In this document: positions 1 to 64,000 of the stretch, piece after piece | Layout: each line of letters starts with the position of its first letter | How positions within the stretch are numbered: the stretch's first letter is position 1 | Assembly (NCBI GenBank): GCA_026645815.1 | Contig: JAPKMR010000015.1 | Location: forward strand, 1-64,000 | Direction: 5' to 3' | From: Anaerolineae bacterium | Lineage (GTDB): Bacteria > Chloroflexota > Anaerolineae > B4-G1 > SLSP01 | Length of the DNA: 64,000 bases | Translations under genes and position numbers: made by a program | The notes under the pieces: generated by a model | Database searches by the model: none | What the model was told of the DNA's origin: nothing | The model's input: the letters and a program-made list of their open reading frames with translations, nothing else

Positions 1-72
1 CCCATCTTGATGGGCCTGGCAGGCCTCTCGCTCCTGAGCGGCGGCGCGGTGCTGAAACTGCGCAAGCGTTAA
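1..72 (+). CDS. C-terminal end of a surface-anchored protein (partial)
   Basis: Only the last 23 residues lie in the window. They form a Pro-starting hydrophobic stretch (ILMGLAGLSLL...VL) followed by a short basic tail (KLRKR). This layout is typical of the membrane segment and charged tail of sortase-type or similar C-terminal anchors. The LPxTG-like motif that would decide the point lies upstream of the window. Function unknown. Confidence 0.6.
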   Translation, partial: PILMGLAGLSLLSGGAVLKLRKR

Positions 73-85
73 ATTGAAATGAATC

Positions 86-122
86 CCATGAGGAGAGTCG
101 GAATATCCGACTCTCCTCATGG
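86..122 (+). terminator. Perfect 17-bp inverted repeat after the first gene
   Basis: Arms at 86-102 and 106-122 are perfectly complementary with a 3-nt loop. It starts 13 nt after the stop codon of the partial gene. No T-run follows, so it is a terminator-like or mRNA-protecting hairpin rather than a textbook intrinsic terminator. Confidence 0.5.
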
Positions 123-193
123 TGTAGATCAAAACGCCTGATACAGAATCCGTTCGACAGATACCACTTCCAAATTGAAGGACATATATAACC

Positions 194-985
194 ATGAAAA
201 AGAACACGTTCGACATCACCTCAGCAGTTAAATTCAAGGGCCTACGTCGCTTTAACCTGATCATGGGCTTTCTACATCTGATTCAAGGTGTTCTGATGAT
301 TGTCATCAGCAACGACACCACGTATCCCTTAACCACGACCTTCCCGAGATTTGACCCTGTGCTCCGGCAATTGGTGCCCGATGTGAAGAACTCAGGCGAA
401 TTGTTGTTTGGACCAGCGGTTGCCATCTTCCTGCTGCTTTCCGCCATCGCACACTTCTATCTCTCCACGATTGGCTACAAACGCTATGTCGAAAATCTCA
501 AGAAAGGCATGAATCCTATTCGCTTCTACGAATACGCGCTCAGTTCCTCATGGATGATTGTCTTGATCGCTATGCTGGTGGGCATGTGGGATATTCCAAG
601 TCTGGTGCTACTCTTCTCAGTGAATGCCACCATGAATCTCTTCGGAATCATGATGGAATACCACAACCAGTACACCGAGAGAGTCAATTGGACCTCCTTC
701 TTCTATGGCGTTTTCGCGGGCATCATGCCCTGGGTCGCCATGGGCATCTACTTCGTAACGGCGCTCCAGTCCAGCGATGCGCGACCTCCAGCCTTTGTTT
801 ATGGCATCATCGCCTCAATCTTCATTTTCTTCAACATCTTCGCCGTAAACATGGTGTTACAATATAAGAAGGTGGGCCGCTGGAAGGACTATCTCTTCGG
901 TGAACGGGTTTACATTATTCTTAGCTTGCTGGCAAAAACCGCCCTGGCATGGCAGATTTTCGCCGGGACTCTGGCGCCAGTATAG
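194..985 (+). CDS. Heliorhodopsin
   Basis: A 263-residue seven-helix membrane protein. The signature residues are visible: R110 and E113 in RFYEYALSSSWM (the helix C position of the Schiff-base counterion glutamate), the NATMNLFGIMMEYHN segment in helix D, and K248 in SLLAKTALAWQ of the last helix, the expected retinal-binding lysine. Length matches the heliorhodopsin family (about 250-260 residues). These proteins bind retinal with inverted topology (N-terminus inside) and have slow photocycles; their cellular role is still debated. No retinal-synthesis gene (carotene dioxygenase) is seen nearby, so retinal would be made elsewhere or taken up. An alpha/beta hydrolase follows 34 bp downstream, possibly in the same transcript. 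The start is the only sensible ATG. Confidence 0.9.
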   Translation: MKKNTFDITSAVKFKGLRRFNLIMGFLHLIQGVLMIVISNDTTYPLTTTFPRFDPVLRQLVPDVKNSGELLFGPAVAIFLLLSAIAHFYLSTIGYKRYVENLKKGMNPIRFYEYALSSSWMIVLIAMLVGMWDIPSLVLLFSVNATMNLFGIMMEYHNQYTERVNWTSFFYGVFAGIMPWVAMGIYFVTALQSSDARPPAFVYGIIASIFIFFNIFAVNMVLQYKKVGRWKDYLFGERVYIILSLLAKTALAWQIFAGTLAPV

Positions 986-1019
986 AAGCACAGAATGATG
1001 GGTGAAGCCCGGGAGTGAA

Positions 1020-2006
1020 ATGATGAAATTCAGCAGTATGGCTGTCAAACTATTGAAAAGGGCAAACATCGTCATGGCGAGCGTATTAGCGCTCGCCATG
1101 ATCGTTCCGTTGCTCGTACCGGTTCCGCCGCTAGAGGGGACTCTGCCGCCGGAACAGCTGGCAGATGCCGATAGCCAGTTCGTGAGGCTCGAAGGCGCCA
1201 ACATCCATTACAAGACCGGCGGCGAGGGCGAGCCTGCGTTCCTGCTATTGCATGGTTTCGGCGCGAACACGACCTCCTGGGATCGTATCATGGAACCGCT
1301 GAGCGCGCTCGGCACAGCGATTGCCTACGATCGTCCCGGTTTTGGGTTGACGGAACGCCCCCTGACCTGGGAGGGCGAAAACCCCTATAGCACCGCAACT
1401 CAACCCCGCATCGCGCTCGACTTATTGGAACATTTAGGCAAAGAGCGGGCAATCCTCGTAGGCAATTCGGCGGGTGGCACGCTGGCGCTCCATCTGGCAT
1501 TGCTCTATCCGGAGCGCGTAGAAGCGTTGATTCTGATTTCCCCCGCAGTCTACACGGGTGGCGGCGCGCCGGGGTTTGTGCGACCCCTGCTACGGACACC
1601 ACAGCTCCGCCGAATTGGGCCGCTGTTGGTGCGCGAATTTCTGGGGGAAGGCGCCTCTCTGCTCGATAGCGCCTGGCACGACCCCTCCAAGATCACACCA
1701 GAATTGCAGGAGGGTTACACCAGACCTCTGCGAGCGGAGAATTGGGATAAAGGCCTGTGGGAGATGACGGTCTCCGCGGATTACCCCGATCTCATCTCCA
1801 GACTGGAAACACTGCAGATGCCGGTGCTCATCATCACTGGCGATGATGACCGCATCGTGCCGACTGCGGATAGTGTGCGGTTGGCAGGCGAAATTCCAGG
1901 CGCGGAGCTGGTTGTCATCCCAGATTCCGGACATGTAGCGCACGAGGAGACGCCTGAAGCGGTCATGACGGCAATCGAGGATTTTCTGGCAAGGGTGGCA
2001 CAATAG
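1020..2006 (+). CDS. Alpha/beta hydrolase, membrane-anchored
   Basis: A 328-residue protein of the alpha/beta hydrolase fold. An N-terminal hydrophobic segment (about residues 18-36) is a signal anchor. The oxyanion-hole HGFG, nucleophile elbow GNSAGG (Ser150), the late acidic loop GDDDRIVP and the catalytic-His motif DSGHVAHEE give a full Ser-Asp/His triad. Substrate is not predictable; esterases, lipases and C-C hydrolases share this pattern. The ATG at 1020 is preferred over the GTG at 1002 because a GGGAG Shine-Dalgarno lies at 1011-1015. It follows the heliorhodopsin gene closely on the same strand, so the two may be cotranscribed. Confidence 0.85.
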   Translation: MMKFSSMAVKLLKRANIVMASVLALAMIVPLLVPVPPLEGTLPPEQLADADSQFVRLEGANIHYKTGGEGEPAFLLLHGFGANTTSWDRIMEPLSALGTAIAYDRPGFGLTERPLTWEGENPYSTATQPRIALDLLEHLGKERAILVGNSAGGTLALHLALLYPERVEALILISPAVYTGGGAPGFVRPLLRTPQLRRIGPLLVREFLGEGASLLDSAWHDPSKITPELQEGYTRPLRAENWDKGLWEMTVSADYPDLISRLETLQMPVLIITGDDDRIVPTADSVRLAGEIPGAELVVIPDSGHVAHEETPEAVMTAIEDFLARVAQ

Positions 2007-2061
2007 AGCAACGACAGAATCGCGGCAAACCGGCAACAGCAGGCGAGAGTTGTGCACTTAC

Positions 2062-2103
2062 AAAAACCCCCCCTCCAGCGCAGGAATCGCGCATCGAGGG
2101 GGG
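2062..2103 (-). terminator. Intrinsic terminator of the 7.1-2.1 kb operon
   Basis: Read on the minus strand, a GAGGGGGG/CCCCCCTC stem (96-103 pairing with 68-75 of the 2000s) is followed directly by a GTTTTTG run. It lies about 35 nt after the stop codon of the zinc-ribbon gene, the last gene of the radical SAM operon. Confidence 0.7.
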
Positions 2104-2138
2104 CTTCTACATGCAATGGCGAGTGGCTTCCCTTCACC

Positions 2139-2630
2139 TCACTGCCGTTCGACTTCCACCACGCCACCACAATAGGGGCATTTGTGAACCGGGGTTTTGA
2201 CGCTGAAACTGTTGCCACAATAGGCACAGCGCCGCACCACTTTGGATGGCATCAAGCCTGGGAAGACGTAGACTTCCCGGTCCTCACGTTTCTCGCGATA
2301 AGCCTCGCCACGTTCCTGAAGCAAATCAAAGGCTGCCAGCACGGATGCGTGCGGCGCACCCAGATTAGCCACCGCCTGCGCTACAGTTGTCTCGGCATCC
2401 GAGGTGCGCGCCAGTTCGGTAATGCGCCCGGCGAGCTGCGCCGGGCTGAGCGCGCGCTCGCGCGCCAATTGCCGTCCACCAAAGAAAGCCAGCGCCCCAC
2501 CGCCCGCCAATAGCAATAAGCTCAGCAATAAGCGCTTAGGCTCCTGAACAGCAGCGCACAGGAAGAGCAGCCCCGGGGCGAGCATCAGCCCACCTACAAT
2601 CACCATCGCCAGCGGCAAGAATTTCTTCAT
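2139..2630 (-). CDS. Membrane protein with winged-helix-like middle and zinc ribbon
   Basis: A 163-residue protein with two N-terminal transmembrane segments (about 5-27 and 34-51), a helical middle region that may be a small winged-helix-like domain, and a C-terminal zinc ribbon with two CxxC pairs (CAYC and CPYC). It is the last gene of the four-gene minus-strand operon that begins with the Cys-tailed DUF2207-like protein, 52 bp after the coiled-coil gene. A strong GGAGGTGA Shine-Dalgarno precedes the ATG. No enzymatic motif is visible. A role as a membrane or cytosolic accessory of the operon is inferred from position only. Confidence 0.75.
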   Translation of the reverse strand: MKKFLPLAMVIVGGLMLAPGLLFLCAAVQEPKRLLLSLLLLAGGGALAFFGGRQLARERALSPAQLAGRITELARTSDAETTVAQAVANLGAPHASVLAAFDLLQERGEAYREKREDREVYVFPGLMPSKVVRRCAYCGNSFSVKTPVHKCPYCGGVVEVERQ

Positions 2631-2682
2631 AAGTCACCTCCACACAAGTTGTGAGTTACCAATCAAGCGCGATTAGAAATGG

Positions 2683-3864
2683 CTATTTCCACTGCTTCTC
2701 AGTGGCCTCGGTGAGCGCCGCACCCAGCGATTCAAAAGCCACACGGATGGTATCATCATCCAGAGCCGCGACAAAGCCCTGCGCTTGTTGCGCAAAGCGC
2801 ACCGGGTCCTCAGCAAAACCACTCGCCGAACCAAAAGCTTTTTTGGCAGCGGTCAAAGTCTTAAAGAAATCCAGGCTCTCCTGCGGGACTGTAATCCGCA
2901 ACGGTTTGAGATATGAACTGTACTCCGCCTGCTGCTGAAGCATCTTGCGCACGCCGCCGCGGAAACCGTCCAAGCCCTGCGTCAGACCGTTGAAGAGGCC
3001 ATCCAGATGCGCTGCCTTGGTCAAGCCCTCTTGATAGCGGTCGCGCAACACATTCAACTCCGCCAATTCCGCCAACGCTGTCGCCAAATCCGGCAGAAGA
3101 CACGGAGGAGGTTCCCGTAGCCCGTCAATCACGGCGCGCGCGGTACGTTGGTGCGCCAGAAACGCGCGACGCTCTTCATCATCCAGGTAATCGAATTCCG
3201 CTTGCAACCGCGCCTGCTCCAGCAGCTTCGCTTGAACATCCTGGCGGTAGCGCTCTTGGGTCTCCGATTCCTGCTGACGCACCGTCTGCCAATCCTTACG
3301 GTGCCGCTCCAACTGTTGCTGCAATGCCGTTACCATTTTGAAGGTCTTGTTCCGCTGGCGCACCAGTTTGTTCACCGCAAAAAAGCGCCAAATGGCGCCA
3401 AGCCAACGGGCCTTTTCTTTTACGGCGGCATTGAGGCGCGCCAGTTCCGCCTCGCCGGCGGCAATATCGGCTTGCAGTGTGCGCTCTCGCTCTGCAGCCA
3501 CAAGATTCGCCGCGTGATGACCCTCGCGCGCCACCTGACTGCGCCGCAACAGCACAGCAATCTCTGCCGCCAGATCCGGCAACACCTTCTCGCGCAATTC
3601 GGTGTAGCGCGTCTCAGCCCGTTCCTCTTCCATGGGCAACAACGCCAGCACCTCGCGGTGCAACTCCGGTCCGGCGGCGCTATCCACCGCCATCAACTGA
3701 TCCACAGCCGGACCTATAGTAGTCTGATAACGCAGGTCATGCTCGCCATAGACTTTCGCATAAGCCGTCTTCAGCATCTGGAACGCCGGCAGTGTGGCCT
3801 TGATGTCCGCCAACCGCTCGGTCAGTGTTGTGTCCAGGTCCTTCAAACTTGCAACTGTTGCCAT
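2683..3864 (-). CDS. Coiled-coil protein of unknown function in the radical SAM operon
   Basis: A 393-residue, strongly helical protein rich in Glu, Arg, Gln and Leu, with long heptad-like stretches (about residues 80-230). It has no signal peptide and no recognisable catalytic motif. Two Trp-containing segments (WLGAIWRFF near residue 152) may form an amphipathic or membrane-touching helix. The stop codon of the radical SAM gene overlaps this start (TGATG; a GTG three bases earlier would give a 4-base overlap), so the two proteins are translationally coupled and probably made in similar amounts. I do not recognise a family. Scaffold, toxic-anion-resistance-like (TelA-like) or membrane-remodelling roles are conceivable but unsupported. 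Confidence 0.8.
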   Translation of the reverse strand: MATVASLKDLDTTLTERLADIKATLPAFQMLKTAYAKVYGEHDLRYQTTIGPAVDQLMAVDSAAGPELHREVLALLPMEEERAETRYTELREKVLPDLAAEIAVLLRRSQVAREGHHAANLVAAERERTLQADIAAGEAELARLNAAVKEKARWLGAIWRFFAVNKLVRQRNKTFKMVTALQQQLERHRKDWQTVRQQESETQERYRQDVQAKLLEQARLQAEFDYLDDEERRAFLAHQRTARAVIDGLREPPPCLLPDLATALAELAELNVLRDRYQEGLTKAAHLDGLFNGLTQGLDGFRGGVRKMLQQQAEYSSYLKPLRITVPQESLDFFKTLTAAKKAFGSASGFAEDPVRFAQQAQGFVAALDDDTIRVAFESLGAALTEATEKQWK

Positions 3865-5252
3865 CACTTCACCCCCACACCCTGCACGCGTCCCTCATAA
3901 CGGCGCCTAACGCGCCAGACAAACCGTGTGAGCGCACTATTTCGTTGGTGCTCCGCGAGTTCCTTAAAGCCACCCTGCTCATCCCAATACAGCGGACAGG
4001 CGCCGCAGCACAGGTCAGCATGTTCGCACTCCCGACACCCAGGCGGCAAGAATTTCTTCTCGCGCCAGTACCGGGCGGCACGGCGGTTCCAGATCACATC
4101 AAAATCCTCGCGCAGCAGATTTCCAATTCCTTGCTCAAAACTAGAACACGGCAGCACATCACCATTGGGCGCCACGGAGAGCAAGCCATCAGCGGCGGCG
4201 CAAGATTTACCACCCAAGCCATGCGCCGCAGGATTGAAGAGACACATTGGCGTCGGAGAATACCAGACAAAGCGCATACCCCGCGCCTCGGTACGTCGTT
4301 TCAAATCCAGAACAATCGGGCCAATTTCAGTGTAGCTGATATCCGGCACGCCCACCGAATCCCCTGTGCGGATGAGCATGTTCATCGAAAGGTATTCCTG
4401 TCCCATATCCGCGAGCAAGTCAATCATAGCCGGCAGCGCCGCGAGGTTTTGCCGGTTGACGGTAGTATTCGTGTGCGTGTGAATTCCTGCCGCCTTAAGG
4501 TTCTCCACCGCGCGCACGGTTTTCTCGAAAGCTCCAGGATGCCCCACCACCGCATCGTGCGTCGCCGCATCACCTGCCTCCAGGCTCACCTGTGCGGAGT
4601 GCAAGCCCTCCGCTGCCAGCTCCGCCACATAAGCGGGGTCGCCGCAGCGAATACCGTTGGTGATGAGATTGGTGCGCATGTCGCGCCCGCGCGCATGGGT
4701 GATGAATTCAGGCAGGTCGGCACGCAAGGTCGGTTCGCCCCCAGTGAAGGAGACCATCGGCACGCGCGCCTGATCCATGATCTTGTCAATAATGCGCTTG
4801 ACCTCGCCGGTGCTCATCTCCGGTGTCTGGCGTCCTCTATCAGGCGCGCTGGCATAGCAGAAAAAACAGCGGTTCTGGCAACGGTAAGTCAGCGCGATTT
4901 CGGAAATCACCGGCAGCTTGCGCTGGTGAACACCGAATCCGGTGCGTTGGATCGCAGGCGTCTCGCCAGGACGGTTCTGTAACAACGTCTCAAGCGTGCG
5001 CAGCAAAGCCCTGATATCGGAAACAATTTGCTCTTCGGGCACAGCATAACGCGTCGCGAGCGCCTTAACTACCGCCGCCACATCCACAGTTGCCGGGCGA
5101 TAGAGTGCGTCGAGCACCTCCGCCGCCGTGGCATTGAGGTATTGCACGCGGTTCGGGCGCAAAATCAACACATCATCTTCGGGGCGCACAAAGATCAAAT
5201 CGCGCGTCGCCGCGATGAAGGAAGTCGTAGCGTCAAGGAAAGTCTGGTCCAT
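3864..5252 (-). CDS. PqqD-like/radical SAM/SPASM peptide-maturase-type enzyme
   Basis: A 462-residue protein with three parts. Residues about 17-92 look like a PqqD/RRE-type peptide-recognition domain (VRPEDDVLIL...NATAAEVLDAL). Residues about 115-320 are a radical SAM barrel with C125, C129 and C132 (CQNRCFFC) for the AdoMet-binding [4Fe-4S] cluster and the GGEP motif at 171-174. Residues about 337-419 form a SPASM domain with C337, C351, C369, C406, C409, C415, C416 and C419 for auxiliary clusters. RRE plus SPASM is the architecture of RiPP maturases that make thioether or C-C crosslinks in ribosomal peptides. The gene immediately upstream in the operon encodes a protein with a Cys-rich repeat tail, the obvious candidate substrate. 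ATG at 5252 is chosen; a TTG at 5276 would add 8 residues. Confidence 0.88.
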   Translation of the reverse strand: MDQTFLDATTSFIAATRDLIFVRPEDDVLILRPNRVQYLNATAAEVLDALYRPATVDVAAVVKALATRYAVPEEQIVSDIRALLRTLETLLQNRPGETPAIQRTGFGVHQRKLPVISEIALTYRCQNRCFFCYASAPDRGRQTPEMSTGEVKRIIDKIMDQARVPMVSFTGGEPTLRADLPEFITHARGRDMRTNLITNGIRCGDPAYVAELAAEGLHSAQVSLEAGDAATHDAVVGHPGAFEKTVRAVENLKAAGIHTHTNTTVNRQNLAALPAMIDLLADMGQEYLSMNMLIRTGDSVGVPDISYTEIGPIVLDLKRRTEARGMRFVWYSPTPMCLFNPAAHGLGGKSCAAADGLLSVAPNGDVLPCSSFEQGIGNLLREDFDVIWNRRAARYWREKKFLPPGCRECEHADLCCGACPLYWDEQGGFKELAEHQRNSALTRFVWRVRRRYEGRVQGVGVK

Positions 5253-5313
5253 CAAACATCCATCAATGGTAAACAATGGCCCATGTCACATTATCGGGCA
5301 TGGTGGGTACAGC

Positions 5314-7074
5314 CTAGAACTTACTCACACAGGCGGAGTGACACGCGCTGTGGCAAGCGTCGTGAACACAGGCGGAGTGACACGCACTGTGGCAGGCATC
5401 GTGGACGCAAGCCGAGTGGCAGGCGTCATGAACACAGGCGGAGTGGCACGCACTATGGCAGGCATCGTAGCCAGCAGGCGCCTTACCCGTAATCTGATCC
5501 ACAACCTGAGCGGCAGACGCAGCCAAACCTTCCGCTTTGCGACTGAGGTCACCCGCGACTCCCTCCATCAGCCCCGCCATCATACCCGCGGTACGCACGG
5601 GAGTGGATTCGCGGACACTTTCCCACAACGAACGCGACTCACCGGATGAGGCTTTGCCCCCTACGACTTTGCCGCCAGACTCAATGGGCATGGGGCGATA
5701 GTTCCGCGAGAGCATGGACCAACCCCATAAAGGATCGGTCATGATGACGGGACGGGTGGACGTATCCTCCCCAAGCATCCGCTCCCACTCGCTCAAAGCA
5801 GAATCGGCTTTCTGCTCATAAGCCTTGCGGGTCTCCTGGCTATCTGCATTCCAAAGTTTGGACTGTAGATGCGCCGTGAGCAGTTGCAGGACATGATCCA
5901 CCGCCGATTGGCTCAACGTTCCATCATCCGCAATGCCGTCTATCAATGCCTTCTCATAATCTTCCAGCGGCGCATCGGTGGAATTGACCTCTACCTGCAG
6001 CGGCTTATGGTTCAGAATCGTAATTACGTCACGCGCCGCTAATTGCATCAAAATCAACGTCAGCACCTTGGTAGTGTCGCCAATATAGAGCGCCGCCTCA
6101 ATCATGCTCAAGTCCGGCACCTTCCCCGGTTGTTCATAGGTCTCGATTTCGATAGCGGGCGCCTGGTACACAGGCTTGGGCTGCTTGGGACGCGTCCATC
6201 GGAAAGCCAGGAAACCGATCAAGCCCACGATCGCCAAACCAGGACAGCCGAAGCAAAGTCCAGTGATCGCCCAATCTCTGGCAGTGGGCTGCGCCGGTTC
6301 AGGCGTGGAGATGGTCCCACCACCGGGAACAAGCTCCTGCGCACCTGCCGGCGCCAGGGTCAAGTGGCGCTCAGGAATATAGATCGAGGGCGTAAAATCC
6401 GCCTGTGGGCTGAGGTTTTCCTTGGAAATATAGAGCGAGAGCCAGACCTTGCCAGTTGTCTCATCCGGGGTGGGATAGTAAACCCAGCGATCAAAGCGCT
6501 CCACAATGCTAGAGTTCACGGTTAACCCGGTCGCACTCACCAAATCGCCGGTCACTTGCTCCGGTTGGGTGATATCGGCAGGCAATTCAATAGGCAGGAT
6601 AAAGGTGACGATTTGCTCCTCGATGGGCAGTGCCCATTCAAAGGGCGCCCAGGCAAGAACACGATAAGCCTCACCCTTGTAGGTCGTCTGATCCAGTCGC
6701 GCCGGCGCCGAATAGTGAATCAACACGGTATAATCCCGTCCAGGCTCCGTGCTGAAGCCGAAGTCCACACCGTACAGATTACCGCCCTGACTGCGCAGCT
6801 GCACCGGGCGCGTGGCGCCACCTTCCTCGATCGTCGAATCCAGAATTGTATGCCCCATGTCAAAGGGACCAATGGTGGTAATACCACTGCGAACATCTAC
6901 CTCATGAAAGGTCAGACGATATTTGATATCGAGAGTGCCATCACTCCGAAGCGCCACCTGGGATTCTGCTTTGAGGAGTTGTGGCGGTTCGGCAGCATGA
7001 ACGGGCAACACCCCTCCCAATAGCAAAACCAACCACAGGGATAATAACACTAGAGAACGCCTGATCCTATCCAT
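5314..7074 (-). CDS. DUF2207-like membrane protein with eleven-cysteine repeat tail, candidate radical SAM substrate
   Basis: A 586-residue protein. An N-terminal signal peptide (cleavage likely after VHA, residue 27) precedes a beta-rich extracytoplasmic domain resembling DUF2207 (about 30-240), a transmembrane helix (about 268-292), and a cytoplasmic region (about 300-530) with helical and Gly/Ser-rich parts. The last 51 residues (536-586) are a repeat: one YDAC, seven HSAC and three VHDAC units, ending VSKF. Cysteines fall at 539, 543, 547, 552, 556, 561, 565, 569, 574, 578 and 582. The predicted topology leaves this tail in the cytoplasm, where the radical SAM enzyme encoded 61 bp downstream works. 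First gene of the operon, with a GGAGAGA Shine-Dalgarno. DUF2207 assignment is tentative; the tail is read directly. Confidence 0.85.
   Translation of the reverse strand: MDRIRRSLVLLSLWLVLLLGGVLPVHAAEPPQLLKAESQVALRSDGTLDIKYRLTFHEVDVRSGITTIGPFDMGHTILDSTIEEGGATRPVQLRSQGGNLYGVDFGFSTEPGRDYTVLIHYSAPARLDQTTYKGEAYRVLAWAPFEWALPIEEQIVTFILPIELPADITQPEQVTGDLVSATGLTVNSSIVERFDRWVYYPTPDETTGKVWLSLYISKENLSPQADFTPSIYIPERHLTLAPAGAQELVPGGGTISTPEPAQPTARDWAITGLCFGCPGLAIVGLIGFLAFRWTRPKQPKPVYQAPAIEIETYEQPGKVPDLSMIEAALYIGDTTKVLTLILMQLAARDVITILNHKPLQVEVNSTDAPLEDYEKALIDGIADDGTLSQSAVDHVLQLLTAHLQSKLWNADSQETRKAYEQKADSALSEWERMLGEDTSTRPVIMTDPLWGWSMLSRNYRPMPIESGGKVVGGKASSGESRSLWESVRESTPVRTAGMMAGLMEGVAGDLSRKAEGLAASAAQVVDQITGKAPAGYDACHSACHSACVHDACHSACVHDACHSACHSACVHDACHSACHSACVSKF
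5326..5470 (-). repeat. Degenerate tandem coding repeats of the Cys-rich tail
   Basis: The DNA encoding the HSAC and VHDAC units is itself a tandem repeat. A roughly 39-bp block holding CACAGGCGGAGTG and GGCA(G/T)GC on the plus strand recurs with few changes around 5328, 5367 and 5430. Near-identical neighbouring units suggest growth by slippage or unequal recombination, so tail length may vary between strains. It is wholly inside the coding sequence and is not a CRISPR array: there are no spacers and the frame is kept. Confidence 0.75.
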
Positions 7075-7179
7075 AGAAATCTCTCCTGCAAAAATCGCTC
7101 ACATGCAGATCACTGTGCGGGACCGACTACCCCTATTGTAATACGGATTTTCTCTATCAGAAGTTGTAACAGAGGTGGG

Positions 7180-7317
7180 GTGCGTTTCATTCCGGGGGTG
7201 GCAATCTCAAACGCCCCGTGATTCTTTGCGGCGTGGCTGCGCCACGCCGCAAAAAATCACCCAAAGGAAAGGCTTTTGCATGATAGCCGTCTTACTCTTG
7301 CCCCAAGGCAAAGCACC
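7180..7317 (+). repeat. MITE-like element family 1, copy A (right end decayed)
   Basis: Shares with copies at 16663-16858 (inverted) and 40654-40811 the left end GTGCGTTTCA, the block CGGGGGTG..AATCTCA..GCCCC, and the right block ATGATAG..TCTT..CCCCAAGG. Its centre is a 20-bp inverted repeat (7218-7237 with 7241-7260, loop TGC, one mismatch). The right terminal repeat is degraded. It sits between the divergent... rather, same-strand phosphatase and DUF2207 genes and fills most of that intergenic space; the hairpin could also end transcription of the phosphatase neighbour. Confidence 0.65.
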
Positions 7318-7337
7318 GCGGGCAGGCGAAGACGCCC

Positions 7338-8036
7338 TTAGAGAATGATATAACGCCGGTGTTTGAGAGGCTCCCCCAGATGGCTGCGTTCATTGAAGAG
7401 ACAAATCGTGGCGCCCCCTCTGTGAAAATCAATGACGGAAACCGAGGCATTATCCGCCCAGAAAGGCATATGCCGGCGCAGGTCGCCGCCGGCGACAAGG
7501 GTCAACATCCCCTTAATCACGCCGCCATGTGTGACCGCGGCGACCGTCTGTCCCAGATGCACGCGCTGAATGGTATCCCAAAACGCGACAATGCGAGCGC
7601 GAAAAACCTCTTCGTCCTCCATGCCGGGGATTCGAGGGCGAAGCATGGGGGAATCCCAGGTTACGGTGAGCCAGTCCCGCAATTCCTGATGGAGAGCAGG
7701 ATCCAGTTGCGCGAGTTCAGCCGCGTCACGGTCGGAAACAGCGCCAAAATCGAACTCGATGAGATCCGCACTGACCCGCGGCGACAAGCCGATAGCAGCA
7801 CCGATGATGGTTGCGGTTTCATAAGCCCGGCTCAGGGGGCTGGAGTAAAGCACGTGAACAGCGTAGTGCTCCCGCAGCCATTCTCCCGCCCGGTGCGCCT
7901 GCTCGCGCCCCTGAGCATCCAGGGGAATTTCGGTGCGACCTTGAATGCGACCCTGAGCGTTGTGAGCGGTGCGACCATGTCGCACCAGAATCAGGCGTGT
8001 GGCTTCAGCCGGTGTGATTTCAAGAAGATCCAACAT
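7338..8036 (-). CDS. Histidine phosphatase family protein
   Basis: A 232-residue cytoplasmic protein of the phosphoglycerate-mutase-like histidine phosphatase superfamily. The catalytic RHG (R19, H20, G21 in ILVRHGRTAHN), the YSSPLSRAYETA motif and the later THGG motif with the second catalytic His are all present. Substrates in this family range from 2-phosphoglycolate-like sugars to alpha-ribazole phosphate and cannot be assigned here. ATG 8036 is chosen: the reading frame stays open 44 codons further upstream, but an AAGGAGG Shine-Dalgarno lies 12 nt before this ATG, family homology begins here, and the upstream part overlaps the divergent promoter at 8119-8147. Confidence 0.85.
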   Translation of the reverse strand: MLDLLEITPAEATRLILVRHGRTAHNAQGRIQGRTEIPLDAQGREQAHRAGEWLREHYAVHVLYSSPLSRAYETATIIGAAIGLSPRVSADLIEFDFGAVSDRDAAELAQLDPALHQELRDWLTVTWDSPMLRPRIPGMEDEEVFRARIVAFWDTIQRVHLGQTVAAVTHGGVIKGMLTLVAGGDLRRHMPFWADNASVSVIDFHRGGATICLFNERSHLGEPLKHRRYIIL

Positions 8037-8118
8037 GGGAACAATCTGCCTCCTTGTGAATTCATACACGCAGTGTACCGCATTTTGGGGGTCGCACCAA
8101 CCCCAAGTGGGTGGAATA

Positions 8119-8147
8119 TTGAAATCCCTTTGGGAATATGGTATAGT
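8119..8147 (+). promoter_or_regulatory. Sigma70-type promoter of the TspO-like gene
   Basis: TTGAAA at 8119-8124, 17-nt spacer, TATAGT at 8142-8147. The start codon follows 38 nt after the -10 box with an AAGGAGG Shine-Dalgarno in between. Confidence 0.75.
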
Positions 8148-8184
8148 ATGGCTGTATTTGAAAAGCATCGCTCAAGGAGGATCT

Positions 8185-8946
8185 ATGAACAAAGCCACTG
8201 TGCGTCAAATCATCAACGTGATCACCACCATCGCCGTCATCGTCATCAACGTTCTTGCTAATGCGCTTCCTCTCAATGGACTCAACACCGGGGAAATCTC
8301 CGACCGCTTCGAAATCTACTTTGTGCCCGCGGGTTACGTTTTCTCAATCTGGGGTGTAATCTACCTGGGCTTGATTGCCTTCGCCATCTATCAAGCATTG
8401 CCGGCACAGCGCAATAACCCCCATGTGGCGCGTATCGGCTACGCTTATGCCATAAGCGGTATCGCGAACATCATCTGGATTTTCTTCTGGCACTATGAGG
8501 TCTTTGCCCTGACGCTCATCCCCATGCTGGCGCTACTGGGAAGCTTGATTTTCATCTTCCTGCGCCTCTGGCAAGGTCGCAGTGAACAACGTTCCGCGGA
8601 CCGTTGGGCCATCTTCCTGCCCTTCAACATCTACCTGGGATGGATCAGTGTCGCGACGGTCGCCAACGCTACCCAGCTCCTGTACTATCTCAAGTGGGGC
8701 GGTTGGGGCATCGCGCCCGAAATCTGGGCGCTAATCATGCTGATTATTGCGGCGGCGATTGCTATCGCCATGGTGCTCCGGCATCGCAACATCGCTTACG
8801 CCATGGTCTTTATTTGGGCCTATATCGGCATCGCTGTGCAGCATTCCGAGACGGCACTGGTCGCTTTCCCCGCCGGTATTCTGGCTGCGCTCATCGCACT
8901 TTCAGTCGTTATGGCAGCACCGCTGAAGCGCGCCACCCGCTCCTAA
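8185..8946 (+). CDS. TspO/MBR-like (tryptophan-rich sensory protein) membrane protein, long form
   Basis: A 253-residue, strongly hydrophobic protein with about seven transmembrane helices. The segment FVPAGYVFSIWGVIYL and later Trp-rich helices (NIIWIFFWHYEVF; FNIYLGWISVATVANATQ) resemble the TspO/MBR family, whose short members (about 160 residues) bind porphyrins; this longer version is common in bacteria and its ligand is unknown. AAGGAGG at 8174-8180 fixes the ATG at 8185. It is transcribed from its own promoter, divergent from the histidine phosphatase. A TspO relative in the same window as a heliorhodopsin is notable because both families have been tied to light or tetrapyrrole responses, but the genes are 7 kb apart. 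Confidence 0.7.
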   Translation: MNKATVRQIINVITTIAVIVINVLANALPLNGLNTGEISDRFEIYFVPAGYVFSIWGVIYLGLIAFAIYQALPAQRNNPHVARIGYAYAISGIANIIWIFFWHYEVFALTLIPMLALLGSLIFIFLRLWQGRSEQRSADRWAIFLPFNIYLGWISVATVANATQLLYYLKWGGWGIAPEIWALIMLIIAAAIAIAMVLRHRNIAYAMVFIWAYIGIAVQHSETALVAFPAGILAALIALSVVMAAPLKRATRS

Positions 8947-8975
8947 AAAGCGCGCCTCCTCTCAGATTTTCCGTC

Positions 8976-9006
8976 GCCCAGGCGAAAGCAATGCTCTCGC
9001 CTGGGC
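8976..9006 (+). terminator. Hairpin downstream of the TspO-like gene
   Basis: A perfect 10-bp stem (GCCCAGGCGA at 8976-8985 with its complement at 8997-9006) lies 30 nt after the stop codon. The following sequence (TTCCTGTCAGGTTTT) has only a weak T-rich tract. Confidence 0.5.
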
Positions 9007-9088
9007 TTCCTGTCAGGTTTTACCGGCAATATAAACCGCGTCGCGTTGCAGCGTGGGTGAAAACCCGCCGTAATTTCCCAAAATTCCG

Positions 9089-9117
9089 TTGGTAATTCGC
9101 CCGCGTTGTGCTATACT
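9089..9117 (+). promoter_or_regulatory. Sigma70-type promoter of the HEAT-repeat gene
   Basis: TTGGTA at 9089-9094, 17-nt spacer, TATACT at 9112-9117. Its position shows that translation must start downstream of it, supporting the GTG at 9170. Confidence 0.75.
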
Positions 9118-9169
9118 TGAATTACTCGATCAAGAATCGAGGCACAATAATGTGAGAAAGGATTGGGAA

Positions 9170-10429
9170 GTGAGTCAAAATGGATCCTCACCGCCTGTAT
9201 CGCCTGTTGTTCGTCGCTGCATCGAAAACCTGGAAAGCCCCAACCCCCGCCAACGTTCTCAAGCCGCAGGAGAACTAGGGGAGCATCACGCCGTCGAAGC
9301 CGTTCCCGCTCTAATCCAAGCCCTCAATACCGATATCAATACCTACGTCCGCACTGCCGCCGCCGAGGCGTTGGGGCACATCGGCGATCCCCAAGCCACT
9401 TTTCCGCTGGTGGATGCCATGCGGGATTCGAGTTCTTTTGTCCGGCGCGCCGCAGCTATCGCTTTAGGACAACTGGAAGCCAAGGAGGCACAGGTAGCCC
9501 TTATCCATGCCCTGGATGACCCCAATCTCTATGTCCGGCGCGCCGCCATCAATGCTATCGGCAAGCTAGGCATCCATGATCTGGGCAAAGTCTTACTTTC
9601 CCGCCTGGATACCGGCGATCCCCGCATGCGACGCACCATCATCACTGCATTGCGCAGGCTCAAAACCCGCGATGCTATTGCCACCATGGTAGAAATGCTC
9701 GAAGGATATATGAACGAACCTGGGTCCCGGGACCTACCCGTGGTTAAGACGCTGGTTATCGCCCTGGGTGACTTGCAGGCAAGAGAAGCAATCCCGGTGT
9801 TGATCGCAGTCGTGCGCGGCTATGTAGGCGCTCGCTCATTGGCAGCGGCGGCATTGGGTCAAATCGGTGATACACAGGCGTGCCCGGTATTGGTCGAAGC
9901 GCTGGCTGATCCCAGCGCCAGCCTGCGCCTGGCGGCGCTCCGTAGCCTGGGGCGGTTAGCCTGTCCAGGAACCGCACCGGTCGTCCGCGAGTTCCTGACC
10001 TCAGGTGATCCGCGCCTGCGGCGTGTGGCGACCATCACGCTAGGGCACCTTCACGACCACGACTCCATTCCGAAATTGCTCGAGATGGCGCGCGAGGACC
10101 CCAGTCCGCTGGTGCGACCGGTCGCAGTAGAGGCGCTAGGTCTGATCGGCGACCCGCGCGTCATCGAGAATCTCGTGCCGCTGGCGAAGGACACCAATGC
10201 CTACGTTCGCGCTGCGCTCTCACAGGCGCTGTGCTTATTGGATGATGGCTCGCCGGCGGTGGAGAAAGCGCTCAAGAAACTTCTGGAAGATGAGGTTCAT
10301 CACGTGGCTTCCGCGGCACAGCAAGCCAAAGAAACACAACGTGAACACCCCCATGAGGGAATTGATACTGTTTGCGAACCGGACAAGAAAGGCTCCTGGT
10401 TACGGCGGTTGTTGCATCTGGGGGGATGA
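9170..10429 (+). CDS. HEAT-repeat (PBS lyase-type) protein
   Basis: A 419-residue soluble protein made almost entirely of about a dozen 31-residue HEAT/PBS-lyase-like repeats with the recurring pattern ALGxLGDxxAxxxLxxAL..D.xxxVRxAAxxAL (for example around 70-100, 101-130 and 330-360). Such solenoids are protein-binding scaffolds; in cyanobacteria related repeats occur in phycobilin lyases, but no pigment context is present here. The GTG at 9170 is preferred: AAAGGA lies 8 nt upstream, and a promoter overlaps the region of any earlier start. Monocistronic between its promoter and the hairpin at 10474-10504. Confidence 0.8.
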   Translation: MSQNGSSPPVSPVVRRCIENLESPNPRQRSQAAGELGEHHAVEAVPALIQALNTDINTYVRTAAAEALGHIGDPQATFPLVDAMRDSSSFVRRAAAIALGQLEAKEAQVALIHALDDPNLYVRRAAINAIGKLGIHDLGKVLLSRLDTGDPRMRRTIITALRRLKTRDAIATMVEMLEGYMNEPGSRDLPVVKTLVIALGDLQAREAIPVLIAVVRGYVGARSLAAAALGQIGDTQACPVLVEALADPSASLRLAALRSLGRLACPGTAPVVREFLTSGDPRLRRVATITLGHLHDHDSIPKLLEMAREDPSPLVRPVAVEALGLIGDPRVIENLVPLAKDTNAYVRAALSQALCLLDDGSPAVEKALKKLLEDEVHHVASAAQQAKETQREHPHEGIDTVCEPDKKGSWLRRLLHLGG

Positions 10430-10473
10430 GCGCCGGACCGGTAACGCCGGTAACGGCGAGATTTGAACAACAG

Positions 10474-10504
10474 CAAGGGCACAGAGGCTATCTCTGTGCC
10501 CTTG
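10474..10504. terminator. Hairpin between convergent genes
   Basis: Perfect 13-bp stem (10474-10486 with 10492-10504, 5-nt loop) between the ends of the HEAT-repeat gene (plus) and the DUF5107-like lipoprotein gene (minus). No T-run on either strand, so a shared transcription-end hairpin is likely but not certain. Confidence 0.5.
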
Positions 10505-10522
10505 GCACACAACACGCATGAA

Positions 10523-12094
10523 TCAATATGGCAGAATCTCCGCCAGGCGTACGCCATCCTGCCACACCTCTAAAAGCCATCCCTCGCCAGCTCCGGCGAC
10601 AAGCTCACGGAAGGGTGTATCGGGACCTACTTGCGCCGGGAATACGCCTTTTATGGTAGTGTTCTGTTTGATAACCAGGTCAACCGTTTGCAGATATGGG
10701 GCATAAAGCCCGACCAGAAGACCCTGCGGTGTCTGTTTGAAAGCTGCTGCCAGATCTGCGTTGGCCCAAGCCAAACTGCCAATGCCATGAACAGCGTACC
10801 AGCGCTCACTCCAGGTGAGCGTCTGCCCAGATGGTAGACTTACATAATCCTCCGGGAAGAAACTGCGGTTGTAGCCGCCCCAAAGTTCAAAATAGCGGCT
10901 TCCATCAACCGTGAAGATATCCGAGGGTAATTCGCCCAGACAGAAGAGCTTAACCCCTTGTGGCGTCGCGGGTGGATAGGTCCGCACAATTCCCAAATCG
11001 CTGCCCGCATCGTAGGCGCCCATCGCCCCCTGCGCCTGCGTCGCGAAAATCCCCAGGTAGTGCTGCCATTCATAGTAGAAACTGAAGTTCCGACCGGAAA
11101 ACACGGGCCAGCTGATATGGCTGCGTGGGTCGGGCAAGAGCTCGTCGCTGGTAGAATGTATCTGCATCCTATCAGTGGGCACCCAAAAGCGCAAAGTGTG
11201 CGAAGGAGCATTATTCCCGGACAATGTGAGCATGGCATTGATCCAAAACATCAACGGTTGCGCCTCGGCGGTGGGGTTGTTGATGCGCGGCGTAATCACC
11301 AGACTGTTATCACCACCGTAGAGCTGCAGCGTAATCTCGATCAGCATCCCCGTACGCCAATCGGTATGCCAGACGCGCACGCCGCGCCAGTTATCCCCCG
11401 AGAGCAGCTGGTACTCCCAAGGAAGGTACTCATTGAGACCGTGTTCATCCACGGGGAAAGCCCATTCCACACCGCCCGTGCCCAACCACCAGCCACGATA
11501 GCCCCAATTCGCGTTGACGGGCATGATGACAGGATTCTCATAAGTGAGCTTCTGCCCGGTGAGACGATCCTCCCAGCGCAAAATGCGCCCGCCCAAATAG
11601 GGCAAGACCGTGATGCGGGTGTAGGTATTTTCCAGAATCACCACGGTGTAGGTGCGCGGTTCGGGCGGACCCACAGCCCCCATATCCAGGCTGTGATAGG
11701 GATAGTAAGGCGCTCCGGGATCGGAGGGCCGAAGAGCCTGTTCCCAACCATAGCTGGTCAACGTTATCTGCGTCTCATAAACGGCAAGGTCCCAATTCTT
11801 CATGACGGTAGGCAGGTAAGTCTCCGGCGTGATGGTGAGCGTTGAGGTAAGAATGATGGCTTCAGCAGGAGTAGCCTCGACCGGAGTTGGAGTGGGCGCT
11901 AATGTTGAGGTGGGTGCAGGTGAGATAACCACAGGAGTAGCGGCTATCGTTGGTGTAGCAGTGCTGGGCGCTTGAGCCACCGTGTTGGTCGCTATTAGCG
12001 TGGGAGGCTCAGCAATGCCGCCGGCTACACCGCAGGCTGTGAGAGCTAACGCCAGTCCGATCCAAAGCCAACGGAAAGAGTTCGCGGGTTTCAT
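10523..12094 (-). CDS. DUF5107-like lipoprotein
   Basis: A 523-residue exported lipoprotein. A signal peptide ends in the lipobox LTAC (Cys21). A Thr/Pro/Ala-rich linker (about 30-85) follows, then a beta-rich globular domain. Features such as TYTVVILENTYTRITVLPYLGGRI and GYRGWWLGTGGVEWAFP resemble the DUF5107 domain, which has an aldose-epimerase/galactose-mutarotase-like fold and occurs with carbohydrate-related proteins. No catalytic assignment is possible. It probably sits outside the membrane, possibly binding or processing glycans. The low-complexity linker is like that of the other lipoproteins in this window. Confidence 0.7.
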   Translation of the reverse strand: MKPANSFRWLWIGLALALTACGVAGGIAEPPTLIATNTVAQAPSTATPTIAATPVVISPAPTSTLAPTPTPVEATPAEAIILTSTLTITPETYLPTVMKNWDLAVYETQITLTSYGWEQALRPSDPGAPYYPYHSLDMGAVGPPEPRTYTVVILENTYTRITVLPYLGGRILRWEDRLTGQKLTYENPVIMPVNANWGYRGWWLGTGGVEWAFPVDEHGLNEYLPWEYQLLSGDNWRGVRVWHTDWRTGMLIEITLQLYGGDNSLVITPRINNPTAEAQPLMFWINAMLTLSGNNAPSHTLRFWVPTDRMQIHSTSDELLPDPRSHISWPVFSGRNFSFYYEWQHYLGIFATQAQGAMGAYDAGSDLGIVRTYPPATPQGVKLFCLGELPSDIFTVDGSRYFELWGGYNRSFFPEDYVSLPSGQTLTWSERWYAVHGIGSLAWANADLAAAFKQTPQGLLVGLYAPYLQTVDLVIKQNTTIKGVFPAQVGPDTPFRELVAGAGEGWLLEVWQDGVRLAEILPY

Positions 12095-12129
12095 AAGCCC
12101 CCTCCTTGTTTGGCAACCTACAGAAACGA

Positions 12130-12160
12130 CAACGTGATCCCCGGCACGGGGATCACGTTG
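12130..12160 (-). terminator. Hairpin terminator-like structure after the DUF4870 gene
   Basis: A perfect 14-bp inverted repeat (12130-12143 with 12147-12160, loop GCA). On the minus strand it follows the DUF4870 gene and is succeeded by GTCGTTTCTG, a weak T-tract. It separates that gene from the lipoprotein gene. Confidence 0.6.
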
Positions 12161-12214
12161 TTATTGTGTTGAACCGCGCGGGGCTGAACCGCGTGCCGCG
12201 CAAGTAAGCAACCG

Positions 12215-12709
12215 TTAATTGAGCAGATTGAGCGCCCAATCGCCGATAAGCCAGTAACGGAAATCCTCGCCACCGTTGCATTGAATCCCGCCGATCACGC
12301 CGTAGACCACCGCAATGACTGGGAATGCCGCCAACACCAGCGTGGCAATGAGGGCGAAGGGAATCAGTAACAGGCCAACCAAAACAGGGATGAGCAAACC
12401 CGTTACCGCCCAGACCAATCCAATTAACAGCCCGCCGCCGCCCCAGAAAATCAGCTGGAAAATCAGCGCTTGCAGAGCCTGATAAGCCACGTAGCGCGAG
12501 CGCCCACGATAAGCCAGGTAGATGATGAGCGCGGCGCCCACACCCAGAAAACCGGTCACCAGGTTCAGCAGCACGCTTAGATGCGCCAACATTGCCCATA
12601 AGCGCTCATCTGCCGGAGAGAGCGGAGCAGGAGGCTGCACCGAGGGCGCCACCGGCGCCGAATTCGCAGCAGGAACCGGTACTTCACGAACTTCACTTTC
12701 AGTATCCAT
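12215..12709 (-). CDS. DUF4870-type small membrane protein
   Basis: A 164-residue protein: a Pro/Ala-rich N-terminus (1-32), then the DUF4870 signature (ERLWAMLAHLSVLLN; RYVAYQALQALIFQ) and four transmembrane helices to the C-terminus. DUF4870 proteins (Tic20-like superfamily) are widespread and of unknown function. The Shine-Dalgarno AAAGGAG lies 7 nt before the ATG. Monocistronic, ended by the hairpin at 12130-12160. Confidence 0.8.
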   Translation of the reverse strand: MDTESEVREVPVPAANSAPVAPSVQPPAPLSPADERLWAMLAHLSVLLNLVTGFLGVGAALIIYLAYRGRSRYVAYQALQALIFQLIFWGGGGLLIGLVWAVTGLLIPVLVGLLLIPFALIATLVLAAFPVIAVVYGVIGGIQCNGGEDFRYWLIGDWALNLLN

Positions 12710-12806
12710 TGTTCAACTCCTTTAACATGATCTCATTTTTCAGGATTCTACCTGATAATACGTGAAGACCAGTTAAAGGTTGCGCCGAATTCCACACCCA
12801 CTGCCT

Positions 12807-13388
12807 CTACGGCTTTTCCTCCATAAACTTCTCCACTTGATACAGGCTAATACGGATATCGGGCCATTTCCAGGCATTGGTTGGCAAGCCTGCTTTCTGG
12901 CACAGGTGGCTCAAAAATATCTCCGGTTCCGGCAATTGTTCCCATACTTGGGGCAAAAAGGTCCCCCGGTTCCAGCCCCGTTCCAAAATCACGCCATCTA
13001 TTCCCGGACGCAGTTTTCGCAGCAGATCATCGGGGTCGGCGTAGAGCAACGGTTGTGGTTCTGAAAGCACGGATATCTCAATCCGAAGCGGCGCAAACTC
13101 AAGATCCGTCAGCGGCGGGAAACGCGGGTCATCGAAAGCAGCGTCCACAGCATGGCGCTGCACATCCAACACCAGCGGACGATGCGCCGATAACGATCCA
13201 ATGCAACCCCGCAGCTGCCCATCGAGCGTGAGCGTCACAAAGGCTGCGCCGTTCTCGCGTAGGCGCAGCGGCAACGTCTCCAACGCAATCTCAGGCATCG
13301 AGGCGTCACTCAAGGCTTCGCGGATGGCTTCACGAGCAAGGCGTAACAGAGTCTGTTTTTCTTCCGCAGTCAAGGGTTGGGTATCCAT
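12807..13388 (-). CDS. amrA: AmmeMemoRadiSam system protein A (AMMECR1 domain)
   Basis: A 193-residue protein with the AMMECR1 core motif LRGCIGSL and the following segments typical of the family (DVQRHAVDAAFDDPRFPPL; IEISVLSEPQPL; GVILERGWNRGTFLPQVW). The human homologue is AMMECR1. The prokaryotic protein travels with a Memo-like protein and a radical SAM enzyme, as here, where all three genes lie in a row on the minus strand. The biochemical function of the set is not established to my knowledge. ATG 13388 is chosen because TTAGGAGCG precedes it; the open frame upstream overlaps the preceding gene. Confidence 0.92.
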   Translation of the reverse strand: MDTQPLTAEEKQTLLRLAREAIREALSDASMPEIALETLPLRLRENGAAFVTLTLDGQLRGCIGSLSAHRPLVLDVQRHAVDAAFDDPRFPPLTDLEFAPLRIEISVLSEPQPLLYADPDDLLRKLRPGIDGVILERGWNRGTFLPQVWEQLPEPEIFLSHLCQKAGLPTNAWKWPDIRISLYQVEKFMEEKP

Positions 13389-13435
13389 AAAATCGCTCCT
13401 AAACGTGTTGCGAGTTACAGGACCAAAGGGACGAA

Positions 13436-14257
13436 TCACAAAACGGCGCCAGTATAAGCAATCGCCGCATAACCGACTACCTGGCGCCGGTCACCGGCAG
13501 TATCACCCGAGTTGCGATAATCCAGCAGATGGGCGCGCCACCCCCGCTGTGCGGCGAGAGCCATTACAGAGAGGATGGGCGCCTGCCCACAAGCCTCACC
13601 ATGGGCGACGGCTATCTGGTCACCTTGAAGAATAGCCTCGATCAAGGTGGTGTCACGGCGCGCCGCATCGCTGTAAGTGTGGTAGTGGCTGAGATCAGAG
13701 CTGACCACGATAAGGTCTGCCGGTTCCAGCATCGCATCAAGAACATGGGCGACCACTTCTGGGTTCACATCACCAAAGAGCAAGGGGACGATCGGCACCT
13801 GCGCCCACAAATGTTGCAAGAAGGGCAGCTGCACCTCGAGGCAGTGCTCACCCTGATGCGCCTGTCCTAAGGGCTGGAACCACGGGTCACGCTCGATCAA
13901 CCGAGACGCTGCAGCGACATCCACAGGGATGACCCCGAGCGGTGTCGCAAAACCGTCGAAATCACCTAATGCCACCCCCTGAAACCAGGCGCGGTGCGCC
14001 GGACCCATGAGATAGACCCGCGGCGGAGGTACGGGCAGCTCCGCTAACAACCGGTAAGCGAAAGCGGCTACGGGGGCCGAATACACATAACCAGCATGGG
14101 GCACAATGATCGCGCGGACTTCGGCGAGAGGCGCCGGTGTCGCCGCCGTCAGGAAATCAGCCACTGCCTGCCGCAAAACAGCAGGATCGTCCGGATAGAA
14201 CATGCCGGCGACCGACGGACGGCGAATGCTAGGAGATAAACGCGTTTCATTTTCCAT
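13436..14257 (-). CDS. amrB: AmmeMemoRadiSam system protein B (Memo-like)
   Basis: A 273-residue Memo-family protein, structurally related to class III nonhaem-iron-dependent dioxygenases. Conserved blocks are visible: RRPSVAGMFYPDDP at the N-terminus, VPHAGYVYS with a candidate metal-binding His, LMGPAHRAW, GEHCLEVQLPFLQ, VVSSDLSHYH and ACGQAPI. Human MEMO1 binds metals through comparable His/Cys residues. ATG 14257 follows an AGAGGTGATG Shine-Dalgarno. It lies 14 bp after the radical SAM gene and 47 bp before the AMMECR1 gene, a clear operon. Confidence 0.92.
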   Translation of the reverse strand: MENETRLSPSIRRPSVAGMFYPDDPAVLRQAVADFLTAATPAPLAEVRAIIVPHAGYVYSAPVAAFAYRLLAELPVPPPRVYLMGPAHRAWFQGVALGDFDGFATPLGVIPVDVAAASRLIERDPWFQPLGQAHQGEHCLEVQLPFLQHLWAQVPIVPLLFGDVNPEVVAHVLDAMLEPADLIVVSSDLSHYHTYSDAARRDTTLIEAILQGDQIAVAHGEACGQAPILSVMALAAQRGWRAHLLDYRNSGDTAGDRRQVVGYAAIAYTGAVL

Positions 14258-14271
14258 AGTTACATCACCTC

Positions 14272-15288
14272 TTACTGCCAGACACCTGGAATGTTCGCGC
14301 CACAATGATGACACACCCCGGGGGTTTGCCAATGCGTACGCACGCGATAGGCCGAGCGCGAGATCAACAATGTGTTACATTGCGGGCAATAAGTTCCCTC
14401 ACGACCAGGGTCGTAGATATTACCCACATAGACGAAGTTCAACCCGGCGGCTTTCCCCAAAGTGTGAGCGCGCGCCAATGTCTCCGGCGGAGTTCGCGGG
14501 CGATCTTGCAGGTGATAGGCGGGATAGAATGCGGAAACATGCCAGGGGATATTGGGGTCAATCTGCGCCAACCACTCCGCAACTGCACGCAGTTCGGCAT
14601 CAGAATCATTCAACCCCGGAATGACCAGGGTTGTCACCTCGATCCAGGTTCGCCCGCCGCGCGCAATCTCCGCAATATTGCGCTTTACCGGTTCCAATCG
14701 CGCGCCCGTGTAAGTGCTATAGAGATCCTCAGTGAAGCCCTTCAAATCTACATTGATGCCATCAAGCCAGGGAGTGATGGACTCCAACATCTCAGCAGAC
14801 ATAAAACCATTGGAGACAAAGACATTTTTGGTGCCCTGTGCATGCGCCAGGACAGCCGTATCGTAGGCATATTCGAAGAAGACAGTGGGTTCGTTATAGG
14901 TATAGGCGATAGAAGCGCTATGCTCCTGGCGCGCCAGGGAGACCAGAGCCTCCGGGGCGATGACCGGCACCGCCATCTCGGGCGTGATGCGCCGCACCTG
15001 CGACATCTGCCAGTTCTGGCACCATTCACAGTGCAAATTACAGCCATAGGTGCCTACAGAAAGCGCAGTTGATCCAGGGAGAAAATGGTAAAGCGGCTTC
15101 TTCTCAATGGGATCAACGTGCAACGCCACTGCCTCACCATAGACGGCTAGCTGTAGTCGTCCCTCACGATGAACCCGGACACCGCATTTTCCCCAATCAC
15201 CAGGCGCCAGCACACAAAAGTGCTCGCACACCCGGCATTGCAGTTTTCCCCCTGAGAGAGTACGGCTCAAACATGGCGCAGATGACAT
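14272..15288 (-). CDS. amrS: AmmeMemoRadiSam system radical SAM enzyme
   Basis: A 338-residue radical SAM protein related to pyruvate-formate-lyase-activating enzymes. The AdoMet cluster motif is CNLHCEWC. Upstream cysteines (CRVCEHFC...GKCG) and a C-terminal four-Cys segment (CPQC ... CHHC) suggest further metal sites. It heads the conserved three-gene AmmeMemoRadiSam operon. The ATG at 15288 has CTGGAGG 6 nt upstream and is preferred over the GTG at 15303. Family knowledge ties this enzyme to the AMMECR1 and Memo proteins as one functional unit. The reaction is not known from the sequence. Confidence 0.92.
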   Translation of the reverse strand: MSSAPCLSRTLSGGKLQCRVCEHFCVLAPGDWGKCGVRVHREGRLQLAVYGEAVALHVDPIEKKPLYHFLPGSTALSVGTYGCNLHCEWCQNWQMSQVRRITPEMAVPVIAPEALVSLARQEHSASIAYTYNEPTVFFEYAYDTAVLAHAQGTKNVFVSNGFMSAEMLESITPWLDGINVDLKGFTEDLYSTYTGARLEPVKRNIAEIARGGRTWIEVTTLVIPGLNDSDAELRAVAEWLAQIDPNIPWHVSAFYPAYHLQDRPRTPPETLARAHTLGKAAGLNFVYVGNIYDPGREGTYCPQCNTLLISRSAYRVRTHWQTPGVCHHCGANIPGVWQ

Positions 15289-15429
15289 ACCCGCCTCCAG
15301 CACTCCTCAAACAAAAAGCCCCGGCCAAATAGCCAGGGCTAACATTGCCAACTAGAAAGGCTACCGTGTAAAATCAGCCCTGACCTTACAACTCAAGCCC
15401 GACACCTGTGATCTTAAGCTCACCGAGTT

Positions 15430-16623
15430 TTATGCGTCAGCAGGTATCACAGCTTCATCCTCTTCCGGCACCGATTCAGAGGTTTCCATTTTGGGCGCCT
15501 CGGATGTGGTAGAAGCAACTTTCAAACTGAAAGCCACACGCCGGTTTTTAGGGCGCAGCGAAAGGATGCGCGCCGGGAGAGTCATACCGACCTGCACCAC
15601 CTCATCAGCCCGCAGCACGGGTTGCTCAGAAAGCTCAGAAAGATGGATCAGGCCCTCGACCTCAGGAATATCCACCGGGCAGGCGAAAGCGCCAAACGAC
15701 ACAAGATTGACAATCTTCACCTCAAGCTGCTGCCCCTCACTATAACGCTCGCCCATCAGTTCCCAGGGATCGGGAGTCAGGCGTTTGAGGCTGAGACTGA
15801 GGCGGTGGCGCTCCAGGTCCACATCGAAAATGTAGACCTCCAGCTCCTGCCCCACCTGCAACACCTGCGAAGGATGATTGACGCGTTGCCAGGAAATTTC
15901 CGAGATGTGCAACAGCCCATCAATACCCTTGACGTTGACAAAGGCGCCGAAGTCCACGATGTTGCTGACCACACCACGCTGCACAGAGCCGACCTCCAGC
16001 TCTTCCAGAATATTGTGACGGCGAGGTCTTTCGCCCCCTGTCCCACGTTCCGAAAAGATAAGGCGATTACGGCTAGAGGTTACCTCAATCACCTTAAGGG
16101 TGAGGGCCTTCCCCATTAACGCCTGCCAGCGGTTTTCGGTATCGTCGGCATTCTGAAGCGAGCGCCAGGTGGGCTGCAACTGCGATGCAGGCACAAAGCC
16201 ACGTAGATGCCCCAGGTGCACAATCACGCCGCCCTTATTGGAATCTACTACTTCCAGTTCGACAGTTTCACCGCTTTCCAGCAGCTCCTGCGCACGCACC
16301 CAATCGCTCTCTTGATCCGCTTTGTTCAATGAGACCAAAATGACATTCTCGCTTTCATTGGAATCGAGTACATACACATGAACCACCTGACCAGGTTTTA
16401 GCCGCTCCAGGTCTTCAGGTTGCAATAACTCCATTTCCCGCGGGTGCACGATGGCATCGCATTTGCTCCCGATGTCAATGAGAATCATTTTAGGGTTAAC
16501 CCGCACGATAACGCCTTTGACAACGTCACCGCGCCGACAGGGAGCAGGGGGAGTATAGGCGTCGAGCATCGCGCTCAGCATATCCTGCTCGGAGTGTGAT
16601 CCAAGGTCTGTGGCTGGTTTCAT
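15430..16623 (-). CDS. rpsA: S1 RNA-binding domain protein (ribosomal protein S1 type)
   Basis: A 397-residue protein with four S1 domains (about 30-105, 118-190, 208-280 and 295-370). The third is canonical (GVVSNIVDFGAFVNVKGIDGLLHISEIS). An acidic C-terminal tail (SEAPKMETSESVPEEDEAV) follows. Four-domain S1 proteins of about 400 residues are usual in Gram-positive-like phyla, whereas Proteobacteria have six domains. The likely role is mRNA binding in translation initiation, although general RNA-binding homologues of this length also exist. It lies 141 bp upstream of the AmmeMemoRadiSam operon on the same strand, probably as a separate transcription unit. Confidence 0.85.
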   Translation of the reverse strand: MKPATDLGSHSEQDMLSAMLDAYTPPAPCRRGDVVKGVIVRVNPKMILIDIGSKCDAIVHPREMELLQPEDLERLKPGQVVHVYVLDSNESENVILVSLNKADQESDWVRAQELLESGETVELEVVDSNKGGVIVHLGHLRGFVPASQLQPTWRSLQNADDTENRWQALMGKALTLKVIEVTSSRNRLIFSERGTGGERPRRHNILEELEVGSVQRGVVSNIVDFGAFVNVKGIDGLLHISEISWQRVNHPSQVLQVGQELEVYIFDVDLERHRLSLSLKRLTPDPWELMGERYSEGQQLEVKIVNLVSFGAFACPVDIPEVEGLIHLSELSEQPVLRADEVVQVGMTLPARILSLRPKNRRVAFSLKVASTTSEAPKMETSESVPEEDEAVIPADA

Positions 16624-16662
16624 GGCTGCGTCTCCTGAATAGAACTTCTATGAAACATTATA

Positions 16663-16858
16663 GTGCGTTTTTCAAAACCAGGCAATTCAAGGGGCATGCG
16701 ACAGATTATTGGGGGAAACCAGAAGAGGTTCTGCAAACAGGCGAAGAGGATCATTTTTATGGTTTTTTGCGGCGTGGCTGCGCCACGCCGCAAAAAACCA
16801 CTTTTCTAGCACGCCCTGTAGGGGCATTTGAGATTGCCGCCCCCGGCATGAAATACAC
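16663..16858 (-). repeat. MITE-like element family 1, copy B (inverted)
   Basis: A 196-bp copy in inverted orientation relative to 7180-7317 and 40654-40811. Its ends are GTGCGTTTTTCAAAACC (from 16663) and TGAAATACAC (to 16858), and the CTCAAATGCCCCTACAGGGCG block is seen on the minus strand near 16810-16830. The core is a perfect inverted repeat of about 19 bp (16760-16778 with 16782-16800, loop TGC). It occupies most of the 330-bp space between the divergent S1 and lipoprotein genes. No open reading frame or transposase is present. Confidence 0.65.
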
Positions 16859-16877
16859 CCAGAGAATAGTCAAGTAG

Positions 16878-16905
16878 TTGTCATCTTAAGACCTGGGTTT
16901 ATACT
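16878..16905 (+). promoter_or_regulatory. Sigma70-type promoter of the 17.0 kb lipoprotein gene
   Basis: TTGTCA at 16878-16883, 16-nt spacer, TATACT at 16900-16905; the start codon follows 48 nt later behind AAGGAGACC. Confidence 0.7.
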
Positions 16906-16953
16906 GGCTGAATACGATTGTAAACCAACCATCGTGCGATTAAGGAGACCAGA

Positions 16954-18246
16954 ATGCTGCGAATGCTTCGTAACCTTTTACCTGTAGGGCTCTTGCTCAT
17001 CACATTGGGCTGCGCCTTCGCTAGTCAGACGGCTACACCCGCCATCCCAACTGCTGATAAGGGACTAGAACTCACGCCGTCAGCTACCGCCACGCCGACG
17101 GTCGCGGCGACGACCGCAGCCACCGCCACGGTGCCGCCCACAGCTACCCCCAATCCATGCCCCGCCGTGACCGCAGTTGCCTTCCCTGAACGCCCCACAG
17201 ATTTCGGTGATAGCTATATCTACGCATTGCGCGAGTATCTCTCTGCCGGCGGCAACCCCGCTACCCTGGGAGAACTGCTACACGCCTGGGAGGCGCTTCC
17301 TCCAGATGGCGGCATGCCCCTGCAGCAGGATTTCACCGGCGATGGAAGCCCTGAAGTCGTTACCGGCTTCATCAATCCGCTGGCCGAAAGTTTTCCGCCC
17401 GAGGGGATGCTCGCCATCTTCTCCTGTCAAAATGGAGCTTACGAAACCCTCTATTCCTACGCACCAGGAGAGTGGACCAATATCGCCCTGGTGGGGGGCG
17501 AGGATCTCAACGGCAACGGCACAGCTGAGCTCGTTTTCGCCGACGTGACCTGCGGCGCCCATACCTGCTGGCACACCTTGCACGTCTGGTCGTGGGACGG
17601 CAGTACCTTCCGCGAGCAGATGGCAGGCGATCCTTCGCTGCCCTATCCCACATTTACGCTCACCCAAGATGCCATTCTGGCAAGCAGTGTTGGCGTTGGT
17701 TCGGTGGGAGCAGGTCCCCAACGCGTCTACACCGAAACCTGGAGCTGGGATGGCAGTGTCATCACGCGCACAGCCACACAGCTTGGACCGGCGCAATATC
17801 GCTATCACGCCTTCCGTGACGGTGACGAAGCATTCCGCGCCGGGCGTTATGCAGAGGCGCTCGACGCCTATGTGCGAGTCATCAATGATGATAACCTGGA
17901 GCCGTGGGCAGGCTACTATGGCGCGCCGGAAGAGCGTCTCTGGTTCACGGCGCTGGCGCGTTGGCGCCTCGTCCTATTGGGAGTCAGCCAGGGCAATTTC
18001 CCCGATGCCGAGAGTGACTACCAACTCTTGCAAGCTGATTTCGCTGCCGGTTCGGCGGGTTATCCCGTGGCGCAGCTGGCGACGCGCTTCTGGGAGGCAT
18101 ATCAACGTTTGGGATTGCTGCCGGAAGCCTGTGCGGAGGCGGTCGCAGCGCCAGAAGCTGCCGCCGTGTTAGAATTTCTTAATAGCTTTGGCTATGCTAA
18201 TCCTACCTATACAACAGAAGAATTATGTCCGCTCACACTCCCGTAG
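16954..18246 (+). CDS. Lipoprotein with Thr/Pro/Ala linker and TPR-like C-terminal part
   Basis: A 430-residue exported lipoprotein. The lipobox is TLGC (Cys20), followed by a low-complexity Thr/Ala/Pro linker to about residue 70. The middle region has aspartate-rich loops (DFTGDGSPEVVTG and EDLNGNGTAELVF), which resemble FG-GAP/VCBS-type calcium-binding repeats. The C-terminal part (about 285-400) is helical and TPR-like (DEAFRAGRYAEALDAYVRVI). No enzyme motif is seen. Possibly a surface sensor or scaffold. The next gene starts inside its last 22 bases, so the two are cotranscribed. Confidence 0.75.
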   Translation: MLRMLRNLLPVGLLLITLGCAFASQTATPAIPTADKGLELTPSATATPTVAATTAATATVPPTATPNPCPAVTAVAFPERPTDFGDSYIYALREYLSAGGNPATLGELLHAWEALPPDGGMPLQQDFTGDGSPEVVTGFINPLAESFPPEGMLAIFSCQNGAYETLYSYAPGEWTNIALVGGEDLNGNGTAELVFADVTCGAHTCWHTLHVWSWDGSTFREQMAGDPSLPYPTFTLTQDAILASSVGVGSVGAGPQRVYTETWSWDGSVITRTATQLGPAQYRYHAFRDGDEAFRAGRYAEALDAYVRVINDDNLEPWAGYYGAPEERLWFTALARWRLVLLGVSQGNFPDAESDYQLLQADFAAGSAGYPVAQLATRFWEAYQRLGLLPEACAEAVAAPEAAAVLEFLNSFGYANPTYTTEELCPLTLP

Positions 18247-19040
18247 CGCACGGAAGTCTCGAACAACAATTGCAGGAGCTCCCCGCCTTTAGGGCGCTAT
18301 TGCGCGCTGCGGAAGCCCGTTTCTACGCCGACCTGCCACTCCGCCGCCCGGTGCTCGACCTGGGCTGTGGTGATGGGCACTTTGCATCAGCCGCTTTCCC
18401 CACCGGGCTAGAGGTAGGCCTCGATCCATGGTGGGGACCGTTGCAGGAAGCGCGCACACGAGGAGGCTACCGGCAACTCACACACGCGCTGGGCGCGGCG
18501 ATGCCTTTTGCTGCCGCGAGTTTTGCCACGGTGGTCAGCAATTCCGTTTTGGAGCACATCCCCGAGGTTAACCCTGTGCTGCACGAGGTGGCGCGCGTGC
18601 TTCAGCCGGGGGGCAGTTTCTACTTCTGCGTGCCGGGGCCGAACTTCCGGCGCTTTCTCTCGGTCGCGCGGCTATTGGATGCGCTGCGCCTCAAAGGGCT
18701 TGCCGAAGCCTACCGGCGCCTCTTCGACCGCATCTCGCGGCATCACACTTACGACGGACCAGAAGGCTGGCAGCACCGGCTCGAAGCAACGGGCCTGACG
18801 CTGGAACGCTGGTGGTCGTATTTCTCACCCGGCGCAACGGCTGCACTCGAATGGGGACATCCACTGGGGCTGCCCTGCGTGCTGGCAAAAGCGCTCACCG
18901 GACGGTGGTTACTGGTTCCGGCGCGCTGGAATCTGGCGCTCACGGCAGCGCTGCTCCGGCGATTCGATCAAGAAGTGCTGCCCGCCGAGGGCGCCTATCT
19001 CTTCTTCGTGGCACGTAAGCCCAAGACAGAGATTCCGTGA
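18225..19040 (+). CDS. Class I SAM-dependent methyltransferase
   Basis: A 271-residue protein with the class I methyltransferase signature: motif I LDLGCGDGHF (about 45-54), an acidic residue at the end of strand 2 (VGLDPWW), the SFATVVSNSVLEHIPE post-I region and VLQPGGSFYFCVPG. It resembles the UbiE/Methyltransf_11 group that methylates small molecules or lipids; the substrate is unknown. The ATG overlaps the end of the preceding lipoprotein gene by 22 bp, and only a weak Shine-Dalgarno (AGAAG) is seen, consistent with translational coupling. Confidence 0.85.
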   Translation: MSAHTPVAHGSLEQQLQELPAFRALLRAAEARFYADLPLRRPVLDLGCGDGHFASAAFPTGLEVGLDPWWGPLQEARTRGGYRQLTHALGAAMPFAAASFATVVSNSVLEHIPEVNPVLHEVARVLQPGGSFYFCVPGPNFRRFLSVARLLDALRLKGLAEAYRRLFDRISRHHTYDGPEGWQHRLEATGLTLERWWSYFSPGATAALEWGHPLGLPCVLAKALTGRWLLVPARWNLALTAALLRRFDQEVLPAEGAYLFFVARKPKTEIP

Positions 19041-19107
19041 TTCACAGCAGTTACTTTTCACGCAACGGCAATCCCGATTATCACTTCTCGGATTATGGGC
19101 TTTGAAG

Positions 19108-19113
19108 TACAAT
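19108..19113 (+). promoter_or_regulatory. -10 box placing a leaderless start
   Basis: TACAAT at 19108-19113 has a poor -35 match (TTCTCG, 17-nt spacer). The GTG start codon at 19120 falls just where transcription should begin, so the mRNA would be leaderless. Confidence 0.4.
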
Positions 19114-19119
19114 ACAGGG

Positions 19120-19524
19120 GTGAAACGCAGACGTATCCTGGCGCTGCTCTTCTTTGCGGTCGGAGCAGCCAATCTGGTCAGGGCCGCGATGGGAATCCAT
19201 GTTGCCCCCACGCTGGCATCCTGGATGCTCTCACTTTCGCCCTATACCGCAGCTGCGTTCTATCTGGTCTGGGGGTTGGCTTTTACCGGCGCGACGTGGG
19301 CCACACTCAAAGCGTTACCACAAGGCAAGCCCCTGCGTTGGGCGCTCCTACTAGCAGCAGGGTATCAGGTCAGCCTGTGGATTCTGAACCTGAGCACATA
19401 TCGCGCCAGTTATGCCCGCTCGCTATGGGGGCGCGATTTGATATTGAGCGCCGTATTTCTCGTGGTCGTGGCGCTCCTGGTCAAAGTTAAGCCGGATCAC
19501 GTCATAGAGGACCCGGTTCTTTAA
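19120..19524 (+). CDS. Small membrane protein, unknown function
   Basis: A 134-residue protein with a basic N-terminus (VKRRR) and four predicted transmembrane helices (about 6-24, 38-60, 72-93 and 103-123). The positive-inside charge pattern supports a real gene. No family recognised. The GTG at 19120 has no Shine-Dalgarno, but a TACAAT box ends 7 nt before it, suggesting a leaderless transcript. The pepF gene follows 32 bp downstream. Confidence 0.6.
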   Translation: MKRRRILALLFFAVGAANLVRAAMGIHVAPTLASWMLSLSPYTAAAFYLVWGLAFTGATWATLKALPQGKPLRWALLLAAGYQVSLWILNLSTYRASYARSLWGRDLILSAVFLVVVALLVKVKPDHVIEDPVL

Positions 19525-19556
19525 ATAGAGATCGCTATGAATGTAGGAGGTATTGG

Positions 19557-21335
19557 ATGACTTTCGAAGCAAAGCGTTGGATATTGGATGATTTGATGGC
19601 ACACCCTGGCTCTCCTGAGGCTGAAGCCTTCTTGGAACGGATTGAGACGCAAACACAAGAACTGGAAAGCTGGCGTGAACGCCTCGGCAGTGACCTGACA
19701 GAAGCCAGCTTCGCGGAGGTATTGCGGCACTACGAGCAGCTGCACGCCGACCTTTCCGCCCTGTATGCCTATGCTTATCTGTGGTTCTCCGAAGATACTG
19801 CGCAGCAAGAAGCGCTGGTCTTCCGCGCCAAAGTCCAACAGATGGTGGCAGATATCACCAATCGCACGCTATTCTTCTCCCTGTGGTGGAAAGCCCTGGA
19901 TGCAGAGGTCGCCGACCGCCTGCTAGCGGTCAGCGGTGATTGCCGTTATCACCTGGAATCATTGCGCCTGTTCACGCCGCACACTCTCTCGGAACCAGAA
20001 GAGCGGGTAATCAACATCAAGGATGTGAACGGGGTTGAGGCCTTGACTACGCTCTATGATATGATCACGACCCGGTTCACGTATCAACTGACCATAGAGG
20101 GCGAAAGCAAGGAGCTTACCCGTGGACAGCTCATGGCCTATGCCTATAGCTCAGACCCCGACCTGCGCAAAGCCGCCTATCAGGAGCTCTACCGTCACTA
20201 TGAAGCGAACGCCGACGTCCTGGCGCAAGTCTATGCCTCACGGGTGCGCGACTGGCACGAGGAAAATGTCCGGTTACGCCATTTTGCCAGCCCTATCAGT
20301 GTTCGGAATCTAGCAAACGATATTCCCGACCCGGTCACCGAGACACTGCTGCGGGTTATCCGCAGGAACGCGCCCCTGTTCCAACGTTATTTCCGCTTCA
20401 AGGCGGCGGCGCTAGGATTGCGGCAACTGCGCCGCTACGATATCTATGCACCGTTAAACGACGCCGATAAAACTTATAGCTTTGACGAAGCCGTCCGCAT
20501 GGTTGATAGCGCCTATCGGGCTTTCTCGCCCAGGTTGGCAGATTTGGCGATGCAAGCGCTTCACGAGCAACATCTCGATAGCGAAATCCGCCCGCGCAAG
20601 CTGGATGGGGCCTTTTGCTATGGCGTATTGCCAGGGCTGACACCCTGGGTACTCGTGAACTATGCCGGCACCATCAACGATGTCTCCACCCTGGCGCATG
20701 AGCTGGGGCACTCCGTACACGCCTTGATGGCGGCAGAGCATTCACCACTCACCTTCCACTCCGCGCTGCCGATGGCGGAGACCGCTTCGGTGTTTGGCGA
20801 GATGCTGCTGACGGACAAGATGCTGCATGAGGAAGTGAATGTTGCAGTACGGCGAACCCTGCTGAACACGTTCCTTTCCGGCGCCTATGCCACTGTGATG
20901 CGGCAGGCTTACTTCGTGCTCTTCGAGAATCAGGCGCACGAAATGCTCAAAGCTGGCGCCACTCCCGATGCCCTCCATGCGGCATACCTGGAGAATCTGC
21001 GCGAGCAATTTGGTGATGCGGCGACCTCCGCCGTGGAGGTCAGCGAAGAATTCCGGTTGGAATGGCTGAGCATCCCGCATATCTACCATACACCCTTCTA
21101 TTGCTACGCTTATTCGTTCGGGCAATTACTCGTATTGGCGCTCTATCGCAAATACAAGGCGATCGGACGTGATGCCTTTGAGCCACAATACCTGCGCATT
21201 CTGGCGTATGGCGGATCGGCAAATCCCCAACACATTCTCAGCGAAGCCGGATTCGACATGGCTTCTGAGGATTTCTGGCAGGGCGGCTTCGATGTAATGG
21301 CAGAGATGCTCGACGAGCTCGAGCGTCTGGCATAA
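19557..21335 (+). CDS. pepF: M3B family oligoendopeptidase F
   Basis: A 592-residue cytoplasmic zinc metallopeptidase. The catalytic motif HELGH (H381, E382, H385) lies in [14 protein letters not shown], with the third zinc ligand expected in the downstream [10 protein letters not shown] helix. Length and the helical N-terminal region fit the PepF/M3B group, which trims peptides of about 7-17 residues. A near-perfect AGGAGG Shine-Dalgarno precedes the ATG. It is followed 25 bp later by the methylmalonyl-CoA mutase gene, so cotranscription up to the terminator at 23069 is likely. Confidence 0.93.
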
Positions 21336-21360
21336 CAGGGTATTTCATCAAGAAGGAGCG

Positions 21361-23052
21361 ATGACGATGACGACGATAGGGGCTGAAATGGAGCAACTAC
21401 AGGCCGAAAAACAGCGTTGGCAGGAAAACGGTTATCAGAAAGTGACCAAACGTTTCCCAGAACGCCAACCAGGCTTCGCCACTTCATCGGGTATTCCCAT
21501 CGAACCGGCGCTGACCCCGCTGGATGCTCCCACGGATTATCTGAACGACTTGGGCTTTCCCGGCGAGTATCCCTTCACGCGAGGCATTCAGCCCACCATG
21601 TACCGGGGGCGCTTCTGGACCATGCGCCAGTACGCGGGCTTCGCCAGCGCGGAAGAATCCAACGCCCGCTACCGCTATCTGCTGGAGCAAGGACAGACCG
21701 GACTCTCCGTAGCTTTTGACCTGCCGACCCAACTCGGCTACGACGCCGATGATGATATGGCGCTCGGCGAAGTCGGTAAGGTCGGCGTCTCCATCAGCTG
21801 TCTGGAGGATATGCGCACGTTGTTCCGCGAGATTCCGCTGGAGAAGGTCAGCACCTCTATGACGATCAACGCTCCAGCTGCCGTGCTCTGGGCCATGTAT
21901 ATCGCGGTAGGCAAGGAGCAGGGCGTTGACCCCAAGCAACTCAACGGTACCATCCAGAACGACATTCTGAAAGAATACGTTGCACGCGGCACGTATATCT
22001 TCCCGCCGCGCCCTTCGATGCACTTAATCACGGATACGTTCCGCTTTGGCGCGGCGGAGGTACCCAAGTGGAACCTCATCAGCATCAGCGGCTATCATAT
22101 CCGTGAAGCCGGCAGCACCGCCGTGCAAGAGATTGCCTTTACCCTGGCGGATGGCATCGCTTATGTGCAAGCGGCGCTGGATGCCGGTTTAGCCATAGAC
22201 GACTTTGCGCCGCGGCTCTCTTTCTTCTTCAACGCACACAACAATTTCCTGGAGGAGGTCGCCAAGTTCCGCGCCGCACGGCGATTGTGGGCGCGCATCA
22301 TGCGCGAACGCTTCGGCGCGCAGGATCCGAAGTCCTGGATGCTACGCTTCCACACACAGACCGCCGGTTCCACACTCACGGCACAGCAACCGATGAACAA
22401 TGTCGTGAGGGTGACGCTGCAAGCCCTGGCAGCAGTATTGGGCGGCACCCAATCGTTGCACACCAACTCCATGGATGAGGCGCTCTGGTTACCCACGGAG
22501 GAGAGTGTACGCGTGGCATTGCGCACGCAGCAAATTATCGCCAGCGAGTCCGGTGTCGCCGACACCATAGACCCGCTCGCAGGGTCATATCATGTGGAAT
22601 ACCTGACGACAGAAATTGAGCAGCGCGCCATGGCATATATCCAGGCCATTGACGAGATGGGCGGTGCAACTTCGGCCATCGAACAAGGCTACATGCAGGC
22701 CGAGATCGCGGATGCCGCTTATCACGCGCAACAGGCCGTGGAAAAGGGCGAGCAAGTCATCGTGGGGGTCAACAAATTCCAGGCGGAAGAAGCGAGCGCG
22801 GGGTTAGCGCAGCTCCGTGTAGATCCAGCTATTGAAAGCCAGCAGCGCGCGCACCTCGCCAACGTGCGCGCGGCGCGCGATAACGCCCAGGCAGCAAGTG
22901 CCCTGGACCGCATCGAGACAGCTGCCAAAGCAGCGGATGTCACTCTCATGCCACTCTTCATCGAGGCAGTTGAAGCCAACTGCACCCTGGGAGAAATCTG
23001 CGGGGTCTTGCGCCGGGTCTGGGGAGAATATCAACCCAAAGTGATGCTGTAA
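21361..23052 (+). CDS. Methylmalonyl-CoA mutase, large (catalytic) subunit without B12 domain
   Basis: A 563-residue protein matching the substrate-binding TIM barrel of methylmalonyl-CoA mutase: [39 protein letters not shown], the [19 protein letters not shown] segment and [12 protein letters not shown]. It lacks the C-terminal cobalamin-binding domain, which in archaea and several bacterial phyla is a separate small subunit; that gene is not in this window. Role: interconversion of methylmalonyl-CoA and succinyl-CoA in propionate metabolism. Related isobutyryl-CoA or 2-hydroxyisobutyryl-CoA mutases have the same layout, so substrate is not fully certain. AAGGAG precedes the ATG. An intrinsic terminator ends the unit before the next cluster. 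Confidence 0.9.
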
Positions 23053-23068
23053 AGCTCTGAAGCACAAG

Positions 23069-23108
23069 GCGTGAGGCATGGAAAGACTTTCCGTGCCTCA
23101 CGCTTTTT
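23069..23108 (+). terminator. Intrinsic terminator after methylmalonyl-CoA mutase
   Basis: A 10-bp outer stem (GCGTGAGGCA at 23069-23078 with 23094-23103) plus an inner GGAAA/TTTCC stem, followed by TTTTT at 23104-23108. Confidence 0.85.
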
Positions 23109-23203
23109 ATAGAGCGAGGTCAGCATTCAGCGCCATGCAGTCTTTCAATAAGGGAGAAAGACTAAGGGGCTTGGCTTCCCGCGGAATCTGGCGGATTGTC
23201 ACT

Positions 23204-23232
23204 TCCCGACGCAGACAAGACACGTCTATAAT
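23204..23232 (+). promoter_or_regulatory. Likely promoter of the citrate/acyl-CoA cluster
   Basis: A consensus TATAAT at 23227-23232 with a poor -35 (TCCCGA at 23204-23209, 17-nt spacer). It leaves a leader of about 120 nt before the SucC-like gene. The remaining 309-bp gap after the terminator shows no gene. Confidence 0.5.
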
Positions 23233-23361
23233 AATGCGAGTCACTGTATCCTCTTCCCGACGGCCGCGCCGCCAGAAAGAGACTAATCAAAGCACCTTTG
23301 GGGGGCGGCACTGCAACATCGCTCCCTAAAGCCCGCAAAACTGATGGTTACGAGGCATCTC

Positions 23362-24921
23362 ATGGCACGATTGCACGAGTATCAAGGGAAACAACAACTG
23401 TCACAAGGCGGCATTATGATTCCGCGCGGCGCTGCGGCAAGCACAACCGAAGCCGCACATGCTATCGCCGCCGAAATCGGGCGCCCGGTCATGGTAAAGG
23501 CGCAGGTCTGGGTCACCGGACGCGCCGGCATTGGCGCCATTCGGAAAGCCGCGACCGCGGAGGAAGCAACCCTTGCCGCCGAGGCGCTGCTCGGTCAACG
23601 GATTAAGAATCTCACCGTGACCGAAGTGCTTGTCGAGGAGCAAGTCCAGATTGTCCGCGAGTTTTATGCCGGGGTTATCGTGGATGACCGGGCGCAGGCG
23701 CCCCTGGTCATCTTCTCTAGCGTTGGCGGAACCGGCATCGAGGAAATTGCTGTCACCCATCCCGATAAAGTCTCGCGTAGCTACGTGGATATCGAGCGGG
23801 GATTGCTGGATTATCAGGCGCGCGACCTCGTCCGCCGCACGGGCATCAACGGGAAACTTCAGGGCGAGGTAGGCGAGCTGCTCGTCAAACTCTATCAAGT
23901 GGCCCGCACTTGTGAAGCACGCTCGGCAGAGATCAACCCGCTGGTGCTTACAGCCGAAGGGAACCTGGTTGCAGCGGATTGCCGCATCACCGTGGATGAT
24001 TATGCCGTCTTTCGTCACCCGGAGCTGGGTATCGAAATCGCCCGCGAGTACGACCGCCCGCCGACGGTGTTGGAGAAAATCGCCTACGCCATCGAAGCCC
24101 AGGATTATCGTGGCACCTTCTATTTCATCCAGATGGCAGAGGATTTCGCGCATGGCGAAGGGTACATCGGCTTTCACGGCGCGGGCGGCGGCGGCTCAAT
24201 GATGAGCATGGATGCGCTGCTGCGCCAGGGCTTCAAAGTTGCCACGTTTGTGGACACCAGCGGCAATCCGCCCGCGAGCAAGGTCTATCGCGCGGCAAAG
24301 ATTGTCCTCGCGGTGGGACCCATAGACGGCTACTTCGGTTCCGGTTCAGGCGTTGCTAGCCAGGAACAATTCTATTCGGCGCGAGGTCTGTTCAAAGCCT
24401 TCCTGGAAGCGCAGCTGGATGTGCCCATCGTGGTACGGCTCGGCGGCAACGGCGAGTATCGCGCCGTCGAAATCCTGGAAGGGTTAAACGGGCGCATCCC
24501 AGCGCCCGTAGAGGGTTACAAGAAAGATGATTCGCCCGATTTTTGCGCCCAGCGGCTTGCGACGTTGATTAGCGAGAAGGCGGAAAAGCGAGAAGGCGAG
24601 GCGCCTCACCGGCGAGCAGCAGATGGAGATGCTGGTCCAAATCCCGAAGCGCTCTACACTTTTGGTAGTCCCACAGGGACGGTGACGTTGAATCACGCCA
24701 TCTGCGCGACCTGCACGAGCAAGGCCTGCATCGAAGCGTGTGCGCGGCACATCCTCTCGCTCAACGCCGAAGGATTGCCCGTGCTCAACATCACGCCGGA
24801 GGAGGCAAAGAGGGGACGCTGCGTCGAATGCCTCGGTTGTGAGGTAGATTGCCTCCTTTATGGAGCGGGTGGCGGACGGGTAGATTTACCCATCGAAGGG
24901 CTGGCAGAGCTCCAGCCGTAA
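23362..24921 (+). CDS. SucC-like acyl-CoA synthetase (ADP-forming type) beta subunit fused to a ferredoxin-like domain
   Basis: A 519-residue protein. Residues 1-225 are an ATP-grasp domain (start MARLHEYQGK; EINPLV at 190-195; VDDYAVFRHPEL). Residues about 250-400 are the CoA-ligase domain with GAGGGGSMMSMDAL. This part alone equals a normal SucC. A C-terminal extension (about 435-519) has two cysteine quartets, C448/C451/C456/C460 and C487/C490/C493/C497, arranged like an iron-sulfur ferredoxin domain. That fusion is unusual. With the SucD-like and citryl-CoA-lyase-like genes downstream, citryl-CoA synthetase or a succinate/malate-CoA ligase are candidate activities. ATG 23362 has GAGGC upstream and the family-typical N-terminus; an ATG at 23344 is less likely. 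Confidence 0.85.
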   Translation: MARLHEYQGKQQLSQGGIMIPRGAAASTTEAAHAIAAEIGRPVMVKAQVWVTGRAGIGAIRKAATAEEATLAAEALLGQRIKNLTVTEVLVEEQVQIVREFYAGVIVDDRAQAPLVIFSSVGGTGIEEIAVTHPDKVSRSYVDIERGLLDYQARDLVRRTGINGKLQGEVGELLVKLYQVARTCEARSAEINPLVLTAEGNLVAADCRITVDDYAVFRHPELGIEIAREYDRPPTVLEKIAYAIEAQDYRGTFYFIQMAEDFAHGEGYIGFHGAGGGGSMMSMDALLRQGFKVATFVDTSGNPPASKVYRAAKIVLAVGPIDGYFGSGSGVASQEQFYSARGLFKAFLEAQLDVPIVVRLGGNGEYRAVEILEGLNGRIPAPVEGYKKDDSPDFCAQRLATLISEKAEKREGEAPHRRAADGDAGPNPEALYTFGSPTGTVTLNHAICATCTSKACIEACARHILSLNAEGLPVLNITPEEAKRGRCVECLGCEVDCLLYGAGGGRVDLPIEGLAELQP

Positions 24922-25011
24922 GTCAAGAGCCAACAAGTCGAGGGTTGAAAGTCAGGATAGCTGCCGAGAAACTCGACAACGACATTCGACTCTCAAAAAC
25001 GGAGCAATATT

Positions 25012-25914
25012 ATGGCAATACTCATTGATCAAAGTAAACGGGTGCTCGTGCAGGGCATTACCGGGCGTGAGGGCATGGCGCGCGCCAAATTGATGACGGA
25101 ATACGGCACACAGGTGGTGGCAGGGGTCACCCCAGGGCGGGGCGGCGAGCATGTTGAGGGCGTCCCCGTCTATGATACGGTGCTGGAAGCCTGGGAACAG
25201 GTCGGACCGATTGATGTGAGTGTGCTTTTTATCCCCGCCCCGCTGGTAAGAAGCGCAGCGCTGGAGGCGATAGATGCCGGTGTGAAACTGCTCGTCATCG
25301 TACCAGACCGCGTGCCGATTTACGATGTGTTGAGCATCGCCGCGCGGGCAAAGACCACCGGCGCGCGTTTCATCGGGCCGAATACCTTGGGCGTGCTCAG
25401 CCCGGGCAAAGCCGTTCTGGGTATGATGGGCGGACGGGCCGCTTCTGCCAAGTCGTGGTTCATCCCCGGACCTGTGGGCATCTCTTCACGCAGCGGCGGC
25501 ATCACCTCCTCCATAGCCTATTATCTCGCCCGTGAGGGTATTGGAGCGACGACGCTCGTGCACGTGGGCGGCGATGCGGTGGTGGGGGTGCCCCATCCCG
25601 AGGTCATGCTGGAATTCGAACGCGATCCAGAAACCAAAGCCGTGGTCATGTTCGGGGAGATTGGCACGAGTCAGGAAGAACGCGTCGCCGACCTCATTGA
25701 GGCAGGCGCCTTCACCAAGCCGCTCATCGCCTATATCGGCGGCAAAGCTGCCAAACAGGGCACGCGTTTCTCGCATGCCGGCGCGATTGTCGAGGGCGGA
25801 CGCGGCACCTACGAGGGCAAAGTCGAAAGACTGCGCGAGGTCGGGGCAACCGTGGTGGAGTCGTTCATGGAACTGCCACGGGCGACGAAGGACATACTGG
25901 CAAAAATCAGTTGA
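25012..25914 (+). CDS. SucD-like acyl-CoA synthetase alpha subunit
   Basis: A 300-residue protein with a Rossmann CoA-binding domain ([18 protein letters not shown]...[15 protein letters not shown]) and a ligase domain. The phosphohistidine is H255 in [36 protein letters not shown] replaces the GPNCPG of typical succinyl-CoA synthetase, so specificity may differ. It pairs with the ferredoxin-fused SucC-like subunit 90 bp upstream, and the citryl-CoA-lyase-like gene starts 17 bp downstream. In Hydrogenobacter-type organisms, SucCD-like CcsBA makes citryl-CoA, which Ccl cleaves; the same gene content suggests, but does not prove, that role here. Confidence 0.88.
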
Positions 25915-25931
25915 GTGTTACCGGAGGGACT

Positions 25932-26711
25932 ATGCCTGAAGCAAACTGGTCACAACCCATTACAAAAATCGCGCCGAATACCATCGCGGTGCGGGGATAC
26001 CGCATCGAGGAATTGATGGGGCGCGTGCCGTTCGCCCATGTCGTTTACCTGGTGCTCAAAGGCGAAATGCCCACTGAGGCTCAAGGACGCATTATGGATG
26101 CCCTGCTCGTCTCGAGCGTGGATCATGGGGCAACGCCCCCCTCAGCGCTGGCAGCACGGACGGTGGCTTCGGGTGGGGCGCCGCTCACTACGGCGGTCGC
26201 GGCGGGCATCATGACGATCAACCGCCATCACGGCGGCGCCATTGAGGGTTGTATACGAGTCTTGCTCGACGGCGTGACCCGCCAACGCGAAACGGACCTT
26301 CCGGCGGTAGAGGTCGCGCGAGCGATCGTCGCGGAAGCCCGCGCCTCAGGAAAGCGCCTACCGGGCTACGGGCACCGGCTTCACACCGCCGACCCTCGAA
26401 CGGCGCGGTTACTTGCGCTCGTCGCCGCGGAAGGGCTTACAGGGGACTATGTGCGCCTGGCACAGGCTATCGCTGAAGCCATCGCCGAGGCTTCGGGCAA
26501 AGCGCTGCCGCTCAACGTGGATGGCGCTATCGCCGCGGTGCTCTGCGAGCTGGATTTCCCGCCGGAGATGGGGAATGGCTTCTTCGCCATCGCCCGCACC
26601 GTGGGGCTGACCGCCCACGTCTTCGACGAGCTCACCCGACAACGCCCCATGCGCGCCATTGAGCCCGTCTCGGACTACAAGGGACCGGAGGAACGGTCTC
26701 TGGAAGACTAA
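25932..26711 (+). CDS. Citryl-CoA lyase-like protein (short citrate synthase family)
   Basis: A 259-residue protein resembling the C-terminal citryl-CoA lyase domain of ATP-citrate lyase and the stand-alone Ccl, much shorter than citrate synthase (about 370-430). Catalytic-type residues are present: H99/H100 (NRHHGGAIEG), H148 (GYGHRLH) and D197 (LNVDGAIAAVL). The tail GLTAHVFDELTRQRPMRAIEP resembles the ATP-citrate-lyase end. Expected reaction: citryl-CoA to acetyl-CoA plus oxaloacetate, or the reverse. ATG 25932 follows GGAGGGA at 25923; a TTG at 25911 would overlap the sucD-like stop and is less likely. It is coupled to the two synthetase genes. Confidence 0.82.
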   Translation: MPEANWSQPITKIAPNTIAVRGYRIEELMGRVPFAHVVYLVLKGEMPTEAQGRIMDALLVSSVDHGATPPSALAARTVASGGAPLTTAVAAGIMTINRHHGGAIEGCIRVLLDGVTRQRETDLPAVEVARAIVAEARASGKRLPGYGHRLHTADPRTARLLALVAAEGLTGDYVRLAQAIAEAIAEASGKALPLNVDGAIAAVLCELDFPPEMGNGFFAIARTVGLTAHVFDELTRQRPMRAIEPVSDYKGPEERSLED

Positions 26712-26781
26712 AGAACGGAAGAGCCAGAGGCAACGCTCCGGTTCAGGATACATTGCGCAGCATTACCTTGAAGGAGAACTC

Positions 26782-27330
26782 ATGCGTGACGAATTGTTGA
26801 AACTAATGCCCGAATTTGACCTGCTTGAAGACGCCGAATTGCGGGAAAAGACGCTACAATGCTGGGAGCTGGCGCTAACGGAAGGTGGATGGGCGCCAGA
26901 AGCGCTGCTCGAAATGCCCTTCACCCTGCTCATCAACCCTTGCCCGGCGAATTTTATCGAGCATGTGCGCGGGGTCACGTTGACCGCTCTGCGCGCCGCC
27001 GAAGTTTTCGAACTGATTTACGGTGAACGCTTGCCGGTGCAACGGGATATCCTCATTGCCGGCGGGCTGCTGCACGATATCGGCAAGCTGCTGGAATACA
27101 CCCGCAATGCCGAAGGTAAAATCGTCCAGAGCTATGGCGGCAAGCTACTGCGCCACCCCTTCAGTGGCGCGGCGCTGGCAGCTCGAATAGGTTTACCCAT
27201 CGAGGTGCAGCACATTATCGCCACACATGCAGGCGAAGGCGATAAGGGGCACCGAAGCACCGAAGCCACCCTGATCAATCATGCCGATTTCATGCACTTC
27301 CACAGCCTGTTGCGACAGGCAGGTGGGTAG
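26782..27330 (+). CDS. HD-domain phosphohydrolase
   Basis: A 182-residue protein with an HD fold: H61 (FIEHVRGVT), H98-D99 (GGLLHDIGKLLEY) and a C-terminal HIIATHAGEG...NHADF region carrying further metal ligands. Such proteins hydrolyse nucleotides or phosphate esters. It lies inside the acyl-CoA/aconitase cluster, 70 bp after the lyase and 93 bp before the first LeuC-type gene, so it may be cotranscribed. A link to the pathway is not evident. The ATG at 26782 is fixed by AAGGAG at 26771-26776; the longer open frame starts inside the lyase gene. Confidence 0.8.
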   Translation: MRDELLKLMPEFDLLEDAELREKTLQCWELALTEGGWAPEALLEMPFTLLINPCPANFIEHVRGVTLTALRAAEVFELIYGERLPVQRDILIAGGLLHDIGKLLEYTRNAEGKIVQSYGGKLLRHPFSGAALAARIGLPIEVQHIIATHAGEGDKGHRSTEATLINHADFMHFHSLLRQAGG

Positions 27331-27423
27331 AAGTCACATGTCATGAGCCAATAGAGGGCAACGCAGGGTACAGAACATGCGAAATAGCTACAGAAGAGGA
27401 TCCGGAACCCAGCGGAGGCATTT

Positions 27424-28656
27424 ATGGGCAAAACGATGATTCAGAAACTCTTTGCCGCGCGCACCGAGCCTGGCGCGCCGGTCGAACCGGGTGATATTAT
27501 CTGGCTCGATCTGGATGTGCGCACCGCACGGGATTTCGGCGGGGCAAATGTGGTGCAGAACTACCGTGAACACTATGGCGATGCTCCCGTCGCCGACCCC
27601 GCGCGCACTTTCTTCACGTTCGATCTGGTAGTGCCGCCGAGCAACATTCCTTATGCCAACAACCAGCAAATCTGTCGCGAGTGGGCGCGCACCCAGGGGG
27701 TCAAGGTCTACGATGTGAACGCGGGCATCGGTTCCCATGTCGCCATCGAAGAGAGCCTGGTAAACCCAGGCGATACTTTTGTCGGCACCGATAGCCATCT
27801 CAACATCCTCGGGGCAATCGGCGCCTTTGGGCAGGGAATGGGCGATCAGGATATCGCCTTTGCTTTCAAAACCGGACGCACCTGGTTCGAGGTGCCACCC
27901 ACGATGAAAGTGATCCTTCATGGAACGCCGCGCAAGCCCTGCACCGCTCGCGACCTTACGCTCGCCGTTTTGCAGCGCCTCGGCTCCGATGGCGCGCTGG
28001 GCCGCGCGATAGAATTCTATGGTCCTGCCATCGAAGCACTCGACCTCGCCGGACGCATCACCCTGGCTAGCCAGGTCACGGAGATGGGAGGCATCATCGG
28101 CTTCCCAATCAGCCCAACGGCGCGCCCGCCACTCAATCCAGCCTTACTGCCCGACCCTGACGCAGACTATATCGAAACGCTCGACCTGGATGTCAGCAAC
28201 CTGGAACCGCTCATCGCGTGTCCCCCCAATCCCGCCAACGTTCACCCGGTGCGTGAAGTAGCGGGGAAGCGCATAGATAGCATCTTCTTAGGTTCCTGCA
28301 CCAACGGGCGTTTCGAGGATTTCGCAGCGGTAGCGGAGATTGTGAAAGGCAAACGCATCGCGGCACACGTCATGGCGACCGCCGTGCCGGCGACCCGGCG
28401 AGTGTATGCGCAGCTGCTCGCCTCCGGCGTGCTGGAGACGCTCTTCGATGCCGGTTTCATCGTCAGCAATCCAGGCTGTGGCGGTTGCGCCTCGGGACAC
28501 CTGGGCATGACGGGCAAGGGTGAGGTGCAAATCAGCACTAGCAACCGCAACTTCCCGGGCAAACAGGGCGCAGGGCAAACCTACCTGGCAAGCCCAGTCA
28601 CGGCAGCATGGAGCGCACTCGCAGGAGAAATCACCCTGCCGGAGGTGAAAGCATGA
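27424..28656 (+). CDS. LeuC/aconitase-family hydro-lyase large subunit (pair 1)
   Basis: A 410-residue protein of the two-subunit aconitase superfamily. The [4Fe-4S] ligands are C292 (GSCTNGRFED), C352 and C355 (NPGCGGC). GTDSHLNILGAIGAFGQGMGD and STSNRNFPGKQG are present. The family includes isopropylmalate isomerase, homoaconitase, dimethylmaleate hydratase and two-subunit aconitases. The surrounding citrate-type genes point to aconitase or a homologue acting on a citrate-like acid. There is a second, clearly different pair downstream. A GGAGG Shine-Dalgarno precedes the ATG. The small-subunit gene overlaps by 4 bp (ATGA). Confidence 0.85.
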   Translation: MGKTMIQKLFAARTEPGAPVEPGDIIWLDLDVRTARDFGGANVVQNYREHYGDAPVADPARTFFTFDLVVPPSNIPYANNQQICREWARTQGVKVYDVNAGIGSHVAIEESLVNPGDTFVGTDSHLNILGAIGAFGQGMGDQDIAFAFKTGRTWFEVPPTMKVILHGTPRKPCTARDLTLAVLQRLGSDGALGRAIEFYGPAIEALDLAGRITLASQVTEMGGIIGFPISPTARPPLNPALLPDPDADYIETLDLDVSNLEPLIACPPNPANVHPVREVAGKRIDSIFLGSCTNGRFEDFAAVAEIVKGKRIAAHVMATAVPATRRVYAQLLASGVLETLFDAGFIVSNPGCGGCASGHLGMTGKGEVQISTSNRNFPGKQGAGQTYLASPVTAAWSALAGEITLPEVKA

Positions 28657-29186
28657 AAGCCACGCAGATTAGCGGACGACTATGGGTGCTTCGAGATGTA
28701 GAGGGAGCGCTGTACAACGACATAGATACCGATATGATCTTTCACAATCGCTATCTGCACATCACAGCGCTGGCGCAGATGGGGCAATACACCCTGGACA
28801 ATCTCAAGGGTTGGGAGGATTTCGCCCACCGCGTTCAAGCAGGGGATTTGATCATGGCGGGTCGCAACTTTGGGTCAGGCTCCTCGCGGCAGCAGGCAGT
28901 AGATTGTTTCCGCGCATTGGGCATTGCCGCGATCATCGCGGAGAGCTTTGGCGCCATCTACAAGCGCAACGCCATCAACAGCGGCTTGCCCCTCATCGCC
29001 CTACCGCAGCTTTCGCAATACGGGGTGCAGTTCCAAACCGGCGACAATCTAACAGTCAATTTCGTCACAGGCGAGGTGTTGCGCAACAGCGCGGAACTCT
29101 TCAAGGCGCAGCCGTTTTCAAAAGTGCAATTGGCAATTTATGAGGCAGGGAATCTATTCGAGTATGGCAAGGTAGCTGAAAAATAG
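28653..29186 (+). CDS. LeuD/aconitase-family hydro-lyase small subunit (pair 1)
   Basis: A 177-residue swivel-domain protein. NDIDTDMIF opens the domain, the variable substrate-specificity loop reads NRYLHI (Y34-I37), followed by an insertion, and FGSGSSRQQA is the catalytic-serine segment. Archaeal isopropylmalate isomerase has YLRT and homoaconitase YLVY at this loop (recalled from the literature), so YLHI does not point clearly to either. Start and upstream stop overlap as ATGA, with GGAGGTG as Shine-Dalgarno, so it is made together with the large subunit. Confidence 0.85.
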   Translation: MKATQISGRLWVLRDVEGALYNDIDTDMIFHNRYLHITALAQMGQYTLDNLKGWEDFAHRVQAGDLIMAGRNFGSGSSRQQAVDCFRALGIAAIIAESFGAIYKRNAINSGLPLIALPQLSQYGVQFQTGDNLTVNFVTGEVLRNSAELFKAQPFSKVQLAIYEAGNLFEYGKVAEK

Positions 29187-29210
29187 AAGGTGAGGTCCAG
29201 AGACTAAAAA

Positions 29211-30464
29211 ATGGGAAAGACATTTGCAGAAAAAGTATTGGCACAAAAAGCCGGATTGGAACAGACCACGGCGGGGCAGATTGTGACCGTCAAACCGGAT
29301 CGCCTGTTGACGCACGATAATACCTCTGCCATCGCCGCAACGTTCCGCAAAATCGGCGTGGCGCGGGTCGCCGATCCCTCTATGAACGTCATCGTCCTAG
29401 ATCACGTGACGCCGGCGGCAGATGAAACCTATGCGACCAGTCACCAGGCGACGCGCGCGTTCGTCGTGGAACAGGGAATCACAGCGTTTTATGATATCGG
29501 CGAGGGAATCTGTCACCAGGTGCTGCCCGAAAAGGGACATGCCTGGCCCGGCGCGGTGATTGTGGGCAGCGATTCGCACACCCCAACTGCGGGCGCCTTT
29601 GGGGCCTTCGCCGCGGGCATTGGGCGAACCGAAGCCGCTGCGGTAATGGCTACGGGAGAAATCTGGCTCCGCGTTCCGGAATCCATCCGTGTGCAGCTCC
29701 ATGGGATACTGCCAGCGCGCGTCTCCGCCAAAGATGTGAGCCTGTTCCTCATCGGGTTGCTGCGGGCGGATGGCGCCGATTATTGTTCTGTGGAATTCGC
29801 CGGGGAAGCGATTAGCGCCATGAGCGTGGGCGAACGGATGACGCTGACGAATATGTCTGCCGAGATGGGCGCGAAAAATGCCGTGGTAGAGCCAGATGAG
29901 AAGACTCTAGCCTGGCTAGCGGGGCGCGTGTCACAGCCGTTCACACCGGTATATGCTGACGCCGACGCCACCTACGCACGCGTCATCGAACTGGACACAG
30001 CCACACTGGCGCCACAGGTCGCCTGTCCCCACACCGTGGATAACGTCGCGCCCGTCGCTGAAGTCGCGGGCAAACGGGTAGATCAGGTCGTCATCGGCAC
30101 CTGCACCAACGGCAGGTTGGAAGACCTTCGGGCGGCGGCAGAGATTCTGCGCGGCAAGCACATCGCGCGGAGCGTGCGGTTGCTCATCTTGCCCGCCTCG
30201 CGTGAAGTTCTACAAGCCGCCCTGGCAGAAGGCATCATCGCTGACCTCGTCGCTGCCGGAGCAACGCTGCTCAATCCGGGCTGCGGTCCGTGCCTGGGGG
30301 CACATCAAGGCTGTATGGCGCCGGGTGAGACAACGCTTTCCACCTCCAACCGCAATTTCAAGGGGCGCATGGGGTCGAAGGACGCCACCATTTACCTGGG
30401 CAGCCCGGCTACAGCAGCAGCAACAGCGCTCACCGGTGTCATCACGGATCCGCGGGAGGTATGA
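29211..30464 (+). CDS. LeuC/aconitase-family hydro-lyase large subunit (pair 2)
   Basis: A 417-residue protein with the LeuC-type layout: GSDSHTPTAGAFGAFAAGIGRTEAAAVMATGE, iron-sulfur ligands C298 (GTCTNGRLED), C358 and C361 (NPGCGPC), and STSNRNFKGRMGS near the end. It is closer to classical LeuC/homoaconitase sequences than pair 1. The candidate reaction is isomerisation of citrate, homocitrate or isopropylmalate; the dehydrogenase gene downstream would oxidise the product. It lies 24 bp after pair 1. Two adjacent pairs imply two substrates or two isomerisation steps. Confidence 0.85.
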   Translation: MGKTFAEKVLAQKAGLEQTTAGQIVTVKPDRLLTHDNTSAIAATFRKIGVARVADPSMNVIVLDHVTPAADETYATSHQATRAFVVEQGITAFYDIGEGICHQVLPEKGHAWPGAVIVGSDSHTPTAGAFGAFAAGIGRTEAAAVMATGEIWLRVPESIRVQLHGILPARVSAKDVSLFLIGLLRADGADYCSVEFAGEAISAMSVGERMTLTNMSAEMGAKNAVVEPDEKTLAWLAGRVSQPFTPVYADADATYARVIELDTATLAPQVACPHTVDNVAPVAEVAGKRVDQVVIGTCTNGRLEDLRAAAEILRGKHIARSVRLLILPASREVLQAALAEGIIADLVAAGATLLNPGCGPCLGAHQGCMAPGETTLSTSNRNFKGRMGSKDATIYLGSPATAAATALTGVITDPREV

Positions 30465-30468
30465 AAGC

Positions 30469-30963
30469 ATGAAAACACAGCTCACTGGGCGCGTCTGGAA
30501 ATACGGGGATGACGTGAATACGGATGTGATTTTCCCCGGCAAGTACACCTACAGTATCTCTGACCCCAAGGAAATGGCATTACATGCCCTGGAAGACCTC
30601 GACACCGGCTTCGTTGCGGCAGTGCGCCCCGGCGATATTCTCGTCGCGGGGAAGAATTGGGGCTGCGGCAGTTCACGAGAGCAAGCCGTCGTCTGTCTCA
30701 AGGAAGCCGGCGTCGGCGCTATTGTGGCGCGCAGTTTTGCGCGTATCTATTTCCGCAACGCCATCAATCAAGCACTGCCTATCGTCACCTGCAATGCGGT
30801 GGATGGCGTCGAAAACGGCGATGAAATCATGGTTGATTTCGCAGCGGGCACGGTGACAACGCCACGCGGCACCTTTACCTTCCCGCCCCTGCCGGCAGAA
30901 GTGCTCGAAATCATCGAGGATGGAGGGCTGATTCCGCACGTGCGCAAACAGCTTGGCAAGTGA
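30469..30963 (+). CDS. LeuD/aconitase-family hydro-lyase small subunit (pair 2)
   Basis: A 164-residue swivel-domain protein: DDVNTDVIFPGKYTYSI, where the specificity loop reads KYTYS (Y26-S29), then NWGCGSSREQAV and a short C-terminal part ending in GLIPHVRKQLG. It lacks the YLRT loop expected for isopropylmalate isomerase. The ATG at 30469 is chosen because GGGAGG lies just upstream and the large-subunit stop is at 30462-30464; the longer open frame would run far back inside that gene. Confidence 0.85.
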   Translation: MKTQLTGRVWKYGDDVNTDVIFPGKYTYSISDPKEMALHALEDLDTGFVAAVRPGDILVAGKNWGCGSSREQAVVCLKEAGVGAIVARSFARIYFRNAINQALPIVTCNAVDGVENGDEIMVDFAAGTVTTPRGTFTFPPLPAEVLEIIEDGGLIPHVRKQLGK

Positions 30964-31034
30964 ACGAAAAAAGCGAAAAGGCGAGAGCTTTTCTCTCAAA
31001 ACATTGACTAGCGATTATTGAAAGGAGATTTCGT

Positions 31035-32153
31035 ATGCCTAAGTATCGTATCGCACTCATGCCCGGTGATGGTATCGGCAACGATGTCATGGACGCGGCA
31101 AAAATCGTTTTGGATAAAGTCGGCCTTGATGCAGAGTATATCCCCACCGATATCGGTTGGGAGTTCTGGCGCCAGGAAGGGGAGGCGCTACCGCAGCGCA
31201 CGGTTGATTTGCTCAAGACTTGCACCTGCGCGCTATTCGGAGCCATCACCTCAATGCCCAAAGAAGAAGCCGAGGCAGAGCTCCTCCCCGAATTACAGGG
31301 GAAGGGGCTGGTTTATCGCAGCCCCATCGTGCGCCTGCGTCAGACCTTCGACCTCTACATGAACCTACGCCCCTGCAAAGCCTATGCCGGCAATCCGCTC
31401 AATTACCGGGACGATATTGACCTCGTCATCTTCCGGGAGAACACGCAGGATTTGTATGCAGGCGTCGAATTCCACCCGCTGCCGGAAGACCTCCGCGCCA
31501 AACTGGAAGAGCACAGCCCCAATATGAAAGCCTTCAAGGGCACAGCATCAGAGGATATCGCGGTCTCGTGCCGTATTCTCACCCGGGAAGGCTGCCGCCG
31601 CATCGTACGTGCTGCATTCGAATACGCCAAGAAATTCAATTATCCCACCGTCACACTGGTCGAGAAACCCAACGTCATCCGCGAGACCTCCGGGCTTATG
31701 GTGCGCGAGGCGCGCAAGGTGGCAGCGGAGTATCCCGGCATCGAGCTATGGGAGACCAATGTGGATGCCATGGCGATGTGGCTGGTCAAGAATCCCCAGA
31801 ACTACGGAGTGATGGTCTCCAGCAATATGTTTGGCGATATCATCTCCGACCTGGCGGCGCAACTGGTGGGAGGCTTGGGCTTTGCCTCGAGCGGCAATAT
31901 GAGCGATACCTTCGCCGTCTTCGAGCCGACGCATGGCTCGGCGCCCAAGTACGCCGGGCAGTACAAGGTCAACCCGATGGCGATGCTGCTAACGGTTAAA
32001 CTCATGCTGGATTGGCTGGGCGAATTCGAGAGCGCCAAAGCGCTCGAGACCGCTATCGCCGCCGTCATCGCCGAGGGCAAAATCCGCACCTACGATATGG
32101 GCGGCAAGAACACCACGCTAGATGTGGCTCATGCGGTTGCGGAGAAGATGTAA
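31035..32153 (+). CDS. Beta-decarboxylating dehydrogenase (isocitrate/homoisocitrate type)
   Basis: A 372-residue protein of the isocitrate/isopropylmalate dehydrogenase family. Visible motifs: the N-terminal MPGDGIGNDVM, the substrate loop SPIVRLRQTFDLYMNLRPCK, ENTQDLYAGVEF, the catalytic Lys/Asp segments VEKPNVIRETSG and NMFGDIISDLAAQLVGGLG, and EPTHGSAPKYAGQ. SPIV instead of the SxN of typical isocitrate dehydrogenase keeps homoisocitrate or another 3-substituted malate possible; NAD is the more likely cofactor. It closes the cluster of citryl-CoA lyase and two aconitase-like pairs, so 2-oxoglutarate or 2-oxoadipate formation is inferred. AAAGGAG precedes the ATG; a terminator follows. Confidence 0.85.
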   Translation: MPKYRIALMPGDGIGNDVMDAAKIVLDKVGLDAEYIPTDIGWEFWRQEGEALPQRTVDLLKTCTCALFGAITSMPKEEAEAELLPELQGKGLVYRSPIVRLRQTFDLYMNLRPCKAYAGNPLNYRDDIDLVIFRENTQDLYAGVEFHPLPEDLRAKLEEHSPNMKAFKGTASEDIAVSCRILTREGCRRIVRAAFEYAKKFNYPTVTLVEKPNVIRETSGLMVREARKVAAEYPGIELWETNVDAMAMWLVKNPQNYGVMVSSNMFGDIISDLAAQLVGGLGFASSGNMSDTFAVFEPTHGSAPKYAGQYKVNPMAMLLTVKLMLDWLGEFESAKALETAIAAVIAEGKIRTYDMGGKNTTLDVAHAVAEKM

Positions 32154-32218
32154 CAGGGCCTGGCATCTGAGCACCAATCGCTCGTGACGCTCTGTGCCCC
32201 GGAAGCAGACCCAAAGCA

Positions 32219-32250
32219 AAGCCGCCATCCGTGAGGATGGCGGCTTATCT
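32219..32250 (+). terminator. Terminator of the citrate cluster
   Basis: A perfect 10-bp stem (32221-32230 with 32235-32244, loop GTGA) followed by TTATCTTAT, just before the end of the convergent zinc-ribbon gene. Confidence 0.75.
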
Positions 32251-32260
32251 TATGAGAAGC

Positions 32261-32497
32261 TCAGTGCCCGCAGCTGCCACACGAGCCGCCGCTGCACCCG
32301 CTGCAGCCCCCACCACTGGCCCCAGAGTCGGCGCCGCCGGATTTCCGCCCCCCCATGACCATGAAACGGGAGAGCTCCCGCCTCGCAAACATCCCACCGC
32401 ATTTAGGGCAGGCAATGGGCATATCAGCATCAGCGATGGAGCGCCGCGCGTCAAAATGGAACTGACAATCCTGGCAAGTATACTCGTAAATGGGCAT
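32261..32497 (-). CDS. FmdB-type zinc ribbon protein
   Basis: A 78-residue protein starting MPIYEYTCQDC, with CxxC pairs at about 8-11 and 30-33 (CPKC), the FmdB/CxxC_CxxC_SSSS regulatory-protein domain. The C-terminus is Gly/Ser/Cys-rich (CSGCSGGSCGSCGH), as in many members. Function poorly known; first named from a formamidase/amidase regulator. GAGGTGA precedes the ATG. It converges on the dehydrogenase gene. Confidence 0.88.
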   Translation of the reverse strand: MPIYEYTCQDCQFHFDARRSIADADMPIACPKCGGMFARRELSRFMVMGGRKSGGADSGASGGGCSGCSGGSCGSCGH

Positions 32498-32658
32498 GGT
32501 TTCACCTCACAACCTTAATGTGATGCATTGTAATGCGTTTGGCCACACGGTCAAGGGAACGGGAAGAGGGGCGGCATTCGTACCGGGGTTGACGTATCAA
32601 CCTCACAGGGGACGCAGAAGCCCTTTCACCTGCTACGAATGCCCGCCCTACCATTGAG

Positions 32659-32686
32659 TTGCCCGGCGCGAAGGATAGGGTATACT
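32659..32686 (+). promoter_or_regulatory. Promoter of the phosphodiester glycosidase-like gene
   Basis: TTGCCC at 32659-32664, 16-nt spacer, TATACT at 32681-32686. The start codon is only 9 nt after the -10 box, so the leader is at most a few bases. Confidence 0.6.
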
Positions 32687-32695
32687 GCCACAGCG

Positions 32696-33541
32696 ATGAT
32701 GAAAACCAAGCCGATACACAACCCAAGACTGTTGATCGCCATGCTTCTGTGTCTGGCGCCGCTTTTCGCCTGCGTTGCACCGCCGATTGGAACGCCTACC
32801 TCCACAGCCACGCTGACTCCGCTGCCACCCGTCCCCACTGCCATAGCAGAACCCCCTGATACCGGGTGGCAAATGTTCCCCAATGGGATCGAGGTACGTA
32901 ACATCTCTGTTGCCGCCGAGGTCGGCGTCGAGCGCCTGACGTTGGTGCGCCTCGCACCACAAGCATTCACCTTCCACGTTGCCTATACCCCAGGCTCTGC
33001 CCGGTTAGTGAGTGAATGGGCGCGCCAAACCCAGGCACAAGTCGTCATCAATGGCGGTTATTTTACCGAGGAACTGCTCACCACCGGTCTCATTGTAAGC
33101 CAGGGGCAGCGTTACGGCGTCAGTTATGGAGATTTCGCAGGCATGTTCGCCATTAAGGATGGGGTGGTGAGTCTACGATGGTTACGCGAGTGGCCCTACG
33201 ACCCCAATGAGGCACTGCAAGAAGCCCTGCAATCCTTCCCGGTACTGGTCAAACCGGGTGGGGTGATGGGATTCCCCGCGGACGCCGACGATGGACGTAT
33301 CGCGCGGCGCAGCGTTATTGCACAAGACCGGCAAGGGCGACTGCTTTTTATCAGTGCGCCGCGTGGCTATCTGAGCCTGCACGCCCTGGCAGTATGGCTC
33401 ACAGATTCAGACCTCGAGATTGATATCGCACTCAATCTGGATGGGGGCACATCCACCGGGTTGTGGGTGGCAGGGGAGCTGCGAGAAGTTCAGATTGACT
33501 CCTTCACAGCGGTGCCGTCGGTCATCACGGTTGGACCGTGA
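32696..33541 (+). CDS. Phosphodiester glycosidase-family lipoprotein (NAGPA domain)
   Basis: A 281-residue exported lipoprotein with lipobox LFAC (Cys26) and a Thr/Pro linker. The catalytic domain carries INGGYF (about 120), a GRIARRSVIAQDRQGRLLFIS core and LNLDGGTSTGLW near the C-terminus, the hallmarks of the NAGPA/DUF2233 family. Members remove GlcNAc or other sugars from phosphodiesters; an envelope-glycopolymer role is plausible. ATG 32696 is chosen because the promoter's -10 box lies just upstream and would be inside any longer version. Its end overlaps the convergent GT39-type gene by 17 bp. Confidence 0.85.
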   Translation: MMKTKPIHNPRLLIAMLLCLAPLFACVAPPIGTPTSTATLTPLPPVPTAIAEPPDTGWQMFPNGIEVRNISVAAEVGVERLTLVRLAPQAFTFHVAYTPGSARLVSEWARQTQAQVVINGGYFTEELLTTGLIVSQGQRYGVSYGDFAGMFAIKDGVVSLRWLREWPYDPNEALQEALQSFPVLVKPGGVMGFPADADDGRIARRSVIAQDRQGRLLFISAPRGYLSLHALAVWLTDSDLEIDIALNLDGGTSTGLWVAGELREVQIDSFTAVPSVITVGP

Positions 33542-35426
33542 TTTGCCCTAATACCACGACATCGCCGCCGGTAGCGACGGGCAACCGCTCGCCCGAAAAA
33601 CGATACAACCCCACCTGCAGCGTGACCTCCCCCGGCGGCAATCCCGGCGGCAGCCATAATCCGTAGCGATCGGGTAGCGTCTCACCTACAGCCCAAGCCG
33701 TGGTGGGCAGAAAACCCTGCCCCGGTTCAGCATCATTCTGCGCGACCAACACGCCTGCAGCATTCATCACATGGATGAAAACCTTAACCTGCTCTGGCGG
33801 CGGTTCAAGCGCTTGCCAGAATAACGTCACCGGGATAATATCCCCGGGATGGAAAACCGCCTCCGGTATAGCAACCCCCTCAAGCTGCGCCCAGTCCCCC
33901 ACGCGAACCTGCATTTGCGTGCGCGGTTCCGCTTCGAGGGGCCCCAAGCCATACTCCGATAACCGGACATCGCCAATCCAGGTTTCGCGCGCTTTGTAAG
34001 CCCGCTGTGCCAGTTGTCTCTCGATGCGCTGCTGCGGGTCAGATTCGGCATCCCCCCAATAGAGCACGAACAGGCGCGGCGGGTCTGCTTCGAGAATGCC
34101 CTCGACCCAGGCGGCGGCAACCTCCTCCGTGGGATGATAGGGAGCAGGCAGAACGTACTCACCGGGGAAATAATAGGTGAACACTTCCCATTGATTGGGC
34201 GCACTCAGCAAAACCGTGGCATCAGCGCCGCCTTCGGCAACAATGCGCGCAGCAATGCCCCGATAATCCGCGCGCGCATAGGTGGGATTAACGTAGAGGT
34301 TCCGCAACGAAGCGCCCCACACCAACACGAGGAACGCTCCCGCCACCAAAGCCGCCCAGCGCGAAATCCGAATCAGATTCCCGGGCAGAGCTTCCCGATG
34401 CTGGCGAGAGCGCAATGGTAACGCCAGGGTCACTGCGAGCGGTACGATGGAGATCGTGAGGAATTTGAGATACGCCGGGCGATAGATACCCAGGACTGCA
34501 ATCAACACCAGGGGCAACCAGGCGGTTAATAGAAGCGCCAGAGTTAGAAAGCGCGCTCGCGGTTGGCGTAGCACCAGCAGCAGGCCCAACAGCGCTGCGC
34601 TCAACAACGCCAGGGCGCCGGCAGATACCGGCAATGTGATGCCCGCCAGCAGCGTATGCACCAGTTCCAGGAGTGCATGTCCAGAGTTCAGGTCAGGAGG
34701 ACTCCATGAGATTACTTTGAGCGCGGGGCGCAGCCATGGCAAAAAGCCCAGGACGGCGAGAATATGCGCGGCAATCCACCAACGCAGCTTGCGCCAGGCA
34801 TAAGGTCGTTCAGCAAGCCACGCCAGGCCAAAAGCCAACTCTACTCCCAACAAGAAAAGCGCGTAGGTATACTGCGTGTACAGGCCCAGGATGATGCAAC
34901 CTGCCAGAGCAAGTGCGTTTCCAGCGCGAAGAGGCCTGGCTTTGGCAGGTCTGGCTTTGGCAGGAAAGAACGCCGTTGCTGCCAGCAGCGTCAGCGCACC
35001 TGCAAGAGCCAGCAGGGCATACATACGAGCCTCTTGCCCGTAGTACACAGCCAGAGGGTGTGCAGCGGCAAAGAATGCCGCGCCGACCGCTACGGTGTGA
35101 CCACCGGCGCGTCGCCCGAGGGCAGCTGCAACCGCCACCGTGAGCACGCCGCACAGCGCGGAGAAAGCTCGCAGCGCAAATTCCGATCCACCAGCCAAGA
35201 TGCGCCAACCAGCCAAAAGGAGATAATAACCGGGAGGATGAATATCACCCGCCGCACCCTCGATGATCAGCCGCAGCGAGCGTTCCACCAAGCGCGCCGT
35301 ATTGCCCTCATCGTTCCAGAGAGATTGTGCATCCAGGCGGTAGAAGCGCAGGGTCGCGCCTAATAGCAGGACAAGCAGCAGCAAAGCCAAAGTCAACGAG
35401 CGGGAGCGCAGCAACTTGCGGTCCAC
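33525..35426 (-). CDS. GT39-like integral membrane glycosyltransferase
   Basis: A 633-residue protein with about ten to twelve transmembrane helices (residues 10-390) and a soluble beta-rich C-terminal part (about 480-633). The first external loop has the acidic motif WNDEGNTARL, followed by GDIHPPGYYLLL, as in PMT/ArnT/GT39-type lipid-linked sugar transferases. The acceptor is not predictable. It starts with GTG 2 bp after the stop of the YrdC-like gene and is the last gene of a minus-strand string from dnaX. A 15-bp duplication at 34936-34965 encodes the repeated PAKAR in a cytosolic loop. Confidence 0.8.
   Translation of the reverse strand: MDRKLLRSRSLTLALLLLVLLLGATLRFYRLDAQSLWNDEGNTARLVERSLRLIIEGAAGDIHPPGYYLLLAGWRILAGGSEFALRAFSALCGVLTVAVAAALGRRAGGHTVAVGAAFFAAAHPLAVYYGQEARMYALLALAGALTLLAATAFFPAKARPAKARPLRAGNALALAGCIILGLYTQYTYALFLLGVELAFGLAWLAERPYAWRKLRWWIAAHILAVLGFLPWLRPALKVISWSPPDLNSGHALLELVHTLLAGITLPVSAGALALLSAALLGLLLVLRQPRARFLTLALLLTAWLPLVLIAVLGIYRPAYLKFLTISIVPLAVTLALPLRSRQHREALPGNLIRISRWAALVAGAFLVLVWGASLRNLYVNPTYARADYRGIAARIVAEGGADATVLLSAPNQWEVFTYYFPGEYVLPAPYHPTEEVAAAWVEGILEADPPRLFVLYWGDAESDPQQRIERQLAQRAYKARETWIGDVRLSEYGLGPLEAEPRTQMQVRVGDWAQLEGVAIPEAVFHPGDIIPVTLFWQALEPPPEQVKVFIHVMNAAGVLVAQNDAEPGQGFLPTTAWAVGETLPDRYGLWLPPGLPPGEVTLQVGLYRFSGERLPVATGGDVVVLGQITVQP
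34936..34965 (-). repeat. 15-bp tandem duplication inside the GT39-like gene
   Basis: Two 15-bp units (34936-34950 and 34951-34965), differing at one base, keep the frame and encode PAKAR twice. Confidence 0.8.
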
Positions 35427-35428
35427 GG

Positions 35429-36070
35429 TTAACGACGTAGCTCCGCCGCAGCAGAGGCAAGTACAGCCAGAATGCGTTCTTCGGGGACAGCCCCGCGCTG
35501 CACCACAGCCGGCGGCACAGTGATGCAGTCCACCACCGTGGAAATCACACCGTAGGGGGCAGGTCCGCCATCGAGCACCAGCGACACAAGATCCCCCAGC
35601 TGCTCCACAGCCTCAGCCGCGGTGATACAAGAAGGGTAACCCGAGCGGGCGGCACGCCCGACAATCAGATAGCCCCCCATGGCTTGCAACAATCCTCGCA
35701 GTGGGGTGGAATTGGGGACACGTAAAGCAATGCGTGGCGCCGACAAGGGGAAAGGGAAATCCGGCGCCGCCGGCAAAATCAACGTCACCACGCCGGGCCA
35801 AAAAGTGCGCATCAGGCGTTCTGCAACCGGCGTAAGCCGCGCCAAACGTCCGGCATTTGGGACAGAATCGAGCAACAGCGGCAGAGCAGGCCAGGGAGCG
35901 GTCTGCCGTCCTTCATAAAGCGTGCGAATCATCACATCCAACGCATCAGGGATGACGGCTACGCCATAGACGGTATCGGTAGGGACGATGACAAGTTTGC
36001 CAGCGCGCAAGTCCGCCAGCGCTTGGGCAATGGCTTCAGGCTGCTGAATTGAAAGGCAAGGCACACTCAT
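35429..36070 (-). CDS. YrdC/Sua5 family protein (threonylcarbamoyl-AMP synthase-like)
   Basis: A 213-residue protein with the YrdC fold: LRAGKLVIVPTDTVYGV, FWPGVVTLILPA, RIALRVPNSTPLRGLL and a STVVDC segment. In the family, the enzyme makes threonylcarbamoyl-AMP from threonine, bicarbonate and ATP for the tRNA t6A37 modification. The usual KxR spacing after TVYG is altered (YEGRQTAPWPALPLLL in place of KxRP..KPL), so a divergent paralogue rather than the main TsaC is possible. ATG 36070 follows an AGGAGG Shine-Dalgarno; the longer frame overlaps the upstream HAD gene. Confidence 0.8.
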   Translation of the reverse strand: MSVPCLSIQQPEAIAQALADLRAGKLVIVPTDTVYGVAVIPDALDVMIRTLYEGRQTAPWPALPLLLDSVPNAGRLARLTPVAERLMRTFWPGVVTLILPAAPDFPFPLSAPRIALRVPNSTPLRGLLQAMGGYLIVGRAARSGYPSCITAAEAVEQLGDLVSLVLDGGPAPYGVISTVVDCITVPPAVVQRGAVPEERILAVLASAAAELRR

Positions 36071-36081
36071 GCCAGCGCCTC

Positions 36082-36876
36082 CTACAATACAAAGCGCTCC
36101 AAAGCTACTGCCGCGCCATCCTCTTCCAAAGAGGGCGCAATCCAATCCGCAGCCGACTGCAAATGCGCGATTGCATTGCCCATCGCCACACCAACCGCCG
36201 CCCACTGGATCATGGGCACATCATTCTCCTGATCGCCCACCGCCATGACGTGCTCCCGCGAAATTCCGAGGTGCTGCGCCAGCCACGCTAACCCTGTACC
36301 CTTATCCACGCCCAAGGGGACAACCTCGATAAAGCGAGCATGCGAGCGAAAAACCTGCGCACGCCCTGCAAAGGTAGCGCGCAACAACTCTCCCATCGCC
36401 GGAATTTGCTCGGCCTCAGCCACAAACAACACCTTATCGGGAACATGACCCTCGAAAACCAGCTCCCAATCCGGGATAAGCGCATTCTCCAATCCCAACA
36501 GCGCTTCATAGAAGCTGGGTACCTCACGCAACTCCCGCAGGAAAATTCCACCATCCGCGTAGAGAACCGTGTGCCAACCCTGTTGCTCCGCGAGCGCAAT
36601 TGCATCGCGGGCAATCTCCACAGGCAGGGGAATCCGCAGTAGAGGCTCATCGGCATGGGTCCACTGAATCCACCCGCCCTGACAGGCGAGAAGCGGTGCG
36701 TCAAGATTCAAGTCAAGTGCATAGGGCAACATTGACGAGAACATACGACCGGTCGCCAGCGTCACCATCACCCCACGCGCCTGCGCCGCAGCCATCGCCT
36801 CACGCACGCGTGGGGTGATGCGCTGATCAGGTCCCATCACCGTGCCATCCAAATCAAAAGCAGCCAATCGTATCAT
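36082..36876 (-). CDS. Cof-type HAD-superfamily hydrolase
   Basis: A 264-residue haloacid-dehalogenase phosphatase, Cof/YidA subgroup: motif I FDLDGTV (D8, D10), motif II LATGR, motif III K in VDKGTGLAWL and motif IV GDQENDVPMI. These remove phosphate from sugar phosphates, flavins or other small molecules; substrate unknown. It lies between the PH-domain protein and the YrdC-like gene with 11-32 bp gaps. Confidence 0.9.
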   Translation of the reverse strand: MIRLAAFDLDGTVMGPDQRITPRVREAMAAAQARGVMVTLATGRMFSSMLPYALDLNLDAPLLACQGGWIQWTHADEPLLRIPLPVEIARDAIALAEQQGWHTVLYADGGIFLRELREVPSFYEALLGLENALIPDWELVFEGHVPDKVLFVAEAEQIPAMGELLRATFAGRAQVFRSHARFIEVVPLGVDKGTGLAWLAQHLGISREHVMAVGDQENDVPMIQWAAVGVAMGNAIAHLQSAADWIAPSLEEDGAAVALERFVL

Positions 36877-36908
36877 ATCGCAAATCCCTTACGCGTGCGC
36901 CTAAGGCC

Positions 36909-37811
36909 TCAAGCCGCAGCCAACAGAATGCTCAACGCCGCGATCCAGAGGCTGGATTGCAGCAATAACAGGCCCAACCAGAGGACACGGGCGAGCATAC
37001 GTTCGCGGCGATAGAAGATAATGCCAGCACCACCGTTGAACACCAGGAAAATCGCCCCAAGAAGCGCCAGGTAGAAAATGCGGTTAGCATTGGCGACTAA
37101 TAAGGGCAAGCCCTGTGCATCGGTCTGTAAGACAATCTCAGGGGGTAATGAGGGGAAACGCCAGGCCAATAAGCCTAAGAGCAATACCCATAACAAAACG
37201 CTGCTGCCAAGCAATCCCCAAATCATGGGGTCGCGCCAGCTCTCCCAATCAAAGATCGCGGGATGGCGTTCGGATTCCTCTACTTCCTGCGTGGGTCCCA
37301 TCTCCTGCCGCTCGCGCAATGCAGCGATGAAGTCCTCTTTGTTCACAGGCGAAATCGCATAAACACGCACAGCGGTCTGAATAAAGACCATATCGCCTGG
37401 GGGTTTCGAAGCGTAGAAGTATACAGGTCCCAGTCCTTCGGCCCTTCCCAAGCCAACCCATAGACCAGGCCAACGCAGCACACCGCGCAGACTCAATCCC
37501 TTAATCTCGGAGGCGGTGAGCACGTTTTGAATGGCGCTCAGCGGCACCTGCCGTTCATAAGCCCCCCACTGGATGATGACCGCGTTCCGATCCAGCGTGT
37601 AGATGGCATGGCTAAGCCCCCAGGTCCAATAGGCCAGAAAGCCGGCACAAGCCAAGGCAGCCAACGCACCAAGCCCCAAAATGAAAGTGAGGATAGAGAT
37701 GGGGTTGACAATTGCCAATCCCAACATCACAATCACCAGGATAATCAGCGCTGCCGCGAAAATAATCCCCAAGATCTGGCCCCAACGGCCATCCAGATGC
37801 CATTCGGTCAC
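36909..37811 (-). CDS. Bacterial PH-domain membrane protein
   Basis: A 300-residue protein. Two N-terminal helices (about 12-34 and 38-62) precede a PH-like beta domain (about 65-170, with YTLDRNAVIIQWGAYERQVPLSAIQNV), and two or three helices follow (195-215, 242-262 and 275-297). This layout matches YdbS/bPH-type membrane proteins of unknown function. GTG start 1 nt after the recR stop, behind GGAG, so translation is coupled to recR. Confidence 0.75.
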   Translation of the reverse strand: MTEWHLDGRWGQILGIIFAAALIILVIVMLGLAIVNPISILTFILGLGALAALACAGFLAYWTWGLSHAIYTLDRNAVIIQWGAYERQVPLSAIQNVLTASEIKGLSLRGVLRWPGLWVGLGRAEGLGPVYFYASKPPGDMVFIQTAVRVYAISPVNKEDFIAALRERQEMGPTQEVEESERHPAIFDWESWRDPMIWGLLGSSVLLWVLLLGLLAWRFPSLPPEIVLQTDAQGLPLLVANANRIFYLALLGAIFLVFNGGAGIIFYRRERMLARVLWLGLLLLQSSLWIAALSILLAAA

Positions 37812-37812
37812 G

Positions 37813-38463
37813 TTAGAGCTCCTGCCTTGATTCCAGGGCGCGGGTAAGCGTCACTGCATCGGCGTATTCCAGGTCTCCGCCCATAGGCAAGCCGCGACCC
37901 AGGCGAGTAACCCGTACGCCGCTGTGTTTGAGACGTCCCAGCAAATAGGCGGCAGTGTAATCACCCTCACTCGTCGGGTTGGTTGCTAGAATCACTTCCC
38001 GTATATCGCCTTTTGCCAGGCGCAGCTCCAGTTCTTTGATGCGCAAGTCCTCCGCGAAGATGCCCTCCATGGGAGAGAGCGCGCCATTAAGAACATGAAA
38101 CACACCCCGATATTGCTCAGTTCGCTCCAATGCCAACAAGTCGAGCGGCTCCTCGACCACGCAGAGCAACCCGTGATCGCGTGCCAGATCCGCACAAATA
38201 GGGCAAGGGTCTTGTTCGGTCACATTGAAGCATTGTGAGCAAAAACGGGTATTCTCAACCAGATTGCGGAGCGCCTCTGCCAGGCGCAGCGCCAAAGTTG
38301 GCGGCGCCAAGGTTGGCGGCGCCTGGGTTGGCGCTGCCGGTTCCGATCGTCCTCTCAGCAGATGGAATGCCAGGCGTGAGGCCGTTTTGGGGCCGATACC
38401 GGGCAATTCAGAGAAAGTCTCGATCAGTTGGGTAACGGAAGGGGGTACAGCACCCTGCACCAT
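37813..38463 (-). CDS. recR: Recombination protein RecR with repeat-expanded linker
   Basis: A 216-residue RecR: helix-hairpin-helix LPGIGPKTASRLAFHLL, zinc finger CSQC...CPIC and Toprim domain with VEEPLDLLALE and ATNPTSEGDYTA. RecR with RecF/RecO loads RecA at gaps. It is somewhat longer than usual (about 200) because of a Pro/Ala/Thr insertion (PTQAPPTLAPPTLA, about 45-58) between the HhH and zinc finger, encoded by a 15-bp tandem repeat. It is the third gene of the conserved dnaX-ybaB-recR order. Confidence 0.95.
   Translation of the reverse strand: MVQGAVPPSVTQLIETFSELPGIGPKTASRLAFHLLRGRSEPAAPTQAPPTLAPPTLALRLAEALRNLVENTRFCSQCFNVTEQDPCPICADLARDHGLLCVVEEPLDLLALERTEQYRGVFHVLNGALSPMEGIFAEDLRIKELELRLAKGDIREVILATNPTSEGDYTAAYLLGRLKHSGVRVTRLGRGLPMGGDLEYADAVTLTRALESRQEL
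38291..38335 (-). repeat. Three 15-bp tandem repeats inside recR
   Basis: Units at 38291-38305, 38306-38320 and 38321-38335 share GTTGGCG at the same phase and preserve the frame, encoding the APPTL repeats. The third unit has diverged at a few positions. Confidence 0.8.
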
Positions 38464-38466
38464 GGA

Positions 38467-38799
38467 TTATAGGCCCGGCAGGCCCATTCCTCCGGTCACG
38501 GCTGACATACGTTCAGCCATCATTGCTCGCGCCTTCTGGATGGCTTCGTTGACCGCAGCCAGAATCAGGTCTTGCAACATTTCGACGTCCTCAGGGTCCA
38601 CCACATCGGGCTTGATGGCGATATCACGCACCTCTAAACCACCCGTGATGCTGACTTCTACGGCACCACCGCCCACACTGGCGGTAACCACCTGTTGCTC
38701 CACCTCGCTTTGAATCCGTTCCACTTCTTGCTGCATCTGCTGTACCTGGCGCATCAAATTACCAGGGTCGAGCCGCATTCCACCACCTCTTCGTGACAT
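38467..38799 (-). CDS. YbaB/EbfC family nucleoid-associated protein
   Basis: A 110-residue protein with the N-terminal helix QVQQMQQEVERIQSEVEQQ, the beta strand VVTASVGGGAVEVSITG and ALNEA-like VNEAIQKARAMMAE. YbaB proteins bind DNA as dimers. The gene lies between dnaX and recR, its conserved location. The Shine-Dalgarno is GGAGGAA. Confidence 0.93.
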   Translation of the reverse strand: MSRRGGGMRLDPGNLMRQVQQMQQEVERIQSEVEQQVVTASVGGGAVEVSITGGLEVRDIAIKPDVVDPEDVEMLQDLILAAVNEAIQKARAMMAERMSAVTGGMGLPGL

Positions 38800-38829
38800 A
38801 ATGAGATTCCTCCTTATAAAAATAGTGCT

Positions 38830-38852
38830 CGACGCATTTCAGAAATGCGTCG
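38830..38852 (-). terminator. Hairpin between dnaX and ybaB
   Basis: A 23-bp palindrome (11-bp arms around one central base), followed on the minus strand 7 nt later by TTTTT. It may be a partial terminator that lowers ybaB-recR transcription relative to dnaX. Confidence 0.5.
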
Positions 38853-38872
38853 TCCAACATCTAGCATTGCGA

Positions 38873-40582
38873 TTATTCAACGATCTTTGGGTCCGCTCCC
38901 AGCTCAACTCTCGCCCGCCGAATAAGTGGATCACCGTCCAAAAGGTCTTCTGGTGCCTGGGACAGGCGTGGCGCTGGTGACGCCGGCGGCGTTGAGGGTG
39001 ATGAAGCTGGCGTCGTTGGCGCGGCCAAGGGCACAGAACTTGAGGTCGAACCAGACCAATCTTTTTCCAGCTCGCAGCGTATCCGCAGGGGGCTTCCCAG
39101 CAACTTTGAAATCAGGCTCTCGAGCGTCGCGCGATTCTCAGGCGTATTGACCTTGCCACGGTGGAAATTGTGTTTGAATCCCAACACCAGCTGCCCGTCT
39201 CCGTCCTGCCCCAGAGGACGCGCATCATTTAGAAGCGCCGAGAGGGAGAGGTCCACCGCACGCATCTGGCTCTTAATATCCGGCCAACGGGAAACCACAT
39301 CGCCCACGAGCGAATCCATATCGGCAGCCTGTGCCGGTGCGGGGGTGACGCTCCCAGGTTGAGCGACCTCAGGGGGACGCGCAGGGGGCACCGAAGGTTG
39401 CGGTCCTTGGGAAGGCGCGATGGGCACGGGTGCAGGGGCAGGCGCGATGTTCCGAGCAGCGGGTGCGCTACCGGGGTTCGGAGATTGAACCGGCGCTACC
39501 GGCATCGCCCCAACGGCAGATTCAACAAAGGCGAGCTCCAGCGGCAGCTGTGGCTGCCAACCGGCGCCACGTTCAGAAGCGACCTCGCTGAAGAGACGCG
39601 CCGCTGCCGCCAGGCGCCCCGGGTCTGCTTGCTGCGCCAGGTTCTGAAATTCACGGCGTTCCTCCGCGGTAAGTTCTACCCACAATTCCTCGGCGCCCAT
39701 ACGCATCAGCAACAGGCCCCGCATCGTGTCTGCCAGCTGCCGCGCCAATTGCCGGGGGTCTGCACCACCATCTACAGCACGATTGAGCACCTCTAGGGCC
39801 GTGGACGACTGCCCGGCGAACCAGGCACGTATCAGGGCGTGAATCACCTCGCGACGCTCAGCACCCAAAATCAACCGCACCTGCTCGGCGGTCACTGTGC
39901 CGCCAGATGCCATCTGATCTAACAAACTGATCGCATCACGGACACTCCCGGTCGCGGTACGGGCAATCAGCGCAAGCGCCTCCGGCTCGATCTCAATATC
40001 CTCAGCAGCAGCGATATCACGTAGACGCCCGACAAGGAGCTCCACAGGAATACGCCGGAATTCAAAGCGCTGGCAGCGCGAGAGCACGGTAGCGGGAATC
40101 TTGTGTACTTCAGTAGTCGCAAGCACAAAAATAACATGGGGAGGGGGCTCTTCCAGCGTTTTCAACAGCGCATTGAAGGCCGAATTGGAGAGCATGTGCA
40201 CTTCGTCAATCACGTAGACTTTATAGCGCGCCTGCGCGGGTTGGAAATTTATCCGCTCCAGCAAATCGCGCACATCATCCACGCCGGTGTTGGAAGCCGC
40301 ATCAATCTCGATGAGGTCCATGAGGCGCCCGGCACTTACCGCCTGGCAAATCTCGCACTTATCGCAGGGGCGCTCTTCCATAGGCGCGAGGCAGTTCACG
40401 GCCTTCGCCAAGAGGCGCGCAGTGGTAGTCTTGCCGGTGCCGCGTGGACCAGCGAGCAAATAGGCATGGTGAAGATGCCCCAGGCGCAAGGCGTTGCGCA
40501 GTGTGCGCACCACGTGTTCCTGCCCAATCAGATCTTCAAATGTCTGTGGACGCCATTTGCGATACAGTGCTTGTTGCGCCAT
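38873..40582 (-). CDS. dnaX: DNA polymerase III subunit gamma/tau
   Basis: A 569-residue clamp-loader subunit: Walker A GPRGTGKTTTAR, zinc module with CLAPMEERPCDKCEIC, Walker B YVIDEVHMLS, sensor 1 LATTEVHKIPATVLSRCQRF, and a Pro/Ala-rich linker (about 370-430) before the C-terminal domain. No run of six A suited to the E. coli-type -1 frameshift was seen, so only the full-length form is predicted. AAAGGAGG precedes the ATG. First gene of the dnaX-ybaB-recR operon. Confidence 0.96.
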   Translation of the reverse strand: MAQQALYRKWRPQTFEDLIGQEHVVRTLRNALRLGHLHHAYLLAGPRGTGKTTTARLLAKAVNCLAPMEERPCDKCEICQAVSAGRLMDLIEIDAASNTGVDDVRDLLERINFQPAQARYKVYVIDEVHMLSNSAFNALLKTLEEPPPHVIFVLATTEVHKIPATVLSRCQRFEFRRIPVELLVGRLRDIAAAEDIEIEPEALALIARTATGSVRDAISLLDQMASGGTVTAEQVRLILGAERREVIHALIRAWFAGQSSTALEVLNRAVDGGADPRQLARQLADTMRGLLLMRMGAEELWVELTAEERREFQNLAQQADPGRLAAAARLFSEVASERGAGWQPQLPLELAFVESAVGAMPVAPVQSPNPGSAPAARNIAPAPAPVPIAPSQGPQPSVPPARPPEVAQPGSVTPAPAQAADMDSLVGDVVSRWPDIKSQMRAVDLSLSALLNDARPLGQDGDGQLVLGFKHNFHRGKVNTPENRATLESLISKLLGSPLRIRCELEKDWSGSTSSSVPLAAPTTPASSPSTPPASPAPRLSQAPEDLLDGDPLIRRARVELGADPKIVE

Positions 40583-40643
40583 AGTCCTCCTTTGTCCAAC
40601 AATGAATAGTCTATCACGGATGGGCAGAGAGGCAACCAGCTTG

Positions 40644-40925
40644 GGGTATAGGAGTGCGTTTCAAAACGGGGGTGAAAATCTCAGGCGCCCCTACAGGGCG
40701 CAGAGAAAAATTGATTTTTGGCGGTGGGGCTTTGCCCCACCGCCAAAAATCAATCAAAGAAAGGCATTTGTATGATAGTCATCTTGCTTTTACCCCAAGG
40801 TTGAAACGCACCTGGGTATAGGACAATTTTTGGGGGAGTTCAGAGGTCAGATTGGTGAGACAATGCGTTTAGACACTTGGTCGCGCCAAAGAAGCGCAGA
40901 GGGTGGTTTTTTGTGATTTTCAAAT
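40644..40925 (+). repeat. Repeat family 2, copy 1, interrupted by a MITE-like element
   Basis: The part from 40814 to about 40925 matches 61453-61597: GGGTATAGGACAA, AGTTCA, GTTTAGACACTTG, GCGCAGAGGGT and GTTTTTTGTG occur in the same order and spacing class. GGGTATAGGA also stands at 40644-40653, just left of the family 1 element, so copy 1 seems to have been split by that insertion with a 10-bp duplication. No coding capacity. Confidence 0.6.
40654..40811 (+). mobile_element. MITE-like element family 1, copy C (complete)
   Basis: 158 bp with perfect 11-bp terminal inverted repeats (GTGCGTTTCAA at 40654-40664; TTGAAACGCAC at 40801-40811). The centre is a perfect 20-bp inverted repeat (40711-40730 with 40734-40753, loop TTT). 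GGGTATAGGA flanks it on both sides (40644-40653 and 40814-40823), consistent with a target-site duplication, although the right copy is 2 nt away from the end. It is too short to code for a transposase. Copies A and B lie at 7180 and 16663. Confidence 0.75.
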
Positions 40926-40941
40926 TCCACGTTTCTTGAGC

Positions 40942-40970
40942 TTGACAAGCATGATGAAACTGATTACAAT
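40942..40970 (+). promoter_or_regulatory. Strong sigma70-type promoter of the eRF1-like gene
   Basis: Consensus TTGACA at 40942-40947, 17-nt spacer, TACAAT at 40965-40970. It lies just downstream of repeat family 2 copy 1 and leaves a leader of about 250 nt. Confidence 0.8.
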
Positions 40971-41043
40971 GATATTGAACCGTATAAAGGCAATGTGGGG
41001 TTATGCGGGGAGTGCGTAACGATGACCACAAACAAAGGAAAAA

Positions 41044-41078
41044 GACTGCGGGCGACCTGAAGAAGGAAGCCCGCAGTC
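41044..41078 (+). promoter_or_regulatory. Hairpin in the long leader of the eRF1-like gene
   Basis: A perfect 10-bp stem (41044-41053 with 41069-41078) with a 15-nt purine-rich loop containing GAAGGA. No T-run follows. It sits mid-leader; the rest of 40971-41224 shows no gene. It may affect mRNA stability or be an attenuator; no known riboswitch class was recognised. Confidence 0.5.
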
Positions 41079-41224
41079 GCTTGTTACCAGACAGATGTGT
41101 TGAGATTTAGTCCTAAGCAATATGACAAGGAGGTGTCAACCAAGAAATCGCCGATAAGACGCAAACCACCAGCGTGCTCAAGACGAGCACAACACACTAA
41201 TCTCGAAGAAAGGGGTTTAAGACT

Positions 41225-42328
41225 ATGTTCGACGAGAGTTTGTTGCGAGACCTGGCTGCCATTGAAGCTTCTGGACCCATCCTCAGTGTCTATCTCAATG
41301 TAGATTCTACCCAACACACGGCGGACGAATACCGGCTAACCCTGCGTGAGATGCTAAGGAGCGTCGAAGGGCAAGCTGAAGCCGCCGACATCGAAGCCAT
41401 CAAACGCTATGTTGACCTGGAATATGATTGGTCAGGCCGGGGAGTGGTCATGTTCTCCCGGCAAACAGATGGTCTATGGCATGCCCTAACACTCGCAATG
41501 CCTGTGCGCTCTGGCGTTACTGTTGCTCAAAAACCGTATATCTCTCCCCTCGTCGAGCTGGATGGGCTTTACGGGCGTCACGCTGTGGCGCTTGTAGACC
41601 GACAGGGTGGACGTTTCTTTGTCTTTCAGATGGGTGTCGTCGTAGACCAAGAGGGTTATCTAGGGGAAGAGGTGCGCGGCATGCACAAGGGACGCGGCTC
41701 TTCCATCATCGGAATGCACGGCGGCGGCGCCGACGCCGGGCGCAAAGAAGCAGAAGTCATTCAGCGCAACCTGCGGGAGACCGCGAGCGCGCTCAATACC
41801 TTCTGCCACCGGCATCACCCGCGCCGCCTGCTGCTTGCGGGCGCCGAACGGACGGTGGCGCAATTCCAGGAACATCTGCCCGCACAGCTTCAGTCCATAG
41901 TGGCAGGGACCTTTGTGGCAGATATGGAAGCCGGCGAGCACGAAATCAAAGAACACTCGCTCGCCATTCTGCAACAGCTGAGCGAGCAACGCAAGAAGAC
42001 CATCGCCGAGACCATTGTCACCGCAGCGGCTAAAGGCAGCAATGGCGTCATTCGATTGGGCGAAACCCTGAGCGCCGCCAACGAAGGGCGCGTTCAGGTT
42101 CTGGTAATCGAGCGCGATTTCCACAAACCGGGATACCGGTGTACCAGTTGCGGTTATCTCACAACGCAACAGCTTGAGAAATGCCCCTTCTGCGGCGGTA
42201 TATTTGCAGAGATTGCCGATGCAGCCGAAGCAGTGGTCACGCGGGTGGTAGAGAAGGGCGGCGCAGTAGAAGTTGTAGAGAACGGTTTGATGGGTGAGGC
42301 CCGCATCGGAGCGCTGCTGCGCTACTAA
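41225..42328 (+). CDS. Bacterial eRF1-like (baeRF/Vms1-type) protein with zinc ribbon
   Basis: A 367-residue protein resembling the bacterial and archaeal relatives of peptide-chain-release factor eRF1. The central region (about 118-230) has the domain-2/3 pattern AVALVDRQGGRFFVFQMG, a glycine-rich loop HGGGADAG at the place of the GGQ/GSQ catalytic loop, and RRLLLAGAERTVAQFQEHLP. The C-terminal part has a zinc ribbon (CTSCGYLTTQQLEKCPFCGG, about 302-321) and an insert reminiscent of eL30/pelota-like domain 3. Family members are thought to act in ribosome rescue or tRNA hydrolysis. Strong promoter and long leader. A small membrane protein gene follows 4 bp later. Confidence 0.75.
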   Translation: MFDESLLRDLAAIEASGPILSVYLNVDSTQHTADEYRLTLREMLRSVEGQAEAADIEAIKRYVDLEYDWSGRGVVMFSRQTDGLWHALTLAMPVRSGVTVAQKPYISPLVELDGLYGRHAVALVDRQGGRFFVFQMGVVVDQEGYLGEEVRGMHKGRGSSIIGMHGGGADAGRKEAEVIQRNLRETASALNTFCHRHHPRRLLLAGAERTVAQFQEHLPAQLQSIVAGTFVADMEAGEHEIKEHSLAILQQLSEQRKKTIAETIVTAAAKGSNGVIRLGETLSAANEGRVQVLVIERDFHKPGYRCTSCGYLTTQQLEKCPFCGGIFAEIADAAEAVVTRVVEKGGAVEVVENGLMGEARIGALLRY

Positions 42329-42332
42329 AGGT

Positions 42333-42557
42333 ATGGCGCCACAGCCCACCGATCCACGTCGCTATCGCCGCCAGACTGAGCAACGCCTGCTCGCCGGCGT
42401 GATAGTGACACTGGTAGCGGGGGGCAGCGGTTTAGTCTGGATCATCTTTGGCAGAGAAGCCGGTCTCAGCTCGCTGCTCTGCCTGATTCCAGGAGCCATC
42501 GTTATCGTGGTACTGTGGTTGGTATTGAGCGGGATTGAAAAGCTCACCCGTTCCTGA
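42333..42557 (+). CDS. Small two-helix membrane protein
   Basis: A 74-residue protein with a basic N-terminus (PRRYRRQTEQR) and two hydrophobic helices (about 20-38 and 45-65). It starts 4 nt after the eRF1-like stop, with AAAGG inside the junction, and is followed by a terminator. Conserved as a hypothetical in my judgement only by gene position; no function visible. Confidence 0.65.
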   Translation: MAPQPTDPRRYRRQTEQRLLAGVIVTLVAGGSGLVWIIFGREAGLSSLLCLIPGAIVIVVLWLVLSGIEKLTRS

Positions 42558-42574
42558 AGTTCAAACGACGGTTG

Positions 42575-42608
42575 AAAAAGCCCCCTGCAAAGTGCAGGGG
42601 GCTTTTCT
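42575..42608. terminator. Bidirectional intrinsic terminator
   Basis: A perfect 10-bp stem (42580-42589 with 42593-42602, 3-nt loop) flanked by A-run on the left and TTTT on the right; it serves the plus-strand eRF1-like unit and the minus-strand gdh gene. Confidence 0.88.
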
Positions 42609-42643
42609 TTCAGAGAACTCCGAAATAAGGTGTCAGGGGAGAA

Positions 42644-43930
42644 CTAGACCCAACCGCGCAAGCGCATCGCCCATTCTACCCGCTTGATAGCGACCCGATA
42701 CGCCGCATCGCGCATGTAGAGATCGTGCTTGAGGGCCTTATCCAGGACACCGTTGAAGGCCACTGCCATCTTCTGATCCAGTTTGGCGAGGACTTCCTCC
42801 TGGGGCCAGTAGTAGTTCATGTCGTTCTGTACCTGCTCGAAGTACGAACAGGTTACGCCGCCGGCATTGGCGAGGAAATCAGGAATTACGAAGATACCAC
42901 GCTCTTTGAGCACAGCATCCGCCTCAGGAGTGGTGGGACCGTTGGCGCCCTCGGCAACAATCTTGACCTTGGGGTGAACGGTCTTCACCGACTCGCCCGT
43001 GATGACACCCTCAATGGCTGCAGGAATCAGCACGTCCACGGGTTTAGCAAGCCATGCGCTGCCATCTTCAATCTGATACCCGGCCTCGCGCGCCTGTGCC
43101 TTGTTGATGGTGCCGTATTCATCCGTAATCTTCTGCAAGAAATATGGGTCAATACCATCCTCACGGCTGAAAGTATAGGACGTCTTGTCCTCGCGATCCC
43201 AGCAGGAGACAGCGCCAATCTTGCCGCCCAACATCTCGATGTAGGTGATGGCAGCGTATTGCGCCACATTGCCAAAGCCGTGAATGGCAGCAACGGTGTT
43301 CTTCGGGTCCATGCCAAAGTGTTTCATGGCTTCGCGAATCGTGACCACGACGCCGAAGCCCGTCGCTGCCGTGCGACCCAGAGAACCACCCGCATGGACA
43401 GGTTTACCGGTGATGACGCCGGGAGTATACTGCCCCACCAGCTTGGAATACTCATCCATCATCCAGACCATCATTTGCGGCGTCGTGCCAACATCGGGTG
43501 CGGGAACATCCGTGCGCGGGCCTAACATCTTCCATGCCGCATCCATCCATTCGCGGCAGAGGCGTTCCTTCTCCGAGGGTGAGAGCGTCGAAGGATCCAC
43601 CACTACACCACCCTTGCCGCCTCCCAGCGGAATGTCGGCAACGGCAGTCTTCCAGGTCATCCACGTCGCCAGGGCGCGAACGGTATCCAGCGTCTCCCGG
43701 GGGTGAAAGCGAATGCCACCCTTCGCCGGGCCACGTGCATCGTTGTGCATCACGCGGTAGCCAAAGAAGACCTGGATCCGGCCATCATCCATCCGCACCG
43801 GAATCTGGAAGCGCATCTCGCGCATCGGCCAGCGCAACATATCGCGAACCGATTGCTCGAGATCCAGCTGCTCGGCGGCTCGGTCGAATTGTTGCTGAGC
43901 CATCTCAAAGGGATTCATATCTGTCGCCAT
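42644..43930 (-). CDS. gdhA: Glu/Leu/Phe/Val dehydrogenase (glutamate dehydrogenase)
   Basis: A 428-residue protein. Substrate-binding motif GPAKGGIRFHP and the catalytic lysine region PLGGGKGGVVVDP are present, with a C-terminal Rossmann domain (IHGFGNVAQYAAITYIEMLGGKIGAVSC; EGANGPTTPEAD). Size and motifs fit hexameric NAD(P)-dependent glutamate dehydrogenase, linking 2-oxoglutarate and ammonia to glutamate. AAAGGAG lies before the ATG. Monocistronic, ending at the bidirectional terminator. Confidence 0.93.
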   Translation of the reverse strand: MATDMNPFEMAQQQFDRAAEQLDLEQSVRDMLRWPMREMRFQIPVRMDDGRIQVFFGYRVMHNDARGPAKGGIRFHPRETLDTVRALATWMTWKTAVADIPLGGGKGGVVVDPSTLSPSEKERLCREWMDAAWKMLGPRTDVPAPDVGTTPQMMVWMMDEYSKLVGQYTPGVITGKPVHAGGSLGRTAATGFGVVVTIREAMKHFGMDPKNTVAAIHGFGNVAQYAAITYIEMLGGKIGAVSCWDREDKTSYTFSREDGIDPYFLQKITDEYGTINKAQAREAGYQIEDGSAWLAKPVDVLIPAAIEGVITGESVKTVHPKVKIVAEGANGPTTPEADAVLKERGIFVIPDFLANAGGVTCSYFEQVQNDMNYYWPQEEVLAKLDQKMAVAFNGVLDKALKHDLYMRDAAYRVAIKRVEWAMRLRGWV

Positions 43931-43969
43931 CTTACAAACTCTCCTTTACCAAAATGATATAAACAACTT

Positions 43970-45427
43970 CTACGAAGTGGAACGGAATCGCTCCAGGTGC
44001 GTCAACAAAGCTTCCCGCGCTTGTTGCGGGTTAGCGCGACCTTGTGAGGTCGCCATTATCTGCCCTACCAGCCAGCCAAGTACAGCCGATTTACCAGATA
44101 GATATTGCGCCACCTGTGTGGGATTCGCTGCGATAACGCGCTCGACCCACACCTGCAACGTCGCCGCATCCGAAAGTTGCACTACACCTAATCGCTCACT
44201 TGCCGCTTCTGGGGCTTCGCCGGTCTGGAAAATCTCCGCCAGAACTGCTTTGGCCGCCGTGCTGCTCAGCGCGCCCGCTTGCCGCAGTTGTTGCAGGCGC
44301 ACAAGTTGCACTGGAGTCACCCGGCACTGCGCTATCGAGAGCTCGTGTTCCCTAAACAGCCGAAAGTACTCCCCCGTGATCCAGTTGGCGATATCCTGCG
44401 CTGTCACCGTATCGCCCGCCGCAGCCATCACACTTTCGAAATATGCCGCAATTGCCGGGTCAACGGAAAGCAACTGCGCTTCGGCATCCCGCAATCCATA
44501 AGTCGTGATGAACCGCTGGGCACAGACCGCAGGCAGCTCAGGGAGCATCGCGCGCAAAGCCTCGACCCATGCCGCAGAAATCTGCAAGGGCGGGATATCG
44601 GGTTCGGGAAAGTAGCGATAGTCGTGTGCCTGCTCTTTGCTGCGCATGGCAAACGTTACGCTACGCACGTCATCCCAACCGAGGGTCTGTTGTGCGATGG
44701 AGCCTCCCGCCTCCAGTACCGTTATTTGCCGCTGCACTTCTGCCTCTACAGCATGGACCAGCGCGCGGAATGAGTTAAGGTTCTTGATCTCGGTGCGGGT
44801 CCCCAACACGGTTTCACCCACAGGTCGCACACTGACATTGGCCTCGAAACGCAAGGCGCCCTTTTCCATATCGCCGGAGTTCACGCCAAGCGCCACCAGA
44901 TTCGCCCGCAGCGCCGTAGCATAAGCACGCACTTCCTCCACCGTTCGCAAATCCGGCGCGCTAACGATTTCCAGAAGTGGCACACCCGCACGGTTGTAAT
45001 CTACCCACGCGCCGTCCTGTTGGTGGATGAGTTTGCCCGTGTCTTCCTCCAGGTGCACGCGCGCAATACGGATATGGCTGACGCCAGCGCCAGTTTGCAC
45101 TTCCAGATACCCATCCGTGGCTAACGGCAGATCGTACTGCGAAATCTGGTAGCCCTTGGGAAGGTCTGGATAAAAGTAAGACTTACGCGCAAAGACACTC
45201 TCCGGCGCCACCGTACAATGCAGCGCTAAAGCCGCCTGGATTCCGAGCTCAACGACCCGGCGATTGACCACCGGCAGCGCCCCCGGCAACGCCAGACATA
45301 CCGGGCACACATAAGTATTGGGCAGCAAAGCGCCCGTGTCTTCCATAACCGGACAGGCACAGTACATCTTGCTCCGGCTTTGCACCTGAGCATGGACTTC
45401 CAGTCCGATAACGGCTTCGTAAGACAT
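43970..45427 (-). CDS. gatB: Asp/Glu-tRNA amidotransferase subunit B
   Basis: A 485-residue GatB: IGLEVHAQVQSRSKMYC, zinc cysteines (CACP...CPVC), FARKSYFYPDLPKGYQISQYDLP, RVHLEEDTGKL, VDYNRAGVPLLEIV and a C-terminal tRNA-binding YqeY-like tail. GatB activates the misacylated Glu-tRNA(Gln) or Asp-tRNA(Asn) by phosphorylation; GatA supplies ammonia. ATG 45427 is used; a GTG at 45436 is possible. It is separated from gatCA by two unrelated genes on the same strand. Confidence 0.96.
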   Translation of the reverse strand: MSYEAVIGLEVHAQVQSRSKMYCACPVMEDTGALLPNTYVCPVCLALPGALPVVNRRVVELGIQAALALHCTVAPESVFARKSYFYPDLPKGYQISQYDLPLATDGYLEVQTGAGVSHIRIARVHLEEDTGKLIHQQDGAWVDYNRAGVPLLEIVSAPDLRTVEEVRAYATALRANLVALGVNSGDMEKGALRFEANVSVRPVGETVLGTRTEIKNLNSFRALVHAVEAEVQRQITVLEAGGSIAQQTLGWDDVRSVTFAMRSKEQAHDYRYFPEPDIPPLQISAAWVEALRAMLPELPAVCAQRFITTYGLRDAEAQLLSVDPAIAAYFESVMAAAGDTVTAQDIANWITGEYFRLFREHELSIAQCRVTPVQLVRLQQLRQAGALSSTAAKAVLAEIFQTGEAPEAASERLGVVQLSDAATLQVWVERVIAANPTQVAQYLSGKSAVLGWLVGQIMATSQGRANPQQAREALLTHLERFRSTS

Positions 45428-45501
45428 AGCGCCCACATCACGGGTCAGGCATTAAGCCCTAAGGCTCCGTTGCCCAACGTCCGGCTTTTAGCCCACAGTC
45501 C

Positions 45502-46668
45502 CTATCCGTGCCGCTGCGCAAAACGCGCGATACGCTCCAGGGCAATCTCAATCTTCTCATAAGCGGTAGCATAGGACATACGCACATAGCCCACTCCCGA
45601 GGCGCCAAAAGCGCTCCCCGGCACCACGGCAACATGCTCTTCCTCAAGCAATTTCTCGGCGAAAGTGGTGTCATCCATATCCGTCTTCGAAATGCAGGGG
45701 AAGGCATAGAATGCTCCCTGTGGCTCCACGCAATTCAACCCCAACGAGTTCAAGCCGCTAACGATGAGTCGCCGCCGCCGGTCGTATTCTGCGTGCATTT
45801 CCTGCACAAATGGCTCACCCACTTCCAGCGCCTTGAGGGCTGCCCACTGCGAAGCAGTGGGTGCGGACATGATGAGATATTGGTGCACCTTGCGCATGGA
45901 TTCAATCAATTCGCCAGGTCCGACGATATAGCCCACGCGCCAACCTGTCATCGCATATGCCTTGGAGAAACCCTGCAATACTACCGTGCGCTTATACATA
46001 CCGGGGAGGCTGGCAAAGCAGGTGTGTTCCGTCCCATAAACCAAACGGTCATAGATTTCATCGGAAATGACAACCAGGTTATGTTTCTTAGCGAGAGCAG
46101 CAATCTCGTTCAGACGGTCGCGGCTGAGGACCGTGCCCGTAGGATTGTTCGGCGAAGCGACAAAGAGGCACTTAGTCTTGGGCGTGATACGCTCGGCGAT
46201 ATCTGCTGCGGTGACCTGGAAACCGGATGCAGCGCTGGTAGGCACCATCACCGGCACAGCCCCCACCAACATCGCGGTAGGCGCATAGGAGACAAAGCAG
46301 GGTTCAGGGATGATAATTTCGTCTCCGACATCCAGAAGTGCTGCCATTGCCAGATAGAGCGCTTCCGAAACGCCCACGGTGACCAGAATCTCGCTCGCCG
46401 GGTTGTAGGTCTGCCCGTAGAGCTTATCCATCTGGTTGGCAATCGCGCGACGCAACTCGATCAGCCCGGAATTTGAAGTGTAATGGGTGGCGCCGCGTTC
46501 GAGAGCCTCAATCCCCGCCTGAATAATCGGCGCCGGGGTGTCGAAATCCGGTTCGCCGATGCCCAGGCTGATGACATCCTCCATCGTGGCGGCGATATCA
46601 AAGAAGCGCCGAATTCCCGAAGGAGGAATGTTCTGCACCAGTCGAGACGTGAAATGTTGATAGTCCAT
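45502..46668 (-). CDS. Class I/II pyridoxal-phosphate aminotransferase
   Basis: A 388-residue fold-type I aminotransferase. The PLP lysine lies in GFSKAYAMTGWRVGY; SPNNPTGTVLSRD binds substrate and PLP, SDEIYDRLVYG holds the Asp/Tyr, and YVRMSYATAYEKIEIALERI has the C-terminal Arg. It resembles the Asp/aromatic aminotransferase (AspC/PatA-type) group. Substrate is likely aspartate or aromatic amino acids; not certain. It lies between gatB and the nucleotidyltransferase gene. Confidence 0.88.
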   Translation of the reverse strand: MDYQHFTSRLVQNIPPSGIRRFFDIAATMEDVISLGIGEPDFDTPAPIIQAGIEALERGATHYTSNSGLIELRRAIANQMDKLYGQTYNPASEILVTVGVSEALYLAMAALLDVGDEIIIPEPCFVSYAPTAMLVGAVPVMVPTSAASGFQVTAADIAERITPKTKCLFVASPNNPTGTVLSRDRLNEIAALAKKHNLVVISDEIYDRLVYGTEHTCFASLPGMYKRTVVLQGFSKAYAMTGWRVGYIVGPGELIESMRKVHQYLIMSAPTASQWAALKALEVGEPFVQEMHAEYDRRRRLIVSGLNSLGLNCVEPQGAFYAFPCISKTDMDDTTFAEKLLEEEHVAVVPGSAFGASGVGYVRMSYATAYEKIEIALERIARFAQRHG

Positions 46669-46757
46669 CCTCTTAATCTCCTCAAAATAGTGATGGTTGA
46701 GCGGTGAGCAGGCTTCACCTGGCGTACTCCTCAGCGCTCGTTACAAATGACACACGC

Positions 46758-47741
46758 CTATTCCTCAGTAGAGGAATCTCCCAAATTCAATTTGCGGAAA
46801 TAACCCGTCGTCTTGGTCCAACGTCCCACAAGAGATTCCTCCAAAAGCACCCCCTCCAACTCGGCGCCCGCATCTACCACCGTATCCCGCAAGATGCTAT
46901 GGCGCACTTGCGCCCCCTCGTGGATGGAGACATAGGGACCGATGACGGAACTTTCAACCACCGCTTTCGGATGCACGTACACCGGTGGGATGAAAGAAAC
47001 ACCCGGGCGCAGTGCTTCGAAACTGTTATCATAACCATGCTCGAGCAGATAACGGTGGGTCAGGAAGGTCGTTTCGGGTTTGCCGGTATCTTGCCACACC
47101 CCCACCTCGCGCGTACGAAAATTCGCACCCTGCTGAATCATCAAGGTTACAGCATCCGCCAGGTAATACTCGCCCTTGGTCTGGATACGGCGTTCCATCA
47201 GCTCCGCGCAAGCACGCGCCAACCAGGCGCCATTCGCAAAGTAATACAAGCCGATGAGAACGTTGTTGTTGTCCAGCGATTCCGGCTTTTCGATAAGCCG
47301 TGTGGCACGCCCGGACGCATCGGTCTCTACCACCCCAAAGCGACGGGGGTCGGGTTCCTGTTTGGTGAAGATAATCCCATCCAAGCCCGGTTGGTCAAGA
47401 TGCCCGAAATCTACGTCATCGAAAAGGGTATCCACAAAAAGCATGAAGAGCGGTCCCTTGAGATGCTCGCGCGCCAACCACAGCGCGTGCGCCTGACCCA
47501 AGAGCTCGTGCTGCTCCACGAAATGCGCGGGAAGGGCGTAGTTCTCACGGATGTAGTCCTCCACCTGACCACCCAACCACCCGGTGATGAAGACATACTC
47601 CTCAATAGGGACATCGCGAAAGCGGTCGAGAATATGCCCCAGAACGGGCTTGCCGGCGAGCGGAAGCAGGGGCTTGGGCCGCGTCCAGGTGTGCGGGCGC
47701 ATTCGGGTTCCGAATCCAGCCATAGGTATAACAAGTTTCAT
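46758..47741 (-). CDS. Sugar-1-phosphate nucleotidyltransferase
   Basis: A 327-residue protein with the nucleotidyltransferase signature GFGTRMRPHTWTRPKPLLPLAGKPVL (read in parts), a metal-binding DTLFDD and a C-terminal left-handed beta-helix-like tail with hexapeptide character (about 245-320, VIGPYVSIHEGAQVRHS). Related enzymes make dTDP-glucose, UDP-glucose or GDP-mannose; the glycosyltransferases and LCP enzymes in this window would be plausible users. ATG at 47741. Confidence 0.88.
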   Translation of the reverse strand: MKLVIPMAGFGTRMRPHTWTRPKPLLPLAGKPVLGHILDRFRDVPIEEYVFITGWLGGQVEDYIRENYALPAHFVEQHELLGQAHALWLAREHLKGPLFMLFVDTLFDDVDFGHLDQPGLDGIIFTKQEPDPRRFGVVETDASGRATRLIEKPESLDNNNVLIGLYYFANGAWLARACAELMERRIQTKGEYYLADAVTLMIQQGANFRTREVGVWQDTGKPETTFLTHRYLLEHGYDNSFEALRPGVSFIPPVYVHPKAVVESSVIGPYVSIHEGAQVRHSILRDTVVDAGAELEGVLLEESLVGRWTKTTGYFRKLNLGDSSTEE

Positions 47742-47873
47742 CGCTTAAGCTCCTTAAAGAATCATCAAATGCACTAAGAACCGATCCGAATATTATGCGA
47801 CACAACGCTCCGCTGAACCTTGCGGTTAAGCCCGCCTTCTGGAGAGTGTTTTTCAGAAATTCTCGGACAGCTT

Positions 47874-49337
47874 CTAAGTTAGATATGGGCGCCGGGTGTG
47901 CCAGGCTGTCGCCTGTTCATAGGCGTAGGCTACTTGCAACAAACGCGCTTCCTCCAGCGCAGGCGCTGTCAACTGCAAGCCGATGGGCAAGCCCTGTTCA
48001 TCAAAGCCGCACGGCAGGCTAAGCGCCGGAAGCCCTGCCAACGCCTGGGGCAGGGTGAAGACATCCGCCAGATACATCTGCAGCGGGTCAGCCACACGCT
48101 CCCCCAAACGAAATGCCGTCACCGGCGAGGTCGGACCCGCGATGATATCCACCTGTGCAAATGCCGCCTCGAAATCCTGCCGGATGAGTGTGCGTGCCTG
48201 CTGCGCTTTGATGTAGAAGTCCTCGTAATAGCCCGCGCGCAACGCATACGTACCCAGCATGAGACGGCGCTTGACCTCCGCCCCAAAGCCCTCACCACGC
48301 GTACGGCTATACAATGCCTCGAGCGTGCCCGCCTCGGCGCGACGCCCATAACGCAACCCATCAAAACGCGCCAGGTTGGCGCTGGCTTCCGCCGGCGCAA
48401 TCAAATAGTAGGCTGCAAGGGCAATCTCGCTATGCGGCAACTGCACCTCAAGAATCTCAGCGCCCAGATCCGCCAGGGCGGCAACTGCCGCGAGCACCGC
48501 CTGTTTGACCGCCGGTTGCACCCCGGCGTCCTCATGGTCAGCGAGAACCCCTATCCGAAACCCGCGCAGGTCATTCCCGCGCAGGGCAGTTGCCATATCG
48601 AGCGGCGCCTGCGGCAGAGAGGTGCCATCCTGGACATCATGCCCCGTGATGACGCTCAACAGCAGCGCCGCATCGCTCACATCGTGAGTGATGGGTCCAA
48701 CCTGATCCAATGACGAAGCAAAAGCCGCCAATCCGTAGCGCGAACACCGTCCATAGGTCGGGCGCAACCCCACGAGACCGCAATAGGCCGCCGGTTGCCG
48801 CACAGAGCCTCCCGTATCCGAGCCAAGCGCCGCAAGCGCCTCACCTGCAGCCACTGCTGCCGCGCTGCCTCCGCTAGAACCGCCCGGCACGCGCTCCAGG
48901 CACCAGGGATTATGCGTGGGAAAGAACGCAGAGTTTTCGGTGCTGGAGCCCATGGCAAACTCATCGAGATTCGTCTTCCCCAGCAACACCGCCCCCGCGG
49001 ATTTGAGCCGCTGCACCACCGTGGCATCAAAGGGCGGAACATAGCCCTCCAGAATGCGCGAACCACAGGAGGTGGGTATGTCGCGCGTGGAGAGATTGTC
49101 CTTTAACGCCAGCGGAATCCCCAGCAAGGGCAAAGACTCGCCCAAAGCACGCAATACATCCGCCTGCGCCGCCTGCTCAAGCGCCGTTTCGGGCGTCAGG
49201 GTGAGATAGGCGCGTACAGCATTATCCGTTGTTAAAATGCGTTCGAGAACGGCTTCAGTAAGCGCGACGGAGCTGAGCACCCCCTCATCCAACAGCATTG
49301 CCGCTTCGTGGATGGTCAAATCGGCAGGCGACGTCAC
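47874..49337 (-). CDS. gatA: Asp/Glu-tRNA amidotransferase subunit A
   Basis: A 487-residue amidase-signature enzyme with the Ser-cisSer-Lys triad: Lys in PLALKDNLS, GSDTGGSVRQP and GGSSGGSAAAVAAGEA. It releases ammonia from glutamine for transamidation. The GTG start at 49337 overlaps the gatC stop (GTGA) with AAAGGAG as Shine-Dalgarno, so GatC and GatA are translationally coupled. Confidence 0.96.
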   Translation of the reverse strand: MTSPADLTIHEAAMLLDEGVLSSVALTEAVLERILTTDNAVRAYLTLTPETALEQAAQADVLRALGESLPLLGIPLALKDNLSTRDIPTSCGSRILEGYVPPFDATVVQRLKSAGAVLLGKTNLDEFAMGSSTENSAFFPTHNPWCLERVPGGSSGGSAAAVAAGEALAALGSDTGGSVRQPAAYCGLVGLRPTYGRCSRYGLAAFASSLDQVGPITHDVSDAALLLSVITGHDVQDGTSLPQAPLDMATALRGNDLRGFRIGVLADHEDAGVQPAVKQAVLAAVAALADLGAEILEVQLPHSEIALAAYYLIAPAEASANLARFDGLRYGRRAEAGTLEALYSRTRGEGFGAEVKRRLMLGTYALRAGYYEDFYIKAQQARTLIRQDFEAAFAQVDIIAGPTSPVTAFRLGERVADPLQMYLADVFTLPQALAGLPALSLPCGFDEQGLPIGLQLTAPALEEARLLQVAYAYEQATAWHTRRPYLT

Positions 49338-49633
49338 AATTGCTCCTTTAGCATGATAGGCGGCACGAGAAAATACCCCGCCTGCGTCTGGGGCGCATTG
49401 CAGAGCGCCTCAGCCTGTGGCAAGGTTTGGCCAGGGATATCCTCGCGCAGCACCGTATGCAAGGGCAGCACCGTCGTCGTAGGAGGGATAGCTCCGGTCT
49501 CAAGCCGCTGTAGTGAAGCCGCATAGTCCAGAATAGCAGTGAGCTGCTCCTGGAACAGGGCAATCTCAGCATCAGTGAGTGCCAGTCGCGCCAGTGCAGC
49601 GATTTGCACCACCTCTTCCCGTGTTATCCGCAT
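49334..49633 (-). CDS. gatC: Asp/Glu-tRNA amidotransferase subunit C
   Basis: A 99-residue GatC: ITREEVVQIAALARLALTDAEIALFQEQLTAIL (read in parts) and the loop region ending AGYFLVPPIML. It wraps GatA and GatB together. ATG 49633 has GAGGC upstream; an open frame seven codons longer has no Shine-Dalgarno. The 290 bp between it and the divergent protease gene hold only the promoter at 49858 and no gene. Confidence 0.93.
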   Translation of the reverse strand: MRITREEVVQIAALARLALTDAEIALFQEQLTAILDYAASLQRLETGAIPPTTTVLPLHTVLREDIPGQTLPQAEALCNAPQTQAGYFLVPPIMLKEQL

Positions 49634-49857
49634 CCATATGCCTCGCGTAAACATGGCGCATGGACATAGGATGAGCCGGCATACCGCCCTATCTCATACT
49701 CTGTGCTGCGCCTGTGTGGGGATTGGTCACTTGCTCCCTATACACCTTATGCTACCCGCAGTTAGGATTAACACAAGTGAAGGGCTTCTATGTTTTGGGG
49801 TGACAAGCTTACACAGACCCTGACTTTTGTGACAAAAGGATGTTAGACCTGTTAGAC

Positions 49858-49885
49858 TTGCTTAGTCAGGGGGGTGGGTTATACT
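49858..49885 (+). promoter_or_regulatory. Promoter of the site-2 protease operon
   Basis: TTGCTT at 49858-49863, 16-nt spacer, TATACT at 49880-49885; the start codon is 39 nt after the -10 box. Confidence 0.65.
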
Positions 49886-49923
49886 CCAGAGAAGTCAAAA
49901 TAAGCAAGGGGGAGAATTTTGAA

Positions 49924-50562
49924 ATGCCACCATTCGAAGATCTGTTAGCCCGGCTGATCGTAGTGCTTCTGGGCATTCCCATCCATGAATGGGCGCACGG
50001 ATATGCCGCCTACCTGATGGGCGACACCACGCCGGAACGTGAGGGACGGCTCAGTCTGAACCCACTGACGCACCTCGACCCCATAGGCACGATCATGATT
50101 CTACTCACCGGTTTCGGGTGGGGGCGCGCAGCGCGCGTCAATCCTTACCAGATGCGCAAGGTTCCCAACCCGCGCACCGCGATGGCACTTTCGGCACTTG
50201 CCGGACCGGCATCTAATGTCGTGCAAATGATTTTCTTCCTCATCCTACGTTATGCCATTATCGCACTGTGGGGTTCAAACACCCCCACAATGGTCATTGT
50301 CATTATCAATCTGATCATATGGACCAACATGGGCCTGGCCCTCTTCAACATGTTGCCCATTCCACCGCTAGATGGCTCGCGCGTGCTCGCTGGCGTTGCA
50401 TCGCATCGGGTTGCCGATTTCATTGAACGGCTGGAGCCTATGGCACCCTACATTCTAATTGCGGTCCTTTTCATCTTGCCCAGATTCGGGATTGACCTGA
50501 TTAGTATGCTGATATCACCAATAATGAGGTTCTTCGCCTCTTTGTTGGGTCTGTGGGGATGA
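49924..50562 (+). CDS. Site-2 protease family membrane metalloprotease
   Basis: A 212-residue integral membrane protein with HEWAH (H21, E22, H25), the zinc-binding HExxH, and NMLPIPPLDGS, the second signature with the third ligand Asp. About five or six helices. This is the minimal M50B/S2P form without PDZ domain; such proteases cut membrane-bound regulators. ATG 49924 follows GGGGGAG; the frame open upstream contains the promoter. It overlaps the HD gene by 4 bp. Confidence 0.9.
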   Translation: MPPFEDLLARLIVVLLGIPIHEWAHGYAAYLMGDTTPEREGRLSLNPLTHLDPIGTIMILLTGFGWGRAARVNPYQMRKVPNPRTAMALSALAGPASNVVQMIFFLILRYAIIALWGSNTPTMVIVIINLIIWTNMGLALFNMLPIPPLDGSRVLAGVASHRVADFIERLEPMAPYILIAVLFILPRFGIDLISMLISPIMRFFASLLGLWG

Positions 50563-51116
50563 GCGCCAAGCGAGTTTTATATCGAATCCAGCAATTCTGG
50601 CACACGCTACTGGCGCCGCTATGTCCGCCTAACCACACCTACGTTGCAGTGCGCCTCACGCCGGAACTGCTGGCGCTTTTCGAGCGCATGCCCCGCGCAG
50701 AGCAGCAACACGGCATCGCCCTCTGTAAGGCGCTGGAAGCACGCAGCATCACCGATGCGGATGCACAGGTTGCCGGACTATTGCACGATTGTGGCAAAAG
50801 CGTTGCACCGCCGCACCTGTGGGATCGGGTGCTGGTGGTCTTGGGAGAAGCCCTGCTGCCGCGGCAGGCAGCGCGCTGGGCTGCCCGCGCAGAAGTGGAG
50901 ACGCCCCCTCACGGGCTGAGCCGTGGCTTTGTAATTCGCAAGCGCCACGCGGAGTGGGGCGCGGCGTTAGCCGAGCAGGCAGGCGCCTCTCCACGCACGG
51001 TGGCGCTCATTCGCCTGCATCATCATCCGGTGGGTGAAGAGATACCTTTGGAGGACGCTTTGGGTACGGATTTCAGCTTATTGCTCCATACCCTACAAGA
51101 GCTGGATGACGCATGA
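50559..51116 (+). CDS. HD-domain protein
   Basis: A 185-residue protein with an HD metal-binding core: H51 (QQHGIAL), H76-D77 (GLLHDCGKS), then HAEWGAALAEQAG and LIRLHHHPV. It is similar to small HDIG/YqeK-like phosphohydrolases; substrate unknown. It starts inside the protease stop (ATGA overlap), so the two are cotranslated, which suggests a functional tie between an intramembrane protease and nucleotide turnover, not further supported here. Confidence 0.82.
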   Translation: MSAKRVLYRIQQFWHTLLAPLCPPNHTYVAVRLTPELLALFERMPRAEQQHGIALCKALEARSITDADAQVAGLLHDCGKSVAPPHLWDRVLVVLGEALLPRQAARWAARAEVETPPHGLSRGFVIRKRHAEWGAALAEQAGASPRTVALIRLHHHPVGEEIPLEDALGTDFSLLLHTLQELDDA

Positions 51117-51177
51117 AGCCACAATGCACGCGCGCTAAAGCACACTCACACGCCAACAGACGCGCCTTTTTTGTGCT

Positions 51178-52392
51178 ATGACCGATGAACGCAAACGCAT
51201 TCTCATGATCGCACCGACCTCGTTCTTTCTGGATTACGGTTGCCATGTCCGTATCCTGGAAGAGACGCAGGCACTGCTTGCGCAGGGCATGGCGGTGCGT
51301 ATCGCCACCTACTATATGGGGCGCGATTGGCCCGGTCTGGATATCGTCCGTTCTGCCCCCACGCCCTGGCGCGCCGACTATGAAGTTGGCTCTTCCCGAC
51401 ACAAAATCGCATTTGATGTGTTGCTCTCGCTGCGCGCGCTCTGGGAAGCCCCGCGCTGGCGCCCCCATCTGATTCACGGGCATCTTCATGAGGGCGCGCT
51501 CATTGGGAGCGTGCTGGCAAAACTATTGCGCGTGCCGCTCGTCTTCGATTTTCAGGGCAGCATGACCTCGGAAATGCTCGATCACCATTTCATCAGACAT
51601 GATACCCAGGCCTATTACTGGTGGCGCCGTCTGGAGGAGCGCATTGTAGGCTTGCCCGATGCCGTTGTCACGAGCACGGTGCACGGCGCGGAAGTGGTCG
51701 CGCGCGATTTTGGGCGCGAGCAGAACGTCATCCCCCTGCCAGATAGCGTCAATCTCGATTTCTTCACCCCAGGTTGCCTTACTACGGAAATGCGGTCAGA
51801 GCGGCGCGCGGCGTTGGGTATTCCAGCGGGGAGGCAAATCATTGTCTATTTGGGGCTGCTGGCAGATTACCAGGGGATTCCTCAAATGCTGCAAGCCGCG
51901 GCGCAACTACGGCGCCGCGGGTATGCTGTATCCTTCCTCATCATGGGTTTCCCGGCAGTAGAGCATTACCAGCAAATGGCACGCGAGCTGGGGCTGAGCC
52001 ATGAAGATGTCATCTTTACCGGCAAGACCCGCTACGAGGATGCGCCGGCTTATCTGGCATTAGGAGATATCGCCGTGGCGCCCAAGATTTCGACCACTGA
52101 GGGCAGCGGCAAGATTCTCAACTACATGGCCATGGCGCTGCCGACCGTGGTCTACGACACACCGGTGAGCCGTGAATATCTGGGCAAATTGGGAATCTAC
52201 GCCGAGCCTGTGGGAGATGCGACCGGATTGGCGCGCGCACTCGCCTTCATTCTTCGCAATCCGGGGGCGGGGCAAGAGCTTGGCGCCAAACTCCGTGAGC
52301 GCGCCGAACGCTATTTCTCGTGGCAGCGGACCGGACGGCAGTTACGCCGGCTTTATGAGGGCCTGTGGAACAAGGATCAGGCGCCCAGATAG
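51178..52392 (+). CDS. GT4-family glycosyltransferase
   Basis: A 404-residue GT-B fold protein. N-terminal acceptor domain with HGHLHEGALIGS; C-terminal donor domain with IIVYLGLLADYQGIPQML, VIFTGKTRYEDAPAYLALGDIAVAPK and EGSGKILNYMAMALPTVVYD, the E-x7-E-like region of GT4 enzymes. Likely transfers a sugar to an envelope glycan or lipid. No Shine-Dalgarno is visible before the ATG, which lies 61 bp after the HD gene. Confidence 0.88.
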   Translation: MTDERKRILMIAPTSFFLDYGCHVRILEETQALLAQGMAVRIATYYMGRDWPGLDIVRSAPTPWRADYEVGSSRHKIAFDVLLSLRALWEAPRWRPHLIHGHLHEGALIGSVLAKLLRVPLVFDFQGSMTSEMLDHHFIRHDTQAYYWWRRLEERIVGLPDAVVTSTVHGAEVVARDFGREQNVIPLPDSVNLDFFTPGCLTTEMRSERRAALGIPAGRQIIVYLGLLADYQGIPQMLQAAAQLRRRGYAVSFLIMGFPAVEHYQQMARELGLSHEDVIFTGKTRYEDAPAYLALGDIAVAPKISTTEGSGKILNYMAMALPTVVYDTPVSREYLGKLGIYAEPVGDATGLARALAFILRNPGAGQELGAKLRERAERYFSWQRTGRQLRRLYEGLWNKDQAPR

Positions 52393-52463
52393 CACCATGA
52401 AGAAAGATATCAGGCTATTGGTTTGGGCAATTTCGCTTCTTAACATTCACAAGGAGGTAGCGC

Positions 52464-52814
52464 ATGTTTATGGTGATGTATGTTCTCGATAACCCCGACA
52501 AACTAGACGCCGTCTTGGAAGCCTGGGACACCGTGGGCGTTGGTGGGGTAACCATCATCGAAAGCAGCGGCATTTTTCGGCAACAGACAAAGCGCCGGCG
52601 CATCCCTATACGTTTCGGTTTTGAACGTCTCATCGAGCAGGCCGAGCGCGGCAATTATACCCTGTTCACCCTGGTAGAGGATGAAGAGACTGTCGAACGC
52701 TGCACCGCAGCGGTGGAAAGTGTAGTTGGTGACCTGAGCGAGCCTAATACGGGCATCCTGGCAGCCTGGCCCCTGGCAATCGTGCGGGGATTGCCCAAGC
52801 AACACACGCGATAG
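52464..52814 (+). CDS. PII-like signalling protein (GlnB superfamily candidate)
   Basis: A 116-residue protein. MFMVMYVLDNPDKLDAVLEAWDTVGVGGVTII has the beta-alpha-beta start of PII-like proteins, a variable loop follows (about 38-50, FRQQTKRRRIP), and a second beta-alpha-beta (YTLFTLVEDEETVERCTAAVESVVG) completes the ferredoxin-like fold. PII-like proteins bind nucleotides and regulate neighbouring transporters. The next gene is a cation exchanger 13 bp downstream. AAGGAGG precedes the ATG. Assignment is by fold pattern only. Confidence 0.6.
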   Translation: MFMVMYVLDNPDKLDAVLEAWDTVGVGGVTIIESSGIFRQQTKRRRIPIRFGFERLIEQAERGNYTLFTLVEDEETVERCTAAVESVVGDLSEPNTGILAAWPLAIVRGLPKQHTR

Positions 52815-52827
52815 GAGTCTGGCACAA

Positions 52828-53820
52828 ATGCTATGGCTATCGTTCCTTATCAGTGCGGCAATCCTTGTGTTGGCTTCGATAAAGCTGGCAGAATATGGCG
52901 ATGCCATCGCCTATCGCACCAAACTGGGAGGTTTGTTCGTCGGAACCCTTTTAATGGCAGGTGCGACGTCGCTGCCAGAATTTCTGACCTCGATCAGTTC
53001 CCTGCAACAAGGTGTCATCGGGCTTGCAGCGGGAAATATGCTGGGCAGCAACATGTTCAACATGGCGCTCGTCGGGTTTCTGGGGCTCATCTTCTACAAA
53101 CAGCGTGTTTTGCGCCGCGTTGCCATGCGCCACACCCTGACTGCCAGCCTGGCGACAGCGTTGATCGGTCTGGCGACCTTCTTCATCCTGGCTGATATTG
53201 ACATCAAAATTGGCTGGGTGGGGCTGGATAGCCTGCTGCTCATAGGCGCCTATATCGGCGGCGTCTGGCTCATCCGCAGCAACGATTCTGACCATAAGGG
53301 CGCCGATGCAGGTGAAGACATAGACGACTCCGGCATCCCCACGTTGAAGCGCGCGCTTATCGGTTTCGTCCTGGCGACCGGCGTACTGATTCTAGTAACC
53401 CCCTTCCTGGTACGCAGCAGCGCCGAGATTGCCGAGATTACGGGCCTGGGGACCGGTTTTGTGGGCACAGCCCTGCTCGCGCTCATCACCTCACTGCCAG
53501 AGTTGATCGCGGCTATGGCAGCTGCCCGCCTTGGCGCCTATGATCTGGCATTGGGCAATCTCTTCGGAAGCAATATCTTCAACATATTTACCCTGGGCAT
53601 CACCGATGTGTTTTACACCCAAGGGCGATTCCTGGGGGTCATTGATCCCGAATTTGCGCTCACCGGCATGCTAGGCTTATTGCTCACCTGCATGGGGCTT
53701 ATCGGCAACCAGGCCCGTTTGGAAAGGCGCATCTGGTTAGTGGAGATTGATGCGCTCCTGTTGGTGGTAGGATACTTCATAGGGCTGTGGCTGCTCTACA
53801 ATCGAGGCATTGGAATCTGA
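52828..53820 (+). CDS. Sodium/calcium exchanger family (CaCA) antiporter
   Basis: A 330-residue membrane protein with two homologous halves of about five helices, each carrying the alpha-repeat: GATSLPEFLTS with AAGNMLGSNMFNMALVG in the first, and ALITSLPELIAAMAAARLGAYDLALGNLFGSNIFNI (read in parts) in the second. The acidic residues of the alpha repeats bind cations. The loop between halves is short and acidic (DAGEDIDD). Direction and ion (Ca, Na, H or other) unknown. It is cotranscribed with the PII-like gene, which may regulate it. Confidence 0.9.
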   Translation: MLWLSFLISAAILVLASIKLAEYGDAIAYRTKLGGLFVGTLLMAGATSLPEFLTSISSLQQGVIGLAAGNMLGSNMFNMALVGFLGLIFYKQRVLRRVAMRHTLTASLATALIGLATFFILADIDIKIGWVGLDSLLLIGAYIGGVWLIRSNDSDHKGADAGEDIDDSGIPTLKRALIGFVLATGVLILVTPFLVRSSAEIAEITGLGTGFVGTALLALITSLPELIAAMAAARLGAYDLALGNLFGSNIFNIFTLGITDVFYTQGRFLGVIDPEFALTGMLGLLLTCMGLIGNQARLERRIWLVEIDALLLVVGYFIGLWLLYNRGIGI

Positions 53821-53926
53821 TTTGCAGCGTATACCCTTGCCTGGCACATGCCAGACAGGAAGTGAAAAGCCCTGAGGATATTCAGCATTATCCCCGGGAA
53901 ATAGCCTGTTCGAGGAGAGTCTGGTG

Positions 53927-55489
53927 ATGCATAAGCGAGATTTCACTGCAGAAAAACGCCGCCGCCAACGTGTGAGCCGGAATTTGGAACTCATTGCCAT
54001 CACTGCCAATCTCATAGGCGCCTTTCTAGCCGTGACCTTTTTCTCGCTCGAAGCTTATGCCACAGCCCCCAACACCACCGGACAGAGCTATATCGGCAAC
54101 GGACCACTCATCGCCATCTTGATTGTCACCGGCACGCTAATCGGCAACTGGCTCACTCGCCCGCTCAACCAATGGTACGACGCCGCCGACAACAACCGAC
54201 CTCTGACGCCGCAAATTCAGCGCCAGGCGCTCAACAATCCGCTCAATTCGGCGCTGATTTCGCTAAGCATGTGGACACTGGCAGGCACAGTGAGCGCCTG
54301 GAGCGTGCGCACGGAGGGAATTAGTCCTGTGCTCACCGTATTTATGGGCATGGTGGGTGTCGCCGGACCGGTTACAGCCCTGCTCATCTATTTCGCGGCG
54401 GAGCGCGTCTGGAGCCCGGAAATTCCCCTGTTCTTCCCCACACAGCAGCCCTCTGAGTTGAATACGTTTCGGCTCTCCGTCCGGCGGCGGCTCTTTGTCC
54501 CGTCCATAATAGAGTTAGTTATCATGTTGATCATGACCCTCAACGTCGCAGCCACAGTGGGTCAGGTGACTCGCCTTGCAGCGGCATCCAGGGCGCCGCT
54601 GCTACAGACGATGCTACATCGCCAATACTTTCTGTTTGGGATTGCCATCCTGGTAGCCATATCCCTCACCCTGACTTTGGGGCGACACCTGGCAAATGCC
54701 GTGGAGAACTTACGCCGAAATATGATCAAGGTCCGACAGGGAGAACTCGAAGCTGCCTTACCGGTCACCTCGAATGACGAACTGGGCGATTTGGCAGCAG
54801 GCTTCAATGCCATGATCAAGGGACTGCAACAGGAAGAAGTCGTGCGGCAGCTTTTCAGTCTCTATGTAACCCCCGAAGTTGCCACCCATGCCATCACCCA
54901 TGGGGCACAACGCGGCGGAGAGCTGGCCGAAGCAACCATACTGTTCGCCGATATTCGAGGATTCACCAGCATGACCGAGCGCCTGGGACCTGAAGCCGTG
55001 ATTGCCCTGCTCAGCCGCTACTTTGAGGCGATGTCAACGGTCATTACGGCACACGGGGGTTTGGTAAACAAATTCGGCGGCGATAGCCTGCTGGCAGTAT
55101 TCGGCACCCCCCTCAATGCGGCAGAAGATCACGCCGCCCGCGCCATTCGCTCAGCCCAGGGAATGCTGGCAGCGTTGGAAGCCTTCAATGGGGACCAGCG
55201 AGCACGCAATGAGCCGGAACTGCGTATTGGAATTGGTGTAGCAACGGGAACTGTGGTAGCCGGTAACGTAGGCAGCGCTGACCGATTGGAATATACCGTT
55301 ATCGGCGATACGGTGAACCTGGCAAGCCGTCTGGAAGAACTGACCAAGACCCTCAAAATTCCCGTGTTGCTGGCAGAGTCCACAGCAGGAGGCGCGCCGG
55401 AAACGCCACCCTTAGTCCAGATTGCAGATGTGGAAATTCGAGGAAAAACCGAACCGCTGAAGGTCTACACCCTGGCACACTTGCAGTGA
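53927..55489 (+). CDS. Membrane class III adenylate/guanylate cyclase with HAMP domain
   Basis: A 520-residue protein: two pairs of N-terminal helices (about 20-60, 105-150, 185-210 and 230-250), a HAMP linker (about 250-300) and the RQLFSLYVTPEVA segment leading into a class III catalytic domain (about 335-515). Metal Asp residues are in ILFADIRGFTSM and FGGDSLLAVFG; the transition-state region is GNVGSADRLEYTVIGDTVNLASRLE. It resembles bacterial cAMP-forming enzymes; nucleotide choice is unconfirmed. ATG 53927 follows GAGGAGAG; a GTG at 53924 is possible. Confidence 0.88.
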   Translation: MHKRDFTAEKRRRQRVSRNLELIAITANLIGAFLAVTFFSLEAYATAPNTTGQSYIGNGPLIAILIVTGTLIGNWLTRPLNQWYDAADNNRPLTPQIQRQALNNPLNSALISLSMWTLAGTVSAWSVRTEGISPVLTVFMGMVGVAGPVTALLIYFAAERVWSPEIPLFFPTQQPSELNTFRLSVRRRLFVPSIIELVIMLIMTLNVAATVGQVTRLAAASRAPLLQTMLHRQYFLFGIAILVAISLTLTLGRHLANAVENLRRNMIKVRQGELEAALPVTSNDELGDLAAGFNAMIKGLQQEEVVRQLFSLYVTPEVATHAITHGAQRGGELAEATILFADIRGFTSMTERLGPEAVIALLSRYFEAMSTVITAHGGLVNKFGGDSLLAVFGTPLNAAEDHAARAIRSAQGMLAALEAFNGDQRARNEPELRIGIGVATGTVVAGNVGSADRLEYTVIGDTVNLASRLEELTKTLKIPVLLAESTAGGAPETPPLVQIADVEIRGKTEPLKVYTLAHLQ

Positions 55490-55490
55490 G

Positions 55491-56843
55491 TTACGGCTCA
55501 GCGTAATCACGCCCGAGAATGACGACAATATCGTATTCTGCGGTAGGATTATCACCCTGCACCAGCGCTGAATCGGGCAACTTGAACAACGCCAGCAAGT
55601 GCTGAGCCGTCTTGGGCATGCTGCGGTTGAGGATAATCAGGCTGCTTTCATAATCCTGGCGATCGGCATTATCGTAGGATGCAAGTACCTGATTGGCTTG
55701 AAGATACTGTGCGGTCGCGTAAGCCAGGCCCTCGGTCTGGGTGCCGTTAAGTACCAGAATGGTCGCATTCTCCTCAGCCGCACCGTTGGTTTCCACCGTG
55801 GGCCCGATCCAGAATATGAAATCGCGCCGCTCGCGAATGCGATCATGAACCGGGACCAGCACCTGCCACCCCTGTGGCGTCTCCCAAAACAACGTGCTAC
55901 TCTCGTCAATGACGGCGAAGCGGACGTTCTCCCGATCCATATCTTGCGCCAGCCCAGCGAGCGCCAGGGCCTGATCGAACTTGAAGTTGGTCGCAACAGA
56001 ACTCTCTACTTTCTGATACAGCTCCGGAGCCTTAGTAATCAGCTGCGCCAACACCTCAGGACGCCGCACGCGCTCCAAAACGGCTTGAATGACCTGCTGT
56101 TGGCGTCGCGCACGGTCGAAATCCCCATTCCCCACATGCCGGGTGCGCGCGTATTTCAGTGCCATATCGCCGTAGAAATGATGCGTGCCTGCTTCGATAT
56201 ACAGGGGGTCATAGCCGTAATTATTGTCAGGGTACTTAGGATCGTCAATCGTCTCGGGAACTTCGATATCAATACCGCCAATCTCATCCACAAATGTGAT
56301 AAAGGCCTCGAAGTTGATGCGGACGTAATAATCAATATGGATTCCCAAATTCCGTTCAACGGTCAACGTTGCCAGAGCAGGTCCCCCGCCGGGGTAATCA
56401 TAGATATCCCCATTATAGTGCGCCGTATTGATGCGATTATAACCAAAGGTGGGAATCTCCACCCACAGATCGCGCGGAATCGAAAGCACACCCGCTTTCA
56501 GAGTAACGGGGTCGAGCGTGAGAATCATAATCGTATCGGTGCGCCAGGCAGGTTCATCCCATTGCGAACGCTCATCAACGCCCAACAATAGCACGGTGAT
56601 GCGCTCCGTACCGGTCCAACGCGGGAGCGTTTGCCCTTCTTCAAAGGACACATTCTCACTGGGACCTTTATCCTCTGTTGCAGTGAAATCCGGCAGCAGC
56701 TCTGAGGCAGCTGCCATCTCTCGCACGCGGGAGAAGACTACCAATGCCACGGTGGCAGTGATAATCATATAGATCAACACCAGACCAACGCGCATCAGCG
56801 TTTTGTAGGCCTTCGTCTGTGAAGCCGTTCGCCGTCTTTCCAT
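55491..56843 (-). CDS. LytR-CpsA-Psr (LCP) family protein 1
   Basis: A 450-residue membrane-anchored protein. An N-terminal helix (about 15-38) is followed by the LCP domain (TVLLLGVDERS; WRTDTIMILTLDP; LSIPRDLWVEIP; YARTRHVGNGDFDRARRQQQVIQA with its conserved Arg) and a C-terminal LytR_C-type domain (about 350-450, NGTQTEGLAYATAQYL). LCP enzymes attach undecaprenyl-linked glycopolymers to peptidoglycan or to other acceptors. It is a paralogue of the next gene, with a terminator between them. It ends 1 bp from the convergent cyclase. Confidence 0.92.
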   Translation of the reverse strand: MERRRTASQTKAYKTLMRVGLVLIYMIITATVALVVFSRVREMAAASELLPDFTATEDKGPSENVSFEEGQTLPRWTGTERITVLLLGVDERSQWDEPAWRTDTIMILTLDPVTLKAGVLSIPRDLWVEIPTFGYNRINTAHYNGDIYDYPGGGPALATLTVERNLGIHIDYYVRINFEAFITFVDEIGGIDIEVPETIDDPKYPDNNYGYDPLYIEAGTHHFYGDMALKYARTRHVGNGDFDRARRQQQVIQAVLERVRRPEVLAQLITKAPELYQKVESSVATNFKFDQALALAGLAQDMDRENVRFAVIDESSTLFWETPQGWQVLVPVHDRIRERRDFIFWIGPTVETNGAAEENATILVLNGTQTEGLAYATAQYLQANQVLASYDNADRQDYESSLIILNRSMPKTAQHLLALFKLPDSALVQGDNPTAEYDIVVILGRDYAEP

Positions 56844-56882
56844 AAACTGAGATTATACCATAGGTAATGGATTAGCCCGTGC

Positions 56883-56919
56883 AAAAAAGACGCCCGGAAG
56901 CCTCGCAAGGTTCCCGGGC
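56883..56919 (-). terminator. Intrinsic terminator between the two LCP genes
   Basis: On the minus strand, GCCCGGGAA pairs with TTCCGGGC (one bulge), followed by a run of six T (plus-strand A-run at 56883-56888). It ends the upstream LCP gene. Confidence 0.8.
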
Positions 56920-56937
56920 ACAGGGTTCCGTAATGAC

Positions 56938-58296
56938 TCAGGGAGCGGCAGGAGGTCCGGCATAATCGGCGCCGAGAATGAGCAAAATATCCTGCCCGGC
57001 AGCAGAATTCGGGGCGCTGACGATAGCGGTCTGTGGTACACCCAACAACGTTGCCAACCGTGCCGCCGTTGTTGGCTTGGCGCGGTTCATGATGATAGTT
57101 GTGGCAGCGTAATCCGAGCGATCGGCGTTACCAAAAGTAGCCACAGCGACCCCTTGCGCTTGAAGATAGTCCGTGGTACTTGCCGCCAGACCGATACGCT
57201 CGGTCCCGTTCAAGACGCCGATGGTCGCGCTCTCCTGCTCCACCGTCTGTTGGGCAATCTCAGCCACGCCAAAGACATAGTCGCGCACCTCACGCATACG
57301 CTCGCGCAAGGGAATCAACACCTGCGCGCCTTCCGGTGTGATGTAGTCTTCCGTGCAGGTCTGGTCAATGACCGCAAAACGCAGCTGACTACGATCCACT
57401 TTGATCGCCAAGCCCGCGAGAGCCAAAATCTCATCCAGAGTGAGGTCCGTGCTGACGGATTCATCCATAATCGTGTAGAGTTCGCCAATCCGCGGCGCCA
57501 GCTGTGGCAGCATGTTGAGGCTGGTTACGCGCTCGAGGATGGCCAACAGGACCTGCTGTTGACGGTCTGCCCGCTGAAAGTCATTGCTATCGTGGCGTGT
57601 ACGAGCGTATTTTAACGCCATTACACCATCGAAGTGATGCTGTCCCGCCTCGATGTAAAGAGGATCGTAACCGTAGTTATTATCTGGGTACAGAGGGTCG
57701 TTGATCGGTTCAGGTACGTAAATATCAATGCCGCCGATAAGATTCACCAGGTCCACGAAGCCCTGGAAATTGAGGCGCACATAATACTGAATGGGGACTC
57801 CCAGGTTATACTCCACCGTCTGACGCGCCAGCGCCGGACCGCCGCCGGGATAGTTATACATTTCCCCCAGGCGGTGCGCGGTATTGATGCGCCCCTGGTT
57901 GTAGCCCGGAATCGGCACCCACAGATCGCGGGGAATAGATAGCACCCCCGCTTGCAGGGTAGTGGGATCAAGGGTGAGCAACATCATCGTGTCGGTCCGC
58001 GCCATGCCATTTTCTTGCGGGCGCTCATCCACACCCAACAGAAGCACATTGACACGCTCAACACCCGTCCACTCGGGGAGCGCCTGACCAAAGCGCCGGT
58101 CGACATTGGGACTCTCTTCTCCCCCCGAACCACTCAATCCCGGTAGCGCGCCAGAGTCAGAGAGGATACCTCGTGCCACTGAAAACAACAGCGCGCCACC
58201 CGCGATGACGATAACGATGAAAACCAGCACCAGCACGCCAGTCATAATCGCAGGCATGCGGCTCTTCTTACGGGTCATGGCTACTCTACGACGCAT
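56938..58296 (-). CDS. LytR-CpsA-Psr (LCP) family protein 2
   Basis: A 452-residue paralogue with the same plan: anchor helix (about 18-40), LCP domain (NVLLLGVDERP; ARTDTMMLLTLDP; LSIPRDLWVPIP; YARTRHDSNDFQRADRQQQ) and LytR_C-type tail (IGVLNGTERIGLAASTTDYL). The pair probably arose by duplication and the copies have diverged throughout. Together with the flanking glycosyltransferase they suggest a cell-wall glycopolymer function. ATG 58296 follows GAGAGAG; ATG 58278 is an alternative. Confidence 0.92.
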   Translation of the reverse strand: MRRRVAMTRKKSRMPAIMTGVLVLVFIVIVIAGGALLFSVARGILSDSGALPGLSGSGGEESPNVDRRFGQALPEWTGVERVNVLLLGVDERPQENGMARTDTMMLLTLDPTTLQAGVLSIPRDLWVPIPGYNQGRINTAHRLGEMYNYPGGGPALARQTVEYNLGVPIQYYVRLNFQGFVDLVNLIGGIDIYVPEPINDPLYPDNNYGYDPLYIEAGQHHFDGVMALKYARTRHDSNDFQRADRQQQVLLAILERVTSLNMLPQLAPRIGELYTIMDESVSTDLTLDEILALAGLAIKVDRSQLRFAVIDQTCTEDYITPEGAQVLIPLRERMREVRDYVFGVAEIAQQTVEQESATIGVLNGTERIGLAASTTDYLQAQGVAVATFGNADRSDYAATTIIMNRAKPTTAARLATLLGVPQTAIVSAPNSAAGQDILLILGADYAGPPAAP

Positions 58297-58436
58297 ATCA
58301 GATAAAACTCTCTCGCGAAAACTTCGTTGAATTCTACCGGCGAAAATAGCAATCCAGCATGGAATATTATACCATGAAGATAGGCTTTAACGTAACTATT
58401 TAGTAACTTTTCGTAACCGGCTCTTTCAAGCCCGGA

Positions 58437-59606
58437 TCATTTTTGCGCGGATTGCAAGTCGAGCAAGGCAGCTTCCCACCGGGGAATGACGATTTCGGGG
58501 TCATAGTGTGAGGTTACGAATTGCCGCCCAGCATGTCCTATGCGCGCAGCTTCTTCGGGTTGCCGCAATGCCCGGATAACCGCTTCGGCAAATGGCCCCG
58601 GCGCATCAGCAACCCACAACTGCTCACCCGGCGTCGCCCCCAATCCATGATTGCTGACCGTGGTGGCGACCACGGGAATCCCCATACCCATCGCATCCAC
58701 CACCTTCTGCAATAGCCCACCGGCAACCTGTAGCGGCGCCGCCACCACATCCGCCGCCTGATACCAGGGCGCCAAATCGGGGACAAAGCCGGTAACAAAG
58801 ACCTGCTTGCCATCGTGCCGGGCGCTCACGCTCTCTGAGGGATTTGACCCTACGATGTAGAAACGCGCTTCGGGCACAGCCTGCAAGACGGCAGGCCAAA
58901 CGTGATCCAGAAACCACAGAACTGCCTGGATGTTATATGCTCGGGACATAGCCCCCACAAAGAGCACATTCGCGCCGCGCGGCACTGCGGCTTCTGCCGC
59001 GGCGGCAGGGGTAAACGCCGGCGCCAGAGGCAGCAATAAGACGGATTTCGAGGCGCGGCGTTCCACCAACAACCGGCGGTCACCTTCGGAGATGGCGGCA
59101 ACCAGATCGAAGCGCCGGTAGAGCCAGGGTTCGAGTATCAGGAAGAGCGCCCGCAACACGCGGCTACGCCAACGCGCAAGCCCCATCTGTTGCGCCGCCT
59201 GTTGTTCCATGAGGAACCAGTTGACATCATGGGCGCGAATCGAAGTGGGAAAACCGCGCAACCCTAACACAACCGCGCCGGTCTGGGCGAATTCCACGTG
59301 GAAGACATCTGGGGTTGCCTCGCGGAGCGTGCGCCAAGTCGCACGACGCAACGCGAGATAACTGCGCAGCAACGCCAGGGGACGCGGTCCGGGCAGGGAA
59401 CGGTGGTGGGGTACGGTGACAACCCGTTCACAAAGGGACTCAAGCGCCGGCAGGAACCGGCGCTCGGTATCCTGCATCCGCACCACCAGGGTGAGGCGAT
59501 GCCCGCGCCGGTGTAAGACTTCTATCAGGCGATAGACGGATTCCCCACCGGCATGCCCGACCCCTAAGGCAGGGAATTGCTTATAGGCTATCAGAATATG
59601 CGCCAT
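58437..59606 (-). CDS. Glycosyltransferase, GT4-like
   Basis: A 389-residue GT-B protein. The N-terminus has GVGHAGGESVYRLIEVLHRRGHRLTL; the C-terminal half has VLFVGAMSRAYNIQAVLWFL, VTGFVPDLAPWYQAADVVAAPL and KVVDAMGMGIPVVAT, typical of GT4 and its Glyco_trans_1_4 relatives. Donor and acceptor unknown. It lies between RNase J and the LCP pair on the same strand. Confidence 0.88.
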   Translation of the reverse strand: MAHILIAYKQFPALGVGHAGGESVYRLIEVLHRRGHRLTLVVRMQDTERRFLPALESLCERVVTVPHHRSLPGPRPLALLRSYLALRRATWRTLREATPDVFHVEFAQTGAVVLGLRGFPTSIRAHDVNWFLMEQQAAQQMGLARWRSRVLRALFLILEPWLYRRFDLVAAISEGDRRLLVERRASKSVLLLPLAPAFTPAAAAEAAVPRGANVLFVGAMSRAYNIQAVLWFLDHVWPAVLQAVPEARFYIVGSNPSESVSARHDGKQVFVTGFVPDLAPWYQAADVVAAPLQVAGGLLQKVVDAMGMGIPVVATTVSNHGLGATPGEQLWVADAPGPFAEAVIRALRQPEEAARIGHAGRQFVTSHYDPEIVIPRWEAALLDLQSAQK

Positions 59607-59671
59607 GGGCTATTGTTATTGCATCACGGAGTTAGCGAAGCAGGAAGCAGAGACTACGCCATCGGGACAAC

Positions 59672-61324
59672 CTAGAGCAGTGCGACCCCCGTGATCAGCA
59701 TGACAGGACGGCTGCGCGCCTTCTGAAAGAAGAAATCGGAGACGGCTTTCTCCACAATGTGCTCGACAGACTTAACAACAGTGCCGGGTTGGCAGGTATT
59801 GACCGCGCTGCGAACCACCTGCTGCGCGCCTTCGAGCAAGTCCTCTGCCGCGCGCAGATTCACAAAACCACGCAGGGTGATCTCTGGATCACCAATCAGC
59901 CGTCCCTGGCGTTGGTTGTACCGGAAGACAATGCTGCAGACGCCTGCCATCGCCAGCGATTCGCGCTCCTGTAGCACGCTCTGGTCCACCGCCGATCCCA
60001 CAAGGACACCATCCACGAAGACATAGCCGCCCGGAATACGTTCGCCGATCTCCAGTGTATTTTTCGTGAAGCGCAGCACATAGCCATTCTCTACCACGGC
60101 GATGCGCTCTCTGGAAATTCCAACTTGCTGCGCAAGGACGGCGTGCTGGTGCAGGTGTCGCAACTCACCGTGAATGGGGATGAAGAACTGGGGTTGCAGG
60201 ATATTGAGCAGGGCCTTCTGTTCTTCCTGACTGGCATGCCCGGAAACGTGCACCGGCGCCACCGGATGATAGAAGACGTTGGCGCCTTTCTGGAACAACC
60301 GGTTGATGACCGCATGGACGGTCTCTTCGTTGCCGGGAATTGTGTGCGAGGAAAGCACCACGGTATCCCCGCGCGTGATCCGCAACGATGGATGCCGTCC
60401 CAAAGCCAGGCGTCCCAGGATGGATTGCGGTTCACCCTGCGAACCGGTCGCCAGGATGGTGACCTGATGGGGCGGCAAACGCTGAATATCCTGTAGAGAG
60501 AGAATCATCCCGGCGGGAATATCCAGATAACCCAGGCGTTGAGCCATCTTGATATTCGCCACCATCGAGGCGCCCGCCACAGCCACCTTGCGCCCATAAC
60601 GGTGCGCTACTTCCGTCACCTGCTGCAAGCGGGAGATCAACGAGGCAAAGGTCGCGACGATGATGCGTCCATTTGCCTGCCGGAACACATCTTCGAGCGC
60701 ACGTGTGAGCGTCATCTCCGAAGGGGTGGTGCCCTCATAATCCGCGTTGGTGCTATCGGAGAGCAGAGCCAACACTCCCCGGCGGTTGAATTCTGCCAGC
60801 TTGCCGATTTCGGTCGGCAAACCATCTACCGGCGTGGGGTCCAGTTTGAAGTCACCGCTATGGACGACCAATCCCACCGGCGTTTCGATGCCCAAGCCGA
60901 CCGCATCGGGGATGCTATGACAGACATGGTAAGGCTCGACCGTGAAGGGACCAAGACGAATCACATCACCGGGCGCCATGGTATGCAGGCTAGCCTGCTT
61001 GCGCTGACTGCTGGTCAGTTTGACTTCGATCAACCCGCGCGTGAGCGTCGTGGCATAAATGGGGACGTTGAACTCGCGCAGGAAATAGGGCAAGGCACCG
61101 ATGTGGTCCTCGTGCCCGTGCGTGATGACGACACCCCGAATACGTTCTGCTTTGTCGCGCAGATAATCATAATCGGGAATGATGAAGTCCACGCCCGGCA
61201 TGTTTGTCTCCGGGAACATCAGCCCCACATCCACGATCAGGATGTTGCGACCGTATTCCAGAACCGTCATATTCTTGCCGACTTCCCCCAAACCACCCAG
61301 GGGAATGATCTGTAATTTATCCAT
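59672..61324 (-). CDS. rnj: Ribonuclease J
   Basis: A 550-residue metallo-beta-lactamase/beta-CASP ribonuclease: IIPLGGLGEVGKNMTVLEY, zinc motif THGHEDHIGALPYFL, GDFKLDPTPVDG, LLSDSTNADYEG and the beta-CASP region with HVSGHASQEEQKALLNILQP (read in parts). The C-terminal domain is present (about 450-550). RNase J is a 5'-3' exonuclease and endonuclease in mRNA decay and rRNA maturation. ATG 61324 is preferred over a start 11 codons earlier because the family begins MDKLQIIPLGG and AGGTAG lies upstream. Confidence 0.95.
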   Translation of the reverse strand: MDKLQIIPLGGLGEVGKNMTVLEYGRNILIVDVGLMFPETNMPGVDFIIPDYDYLRDKAERIRGVVITHGHEDHIGALPYFLREFNVPIYATTLTRGLIEVKLTSSQRKQASLHTMAPGDVIRLGPFTVEPYHVCHSIPDAVGLGIETPVGLVVHSGDFKLDPTPVDGLPTEIGKLAEFNRRGVLALLSDSTNADYEGTTPSEMTLTRALEDVFRQANGRIIVATFASLISRLQQVTEVAHRYGRKVAVAGASMVANIKMAQRLGYLDIPAGMILSLQDIQRLPPHQVTILATGSQGEPQSILGRLALGRHPSLRITRGDTVVLSSHTIPGNEETVHAVINRLFQKGANVFYHPVAPVHVSGHASQEEQKALLNILQPQFFIPIHGELRHLHQHAVLAQQVGISRERIAVVENGYVLRFTKNTLEIGERIPGGYVFVDGVLVGSAVDQSVLQERESLAMAGVCSIVFRYNQRQGRLIGDPEITLRGFVNLRAAEDLLEGAQQVVRSAVNTCQPGTVVKSVEHIVEKAVSDFFFQKARSRPVMLITGVALL

Positions 61325-61452
61325 AGATTCTACCTGGCGGCGAAACGCGCCGCGCATTTGTTCCTAGAAGATTCCATTAGCCATAATAGCGTTAATAAGG
61401 ACAACGGTATAGTAACATAATCACAACCCCCTGTCAAATTCGGCACTTTCCG

Positions 61453-61597
61453 GGGTATAGGACAAAGGGTGTGCTGAGCACCCCTTATTGGGAAGTTCAA
61501 GCGGTTGAGTACAACCACGGTCGGCTGGGTGAGGCCATACGTTTAGACACTTGAGCACGCCGAAGAGGCGCAGAGGGTAGTTTTTTGTGCTTTTCGT
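61453..61597 (+). repeat. Repeat family 2, copy 2
   Basis: Contains the same ordered blocks as 40814-40925 (GGGTATAGGACAA, AGTTCA, GTTTAGACACTTG, GCGCAGAGGGT, GTTTTTTGTG), with a short insertion near its left side. It lies between RNase J and tRNA-Glu, and like copy 1 sits just upstream of a strong promoter. Confidence 0.6.
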
Positions 61598-61630
61598 GAA
61601 CGAGGCTGCGCCCCCGTTCACGAAAAGCAC
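61587..61630. repeat. 16-bp inverted repeat at the end of repeat family 2, copy 2
   Basis: Arms 61587-61602 and 61615-61630 are perfectly complementary with a 12-nt loop rich in GC. The same kind of central hairpin, with different sequence, is found in the family 1 elements. Confidence 0.75.
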
Positions 61631-61661
61631 TCCTGCAGAAAGAAGCACCCACTTTGCGCGC

Positions 61662-61689
61662 TTGACAGCTGCTTCCTTTATGTTACAAT
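61662..61689 (+). promoter_or_regulatory. Promoter of tRNA-Glu
   Basis: Consensus TTGACA at 61662-61667, 16-nt spacer, TACAAT at 61684-61689; the tRNA begins 11 nt after the -10 box. Confidence 0.85.
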
Positions 61690-61700
61690 TCGTCCGCTGT

Positions 61701-61774
61701 GCCCTCATCGTCTAGTCTGGTCAGGACACAGGCCTTTCAAGCCTGGTACATGGGTTCAAATCCCGTTGAGGGCA
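61701..61774 (+). tRNA. tRNA-Glu (anticodon TTC)
   Basis: A full cloverleaf: acceptor arms GCCCTCA (61701-61707) and TGAGGGC (61767-61773) with discriminator A at 61774; anticodon stem CAGGC/GCCTG with loop CTTTCAA giving anticodon TTC at 61736-61738; T-loop GGTTCAAAT. CCA is not encoded. Together with the gatCAB genes in this window it fits the indirect route, in which Glu-tRNA(Gln) is amidated. Confidence 0.96.
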
Positions 61775-61776
61775 TG

Positions 61777-61809
61777 ACGCGGGTCGTGTTAGCACACGAC
61801 CCGCGTTTT
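61777..61809 (+). terminator. Terminator after tRNA-Glu
   Basis: A perfect 13-bp stem (61777-61789 with 61794-61806) with a 4-nt loop, followed by TTTTGTTT. It starts 2 nt after the tRNA. Confidence 0.88.
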
Positions 61810-61823
61810 GTTTCTCAAGAGAG

Positions 61824-62465
61824 TCAGCCCCCCACAGAAAGTGCGATGAGCAGCTGTGCAGTGTAATACGTGATCATCACGATCAACCGCGCACTGTGGA
61901 AATGCTGCCGGAAACGCATCCATGCCAGAACGGAATCGGAACCGGCAAAGAGTAAGGCGCCTATGCCAGCTGCGAGGGTTGGCAGCCCACCAACGGCAAA
62001 ATAACGCTCCCACGCTTGCCAGCCCATGGTCAGAATCACCAGGATGTAGCCCATCACGGGCACTTTCATCTCCCCCAACCCCGACCAGAGCATCCGTAAC
62101 AAGCCTACTCCCAAAAGCGCAAATGCCACGACTAACCAGAGAGTGAAGCCAAATCCCCGCCCAACCGTGAAAGCAGCGATGTAACACAGATGCGCGGTGA
62201 GGAAACTGAGCAACCCAGGAATAAAACGGTCACTTGGGAGCATGAGGAAAATATCCCCCAATATGGAGAACGCCAATCCAACCACAATCAGCACGACAGA
62301 GGTGTCAAAGCCGTAGATGATGCCCCGGTTAACCGCGAGCAGCAGGATTAACAGCGTGGTGAGGGGCTTAAAGATGTAGATCCAGGTTCGCGTGGGACGA
62401 TATTCACCGCGAATTTCCATAATTGCGCCCAGAACAATCAGTACGAGCAATACGGCAGTAGTCAT
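61824..62465 (-). CDS. Lysoplasmalogenase-like (YhhN family) membrane protein
   Basis: A 213-residue protein with about seven or eight transmembrane helices. KPLTTLLILLLA, FSILGDIFLMLP, the FLTAHLCYIAAF segment and LFAGSDSVLAW carry the conserved Lys, Asp and His residues of the YhhN/TMEM86 family, which hydrolyses lysoplasmalogens or related vinyl-ether lipids. AAGGAGG fixes the ATG at 62465; the open frame upstream has no such site. Convergent with tRNA-Glu and divergent from the WYL regulator. Confidence 0.82.
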   Translation of the reverse strand: MTTAVLLVLIVLGAIMEIRGEYRPTRTWIYIFKPLTTLLILLLAVNRGIIYGFDTSVVLIVVGLAFSILGDIFLMLPSDRFIPGLLSFLTAHLCYIAAFTVGRGFGFTLWLVVAFALLGVGLLRMLWSGLGEMKVPVMGYILVILTMGWQAWERYFAVGGLPTLAAGIGALLFAGSDSVLAWMRFRQHFHSARLIVMITYYTAQLLIALSVGG

Positions 62466-62692
62466 AATTCCCTCCTTGAGGTGAAAATCGGATACGGGAA
62501 CAACAGGGTTGACGACTATGGAGGTATTATAGGACAGAGATGCAGTTCTGGCGAATGAGACATACCGGCGCAAGCCCTGACGGGCGCAGCGCCATTGACT
62601 GCCGGCACCGGGATATCAGCCTTCACCTGCAATATAGCCAACAGCTACACAAGCCTCCGGCGAATTATGACAGAAACCGTCGTATTTCGAAG

Positions 62693-62698
62693 TATAAT
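62693..62698 (+). promoter_or_regulatory. -10 box of the WYL regulator gene
   Basis: Consensus TATAAT at 62693-62698; no good -35 at 16-18 nt. ATG follows 43 nt later. Confidence 0.45.
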
Positions 62699-62740
62699 GA
62701 TGATGAGCGCCGATACAAAGTCAAGGACAATGGGTGAACG

Positions 62741-63703
62741 ATGAGTAACGTTGCCACGCGGCTACTTTCGCTGATTCTGATGCTGCAATCGCAGGAATCG
62801 TGGAAAGCCTCAGCACTTGGGGCAGAACTGGGAGTCTCTGAACGCACAGTACACCGCTATATGGAAATGCTCGAAGAGATGGGCATCCCTATCTACACGG
62901 AGCGGGGTCCATACGGCGGATTCGCGCTGCTGCGTGGCTACCGCTTGCCCCCGCTCATCTTCACCGCTGAAGAGGCGACGGTACTCACGATGGGCGCAAA
63001 TCTCGTGCAGCAAATCTGGGGACGCAGCTACCAGGATGCCATCACCTCCGTGCGGGCAAAGCTCAACAATGTGCTGCCGGATGATCTACGGCAGGAGGTC
63101 GCCGAAGCGCAGGATACGCTGGTGATATGCGGCTTAACCGCAAGAGACTATCAGCCCTGGGAGGGCACTTTGCGCACCCTGCGCGAAAGCATTCACCACC
63201 ACCAACGGGTCAGTCTCCGCTATCGAGGTTTTTCGCAAATCCCCACATCGCGCGAAGTGGACCCCTATGCACTCTCGTTCTACGGTGGGCTGTGGTACCT
63301 CGTAGGCTTCTGCCACCTGCGCCGGGAGCTGCGCACGTTCCGCGTGGACCGGATTCAGGAGCTCACCTTGGTACACGCGCGCTTCGAACCGCCGCGAGAT
63401 TTTTCGGCACGGGAGTATATGTTGCGCACGATGCAATTCGAGGCGCGGACCACCGCCACGGTGCGGTTGGAGTCCGCCGTAGCAATGATGATACGCGAGC
63501 GCTTTGGACACTGGATGGAGATTGCGGATGAGGATGATGGCTCCGTCATCGCGCGGTTTGGGATGGATAATCTGAATTGGGCCACAGGGTGGGTGCTCAG
63601 CTGGGGCACGATGGCGACCGCGCTGGAACCGCCGGAACTGGTAGACCGCGTGAGGCAGGAAGTGCGCGCACTTGCAGGGCGGTATGGGGAGAGGGCGGGG
63701 TGA
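62741..63703 (+). CDS. WYL-domain transcriptional regulator (HTH + WYL)
   Basis: A 320-residue protein: N-terminal winged helix-turn-helix of the HTH_11/DeoR-like kind (ASALGAELGVSERTVHRYMEMLEEMGIPIYTERGPYGGF, read in parts, about 18-58), then a WYL domain (about 140-225, with DPYALSFYGGLWYLVGFCHLRRELRTFRVDRI) and a C-terminal WCX-like extension. WYL domains sense ligands or nucleic acids and are common in DNA-damage and defence regulation. It overlaps the SPL-like radical SAM gene by 4 bp, so both are coexpressed. Confidence 0.9.
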   Translation: MSNVATRLLSLILMLQSQESWKASALGAELGVSERTVHRYMEMLEEMGIPIYTERGPYGGFALLRGYRLPPLIFTAEEATVLTMGANLVQQIWGRSYQDAITSVRAKLNNVLPDDLRQEVAEAQDTLVICGLTARDYQPWEGTLRTLRESIHHHQRVSLRYRGFSQIPTSREVDPYALSFYGGLWYLVGFCHLRRELRTFRVDRIQELTLVHARFEPPRDFSAREYMLRTMQFEARTTATVRLESAVAMMIRERFGHWMEIADEDDGSVIARFGMDNLNWATGWVLSWGTMATALEPPELVDRVRQEVRALAGRYGERAG

Positions 63704-64000
63704 AGGTCAAAGAGATTGAAGCGAAAGTGCTCCTGGCGCATGTGCCGCAGCCCGATACGTATTTTGGCCTGCGGTATAACATGAATCTGTACCGCGGGTG
63801 TCAGCACAGGTGCATCTACTGCGATAGCCGCAGCGCATGTTACGGCATTGATGGCTTCGATACTGAGATTCTCGTCAAAGTGAACGCGTTGGAATTGCTA
63901 CGAAAAGAGCTGGCAGGCAAGCGGGTCAAGGGTGTGATCGGCTTAGGCTCGATGAATGATCCCTTCATGCCTATCGAACGGGAGTGGGATCTCACGGGAC
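63700..64000 (+). CDS. SPL-type radical SAM protein (partial, N-terminal 100 residues)
   Basis: Starts with GTG overlapping the WYL-regulator stop (GTGA). The first 100 residues contain the radical SAM cluster motif GCQHRCIYCDSRS, preceded by YFGLRYNMNLYRG and followed by GLGSMNDPFMPIE, matching the spore-photoproduct-lyase-like family. The gene runs off the window. Such enzymes in non-sporulating bacteria may repair DNA lesions; the WYL partner is consistent with a damage-response unit, but this is inferred. Confidence 0.8.
   Translation, partial: MKVKEIEAKVLLAHVPQPDTYFGLRYNMNLYRGCQHRCIYCDSRSACYGIDGFDTEILVKVNALELLRKELAGKRVKGVIGLGSMNDPFMPIEREWDLTG

Follow-up and report, generated by a model that had tools for sequence, protein, structure and literature searches.

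The 64,000-nucleotide stretch of Anaerolineae DNA analyzed here (the window) contains a set of four minus-strand genes running from position 7074 down to 2139. The first (5314..7074) encodes a 586-residue membrane protein, P0002, and its last coding stretch (5317..5460) specifies the tail CHSACHSACVHDACHSACVHDACHSACHSACVHDACHSACHSACVSKF, which contains 11 Cys. This gene ends at 5314 and is followed, in the same direction, by the gene for a PqqD(RRE)-radical SAM-SPASM enzyme (rSAM; 3864..5252). A sequence-only reading of the window had singled out these two open reading frames; both are present on the minus strand at the coordinates it gave, except that the rSAM frame, which reaches TTG 5276, probably starts at ATG 5252, since homologues begin at that ATG. 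The third gene (2683..3867) encodes a 394-residue coiled-coil protein and overlaps the rSAM stop codon; it is kept after the rSAM in Chloroflexota. The fourth (2139..2630), also conserved in Chloroflexota, encodes a small membrane protein with two transmembrane (TM) segments, a winged-helix-like middle, and a C-terminal zinc ribbon. Given the stop-codon overlap and the zinc-ribbon gene that comes next, the arrangement resembles an operon of four genes. Overlaps of one to four bases between the tail gene and the rSAM gene occur in several of 60 rSAM homologue loci. All 46 non-Chloroflexota loci have a membrane protein of ~341 residues after the rSAM (e.g., L073:7301-8326 (+) and L056:7404-8453 (+)), for which no significant Pfam match was obtained. 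The loci were also checked for a further conserved small Cys-rich open reading frame besides the tail protein, and none was found. No conserved leader peptidase or exporter was found at the loci either, the conserved neighbors being only the coiled-coil and zinc-ribbon proteins (Chloroflexota) or the ~341-residue protein (other phyla).

P0002 is predicted to comprise a signal peptide (residues ~1-27), a β-rich outer domain (~30-240), a TM helix (~276-294), a cytoplasmic helical domain (~324-436), and a disordered C-terminus. This topology is based on hydropathy and on an AlphaFold model (pLDDT 77.6), in which the N-domain is β-rich, residues 276-294 form the TM helix, residues 324-436 form a helical domain, and the tail is disordered. 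A weaker hydrophobic stretch near residues 337-355 falls within the folded helical domain (helix 334-347) and is not a second TM segment. Hydropathy analysis of the partner proteins gave one strong internal TM segment in 37 of 37 and a recognizable N-terminal hydrophobic segment in most. A signal peptide followed by one TM helix places the tail in the cytoplasm, as the sequence-only reading had claimed, and the order of signal peptide, outer domain, single TM segment, and cytoplasmic tail was predicted consistently. The candidate substrate also fits its earlier description as a signal-peptide-bearing membrane protein rather than a small precursor. Structure comparison found the outer domain similar to the N-terminal β domain of M1 aminopeptidases, which suggests a likeness of fold only, and a PDB sequence search with the partner protein gave no match. 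The earlier "DUF2207-like" label was borne out in part: P0002 scored 16.4 bits against DUF2207 (PF09972/PF20990), below the Pfam gathering cut-off of 33, while homologues approach the family, L055 falling just short (23.9 bits against 24.4). Beyond these near-threshold matches, the DUF2207 family shares with P0002 a large outer N-domain, a TM segment, and an intracellular C-domain, but a Cys tail and an rSAM neighbor are not among the features described for it in the literature consulted (PMC10457818).

The tail itself is of the CHSAC/CVHDAC type. Its 11 Cys lie at the C-terminus, each preceded by Ala and spaced by 4 or 5 residues, exactly as first read from the sequence. In a set of 31 distinct CHSAC-type tails with 307 Cys in all, 286 of the Cys have Ala before them and 249 have His after them; neighboring Cys are 4 residues apart in 246 of 276 intervals, and the repeats hold up to 13 Cys. 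Some partners have extra Cys directly before the repeat (CYQGCFVH or CYEGCFVH; L049, L054, L061, L064, and L067). Between the window and a close relative (L021), the tail has accumulated 14 synonymous and 0 amino-acid changes, with a dN of 0.034 in the body of the protein. Across wider groups the tail dN is at most about 0.18, with dS mostly saturated. TRF detects the tail as a repeat, and its codons are mixed. A dN near 0 at high dS indicates that selection holds the protein sequence and that the repeat is not the product of recent DNA slippage; purifying selection on the tail is strong.

The rSAM has the domains that had been assigned to it by eye, namely an RRE-like domain, a CxxxCxxC motif, and an eight-Cys SPASM region. 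Pfam recognized PqqD (PF05402; 42.8 bits, cut-off 23.4), Radical_SAM (PF04055; 89.5 bits), and SPASM (PF13186; 36 bits). Ten Cys are invariant in 52 homologues, including all three of the CxxxCxxC motif and seven of the eight in the SPASM region, where the spacings C-X12-G-X4-C and C-X2-C-X5-C-X3-C are visible. The Pfam PqqD model recognized the domain in the window enzyme and in L070, whereas L036 and L044 gave no match at E <= 0.01. A structural model of the rSAM (pLDDT 86.7) aligns along almost its entire length with SuiB, SkfB, and CteB, and EpeE was also matched. The best NCBIfam matches include the tetrapyrrole enzymes AhbD and NirJ, all far below cut-off. An RRE/PqqD domain on a RiPP-maturase fold points to a peptide substrate. 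The proposal of a RiPP-like system holds as far as the resemblance of the enzyme to RRE-bearing maturases is concerned, but the loci lack a short precursor and a conserved gene for a peptidase or exporter.

A single scan across 84,980 species genomes, with the rSAM as query, yielded 60 loci (38-93% identical). They belong to Chloroflexota, Planctomycetota, Gemmatimonadota, Pseudomonadota, Elusimicrobiota, Omnitrophota, Lentisphaerota, Kiritimatiellota, Verrucomicrobiota, Spirochaetota, Aminicenantes, and Bacillota bins, about twelve phyla overall. Five loci cut by a contig end or a run of N were left out of the pairing count. An adjacent upstream gene encodes a CHSAC-type tail in 53 of the 55 assessable loci, counting one with a short tail (L056) and one with its tail at the contig start (L034). 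L028 and L029 are the two exceptions, with the tail gene at another place in the same genome. In both, the rSAM (L028:303-1715 and L029:6004-7395) keeps its coiled-coil and zinc-ribbon genes, and the tail gene lies beside an RNase J-like gene. Among 301 Chloroflexota genomes searched at E <= 1e-60, all 22 rSAM matches have a Cys-tailed DUF2207-like protein beside them, 3 of the CHSAC type and 19 of a second, CACAC type. The expected neighborhood of the rSAM homologues was thus upheld. Three marginal rSAM matches (L016-L018, E above 5e-4) were not useful as controls.

Searches that began from the tail led to the same loci. The DNA pattern for CHxACHxAC, applied to 400 Chloroflexota genomes, gave four real tails, all adjoining an rSAM, and four spurious matches. 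The latter (G172, G188, G196, and G307) were rejected for a wrong frame or the lack of a tail-bearing membrane protein, and had no rSAM. The phylum of one Elusimicrobia locus was searched in 150 genomes, once with the enzyme and once with the tail; either search gave nine genomes, and these were the identical nine, in line with the predicted co-occurrence; the genes are adjacent in all eight newly fetched loci of this group. Chance pairing was rejected on the basis of this two-way co-occurrence, and the pairing of rSAM and tail is near-obligate from both search directions. The rSAM distances correlate with those of the partner bodies (r = 0.93; 0 of 5000 permutations as high), a correlation that would also follow from simple shared ancestry. 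The pairing is real, broadly conserved, and undescribed as far as testable, but adjacency alone is no proof that the rSAM acts on the tail.

The CACAC-type tail has the sequence CACACACAGCACACAGGGR or a close variant in 19 Chloroflexota loci (L137-L155). L004-L015 and L019, taken as presumed tail-less controls, proved to carry CACAC tails, and it was they that pointed to this second type. The bodies of CACAC and CHSAC partners are homologous (hhalign probability 99.8%, E 3.9e-29), but the tails are not. One change per tail type suffices on the rSAM tree, with weak support for the CACAC group because outlying long-branch paralogues fall nearby; the type of tail goes with the rSAM clade. CACAC tails retain only Cys, Ala, and a few Gly or Arg, so any chemistry common to both clades must use Cys or Ala. 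Directly upstream of the CACAC partner, 18 of the 19 sister loci encode a small two-TM protein with a C-terminal zinc ribbon, ending in TYQLTEEPKW (e.g., L152:3190-3558 (+)). It is similar in layout to the product of the window's fourth gene. On other contigs (L177:5744-9059 and L176:6355-7767), the window's genome also encodes a CACAC-tailed DUF2207-like protein beside a PqqD-rSAM relative without CxxxCxxC, a pseudo-rSAM, and an intact CACAC-clade rSAM that stands alone on a different contig from this pair. The pseudo-rSAM and the lone intact enzyme may work together as a non-catalytic and a catalytic partner.

Four features make the tail the most likely substrate: the enzyme's RRE-rSAM-SPASM layout, its strict pairing with the tail gene, the way tail type matches enzyme clade, and the position of the tail in the cytoplasm. 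We infer substrate, bond type, and function from these data, and consider it quite likely that this is a dedicated system in which the rSAM modifies a membrane-anchored tail, most likely by forming Cys thioethers. The membrane protein would sit in the membrane with its large domain on the outer side and its C-terminal tail exposed to the cytoplasm, where the rSAM would bind it through the PqqD-like RRE. The SAM cluster and the SPASM auxiliary clusters would then be used on the repeated units, one after another. A thioether link from each Cys to a nearby residue is the most likely product, with the recurrent Ala as the leading candidate acceptor; a Cys-centered modification with an Ala acceptor is the simplest shared chemistry because Cys and Ala are common to both tail types. 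The finished tail would remain part of the envelope protein and plausibly respond there to metal or redox state. The DUF2207 protein SMU.243 of Streptococcus mutans affects stress tolerance and biofilm (PMC10457818), a phenotype that by analogy is compatible with, but no proof of, a role in envelope stress or in metal or redox processes. What the pair probably makes is an undescribed modification on the cytoplasmic face of the membrane. Weighing against this reading are the missing PqqD matches of L036 and L044, the presence of AhbD and NirJ among the best NCBIfam matches of the rSAM, and the CACAC tail beside an enzyme without CxxxCxxC in the window's genome.

The same enzyme could modify the tail in another way, through C-C links, epimerization, or a change at His, Ser, or Asp that keeps Cys free. 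Such chemistry has precedents in the fold comparison, where SuiB, which forms a C-C link, was the top match and the epimerase EpeE was also matched, and in TvgB, which forms cyclopropyl groups on repeats (PMC9062424). The frequent His after Cys is in keeping with it, but the reduced composition of CACAC tails, with Cys or Ala as the only residues available to shared chemistry, makes it unlikely. A further explanation, that the Cys/His tail binds metal without being modified and that the rSAM acts elsewhere or makes a cofactor that the tail carries, is improbable. The regular Cys-His spacing would suit a metal or cluster, the rSAM is weakly similar to heme-pathway enzymes, and the operon includes a zinc-ribbon protein. 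The CX3CH unit also resembles unusual heme motifs, although a cytoplasmic tail is unsuited to c-type heme attachment; the peptide substrate indicated by the RRE/PqqD domain and RiPP-maturase fold, and the way tail type tracks the enzyme clade, argue further against this explanation. Neutral low-complexity expansion beside a chance neighbor accounts for the tail being a repeat that TRF detects, but is refuted by the mixed codons, the near-zero dN at high dS, the conservation across phyla, and the two-way co-occurrence.

The pair might instead belong to the TIGR04222/MNIO putative substrate group, with an incidental rSAM. TIGR04222 membrane proteins have a C-terminal low-complexity Cys tail, the proposed substrate of a neighboring MNIO maturase, and these tails are described as periplasmic (PMC12452194). 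The likeness is one of a membrane protein with a C-terminal Cys tail next to a maturase, and several partners match TIGR04222 weakly (13.2 bits for P0002 and 23.6 for the best homologue). These scores are far below the NCBIfam cut-off of 43, however; the maturase is MNIO there and rSAM here, and the tail is periplasmic there and predicted to be cytoplasmic here. MNIO (PF05114) was not found in the window's genome assembly (92% complete), and the same search was positive in two control genomes. This assignment is largely refuted and very improbable. A broader reading is possible, and we offer it tentatively: the DUF2207-like (perhaps TIGR04222) envelope superfamily may be a common carrier of post-translationally built C-terminal Cys tails, each type served by a separate maturase (an rSAM clade for CHSAC, its sister clade for CACAC, and MNIO for others), and the mature tail may be a built-in metal or redox element. 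If this carrier reading is true, radical chemistry equips a membrane protein, not a secreted peptide. The system could offer a first biochemical handle on DUF2207-like proteins, and its chemistry lends itself to direct tests, given repeats of up to 13 Cys and two tail types that can be compared with two enzyme clades.

NCBIfam and Pfam profile searches brought the pair to none of the curated cut-offs for specific rSAM-target systems, and no curated family covers it. The open, non-subscription literature yielded no description of the pair or of the tail motif in this sense, in line with its earlier designation as a candidate undescribed system. The closest parallels differ in the carrier of the repeat. 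The ACGX repeat consists of Ala-Cys dipeptides every four residues. The ACGX system (TIGR04340) likewise combines an rSAM/SPASM enzyme with an Ala-Cys repeat target, but the repeat here is CHSA, on a membrane protein of ~560 residues, and the rSAM scored 104.7 bits against a cut-off of 400. TIGR04117, the Cys-Xaa-Xaa-Xaa repeat radical SAM target, shares the Cys every four residues; its profile, however, is 98 positions long and has no membrane-protein body. It matched the tails of L070 (21.9 bits) and L055 weakly, below the cut-off of 50, and did not match the window protein. A TIGR04117 search of the window's genome gave no match, but neither did the controls, so this negative carries no weight. 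The sactipeptide/ranthipeptide maturases SkfB and CteB, and SuiB, share the RRE, radical SAM, and SPASM architecture and a near full-length fold match, but are under 20% identical in sequence to the rSAM here and act on short precursor peptides; in place of the short leader/core precursor of a classical RiPP, the candidate substrate here is a 586-residue membrane protein. Judged by sequence, the pair lies outside the ACGX, CxxX, and TIGR04222/MNIO groups by profile cut-offs and appears to resemble all three in its working. It would mean that rSAM/SPASM tailoring is not confined to small precursor peptides but also reaches a conserved membrane protein, present in about a dozen phyla, on its cytoplasmic tail.
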